Made by a program: the position numbers and the translations under genes. This document shows, in pieces, positions 1 to 64,000 of a stretch of 64,000 bases of DNA (position 1 is its first letter; every line of letters begins with the position of its first letter). Origin of the DNA: Pseudomonas viciae (GTDB taxonomy: Bacteria; Pseudomonadota; Gammaproteobacteria; Pseudomonadales; Pseudomonadaceae); assembly GCF_004786035.1 (NCBI RefSeq), contig NZ_CP035088.1, positions 1,090,001 to 1,154,000 of the forward strand, in the 5' to 3' direction. The notes below the pieces were generated by a model. That model saw only the letters and a program-made list of their open reading frames with translations. It was not told where the DNA came from and made no database searches.

Positions 1-639
1 GATCGCGTGCCAGCTCCATTCAGGGGCGATGAAAACCGGCTGGGCCACGGCGATGGTAATCGAGCTGCTGTTGAGTTCACCAAAGAAGGCGGACACCGCG
101 CAGCCGACAATCAGTACCGACAGAATCGCGTAGCGTGGCGAAAAGCGTTTGAAGATCAGGTAAGACGCAATCATCGCCAATACCAGCGCCGGTTGCAGCT
201 GGATCGATGTGAACAGTTCGGCGCCAAAGCGAAACAGAATGCCCGCGAGCATGGCGGCGGCGATGGCTTTGGGCAGGCGACTCATCAGCTTGTCGAACGC
301 GCCGGACAAACCGACCACGGCAATGATCACCGACGCCACTACATAGGCGCCGATGGCCTGGGGCAGGGTGACGCCGGGCAGCATCGACACCAGCAACGCC
401 GCGCCCGGTGTCGACCATGCCGTAATCACCGGAACCCGCAGGCGCCAGCTCAAGAACAAGCCAGTGATCCCGCTGCCGATGGAGATGGCCCAGATCCACG
501 AGGACACCACGTCGTTGGGCAGGTGCGCTTGCTTGGCTGCCTGAAACACGATGATCAGCGGGCCGGCATAAGAAATGATCACGGCGATAAAGCCCGCAAT
601 CACGGCTGACAGGGATAGATCCTTTCTGAGTGTGTCCAT
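1..639 (-). CDS. benE: BenE-family benzoate/H+ symporter, N-terminal part
   Basis: Inner-membrane transporter of the BenE family, expected to import benzoate or a related aromatic acid with protons. The frame is open from an ATG at 639 to the window edge (213 codons), so the C-terminal half is missing. The translation begins MDTLRKDLSLSAV and is a run of hydrophobic segments with family-typical stretches such as VVSSWIWAISIGSGITG and VPVITAWSTPGAALL. It is divergent from the MocR-type regulator at 961, which probably controls it. The substrate is assigned from the family only. Confidence 0.85.
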   Translation of the reverse strand, partial: MDTLRKDLSLSAVIAGFIAVIISYAGPLIIVFQAAKQAHLPNDVVSSWIWAISIGSGITGLFLSWRLRVPVITAWSTPGAALLVSMLPGVTLPQAIGAYVVASVIIAVVGLSGAFDKLMSRLPKAIAAAMLAGILFRFGAELFTSIQLQPALVLAMIASYLIFKRFSPRYAILSVLIVGCAVSAFFGELNSSSITIAVAQPVFIAPEWSWHAI

Positions 640-960
640 GATGTCTCGACTTGGCGCGGCAGGTCGCGCGGTGATCAGGGAGGGATTGAGTCGATTGATT
701 CGATTCATTATCAGTGTATTTGAAAGGATTGGGTTGATTCAATTGAGGAAATGAACGTTTTACTTGTTCTCTCGGTTATTTGATATTAGTCAATTGATTT
801 ATAAGGATATTATTTTTATCGGATCTTTTGTCATGCCTGGGGTCGAATTGATGAATCGAATCAATCGACTCAATTTTTTGGTCTGATCGATTTATTAGGC
901 GTTTTACCACCCTGTGATATCCTCGGATGTTCATCATTTCTACGATGGCAGCGATCATCC
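640..960. promoter_or_regulatory. Divergent benE / mocR control region with a 24-bp inverted repeat
   Basis: AT-rich 321-bp gap between two divergent genes. Positions 685-708 and 851-874 are exact reverse complements over 24 bp (second copy begins ATGAATCGAA and ends CGACTCAAT). Related half-sites such as TTGATTCAATTGAG (734-747) lie between them. The arrangement fits operators for the adjacent MocR-type regulator, one near each promoter. The repeat is seen directly; the binding partner is inferred. Confidence 0.6.
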
Positions 961-2349
961 ATGTGGGTTCCCCAGCTAAGCGAGTTCAACCAGCCGGTGT
1001 ATTTATCGATTGCCGATGCGTTGGCGCGCGATATCAGCAACGGTGTGTTGAACGAAGGTGATCGACTGCCGACGTTGCGGGAGCTGGCCACTGCCCTGAG
1101 TGTCACGCCGGGCACCATCAGCCGGGCTTACAGCGAAGCTCATCGGCGCAGGCTGGTGCAGGGGGAAGTGGGACGTGGCACTTACGTGCTCGGCCAGAAG
1201 CCTTTGGAGCCGCTGGCGAGCAACAGCGCCGCGCCGCTGAATCTGGGACACGCCGAATTACTCGACCTTTCAATCATCAAGCCGTCCAGCGAAACCCTGG
1301 AATACTGGTTGCGCGATGCGCTGGTGGGCATGGCCAAGAGCACCGATTTCGCCCGCGCCCTGGATTACGCGCCGGACGGTGGCCATCCCGCGCATCGCGA
1401 AGCGGGCGCGCAGTGGTTGCGTCATGCGTTGCCTGACGCGCAAGGGCAGCAAGTGGTAATCACCGCAGGGGCCCAGCATGGCTTGATGGTTGCGATGAGC
1501 GCCCTGACCAGCGCCGGTGACCTGGTGCTTTGCGAGGCGCTTTGCTACCCCGGCATCATTTCCCTGGCCCATGGCCTTGAGCGCCGCCTGCGTGGCGTGC
1601 CAATGGACGACGAAGGCATCATCCCCGACGCGTTGCGCGAACTGTGCCTGCGGGAGAAACCGGCGATGCTGGTCTGCGTGGCGACCTGCCAGAACCCGAC
1701 GACGGCGATCATGTCACCAAAGCGCCGGGCCCAGATCGCGGCGCTGGCCGAGGAGTTCGACTTCATCATCCTGGACGATGACATTTACGGCTTCCTTGCC
1801 ACCGACCCGTCGATCAAGCCGCTGTCGGCGTTTGCCCCGGATCGTTCGGTGTACCTGACCAGTCTGTCGAAGGCGGTCATGCCGGCGCTTCGCATCGGCT
1901 ATCTCTATAGCCCGCCGAAACTGCTGTCCCGCCTGAGCTCGATGGTGCGCAGCAGCGTCTGGATGCCGTCACCGTTGACCGCGCAACTGGCCAGCAATGT
2001 GATTGGCGAAGGCCTGGACAAAAAACTGATCCGTATCCAGCGCAACGAAGCCGCCGGACGGCAAGCGATTGCCCGGGAAATCTTTGCCAATTTCGAACTC
2101 AAGGCCCAGCCATATTCGTATCACGTCTGGTTGACGCTGCCCGAGCCTTGGACCAGCGACGAGTTCACCATGCTCGCCCGGGCCAACGGTGTATTGGTGC
2201 TCAGTGGCACCCAATTTCAGGCTGAGCGGTCCGGGAGCACCCGTTGTGTGCGACTGGTATTGATGTCGCCCACCAGCCAGGACGAGCTGCGTTTTGCCCT
2301 GACTAAGCTGGCCAGCCTGATCGATTCCGATCCGCGCCGTTATTACTAA
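961..2349 (+). CDS. MocR-type regulator: GntR helix-turn-helix fused to PLP aminotransferase fold
   Basis: 462-aa transcription factor of the MocR subgroup. An N-terminal GntR winged helix (about residues 10-80, with LPTLRELATALSVTPGTIS and the GRGTYV wing) is followed by a class I aminotransferase-like domain. The PLP Schiff-base lysine is probably Lys304 in YLTSLSKAV, and DDDIYGF supplies the usual cofactor-pocket Asp and Tyr. Such proteins use PLP or an amine adduct as effector and usually control a neighbouring divergent gene, here benE. No strong Shine-Dalgarno sequence precedes the ATG, so the exact start is slightly uncertain. Confidence 0.85.
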   Translation: MWVPQLSEFNQPVYLSIADALARDISNGVLNEGDRLPTLRELATALSVTPGTISRAYSEAHRRRLVQGEVGRGTYVLGQKPLEPLASNSAAPLNLGHAELLDLSIIKPSSETLEYWLRDALVGMAKSTDFARALDYAPDGGHPAHREAGAQWLRHALPDAQGQQVVITAGAQHGLMVAMSALTSAGDLVLCEALCYPGIISLAHGLERRLRGVPMDDEGIIPDALRELCLREKPAMLVCVATCQNPTTAIMSPKRRAQIAALAEEFDFIILDDDIYGFLATDPSIKPLSAFAPDRSVYLTSLSKAVMPALRIGYLYSPPKLLSRLSSMVRSSVWMPSPLTAQLASNVIGEGLDKKLIRIQRNEAAGRQAIAREIFANFELKAQPYSYHVWLTLPEPWTSDEFTMLARANGVLVLSGTQFQAERSGSTRCVRLVLMSPTSQDELRFALTKLASLIDSDPRRYY

Positions 2350-2424
2350 AAAAATCGCAGCCTTCGACAGCTCCTACCTGGAATACACCGTGTAGGAGCT
2401 GCCGAAGGCTGCGATCTTTTTTAA
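2350..2424. terminator. Bidirectional hairpin terminator between mocR and yebG
   Basis: A long near-perfect stem (AATCGCAGCCTTCG arm around 2352-2377, complementary arm around 2392-2416) with A-tract before and T-tract after. It can end transcription from both convergent genes. The stem sequence resembles the short interspersed palindromes common in Pseudomonas. Confidence 0.75.
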
Positions 2425-2427
2425 AGG

Positions 2428-2688
2428 TTATTCAGCCGGGGTGTTGAGCAATTCGGACAAGGCGTCCGGCTGGCTCTTGAACGCCTTGGCGAACACATCG
2501 CGATTCTTCGCCATGTAGATCCCGGCTTCTTCCACCTGTTGCTCACTCAGCGATGGAACGGCTTTTTGCAACACTTCGGCCAGCAATTCGGCGAGTTCCA
2601 GCATTTTGTCATGACGGTCAGCTTCGGCTTTATCCATGAACAAGCGCTCCAGATCTCGGCTGCTGCGGTATACCACTTCGACGGCCAT
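2428..2688 (-). CDS. yebG: YebG-family DNA-damage-inducible protein
   Basis: 86-aa protein whose start (MAVEVVYRSSRDLERLF) and central KAEADRHDKMLELAELL match the YebG family of SOS-induced small proteins of unknown biochemical role. Length is close to the E. coli protein. A perfect-looking LexA box lies 43 bp upstream of the start, supporting SOS control. It is monocistronic, with its 3' end at the shared hairpin with mocR. Confidence 0.9.
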   Translation of the reverse strand: MAVEVVYRSSRDLERLFMDKAEADRHDKMLELAELLAEVLQKAVPSLSEQQVEEAGIYMAKNRDVFAKAFKSQPDALSELLNTPAE

Positions 2689-2730
2689 TCACCACCTCAC
2701 ATGCCTTCACATTGGTTGTCTGTGTGACTA

Positions 2731-2746
2731 CTGTATTTATATACAG
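2731..2746. promoter_or_regulatory. LexA (SOS) box of yebG
   Basis: CTGTATTTATATACAG matches the CTGT-N8-ACAG consensus of gammaproteobacterial LexA, with complementary CTGTAT and ATACAG arms. It lies just upstream of yebG, a known SOS gene in relatives. Confidence 0.9.
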
Positions 2747-2992
2747 GCAAAAGAATAAGCGAATCCTCTGCCTTTGGATAGTGGCTTTTTAATGTAGACC
2801 GATTTCGGCATGTGAGGGCAAAGCTTGCGTGGGAGCAAAGCTTGCTCACGATAAGCCCCATGACGCTCACAAAAGTGTCGAATGCTATCCCATCGCCATC
2901 TCACCCCAGCCGCTGGCCTTTTTTCTGCATGCAGAACAACCGTCACGTCCAACCCGCATCATCCGGTCGAGTCGACCTAAGGAAACTACATC

Positions 2993-3493
2993 GTGAAAAT
3001 AAACTGGGCCGAGAACCTGCGCCAGAATGTGCATCAACTGGCTGAGTCCCTGGGAAACCTGTTCGTCGAGACCTTCCACTACCTGGCGTTGTTCGCCATT
3101 GGTGCGGTGACCGCCTGGGCGGCGGTGATGGAATTCCTGCAGATGATCGAAGCGGGGCACATCAAGATCGATGACATTCTCTTGCTGTTCATCTATCTGG
3201 AATTGGGCGCGATGGTCGGGATCTACTTCAAGACCAACCACATGCCGGTGCGGTTTCTGATCTATGTGGCGATTACCGCGCTGACGCGCCTGCTGATTTC
3301 CAACGTCTCCCACCACAGCCCGCCGGACCTGGGAATCATCTACCTGTGCGGTGGCATCCTGCTGCTGGCGTTTGCGATTCTGGTGGTGCGCTACGCCTCG
3401 TCGCAATTCCCTTCGGTCAAGATCGAGCACCCGCACCGTAAGGTTGGCGCGGGTTCCAGTGAGCATGCCGAAGTAGAGAAGGGCGAAATCTAG
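2993..3493 (+). CDS. psiE: PsiE-family phosphate-starvation-inducible membrane protein
   Basis: 166-aa inner-membrane protein with four predicted hydrophobic segments (about residues 28-50, 60-78, 86-102, 115-135). The sequence matches the PsiE family, named for phosphate-starvation induction in E. coli; its function is not established. The start is a GTG at 2993 behind TAAGGAAAC. Translation ends inside the final codons of the convergent DUF3509 gene (4-bp overlap). I see no clear Pho box upstream. Confidence 0.85.
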   Translation: MKINWAENLRQNVHQLAESLGNLFVETFHYLALFAIGAVTAWAAVMEFLQMIEAGHIKIDDILLLFIYLELGAMVGIYFKTNHMPVRFLIYVAITALTRLLISNVSHHSPPDLGIIYLCGGILLLAFAILVVRYASSQFPSVKIEHPHRKVGAGSSEHAEVEKGEI

Positions 3494-3807
3494 AGGGTGA
3501 CGGCGGAGGACGCCGGGCCCTGCGTGCGCGGTGGTGGCAGCTTGATGTTGTCACCGCCGGTCATGGCTTCGAGGATCGCCACGGCGCTGTGGCCCTGTTC
3601 GATGGCGATGCCGAACTGAATGCTTTGCACCAGGCGCTTGAGCCGTTCCGGATCGTTGCGCTGCTGGGCGCTGATCATGCGTTTGGCGACAATGCGCCCA
3701 CTCTTGGACAGGGTCAGCATGATGCTGCCGTCCAGGCCCTGGATGCTCAGGTTGATTTGATACTGCGGCGCAAAAGCGTCGGTAATAATCTGAAAAGGGT
3801 TGTCCAT
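3490..3807 (-). CDS. DUF3509 domain protein
   Basis: 105-aa soluble protein of a Pseudomonas-typical family of unknown function. The body contains a conserved SIMLTLSKSGRIVAKRMIS beta-rich segment followed by a helical part and a Pro-rich C-terminus. It runs convergently to psiE with a 4-bp overlap of the stop codons, so the two mRNAs have complementary ends. No catalytic motif is visible. Confidence 0.8.
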   Translation of the reverse strand: MDNPFQIITDAFAPQYQINLSIQGLDGSIMLTLSKSGRIVAKRMISAQQRNDPERLKRLVQSIQFGIAIEQGHSAVAILEAMTGGDNIKLPPPRTQGPASSAVTL

Positions 3808-4303
3808 GATGCGTCACCGCCTGATTGAACGTGCAGTTGTTGACCGGCCGCGATCGGGATTAGTTCGCAACATCGGACCATCGGCCATTCCATGATCGTG
3901 TTCATCCAAGCCTGGCAGGCGACGGATCAAAGGATCGCAACCTGCGGCAGCTTCCTAGGGGAGTTAGCAAGGGGCATGCCGGAAAAACTGTCGGACAATG
4001 ATCGCGGTACTTAAGCGCCGAACGCTCTGGAATGCGGCTGGTGTGGCTGCCCGTTTCGGGGCAATAACGAACGGATGTTCGTTGACGGTGCAGGGCGGGA
4101 AGGGGATTTGCGAGGGATAAGCAAGGCGAGGCAACTCCCGACATTAACAGCGCTTTTGCTCGTTGTCCGGCTTTATTTGCAAATCAATATTTATCTTTTT
4201 TCAGGGGTTGAATTGTTCTTCTGTCAGCCCGACTCTGTATTCAAGGGGCCGTTGCATCAACGTCGACGGCCCCCGGCGAGCTAGCTGAAATAAGGGATGA
4301 ACT
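3808..4303. other. Intergenic region and leader of the ribosome hibernation gene
   Basis: About 500 bp with no convincing gene on either strand; the short reading frames here have no family signature. Near the 3' end, GGGGCCGT (4245-4252) and ACGGCCCC (4266-4273) form an 8-bp perfect stem about 30 bp upstream of the start of the next gene. An internal alternative hairpin, CGTTG-cat-CAACG (4250-4262), overlaps it. The stem could influence translation or mRNA stability. Confidence 0.4.
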
Positions 4304-4714
4304 ATGCAAATCCAAGTCAACAGCGATAACCATATTCAAAGCAGCATCCGACTGGAGGAGTGGGTACGTACTACCATCGAAAGCACGCTCGAACGTTATG
4401 AAGAGGACCTGACACGGGTCGAGGTTCATTTGCGTGATGAGAACGGCGACAAGCCCGGTCCCCATGACCTGCGTTGCCAGCTTGAAGCGCGGCCAAAGGG
4501 CCACCAGCCGATTTCCGTGACGCACAAGGCCGATACGCTGGAACTGGCGATCGAAGGGGCGGCCACCAAACTGGAAAATGCCCTGGAGCACTTGTTCGGA
4601 AAACTGCGTGGCAAACGCGCTGTCGTTGCTGCACCGAGCGATTCTGTAGCCTTGGCCGATGCGATGCTGGAAGAAGAATTCCTGGAGAACGAACGGGCTG
4701 CGCTTCACGGCTGA
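4304..4714 (+). CDS. HPF/RaiA-family ribosome-associated protein
   Basis: 136-aa protein with the HPF/RaiA (sigma-54 modulation) fold: N-terminal strand MQIQVNSDNHIQ, a helix with LEEWVRTTIESTLERYEEDLTRVEVHLRDENG, and the KADTLELAIEGAATKLENALEHLFGKL helix. Family members bind the 30S subunit and inactivate or dimerise ribosomes in stationary phase. It carries an extra acidic C-terminal tail of about 30 residues. It is followed at once by a strong terminator, so it is a single-gene unit. Confidence 0.85.
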   Translation: MQIQVNSDNHIQSSIRLEEWVRTTIESTLERYEEDLTRVEVHLRDENGDKPGPHDLRCQLEARPKGHQPISVTHKADTLELAIEGAATKLENALEHLFGKLRGKRAVVAAPSDSVALADAMLEEEFLENERAALHG

Positions 4715-4743
4715 AACCTCGTTCCTTTTTAAATTCCTGACTG

Positions 4744-4779
4744 AAAACGGGCCTGCATTTGCAGGCCCGTTTTGTTTTT
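4744..4779 (+). terminator. Rho-independent terminator after the HPF gene
   Basis: AAAACGGGCCTGCA and TGCAGGCCCGTTTT form a long perfect stem followed by GTTTTT. Confidence 0.9.
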
Positions 4780-4830
4780 ATCGATCCGGTGTGGTGAGCA
4801 AGTGAGCGGTGCCTGGAAGCATGCGATCAA

Positions 4831-4860
4831 TGTGGGAGCGAGCTTGCTCGCGATGGCGAT
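4831..4860. repeat. REP-like palindrome
   Basis: TGTGGGAGCGAGCTTGCTCG followed by CGATGGCGAT. This is the Pseudomonas short palindromic REP type seen many times in this window, located 3' of the AraC regulator. Confidence 0.75.
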
Positions 4861-4878
4861 CGCCGGGGCAGTACCGTC

Positions 4879-5754
4879 CTAGCGCAAAAACGCCTGCCGA
4901 TACTCCCCGGGCGTTGCCCCCAAGGTCTGGCGGAAGCGATTGGTGAAATGGCTGGCGCTGGCAAATCCACAGGCCAGCGCCACATCGCCCAGCGGTTGTG
5001 CAGTGCTGCGCAGCAAGTGCCGCGCGCAGGCCAAGCGTCTTGCCAGCACATATTGATGGGGCGGCAGCCCGAAGCTCTCGCGGAACATCCGCGCAAAGTG
5101 ATACTCGGACAACGTGCACAGCGCCGCCAATTGCCCGAGGCTGATGGCGTCGGCCAGATGGCTGTCGATGTAGTCCACCAGCAACCGCCGCTGGTGAGCG
5201 GCCAGTCCACCTTTGAGGCGCAGCCCCTGGCGCAGGCCAACCTGGCTGAGCAGCAGATGGTTGAGCAGGTCGTGGGCCAGGCTGGTGGTCAGCAGGCGTT
5301 CGCCGGGTTCGTCCCAGTTCAACGCGATCAACTGGCGAAAGCGCTGTGCCTGTTGCGGATCGTCGAGGAAAGTCGCCTCGCACAACTGCACTTGCCGGGG
5401 TTCGCGGTCCAGCAGCGTGACGCAGCCGAGGGCGAATTGTTCGGGGCTGAAGTACAGGTGGGCGAGGCGAATGTCGCCGTTGATGACCCAGGCCGACTCA
5501 TGCCCGGCCGGCAGGACGCAGAGTTTGTCCGGTGCGCCGGTGGTGTCGGGCCTTTCGCGGCGAAACGTGCCGGTGCCGCCGGCGACGTAACACGACAGCG
5601 TATGGTGGGTCGGCGCCTCATAGTCCTGGGCGTCGTGATGATTGCTCCACAAAGCGGCCGCCATGCCGTCCCCGAGCTCGGCGCTGTGCTCCAGACGAGC
5701 ATTGGGCGAACTGTTGAGGGCCTGGAAGACTTGCAGGGTTTGCAGTGTGGGCAT
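4879..5754 (-). CDS. AraC-family transcriptional regulator
   Basis: 291-aa regulator. The N-terminal effector region (about 1-185) is cupin-like. The C-terminal 100 residues hold two helix-turn-helix motifs: DAISLGQLAALCTLSEYHFARMF and PLGDVALACGFASASHFTNRF, ending in the family signature with GATPGEYR. It is divergent from a DMT-family transporter at 5895, a common regulator/exporter pairing, so it may control that gene. The effector cannot be read from the sequence. Confidence 0.9.
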   Translation of the reverse strand: MPTLQTLQVFQALNSSPNARLEHSAELGDGMAAALWSNHHDAQDYEAPTHHTLSCYVAGGTGTFRRERPDTTGAPDKLCVLPAGHESAWVINGDIRLAHLYFSPEQFALGCVTLLDREPRQVQLCEATFLDDPQQAQRFRQLIALNWDEPGERLLTTSLAHDLLNHLLLSQVGLRQGLRLKGGLAAHQRRLLVDYIDSHLADAISLGQLAALCTLSEYHFARMFRESFGLPPHQYVLARRLACARHLLRSTAQPLGDVALACGFASASHFTNRFRQTLGATPGEYRQAFLR

Positions 5755-5894
5755 GATCGGTTCTCTCTAACGCCTTGCATCCTACTCCGTCGCTGGGCTC
5801 GTGCCAGCCTGCAAGTCGACAAAACCGCAAGTTTACGCAAGCGCCCGGTGAGGCGGCGGCGTGACACTGGACGCCATTGTCAGGAGTCATCGCC

Positions 5895-6797
5895 ATGAAC
5901 CTCTCGTTGTACCTGCTTACCGTGCTCATCTGGGGCACTACCTGGATCGCGCTGAAACTGCAGTTGGGCGTCGTTGCCATCCCCGTGTCGATTGTCTATC
6001 GCTTCGGCCTCGCGGCGCTGATTCTGTTTGCAATGCTGTTGCTCAGCCGGCGCCTGCAGGTGATGAACCGGCGCGGCCATTTGATCTGTGTAGCCCAGGG
6101 CCTGTGCCTGTTCTGCATCAACTTCATGTGTTTCCTCACCGCCAGCCAGTGGATTCCCAGCGGATTGGTCGCCGTGGTGTTTTCCACCGCCACGCTTTGG
6201 AACGCTTTCAATGCCCGAGTGTTCTTCGGCCAGCGGATCGCACGTAACGTGCTCTTGGGCGGCGCCTTGGGGTTGCTCGGGCTGGGGCTGTTGTTCTGGC
6301 CAGAGGTGGCCGGCCACAGCGCGAGCCCGCAGACGCTGCTCGGGTTGGCGTTGGCGTTGCTGGGGACGTTGTGTTTCTCGGCGGGCAACATGCTCTCGAG
6401 CCTGCAACAAAAGGCTGGCCTCAAGCCGTTGACCACCAATGCCTGGGGCATGGCCTACGGTGCGACGATGTTGGCGGTGTGGTGTGCGTTTAAAGGCATC
6501 CCGTTCGACATGGAATGGAATGCTCGTTACGTCGGCTCGTTGTTGTACCTGGTGATCCCGGGTTCGGTGATCGGCTTTACCGCTTACCTGACGCTGGTGG
6601 GGCGCATGGGCCCGGAGCGGGCGGCGTATTGCACGGTGCTGTTTCCGGTGGTGGCGTTGAACGTCTCGGCGTTTGCCGAGGGCTATCAATGGACCGCACC
6701 GGCGTTGGCCGGGCTGGTCCTGGTGATGTTGGGGAACGTGCTGGTGTTTCGCAAGCCACGACCAGTGGCAGCGAATGTCGTGCTGGGTGCGCGTTGA
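5895..6797 (+). CDS. DMT-superfamily (EamA) transporter
   Basis: 300-aa inner-membrane protein with about ten hydrophobic helices and two EamA repeats. The N-terminus MNLSLYLLTVLIWGTTWIA is typical of RhaT/EamA exporters. ATG 5895 is preferred because AGGAG lies 9 bp before it; an upstream in-frame start lacks this. Divergent from the AraC regulator. The substrate is unknown; relatives export metabolites, amino acids or toxic compounds. Confidence 0.85.
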   Translation: MNLSLYLLTVLIWGTTWIALKLQLGVVAIPVSIVYRFGLAALILFAMLLLSRRLQVMNRRGHLICVAQGLCLFCINFMCFLTASQWIPSGLVAVVFSTATLWNAFNARVFFGQRIARNVLLGGALGLLGLGLLFWPEVAGHSASPQTLLGLALALLGTLCFSAGNMLSSLQQKAGLKPLTTNAWGMAYGATMLAVWCAFKGIPFDMEWNARYVGSLLYLVIPGSVIGFTAYLTLVGRMGPERAAYCTVLFPVVALNVSAFAEGYQWTAPALAGLVLVMLGNVLVFRKPRPVAANVVLGAR

Positions 6798-6819
6798 GAC
6801 TTGGCGTCTAGCGGTAATC

Positions 6820-6851
6820 CTGTGGCGAGGGAGCAAGCTCCCTCGCCACAG
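6820..6851. repeat. Perfect 15-bp-arm palindrome, likely bidirectional terminator
   Basis: CTGTGGCGAGGGAGC, AA, then its exact reverse complement. This is the second REP-like class of the window (GGCGAGGGAG core), placed between the convergent transporter and dehydrogenase genes. Confidence 0.75.
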
Positions 6852-6882
6852 AGGGAGTCTCGTGGTATCCGCGTAAGAGGGG

Positions 6883-7854
6883 TTACTTCCAGACCTGCGG
6901 GTTGACCAGGTTCTGCGGTCGCTCGCCCATCAATGCACTGCGCAAGTTAGCCATAGCAAGATTGGCCATGGCTTCGCGGGTTTCGTGGGTCGCCGAGCCG
7001 ATGTGGGGCAGGGTCACGGCGTTCTTCAGTTGGAACAGCGGCGATTCGGCCAATGGTTCTTTCTCGTAGACATCCAGCCCGGCACCGCGGATACGGTTGT
7101 TCTGCAAGGCTTCGATCAACGCCGGTTCATCCACCACCGGACCACGGGAAATATTGACCAGGATAGCGCTGGGTTTCATCAGGGCCAGTTCACGCTGGCT
7201 GATCAGATGACGGGTCTTCTCACTCAGGGGGACCACGAGGCAGACAAAGTCCGCTTCGGCCAGTAACTGATCCAGCTCGCGAAATTGGGCGCCCAACTGG
7301 TTTTCCAGTTCGGTCTTGCGGCTGTTGCCGCTGTAGATAATCGGCATGTTGAACCCTAGCCGGCCACGCCGGGCAATGGCCGCACCGATGTTACCCATGC
7401 CGACGATACCCAGGGTCTTGCCGTGTACATCGCTGCCGAACAGCTGTGGGCCGACCGTCGCCTGCCATTGTCCGGCCTTGGTCCAGGCGTCCAGTTCAGC
7501 GACGCGCCGGGCGCTGCTCATCAGCAAGGCGAAGGCCAGGTCGGCGGTGCTTTCGGTGAGCACGTCGGGGGTGTTGGTGAGCATGATGCCGCGTTCATTG
7601 AAGTAGGCCAGGTCGTAGTTGTCGTAGCCCACCGACACGCTGGACACCACTTGCAGGTTCGCGGCGCCTTGCAGTTGCTCGCGGCCAAGCTTGCGACCGA
7701 CCCCGATCAGCCCGTGGACGTGGGGCAAGGCTTCGTTGAATTGCGCGTTGATGTCGCCGTTCGACGGGTTTGGCACGATCACGTCGAAATCCTGCTGCAG
7801 ACGCTCGACCATCTTGGGTGTGATACGGCTAAAGGCAAGTACGGTTTTTTTCAT
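6883..7854 (-). CDS. D-2-hydroxyacid dehydrogenase (glyoxylate/2-ketogluconate reductase type)
   Basis: 323-aa NAD(P)-dependent dehydrogenase that should reduce 2-keto acids such as 2-ketogluconate, hydroxypyruvate or glyoxylate. The nucleotide-binding domain has GIVGMGNIGAAIARR. The catalytic triad is visible as Arg in NISRGPVVDEPAL, Glu in the YEKEPL segment and His in LPHIGSATHETR. ATG 7854 (MKKTVLAF) is preferred over an upstream TTG. The closest named relatives are TkrA/GhrB, but the substrate cannot be fixed from sequence. Confidence 0.85.
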   Translation of the reverse strand: MKKTVLAFSRITPKMVERLQQDFDVIVPNPSNGDINAQFNEALPHVHGLIGVGRKLGREQLQGAANLQVVSSVSVGYDNYDLAYFNERGIMLTNTPDVLTESTADLAFALLMSSARRVAELDAWTKAGQWQATVGPQLFGSDVHGKTLGIVGMGNIGAAIARRGRLGFNMPIIYSGNSRKTELENQLGAQFRELDQLLAEADFVCLVVPLSEKTRHLISQRELALMKPSAILVNISRGPVVDEPALIEALQNNRIRGAGLDVYEKEPLAESPLFQLKNAVTLPHIGSATHETREAMANLAMANLRSALMGERPQNLVNPQVWK

Positions 7855-7948
7855 CGCGGAAGGCTCATCGGGCAAGGAATACCAAGCACGCTAACATTCC
7901 TGGTGAGGATTAGGCGAGAGGGGGGCGACTGGATAGCGCAAATTCCAC

Positions 7949-8039
7949 CTGTGGGAGCGGGCTTGCTCGCGAAAGCGGTCTGGCATTCAACATCAATGCA
8001 AGCTGCCCCGACGCCTTCGCGAGCAAGCCCGCTCCTACC
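7949..8039. repeat. Paired REP-like palindromes (inverted doublet)
   Basis: TGTGGGAGCGGGCTTGCTCG at 7950 and its inverted counterpart GCGAGCAAGCCCGCTCCTAC near 8019 face each other across a roughly 40-bp spacer. This is the doublet (BIME-like) arrangement typical of Pseudomonas REPs. Confidence 0.8.
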
Positions 8040-8109
8040 TTTGTTCTGTGGGCTTTGATTTTGTGAGTGCTGCAATTCCCACAGGGGGTCTACTTCATCC
8101 TTTGGTTAT

Positions 8110-8859
8110 CTACGCCGCCCGCAACGAAATAAACGCGTAGTTGACCGGTACTTCGGTGACCACGCGCGCGCCGCTGGCCAAGACCTGGCTGGCGATGTCG
8201 TCACCGGACAAGTGGAACTGCCATTCACTGGCTTGTTGCGCCAGCGGCTGCGAGCGGAGCTGATCGAGGGTCGCGGCGAAGGCGGTCATGTCCGGCAGAT
8301 ACGCGGTAAACCCGTCGCCCTTCAGCGCGGTGGTGTGAATGCCCAGCGAAGCGCAGATGCGCTCCTTGACCTGGATGTCTGCACGATCGGCCTGGCGTGA
8401 GCGTTCGATCAGCTGTGCCAGTTCCCGATCGACCAGTTCACCGCCGAGGATCAATTGCGGCCCGGTCTCCCAGGATTCCGGCGGGCATTCTTTCGCGGCG
8501 ATATTAAGAGGGATGTGCGGGTTGATTTCCATTGGATAGATGCGGCACACCAATGGCCGGCGTTCGTAGATGCGGCAGAGGTTTTCATCGTCAAGATTTC
8601 GGCAGCGGCCGGTGTTATAGGCGGCGAAAGTGATCGCCACGCGGGCTTCGGTGGTACCGCTGCGGACCACCGCTGAACGGCGCTCGGCGTGTTCGCGTTG
8701 TGCCACCGGCAGGCCGAGGCCATTGGGCAGGAACGCCTCCACCAGGACAATCACCTGGCCGCCGTCGTCCGCCCACATGCGGGCCTCATCGAGGGTCAGG
8801 GGGACGTGGTGATCGGTGCAGCACTTGCCACACCCTACGCAGGAAAACGTTGTGTTCAT
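8110..8859 (-). CDS. YkgJ-family cysteine-cluster protein
   Basis: 249-aa protein with the CxxCGxCC-type N-terminal signature (CVGCGKCC) and further cysteines in RCRNLDDENLCRIYERRPLVCRIYP, which make up the YkgJ (UPF0153) metal cluster, probably a zinc or Fe-S site. The rest has no recognised catalytic motif. It lies upstream of a small secreted protein on the same strand. The biochemical role of the family is unknown. Confidence 0.85.
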   Translation of the reverse strand: MNTTFSCVGCGKCCTDHHVPLTLDEARMWADDGGQVIVLVEAFLPNGLGLPVAQREHAERRSAVVRSGTTEARVAITFAAYNTGRCRNLDDENLCRIYERRPLVCRIYPMEINPHIPLNIAAKECPPESWETGPQLILGGELVDRELAQLIERSRQADRADIQVKERICASLGIHTTALKGDGFTAYLPDMTAFAATLDQLRSQPLAQQASEWQFHLSGDDIASQVLASGARVVTEVPVNYAFISLRAA

Positions 8860-8938
8860 TGAGCGACCGGTCGCAGAAGGCTGGAAAACGGCGACAGAAA
8901 AACGCCGTGATCAACCTGCGAAGCAAGTTATGCGCCAC

Positions 8939-9265
8939 TCATTGGGCGTCATTGGCCGGGCGGATCGAGTCCCACTCGGTCACGTAGGCGGTTTTGGTTT
9001 TTTTGCGGTAGAGGCACAACTCGGTACCGGTCGCGCCTTTCATGTGTTTTTGCGGGTATTGGCCCTGCAGCAACAGCGCGGTGTAGCCCACCCGGTCATC
9101 GAATTGCGCAGCGGTGCCCACCGGTTCGGCGCTTTTCAAACCGCTGGCCTTGAGGCAACTGGCGAGCGCGGCTTTGTCATGGGCGGCCCAGGCGTCGGGG
9201 CTGGAGGCATGGGCTTGGAAGGCCAGGGCGGTGAGGCCAAGGAGGATCAGCGCGTGGGGTTTCAT
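8939..9265 (-). CDS. Small secreted protein of unknown function
   Basis: 108 aa from ATG 9265, behind AAGGACACTCCTG. It has a clear Sec signal peptide (MKPHALILLGLTALAFQAHA) with cleavage expected after AHA. The mature part is about 88 residues with two cysteines (ASCLKA and ELCLYRK) that may form a disulfide. An upstream extension of the frame would bury the signal peptide and is rejected. No family is recognised. Confidence 0.7.
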   Translation of the reverse strand: MKPHALILLGLTALAFQAHASSPDAWAAHDKAALASCLKASGLKSAEPVGTAAQFDDRVGYTALLLQGQYPQKHMKGATGTELCLYRKKTKTAYVTEWDSIRPANDAQ

Positions 9266-9369
9266 CAGGAGTGTCCTTGTTCTGGGAAGCCAGGACAGGA
9301 GTATGCCTGAGGTTTGCCGGGTGACGATCAACCCCATGCTGGCGCGTGGGATCGATCGTCAGGCACGGA

Positions 9370-10272
9370 TCAGTGACCCTGCTCGGCGACGGCCTTGGCG
9401 GCCGTGATCAGGCACTTGGTCAGTTCCGGCGAGGAGAACTTGGTCAGTACACCGTTGGCACCGGCCAGCCGGGCTTTTTCGCTGTTCATGGCGCTGTCCA
9501 GGGAGGTGTGCAACAGCACGTAGAGGTGGGCGAAGTCCGGGGTCTCGCGCAGGGTTCGGGTGAGGGCGTAGCCGTCCATTTCCGACATTTCGATGTCGGA
9601 GACGATCAGGTTGATCTGCTGTTCGGTGCCCTGCAGGTCCAGCAGGCACTCGATGGCTTCCTTGGCGCTACGGGCGGTGTGGCATTGCAGGCCCAGGTTG
9701 CGCAGGGTGTAGACCGATTGTTGCAGTGCCACCTGGCTGTCGTCGACCACCAGGATCCGTGCATTGCCCAGTACCTCGGCGTCTTCCATGCTCAGTTCGG
9801 TCGGCGCGGTTTCGATCTGTGCCGGGGCGATGCCATGGATGACCTTTTCGATGTCCAGCACCTGCACCAGCGTGCCATCCACCGAGGTCACGCCCGTGAT
9901 GAACGCACGCACACCGCCGGAACCGTAGGGCGGTGGTTTGATGTCGGTGGTCAGGCAATGCACGATCTTGCTCACGGCCTGTACATGCAGGCCCTGCTTG
10001 GACCGGCTGACGTCGGTGACGATCAGGCAGCCGCCGTCCGGATCTTCCAGTGGCCGCTCGCCAATGGCGCGGCTCAGGTCAATCACTGACAGCGAAGTCC
10101 CGCGCAGGGTGGCAATGCCTTTGACGTGCGGGTGCGACTCCGGCAGCTTGGTCAGGGGCGGGCAGGGAATGATTTCACTGACCTTGAGCAGGTTGATTGC
10201 CATCAGCTTGCCGCTGCGCAAGGTAAACAGCAGAAGCGAAAGTGAATCTGCGCGGGCTTTGTTGGAAGACAT
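9370..10272 (-). CDS. cheV: CheV-type chemotaxis coupling protein (CheW domain + receiver)
   Basis: 300-aa cytoplasmic protein. An N-terminal CheW-like domain (about 12-160) couples receptors to CheA. The C-terminal receiver domain (about 175-300) has ILVVDDS for the acidic pocket, a phospho-acceptor Asp in VSDIEMSEMDGY and a conserved Lys in LTKFSSPEL. ATG 10272 follows GAAGG; the longer upstream frame is non-coding in character. It sits alone, away from che operons, as CheV paralogues often do in Pseudomonas. Confidence 0.9.
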   Translation of the reverse strand: MSSNKARADSLSLLLFTLRSGKLMAINLLKVSEIIPCPPLTKLPESHPHVKGIATLRGTSLSVIDLSRAIGERPLEDPDGGCLIVTDVSRSKQGLHVQAVSKIVHCLTTDIKPPPYGSGGVRAFITGVTSVDGTLVQVLDIEKVIHGIAPAQIETAPTELSMEDAEVLGNARILVVDDSQVALQQSVYTLRNLGLQCHTARSAKEAIECLLDLQGTEQQINLIVSDIEMSEMDGYALTRTLRETPDFAHLYVLLHTSLDSAMNSEKARLAGANGVLTKFSSPELTKCLITAAKAVAEQGH

Positions 10273-10443
10273 AAAAACCTTCTGTGGAAAAAGGTGGGGC
10301 GAGCGCTGGGATCGCCAAAACAGCTTGTGATATTGGGTTATCGACTTGTCGGGGGCAGGCTTTAGGACGAAAGCTGTCGACGGTCGGGATCGTTGTAACA
10401 AGGTCCTTATGAAGAGGTGGCTTTTGTGGCGAGGGCTGTGCTG

Positions 10444-12000
10444 TTACTTGAGCCCCAACCGCCTGGCCATCCGCCCCAGGTTCGCCCGATCCAGCCCCAA
10501 TTCCCGGGCGGCGCTGGCCCAGTTGTACTGGTGGCGTTCCAGGCTGGCGCCGATCAGCCTGCGCTGGAAATCGTCCACCGCGTCGCGCAAGTCTCCCGTG
10601 ACCCCGTCCAAGGTCGGCACAGGGCTCGCAGATGAAGGCGCTGGAGTGTCCTCGGCGGCCTGGGGCAAATCCAGATCCTGGGCGCTGAGGCTGAGGATTT
10701 TCGGGCGCACGGCGCAGTTGCCCAAGGCTTTCAAGGCGCTGCGGCCGATCAGGTGCTCCAGTTCACGGACGTTGCCCGGCCAGTCATAGGCCAGCAGCGC
10801 GGCCTGGGCGTCGCTGCTCAGGCGCAGGCTGTTAAGGCCCATGCGCGAACGGTTCTGTTCCAGGAAGAAGCCGCTGAGCAGCAGCACATCGCGCCCGCGA
10901 TCGCGCAACGCTGGTACCTGCAACGGATACACACTGAGACGATGGTAGAAATCGGCCCGATAACGTCCGTTGCGCACTTCCTCGGCGAGGTCGCGGTTGG
11001 TGGCCGCGATCAGTCGCACATCGACGCGATGTTCCCTGTCCGAGCCCAGACGTTGCAACTGGCCGCTCTGCAACACGCGCAGCAACTTGGCCTGGACGGT
11101 CAGGGACAGCTCACCCACTTCATCGAGGAACAACGTGCCGCCGTCGGCCAGTTCAAACTTGCCGCGACGGTCGCTCGTGGCCCCGGTGAATGCGCCGCGG
11201 ACATGACCGAAGAGTTCGCTTTCCACCAGGGTGTCCGGCAGCGCGGCGCAGTTGAGGCTGATGAGGGGCTGTTCGGCGCGCTTGGAGGCGGCGTGGATGG
11301 CTTGGGCGACCAGTTCCTTGCCAACCCCGGTTTCACCCGTGATCAGCACTGTCAGGTCGCTGCCGCCCACAAGCTTGATCTCTTCCACCAAGCGTTTATG
11401 GGGCTTGCTCTGGCCAATCATGTCGCGCTGTTGCTGGCCGCTGGCCTGGCGATAGACCTCGGCACGGCGGTGTTCGTCCTCGGCCTTCAAGGCCAGGCGC
11501 TCGATGCGTGCGGCGGCGCTGACCGTGGCGGCGGCGAGGCTGGCGAAAGCTTGCAGGGCGCTCAGGTCGATGGGTTCGAAGCTTCCCGGGTCCAGCGAGT
11601 CAAGCGTCAGCAGGCCCCAGGGGCGCTCGTCGACGAACAATGGGCAGCCCATGCAATCGTGGACTTCCAGATGCTCAGCGAGGCCTTCAACCAAGCCGTC
11701 GTAGGGATCAGGCAAGTTGCTGTCGGCGGCGAAACGGGTGGGCAGCGGGTTGGCCAGCAAAGCCGCGAAGCGCGGGTGTTCGCTGACGCGGAATCGGCGA
11801 CCCAGGGTATCGGTGCTCAAGCCGTCCACTGCCAGCGGCACCAGGCAATCGCCATCCAGGCGCAACAACGCCGCGGCATCACAGGGCAGCAGGGCGCGCA
11901 AGGCGCCGAGCAGGCGACGATAACGCTCGCCTTCGGGCAGTTCTCGGGAGAGGTCGGCCACCAGGGGCAGCAAGGCCGTCAGCAGGGAGGTTGCGGTCAT
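10444..12000 (-). CDS. norR: NorR-type nitric-oxide-responsive sigma-54 activator
   Basis: 518-aa enhancer-binding protein. An N-terminal GAF domain (about 20-165) senses NO through a mononuclear iron; Asp101, Cys116 and Asp134 appear to line up with the ligands described in E. coli NorR. The AAA+ domain has Walker A GETGVGKE (222-229) and the sigma-54 contact loop GAFTGA (269-274). The C-terminus is a Fis-type helix-turn-helix (NWASAARELGLDRANLGRM). Divergent from hmp, its expected target; this matches the FhpR-fhp arrangement of P. aeruginosa. Confidence 0.92.
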   Translation of the reverse strand: MTATSLLTALLPLVADLSRELPEGERYRRLLGALRALLPCDAAALLRLDGDCLVPLAVDGLSTDTLGRRFRVSEHPRFAALLANPLPTRFAADSNLPDPYDGLVEGLAEHLEVHDCMGCPLFVDERPWGLLTLDSLDPGSFEPIDLSALQAFASLAAATVSAAARIERLALKAEDEHRRAEVYRQASGQQQRDMIGQSKPHKRLVEEIKLVGGSDLTVLITGETGVGKELVAQAIHAASKRAEQPLISLNCAALPDTLVESELFGHVRGAFTGATSDRRGKFELADGGTLFLDEVGELSLTVQAKLLRVLQSGQLQRLGSDREHRVDVRLIAATNRDLAEEVRNGRYRADFYHRLSVYPLQVPALRDRGRDVLLLSGFFLEQNRSRMGLNSLRLSSDAQAALLAYDWPGNVRELEHLIGRSALKALGNCAVRPKILSLSAQDLDLPQAAEDTPAPSSASPVPTLDGVTGDLRDAVDDFQRRLIGASLERHQYNWASAARELGLDRANLGRMARRLGLK

Positions 12001-12012
12001 AATGACTCCATG

Positions 12013-12055
12013 TAGTCGTAATGACTATAAGTTGCGTCGTGTCGATATGACTACA
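12013..12055. promoter_or_regulatory. Two NorR-type operator sites between norR and hmp
   Basis: GTCGTAATGAC (12015-12025) and GTCGATATGAC (12041-12051) are both GTC-N5-GAC palindromes and satisfy the GT-N7-AC NorR consensus. Their centres are 26 bp apart. A weak -24/-12-like sequence, TGGCATGGAATCTGAT (about 12093-12108), follows toward hmp but its -12 element departs from TTGC. Confidence 0.65.
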
Positions 12056-12151
12056 CATTATTTAAGTAATTGATAATAAACATAAAAATTTATGGCATGG
12101 AATCTGATACAGCCTGTGGACTGTTATCTGTAACACGCCAGGAGTCACTCT

Positions 12152-13333
12152 ATGCTCAGTCGAGAAGAACGCGCCATTATTCGCTCCACGGTTCCATTGC
12201 TGGAAAGCGGCGGGGAAGCGCTGATTACTCACTTCTATCGCATGATGCTGTCCGAATACCCGCAGGTGCGCCCGCTGTTCAACCAGGCTCACCAGGCCAG
12301 TGGCGATCAGCCGCGTGCGTTGGCCAACGGTGTGCTGATGTATGCGCGGCACATCGATCAGCTTGATCAACTGGGTGACCTGGTGGCGAAAATCGTCAAT
12401 AAGCACGTTGCCTTGCAGATCCTGCCGGAGCATTACCCGATTGTCGGTTCGTGCCTGCTGCGGGCGATTGCCGAGGTGCTGGGCGAAGAGATCGCCACGC
12501 CTGAAGTGATTGCCGCTTGGGCCGCTGCCTATAATCAGTTGGCCGATATCCTGATTGGCGCCGAAACTGGCATGTATGAACAGAAAGCCGCAGCGCCGGG
12601 CGGTTGGCGGGGCGAGCGCGAGTTCATCCTGGTGGCCAAGGAACAGGAAAGCTCGGAGATCACCTCGTTCTATTTCGAACCTGCGGACAAAGGTCCGATT
12701 CTGGTGGCCGAGCCGGGCCAGTACATCGGCATGAAGTTGCTGCTCGATGGCGAGGAAGTGCGCCGCAACTATTCGCTGTCGGCCCTGGCGGATAACGGTC
12801 AATACCGCATCAGCGTCAAGCGCGAGGCCGGTGGGCGGGTGTCCAACTACCTGCATCATCATTTCCAGATCGGCAGTAGCATCCAGTTGTTCCCGCCGAG
12901 CGGGGATTTCTACCTGACGGCCAGCGACAAGCCGTTGGTGTTGATCAGTGGCGGTGTTGGCATCACCCCGACCCTGGCGATGTTGCAGGCGGCGCTGCAA
13001 ACCGAGCGGCCGGTGCATTTCATCCACTGCGCGCGCAACGGCCGCGCCCATGCCTTCCGTGGCTGGATCGACGAGTTGGCCGAGCGGCATCCACAGCTCA
13101 AGCGTTTCTACTGCTACGACGAAGACGACGGCCTGAGCCCGGCGGCTGACAAGGTGGGATTGTTGAGCCAAGAGCAACTGGCGCAATGGCTGCCGGAACA
13201 GCGCGACCTGGACGCCTATTTCCTCGGGCCGAAAGGCTTCATGGGGGCCGTCAAGCGTCACCTCAAGGCCCTGGGCGTACCGGACCAGCAGAGTCGTTAC
13301 GAGTTCTTCGGGCCAGCGGCGGCGCTGGAATAA
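12152..13333 (+). CDS. hmp: Flavohaemoglobin (NO dioxygenase)
   Basis: 393-aa cytoplasmic enzyme that oxidises nitric oxide to nitrate using O2 and NAD(P)H. The globin domain (1-140) has distal Tyr29 (HFYRMM) and proximal His85 (NKHVALQI) followed by EHYPIVG. The FAD domain carries RRNYSLS and the NAD domain has GGVGITPTLAML. The C-terminal FLGPKGFM is also typical. The gene is divergent from norR with NorR-type sites between them, so NO-induced, sigma-54-dependent expression is expected. Confidence 0.95.
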   Translation: MLSREERAIIRSTVPLLESGGEALITHFYRMMLSEYPQVRPLFNQAHQASGDQPRALANGVLMYARHIDQLDQLGDLVAKIVNKHVALQILPEHYPIVGSCLLRAIAEVLGEEIATPEVIAAWAAAYNQLADILIGAETGMYEQKAAAPGGWRGEREFILVAKEQESSEITSFYFEPADKGPILVAEPGQYIGMKLLLDGEEVRRNYSLSALADNGQYRISVKREAGGRVSNYLHHHFQIGSSIQLFPPSGDFYLTASDKPLVLISGGVGITPTLAMLQAALQTERPVHFIHCARNGRAHAFRGWIDELAERHPQLKRFYCYDEDDGLSPAADKVGLLSQEQLAQWLPEQRDLDAYFLGPKGFMGAVKRHLKALGVPDQQSRYEFFGPAAALE

Positions 13334-13653
13334 AAGCAGCGGCGAGCCTGGGAAACCGGGTCGCCTTCATCGCGAGCAAGCTCGCTCCCACAAGGGATTT
13401 GTGCGGGACGCCAATCTTCCAAGCGCCCCGGGACGAATGTGGGCGCGAGCTGCAGGCTCGATACCCCTCCAACTGCCTCCTCCCCTTGCGCGCAAAATTA
13501 ATCCGCACTTAACCCTCCTGCGGTTTATTTCCAGCCAATGTTGCCGACCTCCGCTCGTTCACTGTCATGGTCAGCGTGTAGACTTCGGCTATCCGATAGC
13601 GCGCCGGGTGTCGCCAGGCTGCGCGTCAATCCATGCCTACAAAGGGAAACGCA
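13334..13653. other. Intergenic region between hmp and dsbB, with one REP-like unit
   Basis: No gene is supported here. A single REP-like unit (TCGCGAGCAAGCTCGCTCCC) lies at about 13370-13391. The remainder has no feature I can identify. Confidence 0.5.
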
Positions 13654-14163
13654 ATGAGTGAGGAAATGCTGCGCTTGGGCCGTGAGCGGCGCTATCTGGT
13701 GCTGCTGGGGCTGATCTGCCTGGCGCTGATCGGCGGCGCGCTGTACATGCAGGTGGTCCTCGGTGAGGCACCGTGCCCGCTGTGCATCCTGCAGCGCTAT
13801 GCGCTGTTGCTGATCGCGATTTTTGCCTTCATCGGCGCGGCCATGCGCACCCGCACCAGTCTGACGATTTTCGAGGGCCTTGTGGTGCTTTGCGCCCTGG
13901 CCGGCGCCGCCGTGGCGGGGCATCACGTGTACACCCAGTTCGTCCCGGCGGTCAGCTGCGGTGTCGACGTGTTGCAACCGATTGTCGACGGTCTGCCGCT
14001 GGCGAAGATCTTCCCGCTGGGTTTCCAGGTCGATGGCTTCTGCTCCACGCCGTATCCGCCGATCCTCGGTCTGTCCCTGGCACAATGGGCACTGGTGGCT
14101 TTCGTACTGACCGTGGTGCTGGTGCCGTTGCTGGTGTCCCGTAACCGCAAACACCTTCGCTGA
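13654..14163 (+). CDS. dsbB: Disulfide bond formation protein B
   Basis: 169-aa inner-membrane protein with four hydrophobic helices that reoxidises periplasmic DsbA and passes electrons to quinone. The first periplasmic loop has the CPLC redox pair (EAPCPLCILQRYAL). The second has a cysteine pair, with CGVD and FCST flanking a long loop. ATG 13654 follows AAAGGG and gives a normal N-terminus; an earlier ATG at 13633 has no ribosome site. Confidence 0.92.
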   Translation: MSEEMLRLGRERRYLVLLGLICLALIGGALYMQVVLGEAPCPLCILQRYALLLIAIFAFIGAAMRTRTSLTIFEGLVVLCALAGAAVAGHHVYTQFVPAVSCGVDVLQPIVDGLPLAKIFPLGFQVDGFCSTPYPPILGLSLAQWALVAFVLTVVLVPLLVSRNRKHLR

Positions 14164-14178
14164 AACACCACAGGCAAG

Positions 14179-14213
14179 CGCCCCGGTTCTCTTCTGGAGA
14201 GCCGGGGCGTTTT
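14179..14213 (+). terminator. Rho-independent terminator after dsbB
   Basis: GCCCCGGTTCTC and GAGAGCCGGGGC pair with a short loop, followed by GTTTTG. Confidence 0.8.
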
Positions 14214-14951
14214 GCGTTCAGTCCCGGGATCGATCGGCCTTGATCCGGAGCAAGAATGGCCTGCGACAATGTGCGACATGTTGTCACATATCTTGCGCCC
14301 CACGCCCATCCCAAGTGTGGATAAACGCCTCATCCTGTAACAAAAAAACAGCCGGGATCGTCCCGATTATCAAAAGCCGCTCCTCGTGGAACAGGCATTT
14401 TTAACAGCGAAGCGCCAGACGGCTCAGCCCCCGAAAAATGGGCCTTTGGCGGGAAAAAAAACCTCATCCTAATCCCCTCGGGCTGTCTAAAACGGGCGTA
14501 GTAGGCTTATATTTTTTGGGGTTCTTGTTGAGAATGAATTTCGATAAGATGCCGTCCGGTTGCACTAACGGCCAGGGATTGTTGCCGGATCGGATAAAAA
14601 TTATTTCGGGATGAGTCATGGTCTACAGCGCCTCAGCTCACTACAATCGCCCGCACCGATTTTCCGACCCGGCTCAGGCTTGAGCTCGAGAGTGGTCGAA
14701 GGGCGCCAGCGCCCCATGCGACCCCAGGTGTCGGTGCCTCCAACTATCCGCACCAAATGGAATTGGGCTTGAACTAGGCCTTTGACCAACGAATAAGAAC
14801 TCACTGCTGGCCCAGGATGTGTCGAGCGGCGTCTGACTGACGTTCGATGGGCAGCCCTTATTCAATCCAAGAAAATGCCAACCCTTGGCAGGGTGAAGTG
14901 TTGGCGATCAAAACCCAACTGCATTGCGCAAGCTGCTTTAGAGGTCGTGAG
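14214..14951 (+). promoter_or_regulatory. Long upstream region of the cyo operon
   Basis: About 740 bp with no supported gene. An AT-rich stretch with TAGGCTTATATTTTTT (about 14503-14518) is the best promoter candidate. A 21-codon frame at 14618-14683 (MVYSASAHYNR...) could be an upstream peptide but has no independent support. The cyoA frame is open further upstream to 14847, but the lipoprotein signal begins at 14952. Confidence 0.35.
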
Positions 14952-15899
14952 ATGAGTAAAAACAGGTACCCCCGATTACTAGGCTTGTTGCCGCTGCTCG
15001 GCACGTTGCTGCTGGGAGGCTGCAACATGACCCTGCTCGATCCCAAGGGCCAGGTCGGCCTGGATGAACGAAACCTGATCATCACCGCCACGCTGCTGAT
15101 GTTGCTGGTCGTTGTGCCGGTTATCGTCATGACCTTCCTGTTCGCCTGGAAGTACCGCGCGACCAACGCCAATGCCACGTACACGCCGAAGTGGTCGCAC
15201 TCGACCAAGATCGAAGTCGCGGTGTGGACGATTCCGGTGCTGATCATCATTGCCCTGGGTTACATCACCTACAAGTCGACCCACGCCCTGGACCCGTATC
15301 GTCCGCTGGATTCCGACGTCAAGCCGATCACCATTGAAGTGGTTTCGATGGACTGGAAGTGGCTGTTCATCTATCCGGAACAAGGCATCGCCACCGTCAA
15401 CAAGATCGTGTTCCCGGCCCACACGCCGATCAACTTCAAGGTCACCTCCGACACCGTGATGAACTCGTTCTTCATCCCGGGCCTGGGCGGCCAGATCTAC
15501 GCGATGGCGGGCATGCAGACCAAGCTGCACCTGATCGCCAACCAGAACGCCGAACTCGACGGTATCTCCGCCAACTACAGTGGCGCGGGCTTTACCGGCA
15601 TGAAGTTCAAAGCAATCGCCACGACCCAGGAAGATTTCGACGCCTGGGTCAACGATGTCAAGAAGGCACCTAAACAGCTTGAAAAAGCTGAATACGAAGC
15701 CCTTTCCAAACCGAGCCAGAACAACCCAGTCGAACTCTACTCGTCGGTCACGCCGAACCTGTTCCAGACCATCATCGACAAATATGAAGGGATGAATCCG
15801 GGCAAGCCGATGCACCACGAGAAGAAAGAGAAGGAAGTGGCCCACAACATGGAAGGGATGGACATGAGTTCGCATTCAGCTGCCGGGGCAGAGGAGTAA
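14952..15899 (+). CDS. cyoA: Cytochrome bo3 ubiquinol oxidase subunit II
   Basis: 315-aa lipoprotein subunit of the quinol oxidase. A signal sequence with lipobox LLLGGC is followed by two transmembrane helices (about 45-70 and 90-110) and a periplasmic cupredoxin-like domain. The copper A ligands of cytochrome c oxidases are absent, as expected for a quinol oxidase. The tail is rich in His and Met (HHEKKEKEVAHNMEGMDM), which might bind metal. First gene of cyoABCDE; only 3 bp separate it from cyoB. Confidence 0.95.
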   Translation: MSKNRYPRLLGLLPLLGTLLLGGCNMTLLDPKGQVGLDERNLIITATLLMLLVVVPVIVMTFLFAWKYRATNANATYTPKWSHSTKIEVAVWTIPVLIIIALGYITYKSTHALDPYRPLDSDVKPITIEVVSMDWKWLFIYPEQGIATVNKIVFPAHTPINFKVTSDTVMNSFFIPGLGGQIYAMAGMQTKLHLIANQNAELDGISANYSGAGFTGMKFKAIATTQEDFDAWVNDVKKAPKQLEKAEYEALSKPSQNNPVELYSSVTPNLFQTIIDKYEGMNPGKPMHHEKKEKEVAHNMEGMDMSSHSAAGAEE

Positions 15900-15902
15900 A
15901 CG

Positions 15903-17933
15903 ATGTTTGGTAAATTAAGTTGGGAAGCGATCCCGTTCCACGAGCCGATTGTCATGGTGACCCTCGCCATCATCGCGCTCGGTGGTCTGGCGTTGTTCGC
16001 GGGGATTACCTACTTCAAGAAGTGGACCTACCTGTGGACCGAGTGGCTGACTTCGGTCGACCACAAGAAGATTGGCGTGATGTACATCATCGTCGCCATG
16101 GTCATGCTGCTGCGTGGTTTTGCCGACGCCATCATGATGCGCACCCAATTGGCCATGGCCACCGAGGGTTCGCCGGGCTACCTGCCGCCTGAACACTATG
16201 ACCAGATCTTCACCGCCCACGGTGTGATCATGATCATCTTCATGGCGATGCCATTCTTCACCGGCCTGATGAACCTTGCAGTGCCGCTGCAGATCGGCGC
16301 GCGTGACGTTGCCTATCCGTTCCTGAACTCCCTGAGCTTCTGGCTGCTGGTTTCCGGCGTCGTGCTGATCAACCTGTCCCTGGGCGTTGGCGAATTCGCC
16401 AAGACCGGTTGGGTTGCCTATCCGCCGCTGTCGGGCCTGCAATACAGTCCGGGCGTGGGGATGGATTACTACATCTGGGCGCTACAGCTCTCCGGGTTGG
16501 GTACGACGCTGACGGGGGTCAACTTCCTGGCCACCGTGCTGAAAATGCGTACCCCGGGCATGAAGCTGATGGACATGCCGATCTTCACCTGGACCTGCAC
16601 CTGGGCCAACGTACTGATCGTCGCTTCCTTCCCGATCCTGACCGCTACCCTGGCGCTGCTGACGCTTGACCGTTACATGGATTTCCACATTTTCACCAAT
16701 GAACTGGGTGGAAATCCGATGATGTACGTCAACCTGTTCTGGGCCTGGGGTCACCCCGAGGTGTACATCCTGATTCTGCCGGCGTTCGGGATTTTCTCCG
16801 AAGTCATCTCGACCTTCTCCGGCAAGAAGCTGTTTGGCCATCACTCGATGATCTACGCTTCGGGCGCGATCTCGGTACTGGGCTTCATGGTCTGGCTGCA
16901 CCACTTCTTCACCATGGGTTCGGGGGCCAGCGTCAACGCCTTCTTCGGCCTGGCGACAATGCTGATTTCGATCCCGACGGGGGTGAAGCTGTTCAACTGG
17001 CTGTTCACCATCTACCAGGGCCGTCTGCGTTTCACCAGCCATGTGCTGTGGACCCTGGGCTTCATGGTGACCTTCGCCATCGGCGGCATGACCGGCGTAC
17101 TGCTGGCCATTCCGGGTGCTGACTTCGTGCTGCACAACAGCCTGTTCGTGATCGCGCACTTCCATAACGTGATCATCGGCGGCGCGGTGTTTGGCTACAT
17201 CGCCGGTTTCGCCTTCTACTTCCCGAAAGCGTTCGGCTTCAAGCTGCACGAAGGTTGGGGCAAGGCAGCGTTCTGGTTCTGGATCTCGGGCTTCTTCGTC
17301 GCGTTCATGCCGCTCTATGCGCTGGGCTTCATGGGCATGACCCGTCGTCTGAACGCCACCACCAACCCTGAGTGGGTGCCGTACCTGTACGTCGCCATGT
17401 TCGGTGCGGTGATGATCGCCGTCGGTATCGCCTGCCAGTTGATCCAGCTATACGTCAGCGTGCGTGACCGCAAGAAGCCAGAGAACATGTGCGAACACGG
17501 CGACCCGTGGAATGCCCATACCCTGGAATGGTCGACCTCGTCGCCACCGCCGTTCTACAACTTTGCCGTGCTGCCAAAAGCCGACGTCATCGACCCGTTC
17601 ACCGAAGCCAAGGAAAACGGTACCGCGTACCAGGCTCCGGCCAAGTACGCGCCGATCCACATGCCCAACAACACCGCCACCGGTGTGGTCATGGGCGCTC
17701 TGCTGACTGTGTTCGGTTTCGCGATGATCTGGCACATCTGGTGGCTGGCCATCGCCAGCCTCGTCGGCACCGTGGTGTATTTCACCATCCATGCCGCCCG
17801 TGACGATCAGGGCTACATGGTGCCGGTGGATGTCATCGAGCGCATCGAAGCCGAGCAGCACAAACGTCTGGTCGCGGCCGGGAAAGTCCCCGCCAACGCC
17901 ACCCGTGTTGAAACCTCGTTGGAACAGGCTTAA
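15903..17933 (+). CDS. cyoB: Cytochrome bo3 ubiquinol oxidase subunit I
   Basis: 676-aa haem-copper oxidase core with about 15 transmembrane helices. It carries haem b, haem o3 and CuB, reduces O2 to water and pumps protons. Key motifs are [12 protein letters not shown] (CuB His and the cross-linked Tyr), WLHHFFTMG (two CuB His) and [17 protein letters not shown] (haem His ligands). Length and subunit order match E. coli cyo. It is separated from cyoC by 3 bp. Confidence 0.97.
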
Positions 17934-17936
17934 ACC

Positions 17937-18563
17937 ATGTCGAACTTAGTGACCACTGTTGGACACGCCCATGGTCATGACCATGGGCACGATGACCATC
18001 ACCACGACTCGGGCGAGATGACCGTATTCGGTTTCTGGCTCTACCTGATGACCGACTGCATTCTGTTTGCGTCGATCTTCGCGGTGTACGCGGTGCTGGT
18101 AAACAACGTCGCCGGTGGCCCGTCGGGCCACGACATCTTCGAGCTGCCGTACGTGCTGGGCGAAACCGCCCTGCTGCTGTTCAGCTCGATCACCTACGGC
18201 TTCGCCATGCTGGCGTTGTTCAAAGGCAAGAAGAGCCAGGTGCTGGGCTGGTTGGGCATGACCTTCCTGCTGGGTGCCGGCTTTATCGGCATGGAGATCA
18301 ACGAGTTCCACATCCTGATCGCCGAAGGCTACGGCCCTAGCCGCAGCGGCTTCCTGTCCGGGTTCTTCACCCTGGTCGGCACCCACGGTCTGCACGTGAC
18401 CAGCGGTCTGATCTGGATGGCGATCATGATGTACCAGGTCCACAAAAACGGCCTGACCGCTACCAACAAGACGCGCCTGAGCTGCCTGAGCCTGTTCTGG
18501 CACTTCCTGGACGTGGTGTGGATCTGCGTATTCACCGTTGTTTATCTGATGGGGACCCTGTAA
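17937..18563 (+). CDS. cyoC: Cytochrome bo3 ubiquinol oxidase subunit III
   Basis: 208-aa membrane subunit with five hydrophobic helices. The N-terminus is unusually His/Asp-rich ([16 protein letters not shown], residues 8-23), a potential metal-binding tail, before the conserved [15 protein letters not shown]. The C-terminal [16 protein letters not shown] is the subunit III signature. It directly abuts cyoD. Confidence 0.95.
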
Positions 18564-18899
18564 ATGGCTAACGCTCATTCCCATGATGGTCACGACGCCG
18601 GCCACGGCAGCGTCAAGTCCTACGCCATCGGTTTCATCCTGTCGGTGATCCTGACCGTCATTCCGTTCGGCCTGGTGATGTACCCGACGCTGCCCAAAAG
18701 CCTGACCCTGTGGATCATCCTGATCTTCGCCGTGGTCCAGGTTCTGGTGCATCTGGTGTACTTCCTGCACCTGGACCGCTCCGCCGCCCAGCGTAACAAC
18801 GTGGTCGCGTTTGTCTTTGCCGCGATCGTGATTGTCCTGCTGGTTGGCCTGTCGTTGTGGATCATGTTCAGCATCCACACCAACATGATGGCGCACTGA
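18564..18899 (+). CDS. cyoD: Cytochrome bo3 ubiquinol oxidase subunit IV
   Basis: 111-aa subunit with three transmembrane helices and the conserved [14 protein letters not shown] segment. A His-rich start ([14 protein letters not shown]) parallels that of cyoC. Needed for assembly of the oxidase in relatives. Starts immediately after the cyoC stop. Confidence 0.95.
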
Positions 18900-18910
18900 G
18901 GAAAGTCCGG

Positions 18911-19798
18911 ATGTCCTTAAAGCACTTTATCCAAATCACCAAGCCGGGGATCATTTTCGGTAACGTGCTTTCTGTGGCGGGCGGATTTTTCCTGGCCTCG
19001 AAAGGGCATGTCGATCTGGCCATCTTCCTGGCGGCGATGATCGGCACTTCCCTGGTGGTAGCGTCCGGTTGCGTGTTCAACAACTGCATCGACCGCGACA
19101 TTGACATCAAGATGGAGCGCACCAAGAACCGCGCGCTGGTCCAGGGCCTGATCCCGGTGCAACTGGCCCTGGCGTTCGCCACGGTGCTGGGCGTGGCCGG
19201 CGTGGCGCTGTTGTACCTGGTGGCCAACCCGTTGGCGGCGCTGTTCGCGGTGATTGGCTTTGTGATCTATGTCGGTCTCTACAGCCTGTACCTCAAGCGC
19301 AAGTCGGTTCACGGCACGCTGGTGGGCAGCTTGTCGGGGGCGATGCCGCCGGTGATCGGTTATGTCGCGGTGAGCAACAGTTTCGACATGGCTGCGCTGA
19401 CGCTGCTGGTGATGTTCAGCCTGTGGCAGATGCCGCATTCCTATGCCATCGCGATCTTCCGCTTCAACGACTACCTGGCGGCCTCGATTCCGGTGCTGCC
19501 GGTCAAGCGTGGCATCCAGGTAGCCAAGAAGCACATCCTGCTCTACATCCTGGCCTTCCTGGTGGCGACCTTGATGCTGACCTTCAGCGGCTACGCCGGG
19601 ATGAGCTACCTCGCCGTCGCCGCCGCCATGGGCATGTACTGGCTGTACATGGCCTGGACCGGCTACAAGGCGGTGGATGACACGGTCTGGGCGCGCAAGC
19701 TGTTCGTGTTCTCGATCTTCACCATCACCGCTCTTAGCGTCATGATGTCCCTGGACTTCAAAGTGCCGGGTGAGCTGCTGCTGACCTACGCACCTTAA
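18911..19798 (+). CDS. cyoE: Protohaem IX farnesyltransferase (haem O synthase)
   Basis: 295-aa UbiA-superfamily membrane enzyme that farnesylates haem B to haem O for the bo3 oxidase. It has nine or so hydrophobic helices, the [14 protein letters not shown] motif (Asp-rich, polyprenyl diphosphate binding) and the second conserved loop with [13 protein letters not shown] 18911 is preferred over the longer frame starting inside cyoD. Last gene of the operon. Confidence 0.95.
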
Positions 19799-19814
19799 GC
19801 TTCAGACGCTGCAC

Positions 19815-19854
19815 AAAAAGCCCCGCCTTCGTGAGAAGAGCGGGGCTTTTTTTC
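19815..19854 (+). terminator. Terminator of the cyo operon
   Basis: AAAAAGCCCCGC and GCGGGGCTTTTTTT form a G/C-rich stem flanked by A and T tracts; it works in both directions. Confidence 0.9.
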
Positions 19855-19905
19855 TAGATGGGCATGGATGGACGCTCATTCGTCGCAATAGATTATGGTT
19901 TGTTG

Positions 19906-19930
19906 AACTATGCGCAATTTGCCTATAGTT
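19906..19930. promoter_or_regulatory. Candidate operator of the toxin-antitoxin pair
   Basis: AACTAT (19906-19911) and ATAGTT (19925-19930) are inverted arms 13 bp apart, just upstream of the toxin start, a usual position for antitoxin autoregulation. Confidence 0.45.
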
Positions 19931-19936
19931 TCTGCC

Positions 19937-20281
19937 ATGCGTACCCTGTTTTTTGAAACGACTACGTTCACCGCCACGGTTGGCCATTACCTGACTGACG
20001 ATGAATATCGCCTGCTTCAGTCCTATATGCTGCAGCATCCAGAGGTCGGTGACGTCATGCCACGTACTGGCGGCTTTCGTAAGCTGCGCTGGTTCGATGA
20101 ACGTCGTGGTAAAGGGAAGCGCGGTGGGTTGCGAGTCATTTACTATTGGCTCATGAACGATCGTCAGTTTTGGATGTTCGCGATTTATGACAAGGACGAG
20201 TTGGAAAACCTGACCTCCGAGCAAGAGAAGACGCTCAAGCGCGCCATAGAAGCTGAGTTGAAAGTACGAGGTACCTTATGA
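19937..20281 (+). CDS. RelE/HigB-type toxin of a type II toxin-antitoxin pair
   Basis: 114-aa basic protein of the RelE/HigB superfamily, probably a ribosome-dependent mRNA interferase. The conserved core is GGFRKLRWFDERRGKGKRGGLRVIYYW with a downstream FAIYDKDELENLTSEQ. ATG 19937 (MRTLFFETTTF) is chosen over an upstream frame start because the protein then aligns with family length. The antitoxin ATG overlaps its stop by 4 bp, so the two are translationally coupled, toxin first. Confidence 0.85.
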   Translation: MRTLFFETTTFTATVGHYLTDDEYRLLQSYMLQHPEVGDVMPRTGGFRKLRWFDERRGKGKRGGLRVIYYWLMNDRQFWMFAIYDKDELENLTSEQEKTLKRAIEAELKVRGTL

Positions 20282-20592
20282 AAAAGCGCGATCTGTTTGC
20301 CGAGATGATGCAAGGCGTCGAGGAGATGGCCGCTCACCGCGAGGGCAAGATTACCCTTCGCCAGACATCGATCGAAGACAAACCGGCTCCCGAGGTATCG
20401 GCCCAGGAAATCGTGGCTTTGCGCGACAAGCTCCACATGTCTCAAGCCGTTTTCGCCAAGAGCATCAGGACCAGTCCAGGTACCCTGAGAAATTGGGAAC
20501 AGGAAAAATCCAAGCCTAACGCCCAGGCGGCTTTGTTGATCAAACTGGTCGAGAAGTTTCCAGACATGGTTGAACGGCTTGGCGCTGTTTGA
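20278..20592 (+). CDS. NadS/HigA-like XRE antitoxin
   Basis: 104-aa antitoxin. The N-terminus MKKRDLFAEMMQGVEEMAAHREGK is characteristic of antitoxins following HigB-2-like toxins. An XRE helix-turn-helix (about 45-100) contains LRDKLHMSQAVFAKSIRTSPGTLRNWEQ. It should neutralise the toxin and repress the operon. Followed directly by a strong terminator. Confidence 0.87.
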   Translation: MKKRDLFAEMMQGVEEMAAHREGKITLRQTSIEDKPAPEVSAQEIVALRDKLHMSQAVFAKSIRTSPGTLRNWEQEKSKPNAQAALLIKLVEKFPDMVERLGAV

Positions 20593-20604
20593 ACAGCTGA
20601 CACC

Positions 20605-20649
20605 CATGAAAAAGCCCCGCCTTCGAGAGAAGCGCGGGGCTTTTTCATG
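20605..20649 (+). terminator. Terminator after the toxin-antitoxin pair
   Basis: CATGAAAAAGCCCCGC and GCGGGGCTTTTTCATG form an almost perfect long stem, bidirectional. It is closely similar to the cyo terminator 800 bp upstream. Confidence 0.88.
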
Positions 20650-20700
20650 GGCATCCGAAGATGTTGGATTTCTGTGGGCTCAACCTCCTGAAAAGAAGGC

Positions 20701-21405
20701 TTATTGCTGGGCGATGCTGTAGCCGTCGAAAGCTTTTTGCTGTTGCAGGGCGGTGACGATGCTTTTGCGGGTGACCTGTTGTTCGGTACCGTCGTTGTCC
20801 AGGAAGGTTTCGTTTTCCAGCTCGGCCTCTTCGCCTTCGCCGACAAAATTGAAACCGAGGAACTCGAAGGCCTCGCGGTCGACGTTCGGCTTGGAGCGTG
20901 GCGTGCGCAATGGCAGCGTGACGCTGATGCCGTCCTTGCTGATGACAAACACTTCGGCTTCCTTCTTGGCCCGCGACGCCTTGCCCTTGCTGCCGCTTGG
21001 GTTGCTGATGGCCTGGTGGGTCTGGTTCAGCACTTTCAGGGCCAGGCCATACACCAGCTCCTGGAAGGCCGGGTCGTCCTTATAGCTGGAGAGGATGCGG
21101 TTGATGGAGAAGCGGCTGCTCAGGTCTTCCAACGCGGCGAAATCGGCGGCTTCGGCGTCCTTGAGCTGCTTGAGCTGGCCCATCAGTTCGTAGGCCTTGT
21201 CATCGTCGAAGGCATCGTGAGCCTGGCGGATGGCGTTGCGCAGTTCGCGGATCTGGTCGCTTTCGCGGTTCGACTGGAACGCATCAAGAACCATCTCGCT
21301 GATGGTTTTGGCCTGGGGCAGATGCTGTGAAAGATTGATGGAGTTTTCGTATTCCGCTTTGGACGACAGGGTGACTACGGATTCAGCGGTGTTGGAATCG
21401 GACAT
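20701..21405 (-). CDS. Conserved hypothetical protein, unrecognised family
   Basis: 234-aa soluble, acidic protein from ATG 21405. The first half is helical with many charged residues (QIRELRNAIRQAHDAFDDDKAYELMGQLKQL). The middle has a basic Ser/Lys patch (SGSKGKASRAKKEAE), and the C-terminal half looks beta-rich (VFVISKDGISVTLPLRTP). No signal peptide, membrane segment or catalytic motif is seen. It is monocistronic between a terminator and a diguanylate cyclase gene. The coding call rests on length and codon pattern. Confidence 0.65.
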   Translation of the reverse strand: MSDSNTAESVVTLSSKAEYENSINLSQHLPQAKTISEMVLDAFQSNRESDQIRELRNAIRQAHDAFDDDKAYELMGQLKQLKDAEAADFAALEDLSSRFSINRILSSYKDDPAFQELVYGLALKVLNQTHQAISNPSGSKGKASRAKKEAEVFVISKDGISVTLPLRTPRSKPNVDREAFEFLGFNFVGEGEEAELENETFLDNDGTEQQVTRKSIVTALQQQKAFDGYSIAQQ

Positions 21406-21564
21406 TGAAATTTCACTACTTCTGTTAGCGGGATGAGGCGAGAAAGGCATTGAGCTTTTTTCCGGTCGCCTAATCTATTGGACGCGGGCGGTGTTGTCAC
21501 GGTCGGACTCAAGCCAGGCGTCTTCGCAGGGGCAATAGTCGATCTGCGGTGAGCCGCGTCGGGC

Positions 21565-22578
21565 TCATTGGCAGATCACATTCTTGCCTGCTGTCTTGGA
21601 GCGATACAGCGCCTGGTCGGCACGGTCCAACAGCGCCGCCTGCTGTTCATCGTCGAAGCGTTGCACCACGCCAAAACTCATGGTGATCTGAAAGTCGCCC
21701 ACCGGCAGCAAGTCAGACAATCCACGGCGAATGGTTTCGGCCATCAGGCAGGCGTCGGCCAGGTCGGTGTTGGGCAAGACCATGATGAATTCATCGCCGC
21801 CCCAGCGCACCAGTAAATCGCCGTCGCGTTCACAGCATTTGACCGACTGCACCACTTGCACCAGCGCCGCGTCGCCGAAAGCATGGCCGTAACGATCGTT
21901 GATGTCCTTGAAGTCGTCGACGTCCATGGCGATCAACGACAACGGCTCGCGAAAGCGCTGGGAGCGTTCGCAGGCCAGTGGCAGGGCCTGTTCCAGTCGA
22001 TAGCGATTGGCGACCAGCGTCAGCGCATCGGTTTCGGCGAGCCGACGGTTTTCGTCAAGCTGAATCTGGAGTTGTCGGTTGACCCGGGACAGTTCACGGG
22101 TGCGTTCTTCGATGATGGCTTCCAGGGACTTGTTGCGCTGTTCCAGTTGTTCGAACAGGCGCTTCTTGTCATCAATGCTGCGATGGGCCCCGATCATGCG
22201 GGCCACCGTGCCGTCAGGATTGCGGGCGATCACGTAACCGCGATCTTCGATCCAGACATAGGAACCGTCGCGCGTGCGGCAGCGGTATTCGGCCTGGTAG
22301 GCGGGGGATCGGTGTTCCAGGTAGTCATCGAACAAGGCCATGACCCGTGGGTAATCATCGGGGTGGATCACGCTTTCCCAAGTCAGCACGGTGTTGCTCA
22401 ATGAATGGGGCAAGTAGCCAAGCATCGTGTACCAGCCGGGGTTGCGGTAGACGAACCCGGTGTTGGCATTCCAGTCCCAGATGCCGTCGCTGACCAGTTC
22501 CAGAATGGTGTGTAGTACGTCTTCGTCCAGATCGGACAGGTCGAACCGCAGCATATCGATGTTTGAGGCGTCGCCCAT
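21565..22578 (-). CDS. PAS-GGDEF diguanylate cyclase
   Basis: 337-aa cytoplasmic enzyme making cyclic di-GMP. A PAS/PAC sensor (about 25-145, with GIWDWNANTGFVYRNPGW) is joined by a coiled-coil linker (about 148-190) to a GGDEF domain (about 195-335). The active-site loop is RWGGDEFI, intact. A RxxD inhibitory site is not obvious. No EAL domain and no membrane segment. ATG 22578 with a GGGGAAACG ribosome site is chosen over an upstream TTG. Confidence 0.9.
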   Translation of the reverse strand: MGDASNIDMLRFDLSDLDEDVLHTILELVSDGIWDWNANTGFVYRNPGWYTMLGYLPHSLSNTVLTWESVIHPDDYPRVMALFDDYLEHRSPAYQAEYRCRTRDGSYVWIEDRGYVIARNPDGTVARMIGAHRSIDDKKRLFEQLEQRNKSLEAIIEERTRELSRVNRQLQIQLDENRRLAETDALTLVANRYRLEQALPLACERSQRFREPLSLIAMDVDDFKDINDRYGHAFGDAALVQVVQSVKCCERDGDLLVRWGGDEFIMVLPNTDLADACLMAETIRRGLSDLLPVGDFQITMSFGVVQRFDDEQQAALLDRADQALYRSKTAGKNVICQ

Positions 22579-22677
22579 CTTCGTTTCCCCAATCAACCTT
22601 GATATCAAAATGCTCGTCCAAGGCTCAAGAGTAGCCGATGGCGCGCGGGGTCACTAGCGGGCGGGCGTCCTACATCA

Positions 22678-23595
22678 TCATTGGGCTTGGGTTTGGGGTT
22701 TGCCCCATCTCTGCAGTGCAAACTCGACGAAACTGCGCAACTTCGGCAAACGGTAGCGATCCTGGGCGTACATCAGGCTCATCGGACGATGAGGCAATTG
22801 ATAGTCCTGCAGCAGTGCTACCAGTTGGCCGTCCTTTAGGTCCTGTTCCACCAGTGCATCGGGCAGCATCACCACGCCCATGCCGGCCAGGGCGGCGCGG
22901 TGCAGGCCCGAGGAACTGTTGATCAACATCGGTCCGTTCACCGGGATCTTGATTTCGCCGTCCGGGCCGTTGATCGGCCAGAGATCCTGGGCGAAGCGCC
23001 AGTCGTCTCCTGCCAAATAGGCGAACGACAGGCAATCGTGCTGTTGCAGGTCGACGGGTTTTTCCGGTGTGCCGTGCCGAGCCAGGTAGGCAGGGGAGGC
23101 GCAGATGGTCAGGGTGTAGTCCATCAACGGACGGGCAATCAGTTTCGGGTCGGGATGGCCGAGGCGGATGGCAACGTCGAAGCCGTGGTCGAGCAGGTCC
23201 AGGCGTTGGTTGGTCAGCACCACGTCGAGCTTGACCTGGGGATGGCGCTGGCTGAACTCGGCCAGCGCCGGCGCGAGGCGTTCGGAGCCGAAGGTCAGCG
23301 GCGCGGTGATGCGCAAGGTGCCGGTGGGCTCGCCCTGGGTCTGTTCGGCCAGGCGTTCGGAGTCGGCCACCAGCCCCAGGACTTCCAGGCAGCGCTGGTA
23401 GTAGGCCGAGCCGAACTCCGTCAGGCGCTGGCGCCGGGTCGTACGGTTGATCAGGCGCACGCCGAGGCGTTGCTCCAGGGCGCGAAGATGATTGCCCACC
23501 ATGGTCGTGGACATTTCGCACGCCTGGGCGGCCGCCGTCAGGCTGCCGGTTTCCACCACCTTCACGTAAACGGTCATTGCCTGGAACAGGTCCAT
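22678..23595 (-). CDS. LysR-family transcriptional regulator
   Basis: 305-aa regulator. The N-terminal winged helix-turn-helix spans about residues 1-60 (FQAMTVYVKVVETGSLTAAAQACEMS). The effector-binding domain has the usual FDVAIRLG hinge. It belongs to the DsdA/AaeR-like subgroup by its start. It diverges from the aminotransferase at 23694, with about 100 bp between them, and may regulate it. Confidence 0.9.
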   Translation of the reverse strand: MDLFQAMTVYVKVVETGSLTAAAQACEMSTTMVGNHLRALEQRLGVRLINRTTRRQRLTEFGSAYYQRCLEVLGLVADSERLAEQTQGEPTGTLRITAPLTFGSERLAPALAEFSQRHPQVKLDVVLTNQRLDLLDHGFDVAIRLGHPDPKLIARPLMDYTLTICASPAYLARHGTPEKPVDLQQHDCLSFAYLAGDDWRFAQDLWPINGPDGEIKIPVNGPMLINSSSGLHRAALAGMGVVMLPDALVEQDLKDGQLVALLQDYQLPHRPMSLMYAQDRYRLPKLRSFVEFALQRWGKPQTQAQ

Positions 23596-23693
23596 TATCA
23601 AGCTCAGCTTTTAAATGATTGAAGTAAAGCAGCGTTTATCCAGCAAGGGTGGCTAACCATACTGGAAAAAACCACCCGATGGAGCTTGATGCC

Positions 23694-24869
23694 ATGACTG
23701 CTGCCTGCCTGATGTCCACTTACCAACCCCTGGCGCTGAATTTCACCCATGGCTTGGGGACGCGCCTGTGGGACCAGGACGGCCGCGAATACCTCGATGC
23801 GGTGGCGGGCGTGGCGGTGACCAATGTCGGCCACTCCCACCCCAAGCTGGTGGCAGCGATCAGTGAACAGGCCGGCCTGTTGCTGCACACTTCCAACCTG
23901 TACAGCATCGACTGGCAGCAACGGCTGGCGCAGAAACTCACGCAGCTCTCAGGACTGGAGCGAGTGTTTTTCAACAACTCTGGTGCCGAAGCCAACGAAA
24001 CCGCGCTGAAACTGGCGCGTCTTTATGGCTGGCACAAGGGTATCGAACAGCCTTTGGTGGTGGTCATGGAGAATGCGTTTCATGGGCGCACCTTGGGCAC
24101 GTTGTCTGCCAGTGATGGCCCGGCGGTACGCTTGGGTTTCAATCGGTTGCCGGGGGATTTCATCAAGGTGCCGTTCGGTAATCTCGCGGCATTGGAAGAT
24201 ATCCAGCAGGCCCATGGTGAACGCATCGTCGCAGTGCTGGTGGAACCGATCCAGGGCGAAAGCGGTGTGCAACTCGCACCACCGGGCTATCTCAAGGCCT
24301 TGCGTGAACTGTGCAGCCGGCGCGCCTGGCTGCTGATGCTCGACGAGATCCAGACCGGTATCGGCCGCACCGGCCAATGGTTCGCGTTCCAGCACGAAGG
24401 CATCGTGCCGGACGTCATGACCCTCGCCAAAGGCCTGGGCAACGGTGTGCCCATCGGTGCCTGCCTGGCCCGGGGCAAGGCCGCCGAGCTGTTTACGCCC
24501 GGCAGTCATGGCAGCACCTTCGGCGGTAATCCGCTGGCCTGTCGCGTCGGTTGCACGGTGCTGGAGATCATCCAGGAGCAAGGCCTGGTGGACAACGCCA
24601 GGCAGCAGGGCGAACAGTTGCTCAAGCGGTTGCGGGCCGAACTGGCGGACAACCCGAACGTGCTGGCGATTCGCGGCCAGGGGTTGATGATCGGCATCGA
24701 GCTCAAACAACCGGTCCGCGACCTGACCCTTTGCGCCGCCCGGGACCACGCCTTGCTGATCAACGTCACCCGGGGCAATACCATCCGCCTGCTGCCACCA
24801 CTGACGATTGATGGGCGGGAAGTGGAGATGATCGTCAGGGGCGTGAGCCGGAGTCTGGCGCAGGGATGA
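23694..24869 (+). CDS. ArgD-like class III aminotransferase
   Basis: 391-aa PLP enzyme of the acetylornithine/succinylornithine transaminase group. Motifs are [16 protein letters not shown] (phosphate site), [30 protein letters not shown] (Asp for pyridine N) and the Schiff-base Lys in [14 protein letters not shown]. It may act on N-acetylornithine or another omega-amine. ATG 23694 follows GGAG. The last 35 bp overlap the convergent MFS gene. Confidence 0.87.
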
Positions 24870-26091
24870 AATCGGTCCAGGCCCAATACGCCAAGGCGCT
24901 CGCACTGATCAACGCACCCAGCAGGCACACCGCGCCCCAACCCCACTGTGCATAAACCTGGGTCGCGGCGGCGGCTCCCAAGGCGCTGCCGATGGAATAA
25001 AAGCACATATAGGCGCCCACTAGACGGCTTTGGGCATCGGGGCGAGCGGCGAAAATCAGGCTCTGGCTGGTGACATGGATGGCCTGTACCGCGAAATCCA
25101 GGACAATGACGCCGACCACCAGCGCCACTAACGAGGTTTGGGTGAACGCCGTGGGCAGCCATGACAGTGTCAACAACGTCAGGGCCACGCCCGTGGTGCG
25201 TCGGCCCAGGCCTCGGTCGGCCCAGCGCCCAGCCTTCGAGGCGGCCAGGGCGCCGGCTAGGCCCGCCAGGCCAAACAGGCCGATCTGGGTATGGGACAGC
25301 GAGAGGGGCGGTGCGCTCAGAGGCAGCACCATGGCGGTCCATAACACGCTAAACGCGGCGAAGATCAGCAAGGCCAGGACACCCCTGATCCTCAAGGTAC
25401 GCTCCGTGGCGAACAATGTGAGCATGGACCATAGCAGCGCAGGGTATGAATGGTTGAACCGGGGTTGGCGGGTCGAAGGGACTGTCCGGGCCAGCACCAT
25501 AGCCAACGCCAGCATCAGCCCCGCTGATACAAAGTACACCGCCCTCCACCCGGCCAGATCTGCAATGAGCCCCGATGTGAACCGGGCCAGCAGGATGCCC
25601 AGCACCACGCCGCTGGTCACCGTGCCGACCGCTTGCCCGCGCTGCTGCGGCGAGGCAAGGGCGGCGGCGTAGGCCACAATGACCTGGACCAGCACGGCCA
25701 TCAAACCCACCATGACCATTGCTCCCAGCAACATCGACCAGTGTGTGGCAAACCCCACGGCGGTGAGCGCCAGGGCCGACAGTAGCGTCTGGGTGATCAT
25801 CAGGCCCTTGCGATTGATCAAGTCCCCCAGGGGAACGATGAACACCAGGCCCAGGGCATAACCGATCTGGGTCGCCGTCACTGCGATGCCGATGAGCCGC
25901 GGCGCAACGTGCAGGCTGTGGGCAATCGAATCGAGCAGTGGCTGGACGAAGTAGACATTCGCCACCGCCAATGCGCAGGTCAGGGAGAACAACAACGTCA
26001 GCGGCCGAGACAGCCTGGGTGGGTGGGCGGCTGACGCTTGCCGGACAGCTTTGTCGGATGGCGTCGCAATCGCTTGCGCTTCGCAGGTCAT
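24835..26091 (-). CDS. MFS transporter (drug/metabolite exporter type)
   Basis: 418-aa inner-membrane protein with twelve hydrophobic helices. The first cytoplasmic loop has the MFS signature [10 protein letters not shown]. The N-terminal segment of about 30 residues is polar. It resembles YnfM/AraJ-like exporters that often sit beside HxlR regulators. Divergent from the HxlR gene, with paired operators between them; convergent with the ArgD-like gene (35-bp overlap). Confidence 0.87.
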
Positions 26092-26112
26092 AGGGTATTT
26101 CCCTTGTTAAAT

Positions 26113-26174
26113 CAGGTTTTGATTTGAAACCAGTAAATTGTTTTTTAGCTACTCTGGTTTTAATATGCAACCTG
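26113..26174. promoter_or_regulatory. Paired 21-bp operators between MFS exporter and HxlR regulator
   Basis: Position 26113-26133 (CAGGTTTTGATTTGAAACCA plus G) and 26154-26174 (CTGGTTTTAATATGCAACCT plus G) are inverted copies matching at 15 of 21 positions, each a near-palindrome with GGTTT/AAACC-like arms. One copy lies 22 bp before the exporter start, the other 26 bp before the regulator start. Confidence 0.6.
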
Positions 26175-26199
26175 TTTTTCATCGCAAAGAGGGTGACAC

Positions 26200-26652
26200 A
26201 TGACTGAAAAAGCATCCCCGGTCAGTCACGAGTGCCCCGTGGCCCGGGCCGTCGAGGTGATCGGCGATCGCTGGTCGCTGTTGATCATTCGAGACGCGTT
26301 CGACGATGTGCGGCGGTTCAGCGAATTCCAGAAGAACCTCGGGTTGGCGAAGAACATCCTGGCTTCGCGCCTCAAGGCCCTGGTGGAGGTCGGTGTGCTC
26401 GAGACAAGACCTGCCTCCGATGGCAGCGCCTACAAGGAATACGCCTTGACGCAGAAGGGGCGCGAGGTATTCCCGATCGTGGTTTCCCTGCGTCAGTGGG
26501 GCGAGCGACACCTGTTCAGCGCGGGCGAAGCTCACTCGGTACTGCTGGACAATGAGCGTGATGAGCCGGTGGCGATGCTTGAGGTTCGTTCGGTAACGGG
26601 GAAAAAACTGGAGCCGGGGGACTGCCATCGTCGTACAGTGTTCAAACCCTGA
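26200..26652 (+). CDS. HxlR-family transcriptional regulator
   Basis: 150-aa winged-helix regulator. The HxlR signature is visible: CPVARAVEVIGDRWSLLIIRDAF with an N-terminal Cys that can sense redox or electrophiles, then RRFSEFQKNLGLAKNILASRLK and the wing YKEYALTQKG. Divergent from an MFS exporter and likely its repressor through the 21-bp sites in between. Confidence 0.9.
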   Translation: MTEKASPVSHECPVARAVEVIGDRWSLLIIRDAFDDVRRFSEFQKNLGLAKNILASRLKALVEVGVLETRPASDGSAYKEYALTQKGREVFPIVVSLRQWGERHLFSAGEAHSVLLDNERDEPVAMLEVRSVTGKKLEPGDCHRRTVFKP

Positions 26653-26793
26653 ACGCTGCGGGTTTTGCTTTGTAAAGGTTGGGTAAACGCAGCGCAGCGG
26701 TACGGAATTTTTGCCCCTGGCCGCGTTCCAACGCCTGCCAGGGTCCATTGTCAGAAGACCTTGCACCCAGAATTGAAAAACCAGGAGCATTCC

Positions 26794-27528
26794 ATGTTCA
26801 CCTCGCGTCGCTTGATCGTTGTTGCTACTGCAGTAGCCCTGTTGTCCGGCTGTGCGTCGCCTAACCCTTATGACAACCAGGGCCAGGCTTCCACGGAGTC
26901 TTCAGGCATGAGCAAGACCGCCAAGTACGGCGGCCTCGGTGCCCTGGCTGGTGCATTGGCCGGTGCGGCCATCGGTCATGATAATCGCGGCAAAGGCGCG
27001 TTGATCGGCGCCGCCGTAGTGGGGGCTTCCGCAGCCGGTTATGGCTATTACGCTGACCAACAGGAAAAGAAACTGCGGGCGAGCATGGCCAATACCGGCG
27101 TTGAAGTGCAGCGCCAGGGCGACCAGATCAAGCTGATCATGCCGGGCAACATCACCTTCGCCACCGATTCGGCGAACATCGCGTCCAGCTTCTACCAGCC
27201 GCTGAATAACCTGGCCAACTCCCTCAAGGAGTTCAACCAGAACCAGATCGAAATCGTCGGCTACACCGACAGCACCGGCAGCCGCCAGCACAACATGGAC
27301 CTGTCCCAGCGTCGTGCCCAGAGCGTGGCGACCTACCTGACATCCCAAGGCGTGAGCGGCGCGAACCTGTCGGCCCGCGGCGCCGGCCCGGACAATCCGG
27401 TGGCCAGCAACGCCGACGTCAATGGCCGTGCGCAAAACCGTCGCGTCGAGGTCAACCTCAAGGCCATCCCCGGCCAGCAATACCAGGCCCCACAGCAGCA
27501 GGGCCAGACTTACCAGCAATACCCATAA
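26794..27528 (+). CDS. OmpA-family lipoprotein (YiaD-like)
   Basis: 244-aa outer-membrane lipoprotein. The signal ends in lipobox LLSGC. A glycine-rich segment (about 40-85, GGLGALAGALAGAAIGHDN) is the glycine-zipper type. The C-terminal OmpA domain (about 115-225) has the peptidoglycan-binding residues in VGYTDSTGSRQHNMDLSQRRAQSV and NRRVEV. A Gln-rich tail ends the protein. ATG 26794 follows CAGGAG. It should anchor the outer membrane to peptidoglycan. Confidence 0.9.
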   Translation: MFTSRRLIVVATAVALLSGCASPNPYDNQGQASTESSGMSKTAKYGGLGALAGALAGAAIGHDNRGKGALIGAAVVGASAAGYGYYADQQEKKLRASMANTGVEVQRQGDQIKLIMPGNITFATDSANIASSFYQPLNNLANSLKEFNQNQIEIVGYTDSTGSRQHNMDLSQRRAQSVATYLTSQGVSGANLSARGAGPDNPVASNADVNGRAQNRRVEVNLKAIPGQQYQAPQQQGQTYQQYP

Positions 27529-27546
27529 CGGCTGGGCGGCAAATGA

Positions 27547-27581
27547 AACGGGGGTCCTGGAAACAGGGCCCCCGTTTTTTT
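27547..27581 (+). terminator. Terminator after the OmpA-like gene
   Basis: ACGGGGGTCCTG and CAGGGCCCCCGT pair imperfectly, followed by seven T residues. Confidence 0.8.
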
Positions 27582-27611
27582 GTGGCTGCCAGTTCCAGTC
27601 ACAACCAACAG

Positions 27612-27642
27612 TGTGGGAGCGAGCTTGCTCGCGATAGCGGTC
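27612..27642. repeat. REP-like palindrome
   Basis: TGTGGGAGCGAGCTTGCTCG plus CGATAGCGG; the same unit as at 4831. It lies at the 3' end of the PhoD-like gene. Confidence 0.75.
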
Positions 27643-29550
27643 TCAGGCCGGGGGCGATTTCGGTGGCAGCATGCGGGTCGGTGGTTTGCCGTCGGCGTTG
27701 TGCTGGTAGATCTTCGCGGGCTGCCCCTGCTCATTGAAGAACACTTGGCCAATCCCTGCTGAGTTCCACAGGCGCTCCCCGGCCTCGGCGTGTTCCGGGG
27801 TGTGGGGGACGATGCGCATGCTCCGGCGCTTGGTGAACCAGTTCAGGGGCGAGCGCGGCGAGTAGAGCCAGCGGTTCAGGCGGTCGAACCATTCCAGCAG
27901 CGCCGGTGGGAATTCATTCTTGATGCCACTGCTGGTGATCTGCCAGATGCGCGGACCGCCCTTGCGGTGTGGGATCAAGACCTCGTAGACGAAGGAATAA
28001 TGCACATCGCCTGACAGCACCACGTAATTACCCGGTGTACGCGAGTGTCGGAAAATGTTCAGGATCACCTGGGCCGAGCCGCGATGGGCCATCCAGTTTT
28101 CCGCGTCCACCAGCAGCGGATAACCGCACCAACTGAACACCCGCTGCACCGTCTCGATCAGCTTCACGCCGAAGATCGGCGCCGGCGAGACGATGATGGC
28201 CGAAGGATGATCCAGCAGTTCCTGTTGCAGTTCGCTCAGGGCTTCCCAATCCAGCAGGCCGGAAGGTTGCTTGAGGTTGTTTTCGCCGCGCCAACGGCGG
28301 GTACGTGTATCGAGCACCACCAGGGCTGGAGAGCTGGGCAGCACGTAATGCCATTGCTGGAAGCTCAACAGCGTGTCGATCAACTTGTCCTGGGGAGCGC
28401 TGTCGAGGTAGCGGTCCCGGGCGGTGTCGCTCAGGGCCACGGTTTGCCGGAGCACGTCATCGAACGCGTCCGGGTTGTTACCCCAGCCCTGGCAGAGCAT
28501 GTAGGCGATCAACGCGTTGCCGATGATGCGTTTGGAAAACGGATGGCTGTAGGCCGTTTCCTCCCACTGCGCGGATAAATTCCAGTCATCGGTAATATCG
28601 TGATCGTCGAAAATCATCAGGCACGACAAGTGCGCAAACACCCGCGCCACACCGCCAAGCCCTGCCTTGAAAGCCTCGATGCGTTGCAGTTCCAGGTCAT
28701 AACGTTGACGTCGCTCGGCGGTCAGCTCGGGTGGTTGCGGGGCGATCAGCGTCCACGGGACCGGCGACCATACCAGCAGGTACATCGCCATGACCTCGGC
28801 GAACGTCACCAGGTGATTGTCAGCGCTGCTGCTGGTGAAAATCGGCTTACGCGCCCCGCCGAAAAATCGCTCGCGCAGGGTTTCGTTGCTCTCAAGCGCT
28901 GGTAACAAATCGGCGCGATGGTAATAGCTGGCCGGATGCTGATAAAGCTTGGCGCTGTCCTCCACTACGGCGCCGTCCAGGCATTCCTCGTACAACCCCA
29001 GGCGCTCGATCAACCCGTGAATCGCCCGCAACATCGGCCCGGCGACGTCATCGGCGTAGACCTGATCGCCGCTCATCATCAAGAGCGCGGGTCGTTGTTC
29101 TGGATTTCCTGCCAGCAGCCGGTCGACGCAGAGTAGGCCGTCGTTGGCCGGGTAATGGGGTTTGCGGCAGGAGCCGTGGACCAACTGCTCGATGCGCGAG
29201 TGCAGCACGAAGTTCGGACACCGCGCTTGGCCGTACAACAGATGCGGCGCCCATTCAGCGATCGGGACGCCGTCCACCAGCAGGTCGTAGTCAATCACAA
29301 CGTCCTGGGGCAGGGGAGTGTCCAGCTTTACATCGATCAGGTGTACGAAAGCCTGCTGCCCCACCGGCACCACGGTGCATTGCGTGGCATCCAGCGTCAG
29401 ATCGCCCATGCCGTCCACCCGCAGCGTCAATCCCAACGGTCGCGTGCCCACCAGCCACATCACCAACCGCGTGGGCTCCAGCCGCCGCAACAGCGGACCG
29501 ACCAGGACAGGGGGCAGGGTATGGGTGATGTCAGGGGTGGACGACAGCAT
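27643..29550 (-). CDS. PhoD-like alkaline phosphatase / metallophosphatase
   Basis: 635-aa protein with a central PhoD-type metallophosphatase domain. Metal-ligand motifs are MMSGDQVYADD, MIFDDHDITDDWN and LSGDVHYSF. Members hydrolyse phosphodiesters or phosphomonoesters. There is no evident Tat or Sec signal at the N-terminus (MLSSTPDITHTLPP), so it may be cytoplasmic, as in the long PhoD-like group of Pseudomonas. It is flanked by REP-like elements on both sides. Confidence 0.85.
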   Translation of the reverse strand: MLSSTPDITHTLPPVLVGPLLRRLEPTRLVMWLVGTRPLGLTLRVDGMGDLTLDATQCTVVPVGQQAFVHLIDVKLDTPLPQDVVIDYDLLVDGVPIAEWAPHLLYGQARCPNFVLHSRIEQLVHGSCRKPHYPANDGLLCVDRLLAGNPEQRPALLMMSGDQVYADDVAGPMLRAIHGLIERLGLYEECLDGAVVEDSAKLYQHPASYYHRADLLPALESNETLRERFFGGARKPIFTSSSADNHLVTFAEVMAMYLLVWSPVPWTLIAPQPPELTAERRQRYDLELQRIEAFKAGLGGVARVFAHLSCLMIFDDHDITDDWNLSAQWEETAYSHPFSKRIIGNALIAYMLCQGWGNNPDAFDDVLRQTVALSDTARDRYLDSAPQDKLIDTLLSFQQWHYVLPSSPALVVLDTRTRRWRGENNLKQPSGLLDWEALSELQQELLDHPSAIIVSPAPIFGVKLIETVQRVFSWCGYPLLVDAENWMAHRGSAQVILNIFRHSRTPGNYVVLSGDVHYSFVYEVLIPHRKGGPRIWQITSSGIKNEFPPALLEWFDRLNRWLYSPRSPLNWFTKRRSMRIVPHTPEHAEAGERLWNSAGIGQVFFNEQGQPAKIYQHNADGKPPTRMLPPKSPPA

Positions 29551-29644
29551 CAGCGGATAAAGCTCTGTTCAGGGAGAGGCGGGGATCATAGCGCAATGTG
29601 CTTTGCAACTGGGCTTGGGAAGGCGCCGCGGCGAACTCGTTTTT

Positions 29645-29675
29645 ATGGCGAGGGAGCAAGCCCCCTCTCCACTGG
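29645..29675. repeat. REP-like palindrome (GGCGAGGGAG class)
   Basis: ATGGCGAGGGAGCAAGCCCC followed by CTCTCCACTGG, an imperfect copy of the palindrome at 6820. Confidence 0.6.
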
Positions 29676-29683
29676 GTATTCCC

Positions 29684-30758
<1,075 letters not shown>

Positions 30759-30780
30759 GACACCGCTGTGGCCACGGTAC

Positions 30781-32064
30781 TCAACTCATTCCCAGCCAAT
30801 TCGGTAGCGCCAGTGAAATCCACGGTACATAGGTAATCAGCACCAGGAACGCCAGCAAAATCATCAACCACGGCATGGCCGCGCGGATGGTGGCGGGCAG
30901 GGACATGCCGGTCACCGCCGAGGTGACGAACAGGTTCAGGCCCACCGGTGGCGTAATCAAACCGATCTCCAGGTTCACCACCATGATGATGCCCAGGTGG
31001 ATTGGGTCGATGCCCAGTTTCATGGCGATAGGGAACAGGATCGGCGCCAGGATCAGGATGATCGCCGAGGGTTCCATGAACGCGCCAGCAATCAGCAGCA
31101 CGATGTTCACCACCAGCAGGAACGTCACTGGCGTCAGTCCGGCATCGATCACCCATGCGGTGATTTGCTGCGGCAGTTGCTCGGTGGTCAGCACGTGAGC
31201 GAAAAGCATGGCGTTGGCGATGATGAACATCAGCATGATGCTCAGCTTCGCCGACTCCAGCAGCACCTTCGGCGTCTCGCGAAACGTGAGGTCCTTGTAG
31301 ACGAACAGCGCGATGAAAGCCGAATACACAGCGGCCACCGCTGCGGCTTCGGTCGGGGTAAACATCCCGGAGTAAATCCCGCCGAGGATGATGACCATCA
31401 GCAGCAGACCCCAGAGGGCCTTGCGCGCCGTGGACAGCCATTCGCGGAACGTCGCCCGGGGCAGGGCTGGCAGGTTCTTCTTCACGGCTACGATGTAGAT
31501 CGCCACCATCAAGGCAAACCCCAGCAGCAGGCCCGGGATCACCCCGGCCATGAACAACTTGCCCACCGACGTTTCTGTCGCCGCAGCGTACACCACCATT
31601 ACGATCGAGGGCGGAATCAGGATCCCCAAGGTACCGGCATTGCACACGATGCCCGCGCCAAACGCCTGTGGATAACCCGAGCGCACCATCCCGGCAATGG
31701 CAATGGAACCCACTGCCGCCACGGTCGCCGGGCTGGAGCCGGACAGCGCCGCAAACAACATGCAGGCCAGCACCGCCGCAATCGCCAGGCCGCCACGGAT
31801 ATGTCCGACACAGGCGTTGGCAAAGTCGATCAGCCGTCGTGCCACGCCGCCGGTGGTCATGAACGCACCGGCCAGCAGGAAGAACGGAATCGCCAGTAAC
31901 GTGTAGTGCTCGGAAGTTTCGAACAGCTTGATCGCCAGCGAACGCACCGAGTCCGGGCTGAAGAAAATAATGGTCAGCGAACCGGCCAGCCCCAACGAAA
32001 TAGCGATGGGCACGCCGATAAACATCAGCGCGAACAGCGCCACGAACAGGAAGGCAATGGTCAT
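30781..32064 (-). CDS. dctM: TRAP transporter large permease (DctM)
   Basis: 427-aa membrane subunit with about twelve hydrophobic helices that performs Na+-coupled transport. Family motifs include FMTTGGVARRLIDFANA, LSGSSPATVAAVGSIAI and NLEIGLITPPVGLNLFV. Its ATG overlaps the end of dctQ by 4 bp, so the two are coupled. Confidence 0.93.
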   Translation of the reverse strand: MTIAFLFVALFALMFIGVPIAISLGLAGSLTIIFFSPDSVRSLAIKLFETSEHYTLLAIPFFLLAGAFMTTGGVARRLIDFANACVGHIRGGLAIAAVLACMLFAALSGSSPATVAAVGSIAIAGMVRSGYPQAFGAGIVCNAGTLGILIPPSIVMVVYAAATETSVGKLFMAGVIPGLLLGFALMVAIYIVAVKKNLPALPRATFREWLSTARKALWGLLLMVIILGGIYSGMFTPTEAAAVAAVYSAFIALFVYKDLTFRETPKVLLESAKLSIMLMFIIANAMLFAHVLTTEQLPQQITAWVIDAGLTPVTFLLVVNIVLLIAGAFMEPSAIILILAPILFPIAMKLGIDPIHLGIIMVVNLEIGLITPPVGLNLFVTSAVTGMSLPATIRAAMPWLMILLAFLVLITYVPWISLALPNWLGMS

Positions 32065-32702
32065 GGCTTGTCTTCCTCATGTTCGGTCAGCTTGATGGCT
32101 TCCGCCGCTTCATCAGCCAGGCCCAGGCCGGTCTGACGATTCATCAGGATGCGTACGAGAATTTCCGCGAAGCGGATAAACACCAAGGTAAAACCCACCG
32201 GCACGATCAACCCGATGTGCCATTGCATGATGCCGAAATGGCCAAGGTCTTCGGCGCCAATCTCGGCGATCATCAAGGTATTGATCCACTCGAAACTCGC
32301 CACCGCCAGCAGCCCGGCGTAGGCCAGGCAACACAGGCAGGCGATCACGCCGATGAAGCGTTGCACCGGTTTGCTTGCCAGTTTCACCAGCGCATCGACG
32401 CCGATATGCCCGGCCGTGCGCACGCCATACGCCAGCCCGAAAAAGATCAACCAGCCAAACAAGGCCTTGGTCAGTGACGTGCTCCAGGTCATGGCCTGGG
32501 CCATGCCCATGATGCCGTCGCCAATGGCAAACATCGGCTCGCTGGCAGCCGGCCAGCTGTCACCGAGGCTGTAGAAAACGGTATAGAGGTTGTTGAGCAC
32601 GACATAGACGAATGTAACCAGCGTCATGGCGGCCAGGAGGAAGGCAATGAAACCTTCCTCGAAGTGTTCCCAAATGCGCCGAAGGGCGTTCATGGATGAC
32701 AT
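32061..32702 (-). CDS. dctQ: TRAP transporter small permease (DctQ)
   Basis: 213-aa membrane protein with four main hydrophobic helices and the DctQ pattern WLIFFGLAYGVRTAGHIGVD. It forms the membrane complex with DctM. It lies 54 bp after dctP and overlaps dctM. The C-terminus is an acidic cytoplasmic tail. Confidence 0.9.
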   Translation of the reverse strand: MSSMNALRRIWEHFEEGFIAFLLAAMTLVTFVYVVLNNLYTVFYSLGDSWPAASEPMFAIGDGIMGMAQAMTWSTSLTKALFGWLIFFGLAYGVRTAGHIGVDALVKLASKPVQRFIGVIACLCCLAYAGLLAVASFEWINTLMIAEIGAEDLGHFGIMQWHIGLIVPVGFTLVFIRFAEILVRILMNRQTGLGLADEAAEAIKLTEHEEDKP

Positions 32703-32756
32703 CTCCTGCTGGAGGGACGACAGGCCGGCGCCGTCAGGGCGGCACCGGCCAACCCA

Positions 32757-33834
<1,078 letters not shown>

Positions 33835-33935
33835 GAAAAATTGATGGCTGCATGCTGGCGAAGTCAAACAGTGGCGTCGGTAGCCGGTGTTGTCTGGAAC
33901 TGGCGACCCGCGCCACCGTGCGTGGTGGCTGTTTG

Positions 33936-34985
33936 TTATTTGCGCTTCCAGCACTCCGCAAACCGCGCGCACACCCCATAACGCTCATCCATCTGCGCCA
34001 TCCGCTCCAGGTGATGATCCACGGCTTCGAGCGTAACGCCGTTCCCGATCCGGAAGTACTCCACCATCATCGCCACGTTCAGATCGGTTTCAGCCTTCTC
34101 CGGCTTGGCATTGGCCGCTTTTGGCAACGCCCACTGTTCCAGCTGCTCGTCCTTCAACTGCCGCAGGCGCGTCTGGTATTGCTCCTTGAAACGTTCCATT
34201 GAGCGCGCTTTGCTCTGCGCCATGTCATCGCCAAAGGTCTTCAGGTTTGCCCGGTACAGCGTCCAGTAGTCAGCCGGCAGCTCGAAGCCGAGCTTGGCCT
34301 TGCGTTCGCTGATCAAAGTGTCGAGTTTCTCTGGCGAATAACTCTCGATTTTTTCCTTGGCAGGATCAGTCTTTACGGTGACGACCAGGCTTTTATCGAT
34401 AACCCGGTTCATCAGCTCCAGGCGATGTGGGGTATCTGCGTAGATCTTGGGAAACAGCGGACTGCGACCAGCGCAGGCGGGGAAGTCGTTTTTCAAGACT
34501 GGAATCGGCGTGCGCACATCCTTGCCGTCGACCCGTTGCAGGCGCTGCAACTGCGTCTGGCAAAAATTTCTCTCGGATTTGAACGTCACTTCATATTCGG
34601 TATTGGCCTCGGGCGTAAAGTTGAAGCCCTTGCCGCACACGGCATAACCGGTGTTCATGTTGGTGCGCAGGTAAATCTGCTCGCCGGGCTTGAGCTTGAC
34701 CTCCAGGTAGCCCTTGGCGTCCTTGGGCGCGGGAACGCTCATTCCCACCCGCCGCGCGGTATCGCTCAACAGCAGGTTGTTGAGAATACCCGTGGTCTGC
34801 CCGTCGCAATGGGCTGCATCGAAATAATCCAGCGTGGCGTTGCTGGTATTGGCGACGAACCGCAACTTGGCGGCATCCGGTTCGGTGGCGTCGGGGTAAC
34901 TGCCGTTGACGCTGCATCCGCCGAGCAATACAAACAACGCGGACAGTGCCAACAACGGGGAAGGGCGGCGGGGCAGGGTGAGCAT
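33936..34985 (-). CDS. Lipoprotein of unknown function
   Basis: 349-aa predicted lipoprotein; signal with lipobox LLGGC (Cys24). The mature part has a beta-rich N-terminal half with several cysteines (AHCDG, YAVCGKGF, NFCQTQ, FPACAGR) and a long helical, charged C-terminal half (SMERFKEQYQTRLRQLKDEQLEQW). No family is recognised with certainty. It is transcribed toward dctP, but about 180 bp separate them. Confidence 0.75.
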   Translation of the reverse strand: MLTLPRRPSPLLALSALFVLLGGCSVNGSYPDATEPDAAKLRFVANTSNATLDYFDAAHCDGQTTGILNNLLLSDTARRVGMSVPAPKDAKGYLEVKLKPGEQIYLRTNMNTGYAVCGKGFNFTPEANTEYEVTFKSERNFCQTQLQRLQRVDGKDVRTPIPVLKNDFPACAGRSPLFPKIYADTPHRLELMNRVIDKSLVVTVKTDPAKEKIESYSPEKLDTLISERKAKLGFELPADYWTLYRANLKTFGDDMAQSKARSMERFKEQYQTRLRQLKDEQLEQWALPKAANAKPEKAETDLNVAMMVEYFRIGNGVTLEAVDHHLERMAQMDERYGVCARFAECWKRK

Positions 34986-35100
34986 GGGTCATCCTTGAGG
35001 GATAGAAAGTGGATGAATGCTACTGAAGTGCCACTACTGCGTCCATCATGTCCCGCTGAGCCGTAAGCAAACCCATCAGTTTTTTAACAAGGACTTACCG

Positions 35101-35472
35101 ATGATCGATTTCAACAACAAAGGCTTCTTCAAACTCAAGCAAAACGACGAATACGCCGAACGCGTCACGGCCCTCCTGCTGGAGGGCGAACAGGTCATCG
35201 ACGCCTATAAATCCATGCGCGACGGCGTGGTCTTCACCAACAAACGCATCATCGCGGTGAACGTGCAAGGCATCACCGGCAGCAAAAAAGACTTCACCTC
35301 CCTGCCGTACAAAAACATCGTCGCCTACTCGGTTGAAACCTCTGGCACCTTCGACCTGGACTCAGAGCTGGAGATCTACTTCTCATCCCTGGGCAAAGTG
35401 AAATTCGAATTCACCGGCAAGACAGGCATTGTTGAAATCTCCAAGCTGATCTCCAGACATCTTCTGGCCTGA
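35101..35472 (+). CDS. Bacterial PH-domain protein
   Basis: 123-aa cytoplasmic protein with the bacterial pleckstrin-homology fold (bPH_1/DUF1696 type): EGEQVIDAYKSMRDGVVFTNKRIIAVNVQG followed by KKDFTSLPYKNIVAYSVET. Start ATG 35101 follows AAGGACTTACCG. Family members are widespread with unknown function, some in stress responses. Confidence 0.88.
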   Translation: MIDFNNKGFFKLKQNDEYAERVTALLLEGEQVIDAYKSMRDGVVFTNKRIIAVNVQGITGSKKDFTSLPYKNIVAYSVETSGTFDLDSELEIYFSSLGKVKFEFTGKTGIVEISKLISRHLLA

Positions 35473-35521
35473 CCCGCTCCCTGGCGGGGTATTCACAAAC
35501 TCCAAGTCCACCGCCAATCCC

Positions 35522-35612
35522 CTGTGGGAGCGGGCTTGCTCGCGAAGGCGGTGGCCCATCCCACATCACCGGCCCAGACCCACCGCTATCGCGAGCAAGC
35601 TCGCTCCCACAG
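35522..35612. repeat. Paired REP-like palindromes (inverted doublet)
   Basis: TGTGGGAGCGGGCTTGCTCG at 35523 faces GCGAGCAAGCTCGCTCCCAC at 35591-35610 across a 50-bp spacer. Confidence 0.85.
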
Positions 35613-35619
35613 TTCCTGC

Positions 35620-35832
35620 ATTCAATGACTGCTCCCGCCTGGGGTAAGTGGTATCGCTTTTATGTCGCGTGGTATGACGACATTGTTGGTTGTCCTTCGA
35701 GAAAATAATAGCCTTTCCTCAGATGCACCCAAGATTACGCAAGTTTTATTGCGTATCCGGGGTTGACAGCTCGCCGCAAACGTCAGAATAATCCGGCACG
35801 TTGTATGACGACATACAAATTAATAACAAGAT
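35620..35832 (+). promoter_or_regulatory. Control region of the sugar-acid cluster with FadR/GntR-like operators
   Basis: TTGTATGACGACATACAA at 35801-35818 is a perfect palindrome with 7-bp arms. A second, partial copy (GGTATGACGACATTG) lies at 35671-35685. The symmetric TATGAC/GTCATA form suits FadR-type GntR regulators, and two such genes end the cluster. Confidence 0.6.
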
Positions 35833-37002
35833 ATGGTGCTCCTTCCTATGAGAATCACAGGCGTTCACGTCGAAGTTTTTGCCACCCCTTCGCGCCGTGC
35901 CCAGGACAGCGCCGGCCATGCTCATCCAGGCGATGAGGTCATGATCAAGATGGCTTTGCTGCGAATCGGTTGCGACGATGGCTCCGAGGGTTATGCCTTT
36001 GGCCCGCCTGAGTTGATTCGTCCGCACATCATTGAATCGTTCGTGCGCAAAGTGCTGATCGGTCGCGATCCGATGGACCGCGAAAGCATCTGGCAAGACC
36101 TGGCGCACTGGCAGCGCGGCAGTGCCGGGCAGTTCACCGACCGGGCGCTGGCGCTGGTGGAGCAGGCGTTGTGGGACTTGGCCGGACGCACGCTAAAATT
36201 GCCGGTGCACAAGTTGATTGGCGGTTATCGCGACAAGGTTCCGGCGTACGGCTCGACGATGTGCGGCGATGACCTGCCAGGCGGCTTGTCCACGCCGGAC
36301 GAGTACGCTCAGTTCGCCGAGAAGCTGGTCCAGCGCGGTTACAAGGCCATCAAGCTGCACACCTGGATGCCGCCGATTTCCTTCGCGCCGAATCCGCAAA
36401 TGGACATCCAGGCCTGCGCCGCCGTACGTGAGGCGGTCGGTCCCAACATCGCGTTGATGCTCGACGGTTACCACTGGTACAGCCGCATGGACGCACTGAC
36501 CATCGGCAAGGCCCTGGAGCAGCTGGATTTTGCTTGGTTCGAAGAGCCGATGATGGAAGACTCCGCAGAGTCCTATGCCTGGCTCGCGGCCAACCTGGAC
36601 ATCCCTGTGCTGGGCCCGGAAAGCATCGCCGGCAAGTTTCACAGCCGCGCCAGTTGGGTGACACAAAAATCCTGTGACATCCTGCGCGCGGGTGTGGCCG
36701 GGGTCGGCGGTATCGGGCCGTGCCTGAAGGTGGCGCACCTGGCGGAGTCGTTCGGCATGGATTGCGAAGTCCATGGCAATGGCGCGGCGAACCTGGCGGT
36801 GGTCGGGGCGATCAGCAACTGCCGCTGGTACGAGCGTGGCCTGCTGCACCCGTTCCTTGACTACGAAGAAGTCCCGGCGCACCTCAATAGCATCGTCGAC
36901 CCGATGGACGCCGACGGTTTTGTGCACCTCTCGGATCGGCCAGGGTTGGGCGAGGACATCAACTTCGCGTATATCGAGGCCAATACCTTGTCTCGACATT
37001 GA
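35833..37002 (+). CDS. Enolase-superfamily (mandelate racemase type) sugar-acid dehydratase
   Basis: 389 aa. The MLE/MR-type barrel shows metal ligands Asp in LMLDGYHWY, Glu in WFEEPMMED and Glu in LGPESIAG, with a basic Lys/His pair in AIKLHTWM and a catalytic His in CEVHGNGAANL. Members dehydrate or epimerise aldonic and aldaric acids; the exact substrate is not readable. It heads an operon with an ABC importer and porin. The start could instead be ATG 35848 (MRITGVHVEVF); neither has a strong ribosome site. Confidence 0.85.
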   Translation: MVLLPMRITGVHVEVFATPSRRAQDSAGHAHPGDEVMIKMALLRIGCDDGSEGYAFGPPELIRPHIIESFVRKVLIGRDPMDRESIWQDLAHWQRGSAGQFTDRALALVEQALWDLAGRTLKLPVHKLIGGYRDKVPAYGSTMCGDDLPGGLSTPDEYAQFAEKLVQRGYKAIKLHTWMPPISFAPNPQMDIQACAAVREAVGPNIALMLDGYHWYSRMDALTIGKALEQLDFAWFEEPMMEDSAESYAWLAANLDIPVLGPESIAGKFHSRASWVTQKSCDILRAGVAGVGGIGPCLKVAHLAESFGMDCEVHGNGAANLAVVGAISNCRWYERGLLHPFLDYEEVPAHLNSIVDPMDADGFVHLSDRPGLGEDINFAYIEANTLSRH

Positions 37003-37074
37003 TCGCGCATCACGTCCGAGGCGGATAACTGCCCGGACGACCAAGTCTTTATAAATATAAGAAAGGACTGAACC

Positions 37075-38697
37075 ATGAAACTCTGGCCCAAGCGCCTGAC
37101 CAGGCTGCTGTGTGTCGCCGTGGCCCTGTGCACAGTGCAAGTGCCCATCAGCCTGGCTCAGGGCGAAACGCCCGCCGACCAATTGGTGGTGGGCATGAGC
37201 ATGATCAACCTGCTGTCCCTGGACCCCGCTGCGGCGACGGGTCTGGAGGTCGCCGAAGTCAACGCCAACGTCTATGACATGCTCCTGGAGCAGGACGCGG
37301 CGCAGCCGGACAGGCTGATCCCCGCCCTGGCGAAAACCTGGGAAATCAGCCCCGACCGCATGCGCCTGACCTTCCAGTTGCGCGACGACGTGCGTTTTCA
37401 CTCCGGCGCAGCGCTCACCGCCCAAGACGTCGCCTGGTCGCTGCAGCGGGTGGTCACCCTCAACCGCGCCCTGGCTTCGACCTGGAAAGCCTACGGTTTC
37501 ACCGCCGACAACGTCGTCCAGCTGATGCGCGCCGAAGGGCCGCACACCTTTGTCATGGAGCTGCCGCGCAGCACCGATCCGATGCTGGTGCTCAACACCC
37601 TGGCGACCTCTCCCAGTGCCTTCATCATTGATCGCAGCGTCGCCTTGCAACATCAGGTCGGCGACGATCAGGGCGCGGCGTGGCTGGCGACCCACACGGC
37701 GGGCTCCGGCGCCTTCAAGCTCGACATCTGGCGGGCCAACGACGTGATTCTGATGAGTCGTCATGACGACTATTGGCGCGGTCCTGCGAAGTTGCGCCGG
37801 GTGATCATGCGCAACATGACCGAGTCCCAGGCGCTGCGTCTGATGGTCGAGCGCGGTGACCTGGACGTCGCCCGAGGCATGGCCGCCACCGACATCAAGG
37901 CTCTGGGCAAGGTCGATGAGGTGCGCATCCAGAGCATCGCCCGCGGCACGCTGTACTACGTGGCGATGAGCATGCAGCAACCGTTGTTCCAGGACATCCG
38001 CGTACGCCAGGCCATCCGCCTGCTGATCGACTACCAGGGCATCAATGATGTGGTGATGCCGCACTACGGCGTGATCAATCAGCGGCCCTTGCAACTGGGG
38101 CTGCCGGCGCGCCTGGACGATCCGGGTTATCGCCTGGACGTGGCCGAGGCCAAACGGCTGCTGGCAGCGGCGGGGCACGCCGAGGGCTTCAAGGTGAGCA
38201 TCCGTTCGCTGACCGATCCGCCGTTCATCAACATCGCCACCAGCCTGCAAGCGACACTGGCCCAGGCGGGTATCGAGGCGACGATCATCACCGGCACCGG
38301 CAACCAGATCTACGGGGCGATGCGCGACCGCCAGTTCGACATCCTCGTCGGTCGTGGCGGTGGCGGGGCGGAGCGTCATCCGCATTCGAGCCTGCGGGCC
38401 CTGGTCTACAACCCGGACAACCGCACCGAAGCCAAGCTGAGCAACTTCCAGGGCTGGCGCACCTCGTTCTTCAACCCGCAGCTCAATCAACTGATCGAGC
38501 AGGCCGAGCGCGAGCGTGACCCTGAGCGCCAGCGCGAAATCTACGCGCAGATCCAGACCCTTTACGACCAACAGGCCGGGGCGATCATGCCGGTCTCACA
38601 GATGGTCGACGAAGTGGTGATCCATGCGGATGTGCGCAACTACATCGGCCACACCGCCGCCACCACGCGTCTTCGGGACGTCTACAAGCAGCGCTGA
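37075..38697 (+). CDS. ABC transporter periplasmic substrate-binding protein (family 5)
   Basis: 540-aa Dpp/Opp-type binding protein with a Sec signal (cleavage near SLAQG). It carries family features such as PALAKTWEISPDRMRLTFQLR, DVRFHSGAALTAQDVAWSL and GSGAFKLDIW. Family 5 proteins bind peptides, nickel, opines or oligosaccharides; beside a sugar-acid enzyme and KdgM-like porin, a carbohydrate acid or its oligomer is plausible. Followed 34 bp later by the first permease. Confidence 0.9.
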   Translation: MKLWPKRLTRLLCVAVALCTVQVPISLAQGETPADQLVVGMSMINLLSLDPAAATGLEVAEVNANVYDMLLEQDAAQPDRLIPALAKTWEISPDRMRLTFQLRDDVRFHSGAALTAQDVAWSLQRVVTLNRALASTWKAYGFTADNVVQLMRAEGPHTFVMELPRSTDPMLVLNTLATSPSAFIIDRSVALQHQVGDDQGAAWLATHTAGSGAFKLDIWRANDVILMSRHDDYWRGPAKLRRVIMRNMTESQALRLMVERGDLDVARGMAATDIKALGKVDEVRIQSIARGTLYYVAMSMQQPLFQDIRVRQAIRLLIDYQGINDVVMPHYGVINQRPLQLGLPARLDDPGYRLDVAEAKRLLAAAGHAEGFKVSIRSLTDPPFINIATSLQATLAQAGIEATIITGTGNQIYGAMRDRQFDILVGRGGGGAERHPHSSLRALVYNPDNRTEAKLSNFQGWRTSFFNPQLNQLIEQAERERDPERQREIYAQIQTLYDQQAGAIMPVSQMVDEVVIHADVRNYIGHTAATTRLRDVYKQR

Positions 38698-38731
38698 AAT
38701 CGACGGCCCCAGGGCCAAGGCAGGAAAGAAC

Positions 38732-39769
38732 ATGTCGACTGCATCCTTTTCAATCTGGACCACCCGGGCTGCTTCGGCGACCCGGCGCGGCGGCTCGGTG
38801 GCGGTGACGCTGCTGGGGTTGCTGCTGCTGACCTTTTTCATCGGTCGCGTCATGCCCCTGGACCCGGTGCTGGCCATCGTCGGCCCGGACGCCGACGCCT
38901 CGGCCTATGCCCAGGTGTACAAAGAACTGGGCCTGGATAAACCGTTGTGGACCCAGTTCGCGATCTACTTAGGCGACCTGCTGCACGGTGACTTCGGCAT
39001 GGCCCTGCTGACCGGCAACCCGGTCATCACCGACATCGCCCGGGTTTTCCCGGCCACTTTGGAACTGGCCACCCTGGCCATTCTGTTCGGTGTGCTGGCG
39101 GGCCTGCCGCTGGGTGTCTACGCCGCGACCCACCAAGGCCGCGCCGGGGACCATATCGCCCGACTGATCACCCTGTTTGGTTATTCCACGCCGATTTTCT
39201 GGATCGGCATGATGGCTTTCCTGGTGTTCTACGCCTGGCTAGGTTGGGCCGGTGGCGTCGGGCGCATCGGCCTGGCCTATGACGGGCTGATCCCGAAACA
39301 CACCGGGCTGTTGTTGATCGACACCGCCTGGTCCGGCGACTGGGAGGCCTTTCGCAGTGCGTTGCGCCACATCCTGCTGCCGGCGGTGATCCTCAGTTTC
39401 AATTCGGTGGCCTACATCAGCCGCATGACCCGCAGCTTCATGCTCGAGCAACTGTCCCAGGAATACATCATCACCGCCCGGGTCAAGGGTTTGTCCCAGC
39501 GGCGCATTGTCTGGGGCCACGCCTTCGGCAACATCCGCGTGCAGCTGTTGACCATCGTCGCGCTGGCCTACGGTGGCCTGCTGGAGGGCGCGGTGTTGAT
39601 CGAAACCGTGTTTGCCTGGCCGGGCTTTGGCCAGTACCTGACCAGCAGTTTGCTGCTCGGTGACATGAACGCGGTGATGGCCTGCGTGCTGTTGATCGGC
39701 CTCATCTTCGTGACGCTGAACCTGATCAGCGACGCGCTGTACAAGATCTTCGACCCGAGGACTCGCTAA
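38732..39769 (+). CDS. ABC transporter permease (DppB type)
   Basis: 345-aa permease with six hydrophobic helices, an N-terminal periplasmic loop (YAQVYKELGLDKPLWTQF) and the EAA-type loop EYIITARVKGLSQRRIVWGHAF. ATG 38732 follows AGGAAAGAAC. Its stop codon overlaps the next permease start (TAATG). Confidence 0.92.
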   Translation: MSTASFSIWTTRAASATRRGGSVAVTLLGLLLLTFFIGRVMPLDPVLAIVGPDADASAYAQVYKELGLDKPLWTQFAIYLGDLLHGDFGMALLTGNPVITDIARVFPATLELATLAILFGVLAGLPLGVYAATHQGRAGDHIARLITLFGYSTPIFWIGMMAFLVFYAWLGWAGGVGRIGLAYDGLIPKHTGLLLIDTAWSGDWEAFRSALRHILLPAVILSFNSVAYISRMTRSFMLEQLSQEYIITARVKGLSQRRIVWGHAFGNIRVQLLTIVALAYGGLLEGAVLIETVFAWPGFGQYLTSSLLLGDMNAVMACVLLIGLIFVTLNLISDALYKIFDPRTR

Positions 39770-40677
39770 TGAACCTGCCCCTGGCTTCCAGCGCATCCGG
39801 CGCCACCGCGCTGCCCGCTTCCAGTACCGCAGCGATGGCCGCCAGCGCTTTGCGCCTGCTGCGTTTTTTACTGCGTAACCCGATGACCTTCGCCGGCCTG
39901 GTCGTCGTCTCGACCCTGATGCTGGTGGCGGCTTTCGCGCCTTGGATCGCTGGCCACGATCCGCTGTTGCAGAACCTTGCCGGCGCGTTGCAGGCGCCGA
40001 GCAGCGCGCACTGGTTCGGCACTGACGAATACGGTCGCGATGTCTTCGCCCGGCTGGTGTATGGCTCGCGCATCACGCTGTACATCGTCTTGCTGGTGAC
40101 GGTGATTGTCGGCCCCATCGGCCTGCTGGTCGGAACGGTGTCCGGCTACTTCGGCGGTTGGGTCGACAGCCTGTTCATGCGCATCACCGACATCTTCATC
40201 TCGTTCCCCAGCCTGGTCCTGGCGTTGGCGTTCATCGCCGCCCTCGGCCCGGGACTGGAGCACGCGGTGATCGCCATCGCACTCACCGCATGGCCGCCGA
40301 TTGCCCGGCTCGCCCGCGCCGAAACCCTGCCGTTGCGCAACGCTGACTTCGTCGTCGCGGTGCAGCTTCAGGGCGCGTCGAGTACCCGGGTCATCCTGCG
40401 GCACATCATTCCGATGTGCCTGTCGTCGGTGATCATCCGCCTGACCATGAACATGGCGAGCATCATCCTCACCGCCGCCGCCCTGGGTTTTCTCGGCCTC
40501 GGCGCCCAGGCACCGTTGCCGGAGTGGGGCGCGATGATCTCCACCGGGCGGCGCTACATGCTCGAAAGCTGGTGGCTGGTGGCGGCGCCCGGTGCGGCGA
40601 TCATGCTGGTCAGCCTGGCCTTCAACCTGTTGGGCGACGGCTTGCGCGACGTCCTCGACCCGCGCAGCCAATCCTGA
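39769..40677 (+). CDS. ABC transporter permease (DppC type)
   Basis: 302-aa permease with the OppC_N segment HDPLLQNLAGALQAPSSAHWFGTDEYGRDVF, six helices and an EAA-like loop (NADFVVAVQLQGASSTRVILRHI). Coupled to the preceding permease by a 1-bp overlap of stop and start. Confidence 0.92.
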   Translation: MNLPLASSASGATALPASSTAAMAASALRLLRFLLRNPMTFAGLVVVSTLMLVAAFAPWIAGHDPLLQNLAGALQAPSSAHWFGTDEYGRDVFARLVYGSRITLYIVLLVTVIVGPIGLLVGTVSGYFGGWVDSLFMRITDIFISFPSLVLALAFIAALGPGLEHAVIAIALTAWPPIARLARAETLPLRNADFVVAVQLQGASSTRVILRHIIPMCLSSVIIRLTMNMASIILTAAALGFLGLGAQAPLPEWGAMISTGRRYMLESWWLVAAPGAAIMLVSLAFNLLGDGLRDVLDPRSQS

Positions 40678-40688
40678 GGAGCAGCCCC

Positions 40689-41528
40689 ATGACTGAGATA
40701 AAACTTGCCGTGCAGGACCTGTGTGTGGAATTTCGCAACGCCGGCAAAACTTCCCTGGCCGTGCGTGATGTGTCGTTCACCCTGGGCCGGGAAAAACTCG
40801 CCATTGTCGGTGAATCCGGCTCGGGCAAATCCACCGTGGGCCGCAGCCTTTTGCGTCTGCATCCACCGACGGCGCGGGTCACTGCCAAGACCTTGCGCTT
40901 CGCCGATATCGACCTGTTGGCTGCCAGCGAGAAGCAGATCCAGGCGATTCGCGGTGCGCGCATGTCGATGATCATGCAAGACCCCAAATACTCGCTGAAC
41001 CCGGTGGTGCGGGTCGGTGAACAAATCGCCGAGGCCTATCTGGCCCATCACAGAGTGCCCCATCGCGAAGCCCGCGAGCGCGCCCTGGACATGCTCGCCA
41101 AGGTGCACATTCGTGACCCCCGGCGGGTCTACGACCTGTACCCCCATGAAGTTTCGGGCGGCATGGGCCAGCGGATCATGATCGCCATGATGGTCATCAC
41201 CGACCCTCAGGTGATCATCGCTGACGAACCGACCTCGGCCCTCGATGTTTCGGTGCGCCGCCAGGTGCTCAACGTGTTGGAGGAGTTGGTCAGCGAGCGC
41301 GACCTGGGGCTGATTTTCATCAGCCACGATTTGAACCTGGTGCGACATTTCTGTGACCGCGTGCTGGTGATGTACGCCGGCCGCGTGGTCGAGTCGATTG
41401 CCGCCGCCGACCTGGACCAAGCCAGTCATCCCTACACTCGTGGCCTGTTGGCCGCACTGCCCAGCCTGGATCATCGGCGCGCCACCTTGCCGGTGTTGCA
41501 GCGTGACCCACAGTGGTTGAATGCTTGA
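40689..41528 (+). CDS. ABC transporter ATP-binding protein (DppD type)
   Basis: 279-aa ATPase. Walker A GESGSGKS, Q-loop in MIMQDPKYSLNP, signature SGGMGQR, Walker B VIIADEPTSALD and switch His in FISHDLNLV. The C-terminal oligopeptide-type extension ends in HPYTRGLLAALP. Note that the signature has Met where LSGGQ-type proteins have Gln. ATG 40689 gives 11 bp after the permease. Confidence 0.93.
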   Translation: MTEIKLAVQDLCVEFRNAGKTSLAVRDVSFTLGREKLAIVGESGSGKSTVGRSLLRLHPPTARVTAKTLRFADIDLLAASEKQIQAIRGARMSMIMQDPKYSLNPVVRVGEQIAEAYLAHHRVPHREARERALDMLAKVHIRDPRRVYDLYPHEVSGGMGQRIMIAMMVITDPQVIIADEPTSALDVSVRRQVLNVLEELVSERDLGLIFISHDLNLVRHFCDRVLVMYAGRVVESIAAADLDQASHPYTRGLLAALPSLDHRRATLPVLQRDPQWLNA

Positions 41529-41538
41529 GGAGCCTGTC

Positions 41539-42306
41539 ATGAGCATGATCGAAATCGCCGGCCTGAACCTCTGTTTTGGCACCGGCGCGGCACTGAACGC
41601 GGTACTGCACGACGTCGATTTGAGCGTTGCCGAAGGCCAGGCATTCGGCCTGGTGGGGGAGTCCGGTTCGGGCAAGACCACCGTCCTGCGCTGCCTGGCC
41701 GGGCAGTACCAGCATTGGACCGGGCAACTGCGGGTCGCCGGCCAAGCCGTGACCCGCAACTTGCCACTGAACCACTACCGCACCGTGCAGATGGTGTTCC
41801 AGGACCCGTATGCCTCGTTGCATCCGCGCTACACCGTCGATGCCGCGTTGCAGGAGCCGCTGCGCATTCACGGCATCGAGGGGCGTGCGCAGAAGGTCAG
41901 CGAGATCCTGCGCAAGGTCGGCCTGAATGACAGCTTCCGCTTCCGATACCCGCACCAGTTATCCGGTGGCCAGCGCCAGCGTGTGGCGATCGCCCGTGCG
42001 CTGATCCTGCGTCCCCGGGTGCTGTTGCTGGACGAGCCGACCTCGGCGCTGGATGTCTCGGTGCAGGCGGAAATCCTCAACCTGCTGGCCGACTTGCGCC
42101 GCCAGGAAGGGCTGACCTACCTGATGGTGACCCACGATCTGGCGGTGGTGGCGCACTTGTGCGATCGGGTCGCGGTGATGCAGCAGGGCAGGGTGGTGGA
42201 GACGCTCGACAGTCAACTTCTGGCGAGCGACGGCGCCACGCACGCGTATACCCGTTTGCTGGTGCAGGCCAGCCGCGACATACAGCGAATACCTATTGCT
42301 GTCTGA
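41539..42306 (+). CDS. ABC transporter ATP-binding protein (DppF type)
   Basis: 255-aa ATPase. Walker A GESGSGKT, signature LSGGQRQR, Walker B VLLLDEPTSALD, switch VTHDLAVV. Somewhat shorter than usual DppF, lacking the long C-terminal extension. ATG 41539 behind GAGGAGCCTGTC. It completes the importer with the preceding four genes. Confidence 0.93.
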   Translation: MSMIEIAGLNLCFGTGAALNAVLHDVDLSVAEGQAFGLVGESGSGKTTVLRCLAGQYQHWTGQLRVAGQAVTRNLPLNHYRTVQMVFQDPYASLHPRYTVDAALQEPLRIHGIEGRAQKVSEILRKVGLNDSFRFRYPHQLSGGQRQRVAIARALILRPRVLLLDEPTSALDVSVQAEILNLLADLRRQEGLTYLMVTHDLAVVAHLCDRVAVMQQGRVVETLDSQLLASDGATHAYTRLLVQASRDIQRIPIAV

Positions 42307-42436
42307 AGTGATGAGTTTGTTGCACTTGTTTTAACCCGAAACAGACGTTGAACCGCAGGTTTCAATGCCGCGCACGCGCTCGCCTGTGATTTGGCGTTTA
42401 ACCCAACTTACTATTCAACCAACAAGAATAAAAAAC

Positions 42437-43159
42437 ATGAAAAAGACACTCGTAGTAGTTTCTGTCGCTTCGTTGTTCACATCGGTTGTTGCCCAGGCCG
42501 ATACCGGCTATATCAACGTTCGCCATCAATATGCGGAAAAAACCCGCATGCACGCCGACCGTGCCAAGTTTGGTATTCGGCTGGACAATGGCGTGGGCCT
42601 GGAAGGTGAACTCAAATACAAGACCGCCGGTGACCGGCAAGACGTCGCCTTCGACAATACCGTCGGCAGCGGCCATGAATTCACTGTCAACTACCAGCAC
42701 AAGATCAATGACCGCTGGACGCTGACGCCTTCGCTGGCCCTGGACAGCGATGAGGAATCCACCACCTACAAACTGGGCCTGCGCCTGGGTTACCGCGTGA
42801 CCAAAGAGCTGAGCATCGCCGGGCGCTACCGTTTTGATTCAGCCAAGCTTGACCGCGACCAGATCGACCGTGACGTGCCGCATAATGGGCAGGACGATCA
42901 GAAGGTCAACCGTTACGATGTTTATATCAACTATGGTCCTCAAGGACCGTGGGCCTATGAATATCAATTGACTTACTTCGATGCCGACTACATTCGCTAT
43001 AACGGCGGTACCGACGACTATGAACAGAATGCCGTGGTCAAATACCAGTGGGACAAACGCTGGGCGCCGTTCTTTGAAGTGGGTGATATTAAAGTCAACT
43101 CGGTCGACAGTGATCGCCAGTTGCGGTTGCGTGTCGGTGTTAAGTACAGCTTCTTCTAA
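42437..43159 (+). CDS. KdgM-like outer-membrane oligosaccharide porin
   Basis: 240-aa protein with a Sec signal (ending VVAQA, cleavage near VAQADT) and an alternating beta-barrel pattern ending in an outer-membrane Phe (VGVKYSFF). It matches the KdgM/OmpG-like family of monomeric porins for acidic oligosaccharides such as oligogalacturonates. It lies 130 bp after the ABC importer and supports an acidic sugar substrate for the cluster. Confidence 0.82.
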   Translation: MKKTLVVVSVASLFTSVVAQADTGYINVRHQYAEKTRMHADRAKFGIRLDNGVGLEGELKYKTAGDRQDVAFDNTVGSGHEFTVNYQHKINDRWTLTPSLALDSDEESTTYKLGLRLGYRVTKELSIAGRYRFDSAKLDRDQIDRDVPHNGQDDQKVNRYDVYINYGPQGPWAYEYQLTYFDADYIRYNGGTDDYEQNAVVKYQWDKRWAPFFEVGDIKVNSVDSDRQLRLRVGVKYSFF

Positions 43160-43170
43160 GTTGTGGGCAT

Positions 43171-43914
43171 TTATTCGTTGTAAAAAGCCTGGCGTTGTTG
43201 GGTTTCACACAGGCGCATGCGGCTATTACTCAAATGCAAGTACATGGCCGCCCGCGCTGCATCGACATGACCACTGGCGATGGCGTCGAAGATCTGCTGA
43301 TGTTCGGCGTTGATTCCTTGCAAGTAAGCGCTGCGATCACTTTGCCCGGAGTAAGCGGAGTTCATGCGCGTACGCGGGATCAGCTTCGTACCCAGGTGCT
43401 TCATGATGTCGATCAGGTAGTAATTGCCGGCCGCCTTGGCGATTTTCAGGTGGAACTGGAAATCGGCATTGATGGTGGTGCCGGACTTTTCCGGACCTTG
43501 CAGCAACGCCTCCAGCGCCTGGGCCAGTTCGGCCAGGGCTTCAGGCGTTGCGCGCTCGGCGGCCATGCCAGCGGCCTGGACTTCCAGGCTCAGGCGAAAC
43601 TCCAGCAGGTTGAGTACATCCGACAAGGTGGCAATCGTCGCCGGCCCCAGGGTGAAACCCTCCGGTGCCGGCATGTCCAGGACAAAGGTGCCGACGCCAT
43701 GCCGCGTCTCCACCAGCCCCGCCGCCTGCAAGCGCGACAGCGCCTCACGCACCACCGAACGACTGACGCCTTCGGCTTCCATGATGTGCACTTCGGTGGG
43801 AAGCTTTTCGCCGCGCTTGAGAACGCCTTCACGCATGCGCTGGGCAAAGCGGTCGACCAGTGTTTCGGCGAGGCGGCGCGGCTTGTTCAGTGGAGATAAC
43901 GCTTGATCCGTCAT
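43171..43914 (-). CDS. FadR-subfamily GntR regulator A
   Basis: 247-aa repressor. Winged helix-turn-helix about 14-80 (LPTEVHIMEAEGVSRSVVREALSRL), then a helical FCD effector domain (about 95-235) with the metal/ligand His residues in FQFHLKIAKAAGN and INAEHQQIFDAI, and YLHLSNSR. It points back toward the porin gene and diverges from a paralogous regulator. Likely a sugar-acid-responsive repressor of the cluster. Confidence 0.9.
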   Translation of the reverse strand: MTDQALSPLNKPRRLAETLVDRFAQRMREGVLKRGEKLPTEVHIMEAEGVSRSVVREALSRLQAAGLVETRHGVGTFVLDMPAPEGFTLGPATIATLSDVLNLLEFRLSLEVQAAGMAAERATPEALAELAQALEALLQGPEKSGTTINADFQFHLKIAKAAGNYYLIDIMKHLGTKLIPRTRMNSAYSGQSDRSAYLQGINAEHQQIFDAIASGHVDAARAAMYLHLSNSRMRLCETQQRQAFYNE

Positions 43915-44011
43915 CGGCTTGCTCTTGGGTGATCAGCGGGCATTATAGTGCGTTTCGGCGCAAGGTCGCGGCTATAATGCCGCGATCGTCTGGCTTTAAT
44001 GGATAGGTGCA
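43915..44011. promoter_or_regulatory. Overlapping divergent promoters of the two FadR-type regulators
   Basis: GCATTATAG (43940-43948) and CTATAATGC (43972-43980) are exact inverted copies, each giving a TATAAT-type -10 box reading outward toward its gene. They lie 23 bp apart, so transcription of the two genes should compete or be co-repressed. Confidence 0.6.
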
Positions 44012-44725
44012 ATGGACCGTGTCACAACCGATCGACGCCTGAGCATGACCCAGCAACTGGTGGTCGACCTGACGCAGCAGATACTGGCCGGCGAACTGCC
44101 CGCAGGCAGCAAACTGCCTACCGAACAGGTGATCATCAAGGAACGCGGCGTCAGTCGGACGGTGGTTCGCGAAGCCATGTCGCGGCTCCAGGCCGAAGGC
44201 TTGGTCGAAACCCGCCACGGCATCGGCACCTTCGTGGTCGACACCGCTCGCCCGGGGGATTTCCAGGGCAGCAAGCATGTAAAGGGCGGCGCGTACGACG
44301 CTCTAGCGGTGATCGAACTGCGCCTGAGCCTGGAAGTGGAAGCGGCCGGCATTGCCGCGCAACGTTCCACGCCGGAACAGTTGCAGGCGATGCGTGAGGC
44401 GCTGGATGCGGCGAACGCTTTCGAGGCAACGGATGACGAAAGCGCCCGGGTGGATTTCGAATTTCATCTGCAGATTGCCCAGTGCACCGGCAACAGCTTC
44501 TTTATCGATGCCATGGCTCATGTGGGGAGTGCGTTGATCGCGGTTATCCAACAGGCCGGACCTGCTGTCACGGTTGAAAATCGGGCGTTGGTGATTCGCG
44601 AGCGCGAGCAGATCTATGCAGCGCTGGCGCGGCGTGATGCGGAAGCTGCACGGGCGTCGATGCGGTTGCACTTGATCAACATGCTGCAGCGGATTCGGGG
44701 TGTGGTTGAGTTGACGGCGCAGTAA
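44012..44725 (+). CDS. FadR-subfamily GntR regulator B
   Basis: 237-aa paralogue of regulator A, sharing LPTEQVIIKERGVSRTVVREAMSRL and VDFEFHLQIAQCTGNS with the FCD His residues and LHLINMLQR. It diverges from regulator A, which suggests tandem duplication and inversion. Possibly responds to a different intermediate of the same pathway. Confidence 0.9.
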   Translation: MDRVTTDRRLSMTQQLVVDLTQQILAGELPAGSKLPTEQVIIKERGVSRTVVREAMSRLQAEGLVETRHGIGTFVVDTARPGDFQGSKHVKGGAYDALAVIELRLSLEVEAAGIAAQRSTPEQLQAMREALDAANAFEATDDESARVDFEFHLQIAQCTGNSFFIDAMAHVGSALIAVIQQAGPAVTVENRALVIREREQIYAALARRDAEAARASMRLHLINMLQRIRGVVELTAQ

Positions 44726-44756
44726 CCTCCACAGAACTTGAGCCCGCCACAGCCCC

Positions 44757-44845
44757 CTGTGGGAGCGAGCTTGCTCGCGATGACGGCGGCACATTCAACA
44801 TCTCCATTTCAGGCAGACTGCCTTCGCGAGCCGACTCCAGTGGAG
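44757..44845. repeat. REP-like doublet, right arm degenerate
   Basis: TGTGGGAGCGAGCTTGCTCG at 44758 is intact; the facing arm (CTTCGCGAGCCGACTCCAGT, near 44822) has lost its core. Confidence 0.65.
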
Positions 44846-44976
44846 CGTGCCTGGGTTCCCCTTGGCTAAAGTTCACCAACAGTAAGTCGATAGTGTCTTT
44901 CTGGATGAGTGCATTGATTGAGGCATCAATCAGCGTCTCTCGTTATCGTTTAATTGGGAATGGATAAGGATAGGTA

Positions 44977-46137
44977 ATGGAGCAGGAAGTTGGTACCAAG
45001 GACGAGAAACACAAGCGCGTTTCGTTCCAACAGGATATCTATGCCGCGCTGAAACTGATGGCCGAGCACTGGGGCCTGATAGGCAGTCTGGGTGCGTTAA
45101 TCAGTGCGGTGGTCAGTTTTGCAATCCTGATGACGTATGCGAAGGCGATCGATCGAATCGACCTTTTGCCATTGGTGTTCGATAAGAAACTATCTGCGCT
45201 GCTTCCGTGGATGGGCGTGGTTGCCTTTGTCCTGTTTCTTTACATGGTGGTGATGTGTGTCACCACCTTGTTCTATGCGTTAGCCGTGTCCTTTTTCAAC
45301 CAAACACCGAACCTCAGGCCAGCGGTTGCCCGATGGTTTTTCTGGGCGGCGGTCGTGGGCTCGTTGATTATTGTGGCCTTCGCGTTCCAGGCACCTCTGG
45401 TCGACCATTGGATTGTCGCCTTTGTCATCCTTTCAGGCATGAGTGCGGTCTTGGGCTTATCGTTGAAATCAAAAAAAATCCGAATGGCCTTGAAGTTGGT
45501 GTCCCTCTTTAACAACCTCAAAGGCCTTGGGGTTTGGTGGCATCAGGCAGGTGTTTTGTTTTTTGCCTACTTTATTTTGATGGTCGCCGTTTTCGCCGCC
45601 GTGTACCCGATGTTGATATTGCTGAAGTCGTACACGGGTAAAGACACTCCGGAAGCCATCACCACGCTGATGGTCATTTCCATGGTGGCGGTGGTCTTGT
45701 TGTTCTTGCCGGCCTTGATCTTCTTTGTGAGTAAAAAACATATTGTCGCCCGAGGGCTGTTGTCGTTCGGATCGGCATTGCTAGTGACCTTGGTAGTTGT
45801 CGCCATCTATCCAGGCGCGAGTTCTACCGTAGTGTTCAAGGCGGCGGGGATGATGGGGGTGCGCGAGACGACTCCACTCAAATATCGGTTGTTGAAGAAT
45901 TTTGAGGTCAAAGACTTTGATGCGGCGAGCTGGGGAACGGTGGACGTGAGCCGGGACCTCCCGGTTGTAGAAGCCTTTCCACTCTTCTCGCTTGGGGATG
46001 TTCTGCTGCTGTGCCCCAGTGGCTTGAGCGGTACGCGCCTGGGCCAGTGGCCGGAGCATTCACATGTCTGCATCGTCACGCAACGCAGTGATGTGGTGAT
46101 ATTGCCCGGCGCGACAGTTGTGCCCGAGCAAACGTAG
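44977..46137 (+). CDS. Multi-pass membrane protein of unknown function
   Basis: 386 aa. A polar N-terminus (about 1-30) precedes about eight hydrophobic segments (approximately 35-55, 75-100, 112-130, 135-155, 188-210, 222-245, 258-275). The last 100 residues form a soluble domain ending in SGTRLGQWPEHSHVCIVTQRSD. No family recognised. It stands alone upstream of the IS110 insertion, with somewhat lower GC than its neighbours; the start ATG follows GGATAGGTA. Confidence 0.75.
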   Translation: MEQEVGTKDEKHKRVSFQQDIYAALKLMAEHWGLIGSLGALISAVVSFAILMTYAKAIDRIDLLPLVFDKKLSALLPWMGVVAFVLFLYMVVMCVTTLFYALAVSFFNQTPNLRPAVARWFFWAAVVGSLIIVAFAFQAPLVDHWIVAFVILSGMSAVLGLSLKSKKIRMALKLVSLFNNLKGLGVWWHQAGVLFFAYFILMVAVFAAVYPMLILLKSYTGKDTPEAITTLMVISMVAVVLLFLPALIFFVSKKHIVARGLLSFGSALLVTLVVVAIYPGASSTVVFKAAGMMGVRETTPLKYRLLKNFEVKDFDAASWGTVDVSRDLPVVEAFPLFSLGDVLLLCPSGLSGTRLGQWPEHSHVCIVTQRSDVVILPGATVVPEQT

Positions 46138-46161
46138 CAATGGGTTAGACAGCCACAGCCC

Positions 46162-46245
46162 CTGTAGGAGCGAGCTTGCTCGCGATGACGATGGCACAGC
46201 CAGCATCACCGTCCCAGACAGACCGCTATCGCGAGCAAGCTCGCT
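46162..46245. repeat. REP-like doublet interrupted by the IS110 element
   Basis: TGTAGGAGCGAGCTTGCTCG at 46164 faces GCGAGCAAGCTCGCT at 46231-46245, where the palindrome stops. The expected continuation CCCACAG resumes at 47415-47421, after the insertion. Confidence 0.85.
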
Positions 46246-46259
46246 TGTATGTTTAGACT

Positions 46260-46425
46260 TGAAGGGGTGGGCGGGACTAAAAGCTCGATTCCGACTCTAG
46301 CCAGTACGGACCGTGGGAGACTTCTCGTTCCGCCCTTTCTACCTAAAGCGCCGATAAGGAATTCATCGGTAAAACCGACGATAGAGGCAAGCCAGCGCAA
46401 AGGTAGACCCCGACAAGCACCTAAA
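46260..46425 (+). ncRNA. Candidate IS110 bridge RNA
   Basis: The left non-coding end of the element should encode the bridge RNA. AAGCTCG at 46281-46287 equals the 7 bp left of the CT core in the target (46237-46243). GTGGGAG at 46313-46319 is the complement of CTCCCAC right of it (47413-47419). Weaker donor guides follow: ATAGA (46381-46385) matches the right end of the element (47406-47410), and ACAAG (46413-46417) complements CTTGT across the left end. Each pair is about 32 nt apart. Boundaries are approximate. Confidence 0.75.
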
Positions 46426-46446
46426 CCCTAGCTCCGAGGATTCGTC

Positions 46447-47409
46447 ATGACAATCCTTAACTCACCAACGGTTATTGGTATCGATGTAGCGAAGGCCGAA
46501 ATCGTCGTTTACCGCGAAGACCTGAAAATCACTCAAGCCATCGACAACAATCGCGAAGCTCTTGGCCGGTGGCTCAAAACGCTACCAGCCCAAAGCTCGA
46601 TTGCGCTGGAAGCCACCAGCTTTTATCACCTGGACACAGCTGAGCTGGCCCATGGAATGGGGTTTCATGTTTACGTTGTGGATCCTTATCGGGTGGCCCA
46701 TTACCGTGAAAGTATTGGTCTGCGGGCTAAAACTGATCCTTGTGATGCGCGTTTGCTGGCTCGCTATCTAACGAACGAGCAAGCAAGGCTGCGTATCTGG
46801 AGCCCACCTCCAGAAGCCTACAAAGTGTTAAAGAACCTGCTTAGAAAACGTGCGGCACTCATCAAGGCCCGCGTCAGTATCGTGCTGAGTTTTTCGAACG
46901 AACCACGTCTGAAGGACATCTTGGCCCGGCAGCTGGAGGTCTTCAAAGAGTCCGACCAGGCCATTCAGAAACTAATGCGTGAGGCCAGCCAAGCGGCAGG
47001 GATCACTGAAAACATCAACCGCTGCAAAGCCATTGAAGGGATTGGTGAACTGACGGCCATTGGCTTGGCGACCGCATTCATGCGCGGTCACTTCGTCAGT
47101 GGCGATGCATTCATTGCTTTCTTGGGGATGGATTTGCGCCCAAAAGATTCAGGGAAGAAGCACAGTCCTCGTCACTTGAGCAAAAAAGGGGACGGGGAGC
47201 TACGACGCTTGGCGCACAACGCCGCGATGGCGGCCTGTCGGTCTCCTGCCTGGAAGCCTTACTATGAGGCCTTCTTGGCACGAGGCCTGGCCAGAACTCA
47301 GGCCTTGGTTATCCTCGCACGCAAGTTGTGTCGGGTAGCATTCGCCCTGATGAAAAATCAGAGCGAATACCAACCAAATTCACGGTTGCAGGGTTCCCCT
47401 GCAACATAG
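46447..47409 (+). CDS. IS110-family transposase (DEDD/Ser recombinase)
   Basis: 320-aa recombinase. The RuvC-like DEDD residues are Asp13 (GIDVAK), Glu55 (ALEATSF), Asp97 and Asp100 (AKTDPCDARLLARYL). The C-terminal Tnp domain has the conserved AIEGIGELTAI and the catalytic Ser245 (RHLSKKGDGELRR). Positions closely parallel the IS621 protein. The gene is intact, so the element may be active. Start behind CGAGGATTCGTC. Confidence 0.95.
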   Translation: MTILNSPTVIGIDVAKAEIVVYREDLKITQAIDNNREALGRWLKTLPAQSSIALEATSFYHLDTAELAHGMGFHVYVVDPYRVAHYRESIGLRAKTDPCDARLLARYLTNEQARLRIWSPPPEAYKVLKNLLRKRAALIKARVSIVLSFSNEPRLKDILARQLEVFKESDQAIQKLMREASQAAGITENINRCKAIEGIGELTAIGLATAFMRGHFVSGDAFIAFLGMDLRPKDSGKKHSPRHLSKKGDGELRRLAHNAAMAACRSPAWKPYYEAFLARGLARTQALVILARKLCRVAFALMKNQSEYQPNSRLQGSPAT

Positions 47410-47477
47410 AATCTCCCACAGTTTTTGATCGCAGGGTTTACAGGTTTTGTGCCCTGCAGTTCCCGCCAGGTTAAAGC

Positions 47478-47894
47478 TCAGGGCTCCAGCGCCGGCCCCT
47501 TCAGCTCGATCTGATTACCATCCGGATCGAAGCAGTAGATCGACCAACCTTTACCCTCCGCGCCATACCGCATCTGCGCTTTCTCAACACTCAGGCCGGC
47601 GGAGGCCAAATGAGCGAGGAGGGCTTGTTCATCAAACGGCTCGATACGCAGGCAGAGGTGGTCGACGTTGTGCCCTTGCTTGCCAGCCGCCGGCCCACCC
47701 TGGCGACCAAGCGGCCCGTCGACAGCCACCAGATCGATCATCGAAACACCGGTGCTGAGGTGGATCATGCCCAGATCGTCCCGGCGCTTCTTGAGCTCGC
47801 AACCGAGCACGGACGTATAGAAAGCGAGGCTGCGCTCGATGTCTTTTACGCGCAGGACGATGTGGTCAATACGTTGAATCGTGAAGTTCCTCAT
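47478..47894 (-). CDS. VOC-superfamily (glyoxalase/dioxygenase fold) protein
   Basis: 138 aa with the vicinal-oxygen-chelate fold: IDHIVLRVKDIERSLAFYTSVLG, the metal-site His in DHLCLRIEPFD and the C-terminal IYCFDPDGNQIELKG with metal-binding Glu. Possible glyoxalase, fosfomycin-resistance or dioxygenase-like activity; not assignable. It begins its 3' end right after the IS110 flank. Confidence 0.88.
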   Translation of the reverse strand: MRNFTIQRIDHIVLRVKDIERSLAFYTSVLGCELKKRRDDLGMIHLSTGVSMIDLVAVDGPLGRQGGPAAGKQGHNVDHLCLRIEPFDEQALLAHLASAGLSVEKAQMRYGAEGKGWSIYCFDPDGNQIELKGPALEP

Positions 47895-48020
47895 ACAGGC
47901 CTCCTGTGTTCAGTAGTGGCAGGGCCAAGGGGTTCCTTCACCATAGCGGACAACGCTGGGATGTCGCCCCACGAATGGACTTCAGCCTGCTGCGAATCAG
48001 CGGGCTGCGCGACGTTTTTC

Positions 48021-48752
48021 TCAGGCTAAAGGCGCGACAGTCACGTCCGCCTGGCCGCTGTCGATCAAAGCCGCACGCACGAAACCGTCCGCTTTCTTTC
48101 GCTCGACGAAATCCCTGACGTAGGCCGCGCCGGCTTCATGGGCCCTTGGAACCGCCATGGCTTGCCTGATGGAAGTGAAAGCGTCGGCGAGCACGCGGTA
48201 TGCCGGGTTGTTGGCCGCCACTTTCTCCAGCGGCTGCCTCACACCGGCTGCCGCATCCAGGGATTTTTCGATGTACAGGTCTACCGCAGCCGCAGAGGTC
48301 GCAGCGCGTTCGAGTTGTGCATGTTCCAACGTGCGAGAAAGAAAAAGGTCGTACGCAGCGCCTTGGCCAACGGCGAGTTTTAGTCCCGGTTGGTCGAGAT
48401 CCTGGACGTGCTGATAGCCCGAATCAGCTGCCACCAAATAAGTCCCTTCGATAATGACGTAAGGTTCGCTGAACGCAATCTGCTCTTCGCGCACAGGCTC
48501 AATGGCCAGGAACGCGACGTCCCACACATCCTGATCCAGCGCTGCAAACACTTTGCCGGCGGCATCGAAAGTGACCATCTCCAACTGGGCACCCAGCTCC
48601 TGGGCCAGTGCCTTGGCCAAAGCTACCGACACCCCTTGGGGGGAGCCGTCCGGACCCTGTTGAGCCAACACGGGGTTACCGAAATTGATCGCGGCACGCA
48701 GCACTCCTTTTGGGGCCAGATCTTCAAGCACTGCACGGTCGAGAGACGTCAT
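48021..48752 (-). CDS. Family-3 solute-binding domain protein lacking a signal peptide
   Basis: 243 aa of the polar amino-acid binding-protein fold (SBP_bac_3): GVLRAAINFGNPVLAQ, GVSVALAKALAQELGA, VTFDAAGKVFAALDQDVWDVAFLAIEPVREEQIAFSEPY. The N-terminus (MTSLDRAVLEDLAPKG) is not a signal sequence and no upstream in-frame signal is seen. It may act in the cytoplasm as an enzyme or sensor, or the start may be mis-set. It has no transporter genes beside it. Confidence 0.75.
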   Translation of the reverse strand: MTSLDRAVLEDLAPKGVLRAAINFGNPVLAQQGPDGSPQGVSVALAKALAQELGAQLEMVTFDAAGKVFAALDQDVWDVAFLAIEPVREEQIAFSEPYVIIEGTYLVAADSGYQHVQDLDQPGLKLAVGQGAAYDLFLSRTLEHAQLERAATSAAAVDLYIEKSLDAAAGVRQPLEKVAANNPAYRVLADAFTSIRQAMAVPRAHEAGAAYVRDFVERKKADGFVRAALIDSGQADVTVAPLA

Positions 48753-48832
48753 CCTTTTTGCTCCGGGTAGGGGGATTATTGGTTTTTATCAACTGGGCAA
48801 GGTTTGGAAACGCCCCAGATGAATAGCCTTGA

Positions 48833-49360
48833 TCATACCTGCATGAGGCCAATGGCCTTTTCCATCAACCGCAAACGCAGTTCCGGCTTATCTTGCCTGG
48901 CCCCGATATCAATCCAACCATAGTGCCTATAAAACCGCGCCGCCCTCTGGTTCGTTTCGCTCACAGACAACCTCATCCGTTCACATCCCAGCCCTGCAAA
49001 AAAGTCGGTGGCGTAGGCCAGCAGCAACTTCCCGGCACCGCGTGATCGCCACTCAGGGGTGAGGTAGAAAAAATGGATGTAGCCCACCGCAGGTTCTGCC
49101 TTCAGCCGTGACATTTCTATCTGGCCCACGATCTGTGTTTCATCCCAGGCATGGACAATGCTGCCAGGAAGCTCGGCTGCTTTTTCTTGGAGAGATTGAA
49201 GGTAACGCTGTGTGCCATCCGGGTCGTGCAGTTTTTGTGCGGAACCAAACGCGCAGAGCAGCATGTCCTCAAAGAAACGTATGCAAACGCCGCTGTCCCG
49301 GTCGAGGTTGACTGGACGCAAATGCAGGAGAAAAACGGGTTGAGCGTCGCCGCGCATCAT
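48833..49360 (-). CDS. GNAT-family N-acetyltransferase
   Basis: 175 aa. Acetyl-CoA binding motif A is visible as YLTPEWRSRGAGKLLLAYA, followed by LSVSETNQRAARFYRHYGW (motif B). The start ATG 49360 follows GAGGTCACGAACC. Substrate unknown. Confidence 0.87.
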   Translation of the reverse strand: MMRGDAQPVFLLHLRPVNLDRDSGVCIRFFEDMLLCAFGSAQKLHDPDGTQRYLQSLQEKAAELPGSIVHAWDETQIVGQIEMSRLKAEPAVGYIHFFYLTPEWRSRGAGKLLLAYATDFFAGLGCERMRLSVSETNQRAARFYRHYGWIDIGARQDKPELRLRLMEKAIGLMQV

Positions 49361-49440
49361 GGTTCGTGACCTCATGCTTCAATGGGTTGCTACGCTGGTA
49401 CTGCCAGAATTTGGAACCGACCAGCAACGGACCCAAAACC

Positions 49441-49977
49441 ATGAAAAGACAAGACCTTCTCCAAACCCTGGAAACCCGCTTCGACCAGAACCCACATCGC
49501 CACCCGGACATCCTCTGGGCCGACGTCCAGGCCAAGCTGGAAAGCAACCCTAACGCCCTGAAGTCGCTCCAGGCAATGGAGGCCACCGGCGGCGAACCCG
49601 ACGTGATCGGCCACGACGAAGGAACCGGCCTTATCACCTTCTGCGATTGCGCCAAAGAAAGCCCAACCGGTCGCCGAAGCCTCTGCTACGACCGCGCCGC
49701 CCTGGACGCACGCAAGGAGAACAAGCCCCAAGGCAGTGCCATCGAAATGGCCGAAGAAATGGGCATCGCCCTGCTGACGGAAGACCAGTACCGAGCCCTG
49801 CAGCAGCTCGGCGAGTTTGATGCCAAAACGTCCAGTTGGTTGGCAACACCCCCTGAACTTCGCGCCCTCGGCGGTGCGCTGTTCGGTGACTATCGTTATG
49901 AGCGGGTGTTCGTTTACCACAATGGTGTGCAGTCGTATTACGCGGCGCGAGGGTTTCGCGGCGTGCTGTGCATTTAA
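49441..49977 (+). CDS. DUF4256 domain protein
   Basis: 178-aa soluble protein matching DUF4256: WADVQAKLESNP, LKSLQAMEATGGEPDVIGHDEGTG and FCDCAKESPTGRRSLCYDRAAL. The cysteines in FCDCAKES could bind metal. The C-terminal GDYRYERVFVYHNGVQSYYAARGFRG is conserved. Function unknown. Confidence 0.85.
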   Translation: MKRQDLLQTLETRFDQNPHRHPDILWADVQAKLESNPNALKSLQAMEATGGEPDVIGHDEGTGLITFCDCAKESPTGRRSLCYDRAALDARKENKPQGSAIEMAEEMGIALLTEDQYRALQQLGEFDAKTSSWLATPPELRALGGALFGDYRYERVFVYHNGVQSYYAARGFRGVLCI

Positions 49978-49983
49978 GCAAAC

Positions 49984-50015
49984 CTGTGGCGAAGGGGCTT
50001 GCTCCCTCGCCACAA
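49984..50015. repeat. REP-like palindrome (GGCGAGGGAG class)
   Basis: CTGTGGCGAAGGGGCTTGCT followed by CCCTCGCCACA, an imperfect version of the 6820 palindrome between convergent genes. Confidence 0.65.
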
Positions 50016-50074
50016 TGGCTCATACTTTCGAAACACCGTAGCGGGGCAGTGTTTCTGAGTGCAGCAAAGCCCCC

Positions 50075-51583
50075 TCACTCAAAGACCAAAACCTCACATC
50101 CCTTGGCCTCAACCATCTGCGCAAACCCCGGCAACCGCGCCACAAACTCCGCCTCAAACGCCAAATACCGATCCTGCGCCGCCAGGTAACGAATCTCCGG
50201 CTTGACCCGCGCAATATCCTTGGAAGACAGCTTCACCACCTCATTGCTGCGCTGATTCCAAAACCAGGCCAAGGTCTGCGTGCCGAACGTATTCGTCCGG
50301 TAATTCCACACCCACCAGTCCCCATGTCCCCGGGCAACATGCAACTGTCCATGAAATGTGCGCAACGTGATGACCTGCTTGGGCTGCGTAACCAGCAGGC
50401 GCGTGTCCTGGCGCAGCTCACTGCCAAAGCCGTCCAACAGCGCCTTCGTCGTAGCGCCAGTCACGAAGTTGAAGCGCCACGCCAGCAGCATCGTCTCCTG
50501 ATAACCGGAGTGCTCAAGGTTCTGCCGCTCGCCTTCGCTGAACAGCAGGACCTCGTCACCCCCCAGGTACGCGGTCGCCGCCCGCAGTTTATAGGCGTCA
50601 GCCGGCATCGGCTTGGCGGCAGTGGCCGGGTGCGCGAGGTCTTGATTCCAGACCCAGCAGCACGGGCCGTTGTGCTGCATGAACAGCAAACGGCGCGGGC
50701 CGATGGGCAGGATTGTCAGTTCATCCGAGTATTCGAAAATGACCTCGCTGGAGTCTGCCGTGAGCCGCCAGATCCGGGTCAAATGCTCGGGTTCGTAAAT
50801 ACGCTGACGTTCGAATATCTCTGAATCGACCACCACGCAGGGATCTTCAAACTCCGACCACTCCATCCCGGCGGGTCCGAAACGTTGGATGTCATCACCT
50901 TGGCGAATCTCGTATTGGTAGCGGTCATCCGAGCTGTAAGCGCCGCTTTTTACCCGACGCTTCCACAGGCTGCGCTGGGCATTGGCATCGATGAGCTGCA
51001 GGTCTGCGCCGTCCACAGCATCGGTGCGGTGTTCGAGCATGTCCTGCTCAGCGGGCGGCCATGGGTTGTAATCGATCAGAAAGCACAGCCACCGGTCTTC
51101 GTCCTGCTCGGTGATGGCGGCCCAACCGTTGCGGTAGTTGTATTCATGCACATAAGTGGGCCCGGGATAGTCGTGGACTTCCTGCAACCAGTTCAACTTG
51201 CTGCGTTTGGCTTTGGTTTTTTTGCGCTCGACGGCGACAGGCTTCGGCGGCTCGATCAACGTCGGCGTGTAGCCTGGCTCTGGGTTCTGTGCCCGCCAGT
51301 GTTGTGCAAACGCCTCGCGCTGATCGGCCGGGAATATCACCGGTCGGTAATCATCGCCACCAGCGTCCAGGTTCCACAGGTCGAAACCGTGACGCGCCAA
51401 CACAGTCGCCAACGCCTCGAAACAGACCTCGGGCATTTCGTTGGAAAGCTCATCCAACAGCGCCTCGAATTCCGGCCCGGAAAACACACCGATATTGGGA
51501 TAGTAATGCTGCAGCAGCCCAAGCAACTCGCCGCCGGGTGTTTTCCAATCGATATGAACCAACGGATCAAAACGGGATTGCAT
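50075..51583 (-). CDS. Conserved hypothetical protein, unrecognised family
   Basis: 502-aa soluble protein from ATG 51583, behind AAGGA. It is rich in Trp and Tyr and has repeated beta-strand-like segments reminiscent of a beta-propeller or WD-like sheet (IWRLTADSSEVIFEYSDELTILP, WWVWNYRTNTFGTQTLAWFWN). No signal peptide. The longer frame upstream lacks a ribosome site and runs into a repeat. It diverges from the C58-like protease gene, so the two might be linked; no function is claimed. Confidence 0.7.
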   Translation of the reverse strand: MQSRFDPLVHIDWKTPGGELLGLLQHYYPNIGVFSGPEFEALLDELSNEMPEVCFEALATVLARHGFDLWNLDAGGDDYRPVIFPADQREAFAQHWRAQNPEPGYTPTLIEPPKPVAVERKKTKAKRSKLNWLQEVHDYPGPTYVHEYNYRNGWAAITEQDEDRWLCFLIDYNPWPPAEQDMLEHRTDAVDGADLQLIDANAQRSLWKRRVKSGAYSSDDRYQYEIRQGDDIQRFGPAGMEWSEFEDPCVVVDSEIFERQRIYEPEHLTRIWRLTADSSEVIFEYSDELTILPIGPRRLLFMQHNGPCCWVWNQDLAHPATAAKPMPADAYKLRAATAYLGGDEVLLFSEGERQNLEHSGYQETMLLAWRFNFVTGATTKALLDGFGSELRQDTRLLVTQPKQVITLRTFHGQLHVARGHGDWWVWNYRTNTFGTQTLAWFWNQRSNEVVKLSSKDIARVKPEIRYLAAQDRYLAFEAEFVARLPGFAQMVEAKGCEVLVFE

Positions 51584-51720
51584 CACGCCAGCCTTCCTTG
51601 TGATTTCGCCTCTGCGCCATCTTAGCCGCACCCCACAAAAAAGTACGCCACCCACGTCACAAGCCACCCACTTACCTCCGGCAACCCCAACCTGTTTGGA
51701 CAGAGGACATTGTCGACCCT

Positions 51721-51761
51721 GTGGCGAGGGAGCTTGCTCCCGCTGGGCTGCGCAGCAGCCC
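51721..51761. repeat. Composite palindrome repeat, copy 1
   Basis: Two adjoining hairpins: GTGGCGAGGGAGCTTGCTCC and then GCTGGGCTGCGCAGCAGCCC. The 41-bp unit is identical at 55480-55520. Confidence 0.8.
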
Positions 51762-51857
51762 CAAAACCATCCACCCAAATGTCCCAGGAAAATGGCGCCC
51801 AGCTTACCCCTCGTCTACCGTTGACAAGAACCATCACCCCCCAAGGAGAAAGCCCCC

Positions 51858-52481
51858 ATGTTCACCTTCCCCCGAGCACACCAGAACAGAAGATGGGAAG
51901 GGCAGGGCACTCTATTCGGCGGCGGGATTCCCTGGTTTGGCGGGGATGGCCTGGGTGTGTGCTTCGGCTTCAGTACACTCTGGGTCGAGATCGGTGCGCC
52001 CTATGACTGTTTCGCCGCGTTGCAGGCCAGAAAGGAGGAGATCGCCGACGCTCAGCAGGGGCTGACTGCCAATATGATTCTCGGCGTGCGCATGGCACTG
52101 GAGGACACTGCCGAGTCGATCATCAGGCGCGCTCCCACCAGAGTAATGAGCTATACCGACGGCGTCGCCAGCCACATCATCCTCGACATTCTCCAGCAGC
52201 CCGGGGCCCATCACTTCATTATTTCCTTCTACTACGTCGATGGCCCGCAGGGCGGTGGTGGCCATGCCATCGCCGCGTCCTTTGACGAGGGCCAGACGGG
52301 GAGACTCTTCGATCCCAACTACGGTGTCGGCGCCTATCAATCGCGGACCGATCTATGCAACGACCTGCACGCGCTGCTGGCGAGCTACGTCGCTCCCGGC
52401 GGACATGTAACCGAGAGCTATCTGTTGGAGTTTGATCACGAGGATGAATTCGGTGAGTTCCAAGGAGCAGCAGCCCACTGA
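51858..52481 (+). CDS. Stand-alone YopT/AvrPphB-like (C58) cysteine protease domain
   Basis: 207-aa protein showing the C58 triad: Cys35 in LGVCFGFSTLWVE, His136 in GGGGHAIAAS and Asp152 in RLFDPNYG. The Cys-x-G/small-Ser-x-x-W, small-x-H-hydrophobic and FDPNxG contexts are those of YopT and AvrPphB. It has no long N-terminal targeting region, unlike type III effectors. It could be a secreted effector or a toxin module. ATG follows AAGGAGAAAGCCCCC. The assignment rests on motifs only. Confidence 0.65.
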   Translation: MFTFPRAHQNRRWEGQGTLFGGGIPWFGGDGLGVCFGFSTLWVEIGAPYDCFAALQARKEEIADAQQGLTANMILGVRMALEDTAESIIRRAPTRVMSYTDGVASHIILDILQQPGAHHFIISFYYVDGPQGGGGHAIAASFDEGQTGRLFDPNYGVGAYQSRTDLCNDLHALLASYVAPGGHVTESYLLEFDHEDEFGEFQGAAAH

Positions 52482-52503
52482 CCGGCATCGAATTCAGCCC
52501 ACT

Positions 52504-52908
52504 TCAGTGGCCGGGGAATTCAGATCGATAGCAAACCGGCGAACTCCCCTCTGCGCGCTTTTCCACCTCATCCTCCAGCCATTCGGCCAACACCACGGCA
52601 TTGTTTTCCAGCGTGGATTTGGCCGCATACACCAAGGTGAGATTGCCACCCTGGGCAATGTCCACCAACGGCCACCAACACTGCGGCCGCGCAGCCAACT
52701 CCTTGCGATAGGCCACTTTGAACTGCTCGAACGAAACAGCCCCGGCCTTGAACGCCTTGCGCAACTCATGGGACGGCGCAACCTCCGGCAGCCACTGCGC
52801 AATGGGGAGTTCGTCCTTGCGACAATTACGCGGCCATAGACGGTCCACCAAAACCCGCACGCCATCCTCAGCGCTCGCTGCTTCATAGGCTCGTTTGCAT
52901 TGGATCAT
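52504..52908 (-). CDS. DUF488 family protein
   Basis: 134 aa. DUF488 signature RVLVDRLWPRNCRKDELPIAQWLPEVAPSHELRKAF and LTLVYAAKSTLENNAVVLAEWL. The family has a Rossmann-like fold and unknown activity. ATG 52908 (MIQCKRAYEAA) is preferred to the longer frame. Confidence 0.87.
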   Translation of the reverse strand: MIQCKRAYEAASAEDGVRVLVDRLWPRNCRKDELPIAQWLPEVAPSHELRKAFKAGAVSFEQFKVAYRKELAARPQCWWPLVDIAQGGNLTLVYAAKSTLENNAVVLAEWLEDEVEKRAEGSSPVCYRSEFPGH

Positions 52909-53038
52909 GGGGGCATGCCTGCGGAAGAGGGGCAGCGTCAGAATAGGCCGACGTCCGCGGCGCGGCCAGGTCCCACATGGCAATTGCGGCCGAACAGGTT
53001 GGCGTCCAGGTCCGGTCGCAAGGGGCGCCGTGGGCGGA

Positions 53039-53926
53039 TCAGCGCAGTTGCTTCAACATCGTCTGCAGTTGGCTATTGCGCGCCTCGTCGAGTGGGAAGA
53101 CCGGCAGGCGCGGGTCGCCGACCTCCAGGCCGAGGGTGCGCAAACCGGCCTTGATGGTGGCGGGCAAGCCTCCCTTGAGGATGAAATCCAGCAGTGGCAA
53201 TTGACGATAGAACAACGCCCGGGCCTGGTTCAGGTCGTTGGCCAACACGGCTGCGTACAGGTCGAGGTTGAGCTGCGGGATAAGGTTCGGCGCGGCGGTG
53301 CACCAGCCCTTGGCTCCAGCCGCGAAAGCTTCCAGCGCCAGTGGGTTGCAGCCGTTGTAGAACGGCACCTGGCCTTCGCCGAGCAGTTGCAGCTTGTGCA
53401 TGCGCTGAATGTCGCCGGTGCTTTCCTTGACCATGGTGACGTTCTCCACGGCGTTGAAAATCCGCAGGATCAGCTCCACCGACATGTCGATGCCGCTGGT
53501 GGCAGGGTTGTTGTAAAGCATGATGGGCAGGTCGATGCTGGCGCCGATGGCCTGGTAGTGCGCAAGGATTTCCGCCTCGCTCAGCTTCCAGTAAGAGGCC
53601 GGCAACACCATCACCACATCGGCGCCATGGGTCTGGGCAAAACGCGCGCGGCGTACCGCCTTGGCGGTGGTCAGGTCAGACACGCTGACCACCGTCGGCA
53701 CGCGGCCGGCGACGCGGGCAATGCTGAACGCGCTGACCTGGTCCCACTCCGCATCGCTCAGGTAGGCGCCTTCGCCGGTGCTGCCCAAGGGCGCGATGGC
53801 GTGGACGCCGCTGTCGATCAAGCGGTCGATGGACTGGCCCAGTGCATCCAGGTCCAAGCTTTGGCCGTCGGCGGAAAAGGGCGTGATGGTGTAACCGATG
53901 ATGCCGTGGATGTTGGGGGTAGACAT
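53039..53926 (-). CDS. Dihydrodipicolinate synthase / N-acetylneuraminate lyase family aldolase
   Basis: 295-aa class I (Schiff-base) aldolase. Substrate carboxylate loop in PLGSTGEGAYLS, catalytic Tyr in IMLYNNPATSG and Schiff-base Lys in MVKESTGD. Probably a catabolic keto-acid aldolase or dehydratase rather than lysine-pathway DapA, given its partner class II aldolase. Lies 19 bp after that gene and forms an operon with it. Confidence 0.85.
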   Translation of the reverse strand: MSTPNIHGIIGYTITPFSADGQSLDLDALGQSIDRLIDSGVHAIAPLGSTGEGAYLSDAEWDQVSAFSIARVAGRVPTVVSVSDLTTAKAVRRARFAQTHGADVVMVLPASYWKLSEAEILAHYQAIGASIDLPIMLYNNPATSGIDMSVELILRIFNAVENVTMVKESTGDIQRMHKLQLLGEGQVPFYNGCNPLALEAFAAGAKGWCTAAPNLIPQLNLDLYAAVLANDLNQARALFYRQLPLLDFILKGGLPATIKAGLRTLGLEVGDPRLPVFPLDEARNSQLQTMLKQLR

Positions 53927-53945
53927 GGCTTCGCTCCTAATGGGT

Positions 53946-54728
53946 TCAGTTCAGGCAATCGGCGTGTTGGCGCAGGTTCTGCCGGGCGTAGTAGTTGAAG
54001 GCGGCGGCGTGACGCTTGGGGCTGGCGATCCAGTCGTGGGCTTCGCGGCCCAGGTGCGGCAGGATCGGTTTCACCTCGCCGGCGGCCATCGCCAGCAATT
54101 GCAGCTTGGCGGCGCGTTCGATCAGTTGGGCGATGTTGCAGGCTTCCTCCACGGTGGCGCCGGTGGACAACTGGCCGTGGTGGGAAAGCAGGATGGCGCG
54201 CTTGTCACCCAGGGCGCCGGCGATCAATTCGCCTTCCTCGTTGCCCACCGGCACGCCCGGCCAGCCCTCCAGGAACGCGCAGTCCTCGTAGAGCGGGCAG
54301 AGGTCCATGTGGGAAATCTGCAACGGCACTTCCAGCATCGACAGCGCGGCGATGTGGGTAGGGTGGGTGTGGATGATGCAATTCACATCCGGCCGGGCGC
54401 GGTAGACCCAGGTGTGAAAGCGGTTGGCCGGGTTGGGGATGCCGTGGCCCTCCAGCACCTCCAGGTCCTCGTTGATCAACAACAGATTGCCGGCGGTGAT
54501 CTCGTCGAAACCCAGACCCAGTTGCTGGGTGTAGTAAGTGCCGGGCTGCGGCCCGCGCGCGGTAATCTGCCCGGCCAGGCCGGAGTCGTGGCCGTTTTCG
54601 AACAGGATGCGGCAGGTCAGGGCCAGCTTTTGTCGTACAGTCCACGTATTATCCGGCAGGGTCTTCTGCATCTGGTTAACGGCATGCTGGACCAGCTGGT
54701 CCTTGGGCGTCGCCAGGGTCTTGCTCAT
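53946..54728 (-). CDS. Class II aldolase/adducin-family protein
   Basis: 260 aa. Zn-ligand His residues in CIIHTHPTHIAAL and the further His in ILLSHHGQLST; Glu in GFDEITAGNLLLIN. Members cleave L-fuculose- or tetronate-type phosphates or decarboxylate 3-keto acids. First gene of an operon with the DapA-like lyase and divergent from an XRE-cupin regulator. Confidence 0.87.
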   Translation of the reverse strand: MSKTLATPKDQLVQHAVNQMQKTLPDNTWTVRQKLALTCRILFENGHDSGLAGQITARGPQPGTYYTQQLGLGFDEITAGNLLLINEDLEVLEGHGIPNPANRFHTWVYRARPDVNCIIHTHPTHIAALSMLEVPLQISHMDLCPLYEDCAFLEGWPGVPVGNEEGELIAGALGDKRAILLSHHGQLSTGATVEEACNIAQLIERAAKLQLLAMAAGEVKPILPHLGREAHDWIASPKRHAAAFNYYARQNLRQHADCLN

Positions 54729-54818
54729 ATCAGCTCTCCCGATTCGTTCTTTGGTTGATCTTGATCCGCGTCATGGAAGCCCGAGAAAAGGTGTGCTCGT
54801 GACACAAAAAATACTATA

Positions 54819-54833
54819 TGACACAAAGTGTCA
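54819..54833. promoter_or_regulatory. Palindromic operator between aldolase operon and XRE-cupin regulator
   Basis: TGACACAAAGTGTCA, a perfect palindrome with 6-bp arms. A further half-site GTGACACAAA lies at 54799-54808. The likely ligand is the adjacent XRE-cupin protein, controlling both genes. Confidence 0.65.
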
Positions 54834-54878
54834 TTTGCAATCGAAGATTGTCCGTTTCTTTGGAAATGATGGTTCCCT

Positions 54879-55445
54879 ATGTCCATTCGTTTGAAATTGC
54901 TCAGGAAAAAACTCGGGGTGACACTGGATGTCCTGGCCGAGAAAACCGGGATGACCAAGAGCTACCTGTCCAAGGTGGAGCGGGGCTTGAGCACGCCCTC
55001 CATTGCCACGGCGCTCAAGCTCGCCAAGGCGTTGCACGTGAAAGTCGAGGAATTGTTTTCCGAAGAAAACGTCGCCCTCGACAGCTACAGCCTGGTGCGC
55101 AGCGAAGACCGTCAATCGCTGGCGGCGAGCAGCGGCAGCTCCGAATACGCGGTCCTCGCCCACCAGGTGTCCGAGCGCAGCCTGCTGCCCTTCATCCTCT
55201 ATCCGGCGAGCGAATTCACCGCCCACCACGCGTTCAAGGAACACACCGGGGAGGAATTCCTGTTCGTGCACGAGGGCCAGGTGGAAGTGGACTTCATGAA
55301 CGAGCGCGTGCTGCTGAACCGTGGTGATGCCTTGCACTTCAATGCGCAGAAGCCCCATCGCTTGCGGTCGGTGGGCGAGGTTCAGGCGCAGTTGTTGGTG
55401 GTGGTGCACAGTGATGAAGCGGCGGAGAAGGGCGAGGGCGCCTAG
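54879..55445 (+). CDS. XRE-cupin transcriptional regulator
   Basis: 188 aa. N-terminal XRE helix-turn-helix (about 5-60: LGVTLDVLAEKTGMTKSYLSKVERG) and C-terminal cupin effector domain (about 105-180) with EHTGEEFLFVHEGQVEV and HFNAQKPHRLRS. Members bind small metabolites in the cupin pocket. Divergent from the aldolase/lyase operon and probably its regulator. Confidence 0.9.
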   Translation: MSIRLKLLRKKLGVTLDVLAEKTGMTKSYLSKVERGLSTPSIATALKLAKALHVKVEELFSEENVALDSYSLVRSEDRQSLAASSGSSEYAVLAHQVSERSLLPFILYPASEFTAHHAFKEHTGEEFLFVHEGQVEVDFMNERVLLNRGDALHFNAQKPHRLRSVGEVQAQLLVVVHSDEAAEKGEGA

Positions 55446-55479
55446 CACCACGTTGCTCACTGGGTAAACATCAAACCCC

Positions 55480-55520
55480 GTGGCGAGGGAGCTTGCTCCC
55501 GCTGGGCTGCGCAGCAGCCC
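55480..55520. repeat. Composite palindrome repeat, copy 2
   Basis: Identical over 41 bp to 51721-51761 (GTGGCGAGGGAGCTTGCTCC plus GCTGGGCTGCGCAGCAGCCC). Confidence 0.8.
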
Positions 55521-55666
55521 TTATTCGAAAGTCCCGACCCAAACAAACTCCGGCTTCTCCCCTCCGGCTAAATTTAGGAGGGAGGGGTTACGGCGCTGGA
55601 TAAAACTCAAGTTGCTCGGTCGACCGTCGATAGGTTGCGCAGCAATCTCATACGAAGGACCGGAAC

Positions 55667-56152
55667 ATGTACTACCCACGCGAAGCCGAAAAAGATCACC
55701 TGTATACCCGAATCATCCTGCTTACCGTCGCGTGCTGTGTGCTCCTGTTCCTCGCGTCCCTGGCAAAACATTCAGGGATCATCTACGGAGCGATTCAATG
55801 GAGTGCCGTCGAGGTGAAAGGCACCGTGACGCAACTTGAAAGCATTCCAATGAACGAAAACGGCATGATCATTCACTACCGATACACCGACGGTGATCAG
55901 CGAGTCCACGAAGACGAATACCCAGACCAACGCTATATCGAACACACCCAGTACGAGGTAGGTGGCGAAGTTCCGCTGCTGTACTCACGTTGGTTTCCCG
56001 AAGTCAGCAGCATCGCCACCGAACTGCATACGTATCGCTCCGGCTTCTTCATCATGGCTGGCGGGGTGTTGCTGACGTTGGTGTTCCTGTGGATCTCCTT
56101 CATGACGTTCGGTCGCATTTACCGCATGAAGGAAGAAGACCGTTTCTACTAA
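55667..56152 (+). CDS. DUF3592-type membrane protein
   Basis: 161 aa. Two hydrophobic helices (about 17-40 and 125-150) flank a periplasmic or cytoplasmic beta-domain with the DUF3592-like pattern VEVKGTVTQLESIPMNENGMIIHYRYTDGDQ and YEVGGEVPLLYSRWFPEVS. Unknown function. Followed 115 bp later by another membrane-anchored protein. Confidence 0.75.
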   Translation: MYYPREAEKDHLYTRIILLTVACCVLLFLASLAKHSGIIYGAIQWSAVEVKGTVTQLESIPMNENGMIIHYRYTDGDQRVHEDEYPDQRYIEHTQYEVGGEVPLLYSRWFPEVSSIATELHTYRSGFFIMAGGVLLTLVFLWISFMTFGRIYRMKEEDRFY

Positions 56153-56267
56153 AAGGCTGGCAGGCTAGGTTCTCAGCTAGCCTACTGCCCACCTCACTTC
56201 GTAGGGAACGGGGGCCAACTTCCCCAGTTTCCCTTTCTTTTTTCTCCTTAGGGATTAGGAGCTATTG

Positions 56268-56873
56268 ATGACCGATGTCTCAACACTCAAGCAGTACTCA
56301 CTAAAAAGCTGGGCCGCGATCGTGGCGATTGTTGGCTTACTGGCTGGGTTTCCCAGCATTTCATCCTGGCTGGCCGAAATGAGGGCCGACTACTACAAAA
56401 GCCACTTCATTGGCCGCTGGACCGAGGAGTTCAGCTATCCCAATGCCGAAGGTGTTCAGTTCGAGTTCAAGGGCATGATCGAATACTTCGCCAACAACCA
56501 TTACAACGTCAGCGGCGTGGTCGCGCTGGTTGGAACAGAGCCTTCGAAACCTTACAGGCTCGAATACAGCGTCAATGGCGCCGGGACCTGGAGCGCAGAT
56601 AGCGAAAACCTGTCGTTCACGCTGCAGCAGATGAAGACGTTGCCCAAGAATTACACGGTAGACGGCAAAGACATTTCGCCTTTGACGGTGGCGCAGTTCA
56701 TCCGGCCCAGCATGCCCAACCTCAGTGATATCTACCCCGAAGGTGGATCGGGACAGGCGCGCATCAGAGAGATTGCGAAGAACAAGATTGTCTTGGAGCA
56801 AATGGACTTGCAGGGCAGGCCCTTCATCGTGACGACCCATCGTCGGATAGCTGAGCCGTCTAAGGAACCTTGA
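56268..56873 (+). CDS. Membrane-anchored protein of unknown function
   Basis: 201 aa from ATG 56268, behind TTAGGAG. A single N-terminal helix (about 14-30, AAIVAIVGLLAGFPSI) is followed by a beta-rich soluble domain with WTEEFSYPN and VRALVGTEPSK-like strands. Not assigned to a family with confidence. It is the last gene before the bacteriocin region. Confidence 0.65.
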   Translation: MTDVSTLKQYSLKSWAAIVAIVGLLAGFPSISSWLAEMRADYYKSHFIGRWTEEFSYPNAEGVQFEFKGMIEYFANNHYNVSGVVALVGTEPSKPYRLEYSVNGAGTWSADSENLSFTLQQMKTLPKNYTVDGKDISPLTVAQFIRPSMPNLSDIYPEGGSGQARIREIAKNKIVLEQMDLQGRPFIVTTHRRIAEPSKEP

Positions 56874-57255
56874 TTCGAGGCCCGGATATCCGGCTGAAAT
56901 GGATAACGTAAGCCGGGTCTGTCAGGCATCGAGCGACCTCCGCCCCGTAAGCCACAGCGCCTTGCGCCTTTGCCTACAACTACGCCAGAATCCGCCGGCT
57001 TGTCCGCCTCGGGTTGCGTCGGTAGTTTGAGTCCTGTCACTGCTCATCAGTGATCGGGTTTAGCAGCTCGTGGTGAAACAGGTTGTGCAAGGCGTCATCC
57101 AGTCAGGATTCCCATCCTGCACTTGATGGTGGCTGTGCGCAGGGCGTCCCCGGACGCGCCGGTTTCTTGTTTCCCCGGTCTGCTAACCTGCGTACAGCTG
57201 CCTCCCATCGTTTAGCAGCGAGCGGGTGATGGCTCCAACTACAGGAAGCAAGACG
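56874..57255 (+). ncRNA. Conserved DUF6124 leader, copy 1 (candidate structured RNA)
   Basis: No gene. From 56958 (CGCCTTGCGCC) to the DUF6124 start the sequence is repeated at 59293-59592. Hairpin TCACTG-ctcat-CAGTGA at 57037-57053. TTAGCAG occurs at 57060-57066 and 57212-57218 and its reverse complement CTGCTAA at 57180-57186, so the middle element can pair with either. In the second copy all three carry the same altered bases. Confidence 0.55.
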
Positions 57256-57609
57256 ATGGCAAAAGATTCGCCGAATCCCCCCGATACGAACGAACACGTC
57301 TCCCGGGCTCAGTCTGCCCGCAACAAGAAAATCGATGACGCTGCCACGCGAGCGTTGGATTACTACCTGAAGCCTAAGAGCGAAACGTCTGATAAGTCGG
57401 ACTCCATTTTTCGGATTGATCCGGGTGTGGATTCTGAGTGTTTGCTTGCGAATCTCAGTGAGAATTTGGCTTCGGCGAATGCCATGATCAGTGGTTTGGC
57501 GTTTGATCTGGATGGCTCGCGACGGCGTGTTGCGTTGGGGATTTTGCAGGTGATTGAGGTGAGTGAGCTGTTGGCGAATCGGGCGTTGGATATTGTTGAG
57601 GTGAGGTAG
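57256..57609 (+). CDS. DUF6124 family protein, copy 1
   Basis: 117-aa soluble protein typical of Pseudomonas. N-terminal disordered part ends in RAQSARNKK; the conserved core is RALDYYLKP and FRIDPGVDSECLLANLSENLASANAMIS, followed by GSRRRVALGILQVIEVSELLANRALD, all predicted helical. About 85% identical to the protein at 59593. Function unknown; its long conserved leader implies tight regulation. Confidence 0.85.
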   Translation: MAKDSPNPPDTNEHVSRAQSARNKKIDDAATRALDYYLKPKSETSDKSDSIFRIDPGVDSECLLANLSENLASANAMISGLAFDLDGSRRRVALGILQVIEVSELLANRALDIVEVR

Positions 57610-57631
57610 CGACTCAGTTACAGCGGTGTAA

Positions 57632-57662
57632 GAAAAAGGTCTTGTCTAACAAGGCCTTTTTC
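57632..57662. terminator. Bidirectional terminator between DUF6124 copy 1 and immunity gene
   Basis: AAAAAGGTCTTG-tctaa-CAAGGCCTTTTT; A and T tracts on both sides serve both converging genes. Confidence 0.85.
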
Positions 57663-57679
57663 AAAAATGCCCGCGTTCG

Positions 57680-57910
57680 TCATTCGAGGCAGACGATTTG
57701 AATGATGCGGTTATCACCATGAATGGTTGTGTGAGTCCACTCTTCTATGGTCTTTATCTGCTGTGGTGACAGGTCGTAGACAAAGCAAAAATCTTCAGGC
57801 TTTGTCCAACCCATAAGTGCAGCCAATGAGTCCATGTATATGCTTGGGACTTCCACGGTCTGTATTAGCTCTTCGGTAGTCTGGTCAAAAATTTCAACGA
57901 CGGGCTTCAT
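57680..57910 (-). CDS. Probable immunity protein of the adjacent S-type pyocin
   Basis: 76-aa acidic protein starting in a 4-bp overlap with the pyocin stop, the usual toxin-immunity layout. Sequence MKPVVEIFDQTTEELIQTVEVP resembles DUF7683-type small proteins and not clearly the colicin E3 immunity protein (cloacin immunity). The region is AT-richer than core genes, suggesting transfer. The immunity role is inferred from position and size. Confidence 0.75.
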   Translation of the reverse strand: MKPVVEIFDQTTEELIQTVEVPSIYMDSLAALMGWTKPEDFCFVYDLSPQQIKTIEEWTHTTIHGDNRIIQIVCLE

Positions 57911-59100
57911 TTTTCTACTTTCCTTGTCAGATCGGCGGGTTTGGTTTGTTCCCCAGTTATTGGATCGAACTCACCAAGGTGTTGACCTTGTTTTGTGTAT
58001 AGCTCTACAGCGCCATGCTGTGAGTCCCATTCATAAATCTTGCCTTTACGATCCTTCCATCTTCGCCGTTTAACACCGCCGCCACGTACAAACGTTTTGG
58101 ATGGAGCAATCTTGGCTTCTGGAAACGCTGGAAGCAGCGACGGGGGCTTGTAGTACTTATGATCCCCAGGAACACTCAAGACCACATAAACCGGCCGAAC
58201 CCCCGAATCCGCCGGAAACACCAGAATGAAATCCCTGTACTCCGGCGGATAGATCGGGTTGACGATGATGCTGTCGGCCATCGGTGTCGGGGGGTAGATC
58301 CAGATGTGCGGGGCCTGTGGCGCGGCTTCCAGCGCGGGGATACCGAGGGTGTCAGACGGATTGGTAGCTGGCGTCCAGATCAGTTCGATGCCATCCCCCA
58401 GGTCGGCGATGAACTGGTCGGCTCGTGGGGTGAACTGGACAACGTCGACCATTTCCCAATCACGATTCTGGCCGGTGTAGAAGCCGTAGCCCTTGAGGCT
58501 GCCGTCGGCCTGTTGCTCGATGCTCAGGCGCATGCGGCTGCGGGCCTGTTTGAGTTTGCGTAATTGGTCTTCGCTATAGAGCGCGCTGTCACCCAGGCTG
58601 CTGGGCCAGAGCAAGGCGACGACGCCTGTCAGCAGGGCCGCGCCGACGGTGCCGCCGGCAGTTGCAGCCGTGGAAGTTGCCGAACCGCCCAGCGCGAGCC
58701 TGCCCAAGGTAGCGGGAACCGTACCAGCGCCGATCCGCTTGAGGGGGATTGTGCCGGATGAGTCGACGCTCCTGCCGCCGAGCCACATGAGATCGCCGTA
58801 CTGCTTGACCAGATCTGCCGGGACGTAGCCGTTGGGGTTGCTGTAATTGATGAGGCCGTTGGGCAGCTTGCAGCTTTTGGCAAACACGCTTCTAGTCACG
58901 ATGGGTAAAGGCTTTTTATCCACCTTGGCCCAGCGTTCTTGCTCATAGACCGCCTGCCGGGCAAGCATGGCTTCATAAGCCTGCTGTCGGGCTTCGCGTT
59001 CGGCCAGCTCGGTGGCCGTCATGTCCCGATAGGTGACGTGATGTCCGTCGCCGCCGGGCGGGTTTCGAACCTGGGGGATGTCCTTTTTGCGTGTCGCCAC
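57907..59100 (-). CDS. S-type pyocin with colicin E3-like rRNase domain
   Basis: 397-aa bacteriocin. Residues 1-125 are polar and helical; 125-170 form a Gly/Ala hydrophobic stretch (LGGSATSTAATAGGTVGAAL); about 190-315 is the pyocin translocation domain (DWEMVDVVQFTPRAD ... SGVRPVYVVLSVPG). The C-terminus is the colicin E3-type 16S rRNA nuclease: RRRWKDRKGKIYEWDSQHG, with catalytic Asp359, His362 and Glu366 in EWDSQHGAVE. It lacks a long receptor-binding N-terminus, so uptake may differ from classical S pyocins. Confidence 0.88.
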   Translation of the reverse strand: MATRKKDIPQVRNPPGGDGHHVTYRDMTATELAEREARQQAYEAMLARQAVYEQERWAKVDKKPLPIVTRSVFAKSCKLPNGLINYSNPNGYVPADLVKQYGDLMWLGGRSVDSSGTIPLKRIGAGTVPATLGRLALGGSATSTAATAGGTVGAALLTGVVALLWPSSLGDSALYSEDQLRKLKQARSRMRLSIEQQADGSLKGYGFYTGQNRDWEMVDVVQFTPRADQFIADLGDGIELIWTPATNPSDTLGIPALEAAPQAPHIWIYPPTPMADSIIVNPIYPPEYRDFILVFPADSGVRPVYVVLSVPGDHKYYKPPSLLPAFPEAKIAPSKTFVRGGGVKRRRWKDRKGKIYEWDSQHGAVELYTKQGQHLGEFDPITGEQTKPADLTRKVEK

Positions 59101-59592
59101 GTAGTGAGTCTCGTCCGGTAAAGGCAGGACAGACGCTAACGCGGGAAGAGAGGGGCGCGATGTAGGAGGTTTCTTGAAGTGGTTGTTCTGGTTTCCTCAA
59201 AACAGGTAAGGCTGGCTATTGAGGGGCGGAACAATCTGAAGCGTCAGCCGGGGCTGTCAGTCGTTGGGCAACCGCAACTCGCCAGCCGACGTCGCCTTGC
59301 GCCTTTGCCTACAACTACGCCAGAATCCGCCGGCTTGTTCGCCTTGGGTTGCGTCGGTAGTTTGGGACCTGTCACTGCTCATCAGTGATCGGGTTTAGTC
59401 GCCCGTCGTTGCTAAGTCGCTCAAGCGTCCATCAGTCAGGAATCCCCATCCCTGCACTCGATGGTGGCTGTGCGCAGGGCGCCTCCGGGCGCGCCGATAT
59501 CTTAGCTCGTCGGTCGACTAACCTGCGTACAGCTGCCTCCCAATCGTTTAGTCGCGAGTGGGAAGTAGCCTCAACCAAAGAGAGCTAAGGCT
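59101..59592 (+). ncRNA. Conserved DUF6124 leader, copy 2 (candidate structured RNA)
   Basis: No gene. From 59293 it repeats the leader of copy 1. The hairpin TCACTG-ctcat-CAGTGA is at 59372-59388. TTAGTCG at 59395-59401 and 59548-59554, with CGACTAA at 59515-59521, replace the TTAGCAG/CTGCTAA set of copy 1: the same three sites changed in concert. 59101-59292 holds the pyocin upstream region. Confidence 0.55.
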
Positions 59593-59952
59593 ATGGTCAA
59601 AATTACACCGAATCCTCCAGTTACGGATGAACCCGCATCTCGGGCCCAATCTGCCCGCAACAAAAAGCTCGACGAAGCGGCCACTCGTGCCCTGGATTAC
59701 TACCTAAAACCCAAGCCTAAGGACGAAACGTCTGATAAGTCCGACTCCATTTTACGGATTGATCCGGGGGTGGATTCTGAGTGTTTGCTTGCGAACCTCA
59801 GTGAGAATTTAGCTTCGGCGAATGCCATGATCAGTGATTTGGTGTTTGATCTGGATGGATCGCGGCGACGTGTTGCGTTGGGGATTTTGCAGGTGATTGA
59901 GGTGAGTGAGTTGTTGGCGAATCGGGCGTTGGATATTGTTGAGGTGAGGTAG
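59593..59952 (+). CDS. DUF6124 family protein, copy 2
   Basis: 119-aa paralogue of copy 1, starting MVKITPNPPVTDEPASRAQ, with near-identical C-terminal two thirds (IDPGVDSECLLANLSENLASANAMIS, then GILQVIEVSELLANRALDIVEVR). The differences are mostly near the N-terminus and a two-residue insertion (KPKPKDET). Same leader and terminator as copy 1. Confidence 0.87.
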   Translation: MVKITPNPPVTDEPASRAQSARNKKLDEAATRALDYYLKPKPKDETSDKSDSILRIDPGVDSECLLANLSENLASANAMISDLVFDLDGSRRRVALGILQVIEVSELLANRALDIVEVR

Positions 59953-59981
59953 GGCGGCAGCGCTACGTGCTGCCGGGATTG

Positions 59982-60012
59982 GAAAAAGGTCTTGCCCAGC
60001 AAGGCCTTTTTT
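59982..60012 (+). terminator. Terminator after DUF6124 copy 2
   Basis: AAAAAGGTCTTG-cccag-CAAGGCCTTTTTT; a second hairpin GGCGGCAG-CTGCCG lies just upstream at 59953. Confidence 0.85.
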
Positions 60013-60193
60013 GTGCCCGAGGGAGGCTAAATCCTCCAGCAAACCCGAGTCCCCTAAGCTCCGCATTCTTCATGCATGCGAGCTTTTCTTCTGCTAGCTG
60101 CTGAGGTGTGACAAATTTTCGCAGGGCGGCAGTGGCGTTTTGCTGCTATACCTGAGTCGGACATATTCGGCGCGATGCAAACTGGAGTTCAGG

Positions 60194-60637
60194 ATGAAGA
60201 TTCTTGCAGGGTTGGTCGCGGGATTGATATTAGCCATTCTTGTTTCGACAGTTGTAGCCATTGCCGGGGCGGCATCTCCGAGAGCCGCCGGAGGGACTGG
60301 CGCGATTGTTTTCTTCGTGACATGGATTATTGCACTAGCAATAGCTGTCTTGGCCCCCACTGCTGGCAAGGCATGGCGTCGACTTTTGGTCACCTCGGGC
60401 ATCGCTGCATTCATGCTCCCCTTGGCTGGTATTGTTTTTACCGGGAGCCATATCGTCACAAATATCAGTGGTGCTCATTCAGGTGCTGAAACCGCAGGAG
60501 CCGCGATTGGTGGCACTTTGGTAAGTGGCTTTTTAGGATTCATTGGCTTTTTCCTGGGTGTGATCTTTCTCATCGTCGGTTTGCTGATTGGTCGAGATAA
60601 ACAAGTGATTTACATTCAGCCGCCACCTAACTCCTGA
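60194..60637 (+). CDS. Small membrane protein of unknown function
   Basis: 147 aa from ATG 60194 behind GGAGTTCAGG. Four hydrophobic segments (about 4-25, 38-58, 68-88, 110-135) and a short polar tail with DKQVIYIQPPPNS. No family is recognised. It lies between the DUF6124 repeat and the AT-rich island. Confidence 0.65.
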   Translation: MKILAGLVAGLILAILVSTVVAIAGAASPRAAGGTGAIVFFVTWIIALAIAVLAPTAGKAWRRLLVTSGIAAFMLPLAGIVFTGSHIVTNISGAHSGAETAGAAIGGTLVSGFLGFIGFFLGVIFLIVGLLIGRDKQVIYIQPPPNS

Positions 60638-60875
60638 AGGGTGAAAATAGTGCTGGTTTTGAGTTGCCCATAAATAGCGACTAATAGAGGGTTTCGCCGC
60701 GAAAGCGGGGCATATTCCTTCGTATGTTTCAAATTGCCTGATTTATGCTTGATATGTAAAAATAATTTGGCTGTCCATCCTCCTTAGCTACCAGGGTTTT
60801 CGAAGGGGGCAAAAAGTTCTAGCTGACGGCTAACCTCAGAACTCCATAACTCTAGTACGTGCAAAAGGAGTTGTT
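60638..60875 (+). promoter_or_regulatory. AT-rich promoter region of the TIGR04141 gene
   Basis: No gene seen. A strong ribosome site AAAAGGAG (60863-60870) precedes the next ATG. GC content drops here compared with the regions to the left. Confidence 0.4.
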
Positions 60876-62459
60876 ATGGCTAATACTTATAATATCTACA
60901 AAGTCAAATCGGCAAAGCTTGACCAGCTAAAAGAGAAGTTGAAGTTAGTTGGATTGGTGGAGCAAAAAACTCTAGAAAAGGACGGGTACTTGAAAGTTTT
61001 CTACTTTTCTGAAAAGGTAGAAGGTAACGAAGTTTGGTGGTGGAAGACATACCGTGACTTCTTCAATGAGGGCATTGAGGAACCAAAGAATGTTTTTAAC
61101 TTTGCTGTATTGTTATGTCAAAACACTGCAGAGCCCGAAAAAATATTCGCTGTTAGTTTGGGTAAGTCGCATTTTTATCTTTCTAAATTCATTCAGCTAG
61201 ATTTTGGTATTGACCTTGCTCTACATATGGCCGATGAGAGTACAATACTTCTCAAAAAAAGCCGGTATTTTACTGGCACTAAAAGGCAAGACGTTTCCTC
61301 TTATCAGCAGTTTCAGGTGAATAACTATGAAGCTGGTGAATCCGTAGATCACATAAAACTAAAAGCAGCAAACAAAACTGTCTGGGGGAATCGTAACATT
61401 ATTTTTGCTGACTCTATCCAGATGGATGTGGATAAGCAGCCCATGCATCTTCCTGAAATATTCAAAATTATTGAGGCCAGCTTCAAGGATGATCAGATAA
61501 TCCATCTACCCAAACTTGAATCCGCCAATGCAGATATTGCAGGTGACCTGGATGCTCAAGCTCTCACTCATTTGAGAGATGGCGAGGGGGGCGTGGGAGT
61601 TGACCAGTTTCATGTTAGCGGAGTATCGATATGTTTCAGCTTTCATGATTATGACTACGACATCAAAGCTAAGAGCCGCGAAGGAAAACCCCTGAGTAAG
61701 CAGCTAGGCAATAGCATAGATATCGAAGCGGTTTCGGAGTTTCTTGCTGATAATCCAGATATCGATGATATAAACAATGTGACGGTGCAGTTTAAAAATG
61801 AGGATGCTGGGCGTTTTACGAAAAGTCTTAAAGAGCTGCTGGATATGCCTATTGTTTGGGGCGAACAGCAATATTTTTTAAAAAATGGCGAGTGGTTCTT
61901 TTTTAATCAGGTTTTTATGGACTACCTGAAACGATCTCTCAATGCTATTGAGGTTGTTCTCGAAGAACAACTGATTGAAGAAGAGTTTGTTGCTTGGCAA
62001 GCACGCAAACGGGCCAATCGAAAAGCCGGAGATGACAAGGTTGATTATCGCGAAGCCTATTTTAATCAAAAAATATGTAACGAGCGCGGATACAAGCTTT
62101 TAGACCGAGAGCTCACCGCTATTCGCGCATTAGACAAAAAAAGGAGGGATTATAAAGTTGAAGTGGCTGACCTTTACTACAAGGGTGAGATAGTGTCCGT
62201 AAAAATCTCAAAGAAAAAGCCTGAGCTAATTTACAATATTGAGCAGTCGAAAGACTCCATAACCCTTATTAAAAACGGCGCGATAAAATTTCGTAAAAGG
62301 CTTACTTCGGCAGCGCTTTGGTTTGTCTTCGAGGAGAATGTTAAAACCATCACGGATGTAAACTCCATTCAGTTTCTATTAGCTGTCGAAGCCTGGAGGA
62401 AGCTAGTGGTCGGATACGCGCTCAAGCCGAAAATTTACATATCGCGCCACATAAAATAA
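60876..62459 (+). CDS. TIGR04141/DUF6119 sporadically distributed protein
   Basis: 527 aa, AT-rich. N-terminal half has the family pattern KVFYFSEKVEGNEVWWWKTY and EKIFAVSLGKSHFYLSKFIQLDFGIDLAL, with a later SVSFHDYDYDI-like strand. The C-terminal half is charged and helical (VVLEEQLIEEEFVAWQARKRANRKAG) and ends in LAVEAWRKLVVGYALKP. TIGR04141 members are scattered among bacteria, often near defence genes, with unknown activity. It converges on the retron-type RT. Confidence 0.8.
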   Translation: MANTYNIYKVKSAKLDQLKEKLKLVGLVEQKTLEKDGYLKVFYFSEKVEGNEVWWWKTYRDFFNEGIEEPKNVFNFAVLLCQNTAEPEKIFAVSLGKSHFYLSKFIQLDFGIDLALHMADESTILLKKSRYFTGTKRQDVSSYQQFQVNNYEAGESVDHIKLKAANKTVWGNRNIIFADSIQMDVDKQPMHLPEIFKIIEASFKDDQIIHLPKLESANADIAGDLDAQALTHLRDGEGGVGVDQFHVSGVSICFSFHDYDYDIKAKSREGKPLSKQLGNSIDIEAVSEFLADNPDIDDINNVTVQFKNEDAGRFTKSLKELLDMPIVWGEQQYFLKNGEWFFFNQVFMDYLKRSLNAIEVVLEEQLIEEEFVAWQARKRANRKAGDDKVDYREAYFNQKICNERGYKLLDRELTAIRALDKKRRDYKVEVADLYYKGEIVSVKISKKKPELIYNIEQSKDSITLIKNGAIKFRKRLTSAALWFVFEENVKTITDVNSIQFLLAVEAWRKLVVGYALKPKIYISRHIK

Positions 62460-62754
62460 AGATCGAAAGGGGTGGATTTGTTTAGGCAGAGAAGCTGTCC
62501 CCATTATTGAATGCAGGCGCTCAGCCAAGATGCGGCTACCGATCAATAGCTGCTTGTCACGGGCCGTTTTTAGCTTCTAGTCGAGCAGGCAGAATTTTTT
62601 GCAAATTAAACTAAAGACATACCTATAGCAGTTTTATAAAGCTGATTGTTCTTCATGTTTTATCCTCGTTAGGGAGATTTAATGTGAAAAAACGGGTGGT
62701 TTTTTTTGTTGAAATTAAGTCCACTCCGTTCGTTCTCACATACAAGCGATTCGC
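62460..62754. other. AT-rich gap between TIGR04141 and RT genes
   Basis: About 295 bp at the 3' ends of both convergent genes. There are poly-T/poly-A tracts near 62684-62712 but no clear hairpin terminator, and no gene or msr-msd-like structure is evident. Confidence 0.4.
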
Positions 62755-63702
62755 TTATTTTTTTCCTCTTTGTCTGAGCAAATCCGAGATTAGCCGGCCT
62801 GTATATTTGCCTCTCATTTTTGCAACAAATAGTGGCTCAATGTCTTGGGCGAAACCCATCAATCCTTGAAGGTGGAGAATTGATTTTTCATCTAGTTCAT
62901 GATGGGCGTAACGATGAATCATCGCGCTAATCAATCTTTTTCTATCGCGCCCCAAAGAGACCTCGTTATCATTGGATATGATTAGTCCAGTGATACGGCG
63001 CTGTTTTTTCTTTGAAGCGTAGACTGTTTTTTCAGAGTTGATATGAAGGCGTGGATAAGGAATGCTTTCAAGCGTTTCCAAGATAAATTTCTCAATCTCA
63101 GATGTCGCGCCTTTATCGTTTGTGGAGAATGTAAGATCATCCGCATAACGAGAGTACACTATGTTGCGCTCTAGGCTCCAGGATTCCACTGCAAGATCAA
63201 AATAATACATTATCGAATTAGACAGGATTGGAGAACTAGGCGCTCCAATGCTGAGGGCAAGTCGAGCTGTTGCTCGATCTCTAATACAGCTCACTCTTGC
63301 AATATCCTTTATGCTTTGCACTGATAGCTTTCCGCAAAGCACGTAGGAAAGGTGATTCACTAGGTCTGATTCGGTTATAGATCCAAAAAAATTGGAAAAG
63401 TCGAATTTGGCTATATAACTGTTTTGCTTGTGCCGTTCTGCATTTGCTTTGATGCTTGAGCCTTGCCTGTAGGCTGCAGCGCATTCGTGCACAGGTAACT
63501 GAGAGAACCAACTATTAACAAGTAAATTTTGTATTACTTTAGTCTCTTTTGCCGGCTGTGCGATAGGCCTCATTCCACCAGATTTTTTTGGTATGAAGTA
63601 TCTTTTGTAAGCATAAGGCGCCCTTACAATCAGTCGGGCCACATCATGTTCAGACAAAGACAACATCTCTGACATATGTTTGCGAAAGTCATATAGGCTC
63701 AT
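62755..63702 (-). CDS. Retron-type reverse transcriptase
   Basis: 315-aa RT of retron size. NAERH at 87-91 matches the retron NAxxH motif (region X). Catalytic Asp101 is in KFDFSNFFGSI; YADD lies at 186-189 (VYSRYADDLTFS). RRITGLIIS (235-243) corresponds to the retron VTG motif (region Y). It starts within a 4-bp overlap of the upstream winged-helix gene. The msr-msd RNA must lie upstream of the partner, beyond the window edge. Probable anti-phage defence. Confidence 0.88.
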   Translation of the reverse strand: MSLYDFRKHMSEMLSLSEHDVARLIVRAPYAYKRYFIPKKSGGMRPIAQPAKETKVIQNLLVNSWFSQLPVHECAAAYRQGSSIKANAERHKQNSYIAKFDFSNFFGSITESDLVNHLSYVLCGKLSVQSIKDIARVSCIRDRATARLALSIGAPSSPILSNSIMYYFDLAVESWSLERNIVYSRYADDLTFSTNDKGATSEIEKFILETLESIPYPRLHINSEKTVYASKKKQRRITGLIISNDNEVSLGRDRKRLISAMIHRYAHHELDEKSILHLQGLMGFAQDIEPLFVAKMRGKYTGRLISDLLRQRGKK

Positions 63703-64000
63703 TTTGGGCCCCCCAGTTTCGCACGGTCAATTGCTCTGGTGCGGTTGCGCTCCGTTCCTGTGATCCTGTAATAATCTACGCACTCAACACGCGAGCGTAG
63801 CGGGTCAACAGCGATGCCTGATTTCAGGATGAGGCGGAGGGTATGAAAAGTATCGTCATCACAGGCGTAAAATGTTGAATCGCTGTATTCGATTTTTCTA
63901 ATAAGTCTAAATTCCTGAAGAAGAAAGAGTTTTCGCCTCAAATCGTCCCTATGTACCTCTCGGCCTAAGGCTTTGATTGAGTCAATCAACTCTTTCTCTT
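63699..64000 (-). CDS. Winged-helix partner of the retron RT, C-terminal part
   Basis: Open from the window edge to a stop at 63699; a TTG at 63989 could start it but the frame stays open to 64000, so it is probably longer. The visible part has a winged-helix pattern (DDLRRKLFLLQEFRLIRKIEYSDSTFYACDDD) followed by HTLRLILKSGIAVDPLRSR. The 4-bp overlap with the RT suggests a retron effector or regulatory subunit, as in retron types with helix-turn-helix or PRTase-winged-helix partners. Confidence 0.7.
   Translation of the reverse strand, partial: EKELIDSIKALGREVHRDDLRRKLFLLQEFRLIRKIEYSDSTFYACDDDTFHTLRLILKSGIAVDPLRSRVECVDYYRITGTERNRTRAIDRAKLGGPK

Follow-up and report, generated by a model that had tools for sequence, protein, structure and literature searches.

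The window, the whole 64,000-nt stretch of Pseudomonas viciae DNA that was analyzed, carries two genes of the DUF6124 family on the forward strand, each preceded by a leader with the same series of elements. The initial annotation had drawn attention to a 7-nt motif that occurs three times in each leader with concerted changes, and all six copies were found where it had placed them (sites a1, a' and a2 below). The hairpin GTCACTG...CAGTGAT, which it described as invariant, has the same sequence in the two leaders (57036-57054 and 59371-59389), and its formation is supported by folding prediction. A second triple of sites per leader (b1, b' and b2), with b2 on the Shine-Dalgarno region, had been overlooked. 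The features of unit 1 are as follows:

56960..56999, forward strand: conserved element upstream of the promoter, recognized by conservation among units
57000..57028, forward strand: promoter-like TTGTCC-17-TAGTTT, recognized by eye and by conservation among units
57022..57074, forward strand: c4-a1b1 target region (RF03163, 32.7 bits, E 4.5e-5, below the gathering score of 46.7)
57060-57066, forward strand: a1 (TTAGCAG), 7/7 pairing with a'
57075-57080, forward strand: b1, just past the c4-a1b1 region
57122..57208, forward strand: C4 antisense RNA (RF01695, 78.1 bits)
57128-57205, forward strand: putative mature C4, z -5.35 for the predicted fold
57166..57174, forward strand: b', the C4 hairpin loop, pairing with its own Shine-Dalgarno region (longest run 10 counting G-U, 5 with Watson-Crick pairs only)
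57180..57186, forward strand: a' (CTGCTAA), unpaired in the predicted C4 fold, 7/7 with a1 and with a2
57212..57218, forward strand: a2 target (TTAGCAG)
57244..57252, forward strand: b2 target, on the Shine-Dalgarno sequence
57256..57609, forward strand: DUF6124 gene, 117 aa (PF19619, 94.2 bits)

Unit 2 has the same arrangement:

59295..59334, forward strand: conserved element upstream of the promoter, recognized by conservation among units
59335..59363, forward strand: promoter-like TTGTTC-17-TAGTTT, recognized by eye
59357..59409, forward strand: c4-a1b1 target region (RF03163, 31.4 bits, E 1.1e-4, below the gathering score)
59395-59401, forward strand: a1 (TTAGTCG), 7/7 pairing with a'
59411-59416, forward strand: b1, just past the c4-a1b1 region, recognized by eye
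59457..59543, forward strand: C4 antisense RNA (RF01695, 71.9 bits)
59463-59540, forward strand: putative mature C4, z -5.74 for the predicted fold
59500..59508, forward strand: b', pairing with its own Shine-Dalgarno region (run of 9 counting G-U, 8 with Watson-Crick pairs only)
59515..59521, forward strand: a' (CGACTAA), 7/7 with a1 and with a2
59548..59554, forward strand: a2 target (TTAGTCG)
59582..59589, forward strand: b2 target, adjoining the start codon
59593..59952, forward strand: DUF6124 gene, 119 aa (PF19619, 90.4 bits)

The initial annotation knew no named RNA family that fits these leaders, but an Rfam search identified C4 in both, above its curated cut-off of 45 bits, and the 7-mer is the C4 site a' with its targets a1 and a2. 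As expected of a C4 RNA, a' complements a2 and b' complements b2, both targets lying close to the ribosome-binding site of the gene downstream; the b' pairing of unit 1 uses G-U pairs beyond a run of five. The c4-a1b1 matches remain below the cut-off of that family; nevertheless, the corresponding role is likely, since a1 pairs with a' at all seven positions. The trinucleotide GGT at 57128 and 59463 probably marks the start of each mature C4. An alignment of 34 C4 RNAs revealed changes on both sides in some sequences for 13 of 20 predicted pairs, whereas the b' hairpin stem, present in single-sequence folds, was not recovered in the consensus fold. With regard to upstream elements, a 28-nt core of the conserved element was matched (at most nine substitutions) in 53 of the 119 C4 units of three genomes, and 11 of the 12 matches in the own genome (at most three mismatches) precede C4 units. 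A consensus scan of 56900-60100 found no promoter above threshold, both promoter-like sequences being missed.

Comparison of cognate and non-cognate sites in these 119 units demonstrated that the complementarity of the motif goes beyond chance. a' was perfectly complementary to its own a2 in 91/119 units and to its own a1 in 88/119, whereas among non-cognate pairs with a different a' 7-mer perfect matches were found in only 14/4930 (a2) and 23/4930 (a1). Similarly, in 50 named Pseudomonas loci, which were chosen by protein similarity to one query (unit 2) and all retain C4, a' matched its own copy perfectly in 49/50 cases both upstream and downstream, compared with 16/1952 (downstream) and 28/1952 (upstream) non-cognate combinations. 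The second site behaved in the same way: Watson-Crick runs between b' and the Shine-Dalgarno region separated cognate from non-cognate pairs with AUC values of 0.970, 0.890 and 0.865 in the three genomes. When both sites were considered in the 100 of 119 units with a start codon 40-60 nt beyond C4, a and b runs of at least 6 each were detected in 73/100 cognate and 10/3546 non-cognate pairs. Within the window, the a' run of each C4 is 7 with its own leader and 4 with that of the other unit, the cognate fit being the better one. Cross-pairing between units is thus predicted to be rare. The a'-a2 match was imperfect in 28/119 units, of which L060 and L109 look like anchoring errors of the rule used, and the others may be decayed copies. 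A less favourable test, in which duplex energies of longer a and b segments were summed, had been run first, and run lengths on a' and b' were adopted afterwards; by energy, the cognate leader was best in only 13/22, 16/42 and 13/55 cases, perhaps because many leaders are C-G-rich and pair with the C4 arms.

Taken together, each leader is very probably a complete C4-type antisense unit that represses its DUF6124 gene and is insulated from its paralogues; processing, action in trans and translational repression are extrapolated from phage P1. A single transcript would contain a1b1, C4, a2b2 and DUF6124 in this order, and a C4 RNA of ~78 nt would be excised from it (by RNase P in P1). The unpaired a' strand may then bind a2 while the b' hairpin loop binds b2 on the Shine-Dalgarno region, and both pairings together would hold DUF6124 translation off. 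The a1b1 segment upstream of C4 would provide a second C4 binding site. Because the a and b codes of most copies are matched and particular to that copy, each C4 is expected to silence the gene that it precedes, with little effect on the paralogues.

The initial annotation correctly saw one central element with two complementary targets, paired at the RNA level and changing in concert at all three sites, yet its proposal of a switch between two alternative stems is no longer the leading reading. A cis attenuator of this kind, in which the central element is retained in the long transcript and alternates between its upstream and downstream partners, would agree with the complementarity of both copies to a'. 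IsrK of Gifsy-1 offers a precedent, since translation of the long transcript is activated there by a short RNA made from the isrK promoter (PMC4825925; the available text of this source does not mention an involvement of C4). In addition, two leaders of the own genome that lack C4, L028 and L031, match the isrK family below its cut-off (26.2 and 36.6 bits; cut-off 50), and, by analogy with Gifsy-1, a variant could be proposed in which a short a1b1 RNA serves as a C4 decoy. This explanation appears improbable, because a' lies within a stably self-folding C4 whose stem pairs have changed on both sides, b' has a pairing partner of its own in the Shine-Dalgarno region, no isrK match was found in window positions 50000-64000 at E up to 1, and the central element of P1, as far as the accessible parts of the sources describe it, is processed to a separate ~77 nt RNA that binds its target around the ribosome-binding site (PMC5320573, PMC12197685). 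The a1b1 segment may act as a decoy or a switch.

Within the genus, the C4 switch has expanded to dozens of copies on the chromosome, and the majority of them have their own matching code for pairing with a small gene. The own genome contains 22 C4 copies; across the genus, C4 was detected in 54 of the 59 genomes, the highest number being 55 copies. The copy numbers of C4 and DUF6124 are correlated across the 59 genomes (Spearman 0.88), DUF6124 matches reaching 41 and 43 per genome. Of the 20 DUF6124 matches in the own genome, four (including one fragment) lack a C4 in the 700 nt that precede them. DUF6124 showed similarity to DUF3077 (hhalign E 8.8e-5, probability 60) that is only suggestive, and a third small cargo family had no match to DUF6124 or DUF3077. 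No defence match was found by PADLOC among five cargo proteins, nor a profile match to solved structures at E up to 1. DUF6124 was also considered as a phage gene and rejected, the window units being unmatched in searches of viral_contigs (with the unit 2 protein, reaching close relatives only), plasmids (with the unit 2 leader) and PHROGs.

Since C4 is a phage immunity RNA, the units could be regarded as non-functional remnants of P1-like prophages. Some links to phages were indeed observed: Bro-N was matched in 4/110 C4-led ORFs scanned, and both of those compared with PHROGs match phage anti-repressors; a flanking ORF combines matches to HTH_3 and Peptidase_S24, both of which occur in phage repressors; and, among 50,697 phage records, a single one, that of "Pseudomonas phage DVM-2008" (P. 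fluorescens Q8r1-96), contains a leader similar to that of unit 1. However, complementarity is retained in most units while codes change, C4 persists in every one of the 50 named loci, and the two window DUF6124 proteins have no PHROGs match at E up to 0.01. Six short patterns from the protein of unit 2, which reach close relatives only, gave no confirmed match in a scan of viral_contigs, and among 42 flanking ORFs (of 48 within 1.5 kb of the 22 own-genome copies) no family occurred in more than two. The cargo is DUF6124, whereas a P1-like immunity region would have icd-ant in a phage context. Therefore, the reading as non-functional prophage remnants is very unlikely. The idea, also raised initially, that the motifs are three operator copies co-evolving with a DNA-binding protein would suit short repeats with common changes, but it is hardly credible given the diversity of codes within a genome (11, 23 and 35 distinct a' 7-mers in the three genomes under the anchoring rule used here), the inverted central copy within C4, the compensatory pairs in the C4 stems and the b sites on the Shine-Dalgarno region.

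Rare code sharing within a genome versus frequent sharing between genomes also calls for explanation. No identical b' loops were found within one genome, and among pairs with protein identity of at least 70%, both codes were shared by 115/720 between-genome but only 1/140 within-genome pairs, although pairs are non-independent and identity spreads are unequal between the two classes. The sole within-genome pair, L151/L160, has common loop flanks and, by eye, differs in the part facing the Shine-Dalgarno region. Because matching by protein identity is open to gene conversion of the coding part, the control was repeated on C4 scaffold identity, which gave Fisher p values of 0.01, 0.0004 and 0.001 in the bins above 82% and 1 in the 75-82% bin. 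Restricting the comparison to the three whole genomes left only a small contrast (both codes shared in 1/1773 pairs within and 4/3177 between). A more tolerant b' measure (at most one difference over at least 14 aligned bases) gave similar b' in 2/140 pairs within and 182/720 between genomes, with both codes shared in 0/140 and 114/720, respectively; at up to three differences, both codes were shared in 3/140 and 116/720. Near-identical b' within genomes was seen in L006/L012 (two differences) and L188/L206 (one), and in all three such pairs (at most one difference, or in the own genome) a' differs. Tentatively, the array might represent mutually exclusive antisense identities resembling chromosomal heteroimmunity or incompatibility groups, in which a unit with a duplicate code would be silenced by a resident C4 and lose what retains it; small cargo proteins, among them DUF6124 and DUF3077, would then be addictive or competitive instead of housekeeping.

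The closest known system is the immI region of phages P1 and P7 (c4 - icd - ant), which shares the order a1, b1, c4, a2, b2 and gene, the site lengths, the C4 family and a single promoter region that serves both antisense and target. The distance from the c4 end to the start codon is 50 nt in annotated P1 and 50 and 52 nt here, using the putative mature ends. According to the portion of PMC5320573 available, 4 nt differences between P1 and P7 in C4 and its targets suffice to restrict cross-reaction. Unlike immI, the present units are chromosomal, in 22 copies, and mostly followed by DUF6124 instead of icd-ant. The group 1 C4-like sRNAs of Acinetobacter baumannii (Weiss et al. 2016, PMC5320573), as far as described in that portion, also form a large multi-copy C4 family in one chromosome, with varying a' and b' and apparent GGW processing; that portion names no target genes and suggests co-option for phage or bacterial RNAs, whereas most copies here have their own a1, a2 and b2 and a small gene ~50 nt downstream. 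Weinberg et al. (2010, PMC2864571) described the Rfam families C4 and c4-a1b1, matched here directly and below threshold, respectively; copy number, DUF6124 and per-copy codes are not mentioned in the sections available. The isrK-orf45-anrP locus of Gifsy-1 likewise has an sRNA-controlled leader followed by a small ORF and an anti-repressor-like gene, but it is a prophage locus and C4 is not named in the accessible text (PMC4825925). Thus, C4, and multi-copy C4 in Acinetobacter, are already known, whereas a C4 array with cognate genes seems to be new within the literature searched. Type I toxin-antitoxin systems and antisense plasmid incompatibility also involve an antisense RNA that covers a small ORF or a replicon and has diversified into cognate pairs; in contrast, C4 pairs at two separate sites and is encoded on the strand of its target. 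The unstudied DUF6124 family hereby gains a probable regulator and becomes a candidate antisense-repressed cargo. A natural set of dozens of riboregulators that share one RNA scaffold in a single cell, yet stay insulated from each other, would inform the specificity of antisense pairing, and have a bearing on why Acinetobacter carries many C4 copies.

The initial annotation had placed a 7-nt motif three times in each of the two DUF6124 leaders of the window, and all six positions were found to be correct in the sequence. Its view that no named RNA family fits did not hold, as an Rfam scan of window 50000-64000 detected a C4 antisense RNA, the kind known from phage P1, in both leaders; each C4 is preceded by a c4-a1b1 family match.

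57022-57074, unit 1: c4-a1b1 family (Rfam, E 4.5e-5, below gathering score)
57122-57208, unit 1: C4 antisense RNA
59357-59409, unit 2: c4-a1b1 family (Rfam, E 1.1e-4, below gathering score)
59457-59543, unit 2: C4 antisense RNA

Sites were named after the P1 annotation and PMC5320573, according to which a' of C4 pairs with an upstream site and b' with the ribosome-binding site. Under this naming the 7-mers correspond to a1, a' and a2, and a second triple (b1, b' and b2) had been overlooked. The proposed complementarity of the central element to its own two copies was borne out, with a'-a1/a'-a2 runs of 7/7 in both cognate cases (C4 and its own leader) versus 4/4 in both crossed ones. In unit 1, b' (CTTGTTTCC) in the C4 loop faces GGAAGCAAG at its own Shine-Dalgarno region in one pairing stretch, counting G-U, and in unit 2 TCTTAGCTC lies opposite GAGCTAAG. 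In single-sequence folds of the inferred mature C4, b' sits in the loop of a hairpin and a' stays unpaired in both units (z -5.35 in unit 1 and -5.74 in unit 2). Aligning 34 C4 RNAs (P1, 12 others and 21 of the 22 own-genome copies) yielded 20 predicted pairs, 13 of which had both sides changed in some sequence; the b' stem was not recovered among them. Family, anatomy, complementarity, covariation and copy number of the C4 units are matters of observation here; by analogy with P1, C4 would be excised from the transcript and would block translation.

The own genome (G000) contains 22 C4 and 20 DUF6124 matches, and a C4 lies at most 700 nt upstream of 16/20 DUF6124 matches here and of 35/41 in G049, another genome of the genus. 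Across the genus, C4 was present in 54 of 59 genomes (E up to 0.001), with at least 10 copies in 37 and at least 20 in 26, and its copy number was correlated with that of DUF6124 (Spearman 0.88, 59 genomes). A phylum-wide sample had C4 in 30/200 genomes, 26 of these 30 with at most 6 copies (at most 20 candidates scored per genome). The 110 C4-led ORFs of three genomes comprised 78 DUF6124, 6 DUF3077, 4 Bro-N and 22 with none of these in Pfam, some of the last being broken or misframed, and 9/119 units lacked an ORF under the rule used, at least one of them because its start codon is GTG.

Pairing is largely private to each unit, as seen in G000 (22 units), G019 (42) and G049 (55).

Cognate and non-cognate pairing in three genomes of the genus (non-cognate, C4 against the leader of another unit)
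Measure; G000; G019; G049
a' perfectly complementary to own a2; 19/22; 33/42; 39/55
a' perfectly complementary to own a1; 20/22; 32/42; 36/55
Perfect a'-a2, non-cognate pairs with different a'; 3/426; 2/1616; 9/2888
Perfect a'-a1, non-cognate pairs with different a'; 0/426; 1/1616; 22/2888
b' versus Shine-Dalgarno region, cognate/non-cognate AUC (20, 41 and 49 units with start codon); 0.970; 0.890; 0.865
Runs of 6 at both sites, cognate (start codon 40-60 nt past C4); 17/19; 28/39; 28/42
Runs of 6 at both sites, non-cognate (same restriction); 1/342; 5/1482; 4/1722
Cognate best by duplex energy (run first, weaker); 13/22; 16/42; 13/55

All 50 named loci, all from Pseudomonas, carried C4, with a perfect match in 49/50 at each site. 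The closest named protein relatives are Pseudomonas as well, and the genome was assigned to this genus on these two grounds. In other genera, with two same-genus loci excluded, a' runs of at least 6 with both targets were found in 11/12 loci, and the single exception appears to be misanchored.

In none of the three genomes did a b' loop string occur twice, and 102 paralogue pairs with at least 75% protein identity had a common a' in 24 cases and an identical b' string in none. Across 32 close pairs, the share of differing positions was 12% over the first 120 bases of the coding sequence, 19% over the C4 scaffold, 24%, 21% and 23% at a1, a' and a2, 30% in the remaining 5' leader, 35% in the remaining spacer, and 43%, 46% and 40% at b1, b' and b2; thus, the b triple evolves at approximately the spacer rate, with pairing mostly retained. 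Units of different genomes frequently have codes (a' or b' with matched targets) in common. Based on 149/169 units, both codes were alike in 18/104 between-genome versus 0/48 within-genome pairs at 70-80% protein identity, 51/475 versus 0/47 at 80-88%, 29/101 versus 0/29 at 88-94%, and 17/40 versus 1/16 at 94-100%. A tolerant b' measure (at most one difference) agrees with this contrast, giving similar b' in 2/140 within- versus 182/720 between-genome pairs and both codes in 0/140 versus 114/720. When pairs were matched on C4 scaffold identity, the contrast was kept above 82%, did not hold at 75-82%, and was small when limited to the three whole genomes. Near-identical b' loops do exist inside genomes (L006/L012 and L188/L206), with a' differing in both pairs, and P. 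frederiksbergensis L193 and L200 have a common b' and different a'. Four C4 matches in a 6.4-kb stretch of G019 (1820921-1827285) lead DUF6124 proteins of 97-98% identity and have different b' loops.

Immediately downstream of the equivalent of the 202-aa ORF ending at window 56873, b' is CTTAACTCG or CTTAACTTG in three relatives (L184, L187 and L209), CTTAGCTCG in four (L208, L212, L216 and the second L190 unit) and CTTGTTTCC in the window; judged from these sequences, the code at this site has been switched in place.

A promoter scan of window 56900-60100 gave none above threshold. A 40-bp element 5' of the promoter-like sequence (window 56960-56999 and 59295-59334) is near-identical across many units and is possibly a regulator site; other units have different recurring sequences in its place. 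At two own-genome loci (L028, 1233-1285; L031, 1258-1310), a DUF6124 gene is immediately preceded by a c4-a1b1-like leader (46.6 bits in L028 and 50.8 in L031), and a search of these leaders for C4 gave no match. CTGCAAG, the a site of L028, is matched by a' of unit L007, so this leader might be a trans target. At L041, a DUF6124 gene without C4 adjoins a PrrF sRNA match. A Bro-N protein of G049 (L119, gene 140-652) has a DUF6124-like N-terminus (MIKVTPNPP), from which leader and first codons seem to have been exchanged between cargo types. The DUF6124 ORF of L004 (G000 4535966-4537006) terminates prematurely, and a C-terminal piece follows some 0.7 kb later, as though the ORF had been interrupted. 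Between units 1 and 2, the minus strand of window 57680-59100 encodes an S-type pyocin bearing a Cytotoxic domain, next to which lies a DUF7683 gene; a minority of the 50 named loci have similar DNA close to DUF6124.

In the open-access literature searched, which leaves most subscription papers outside, there was no mention of DUF6124 and no report of Pseudomonas C4 arrays with cognate genes; DUF3077 appears there in one paper. Multi-copy C4-like RNAs have been reported in Acinetobacter baumannii (PMC5320573), and in Burkholderia isrK shares a transcription unit with C4 (PMC4603805). In P1 (AF234172), c4 is 77 nt long, a2 begins 4 nt past its end and the c4-to-icd gap is 50 nt, compared with 50 and 52 nt from the inferred mature C4 end to the start codon in the window units. 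By eye, DUF6124 does not resemble P1 Icd. This is a known kind of RNA in a seemingly new setting, an enlarged chromosomal array of C4-led small genes whose codes are mostly private.
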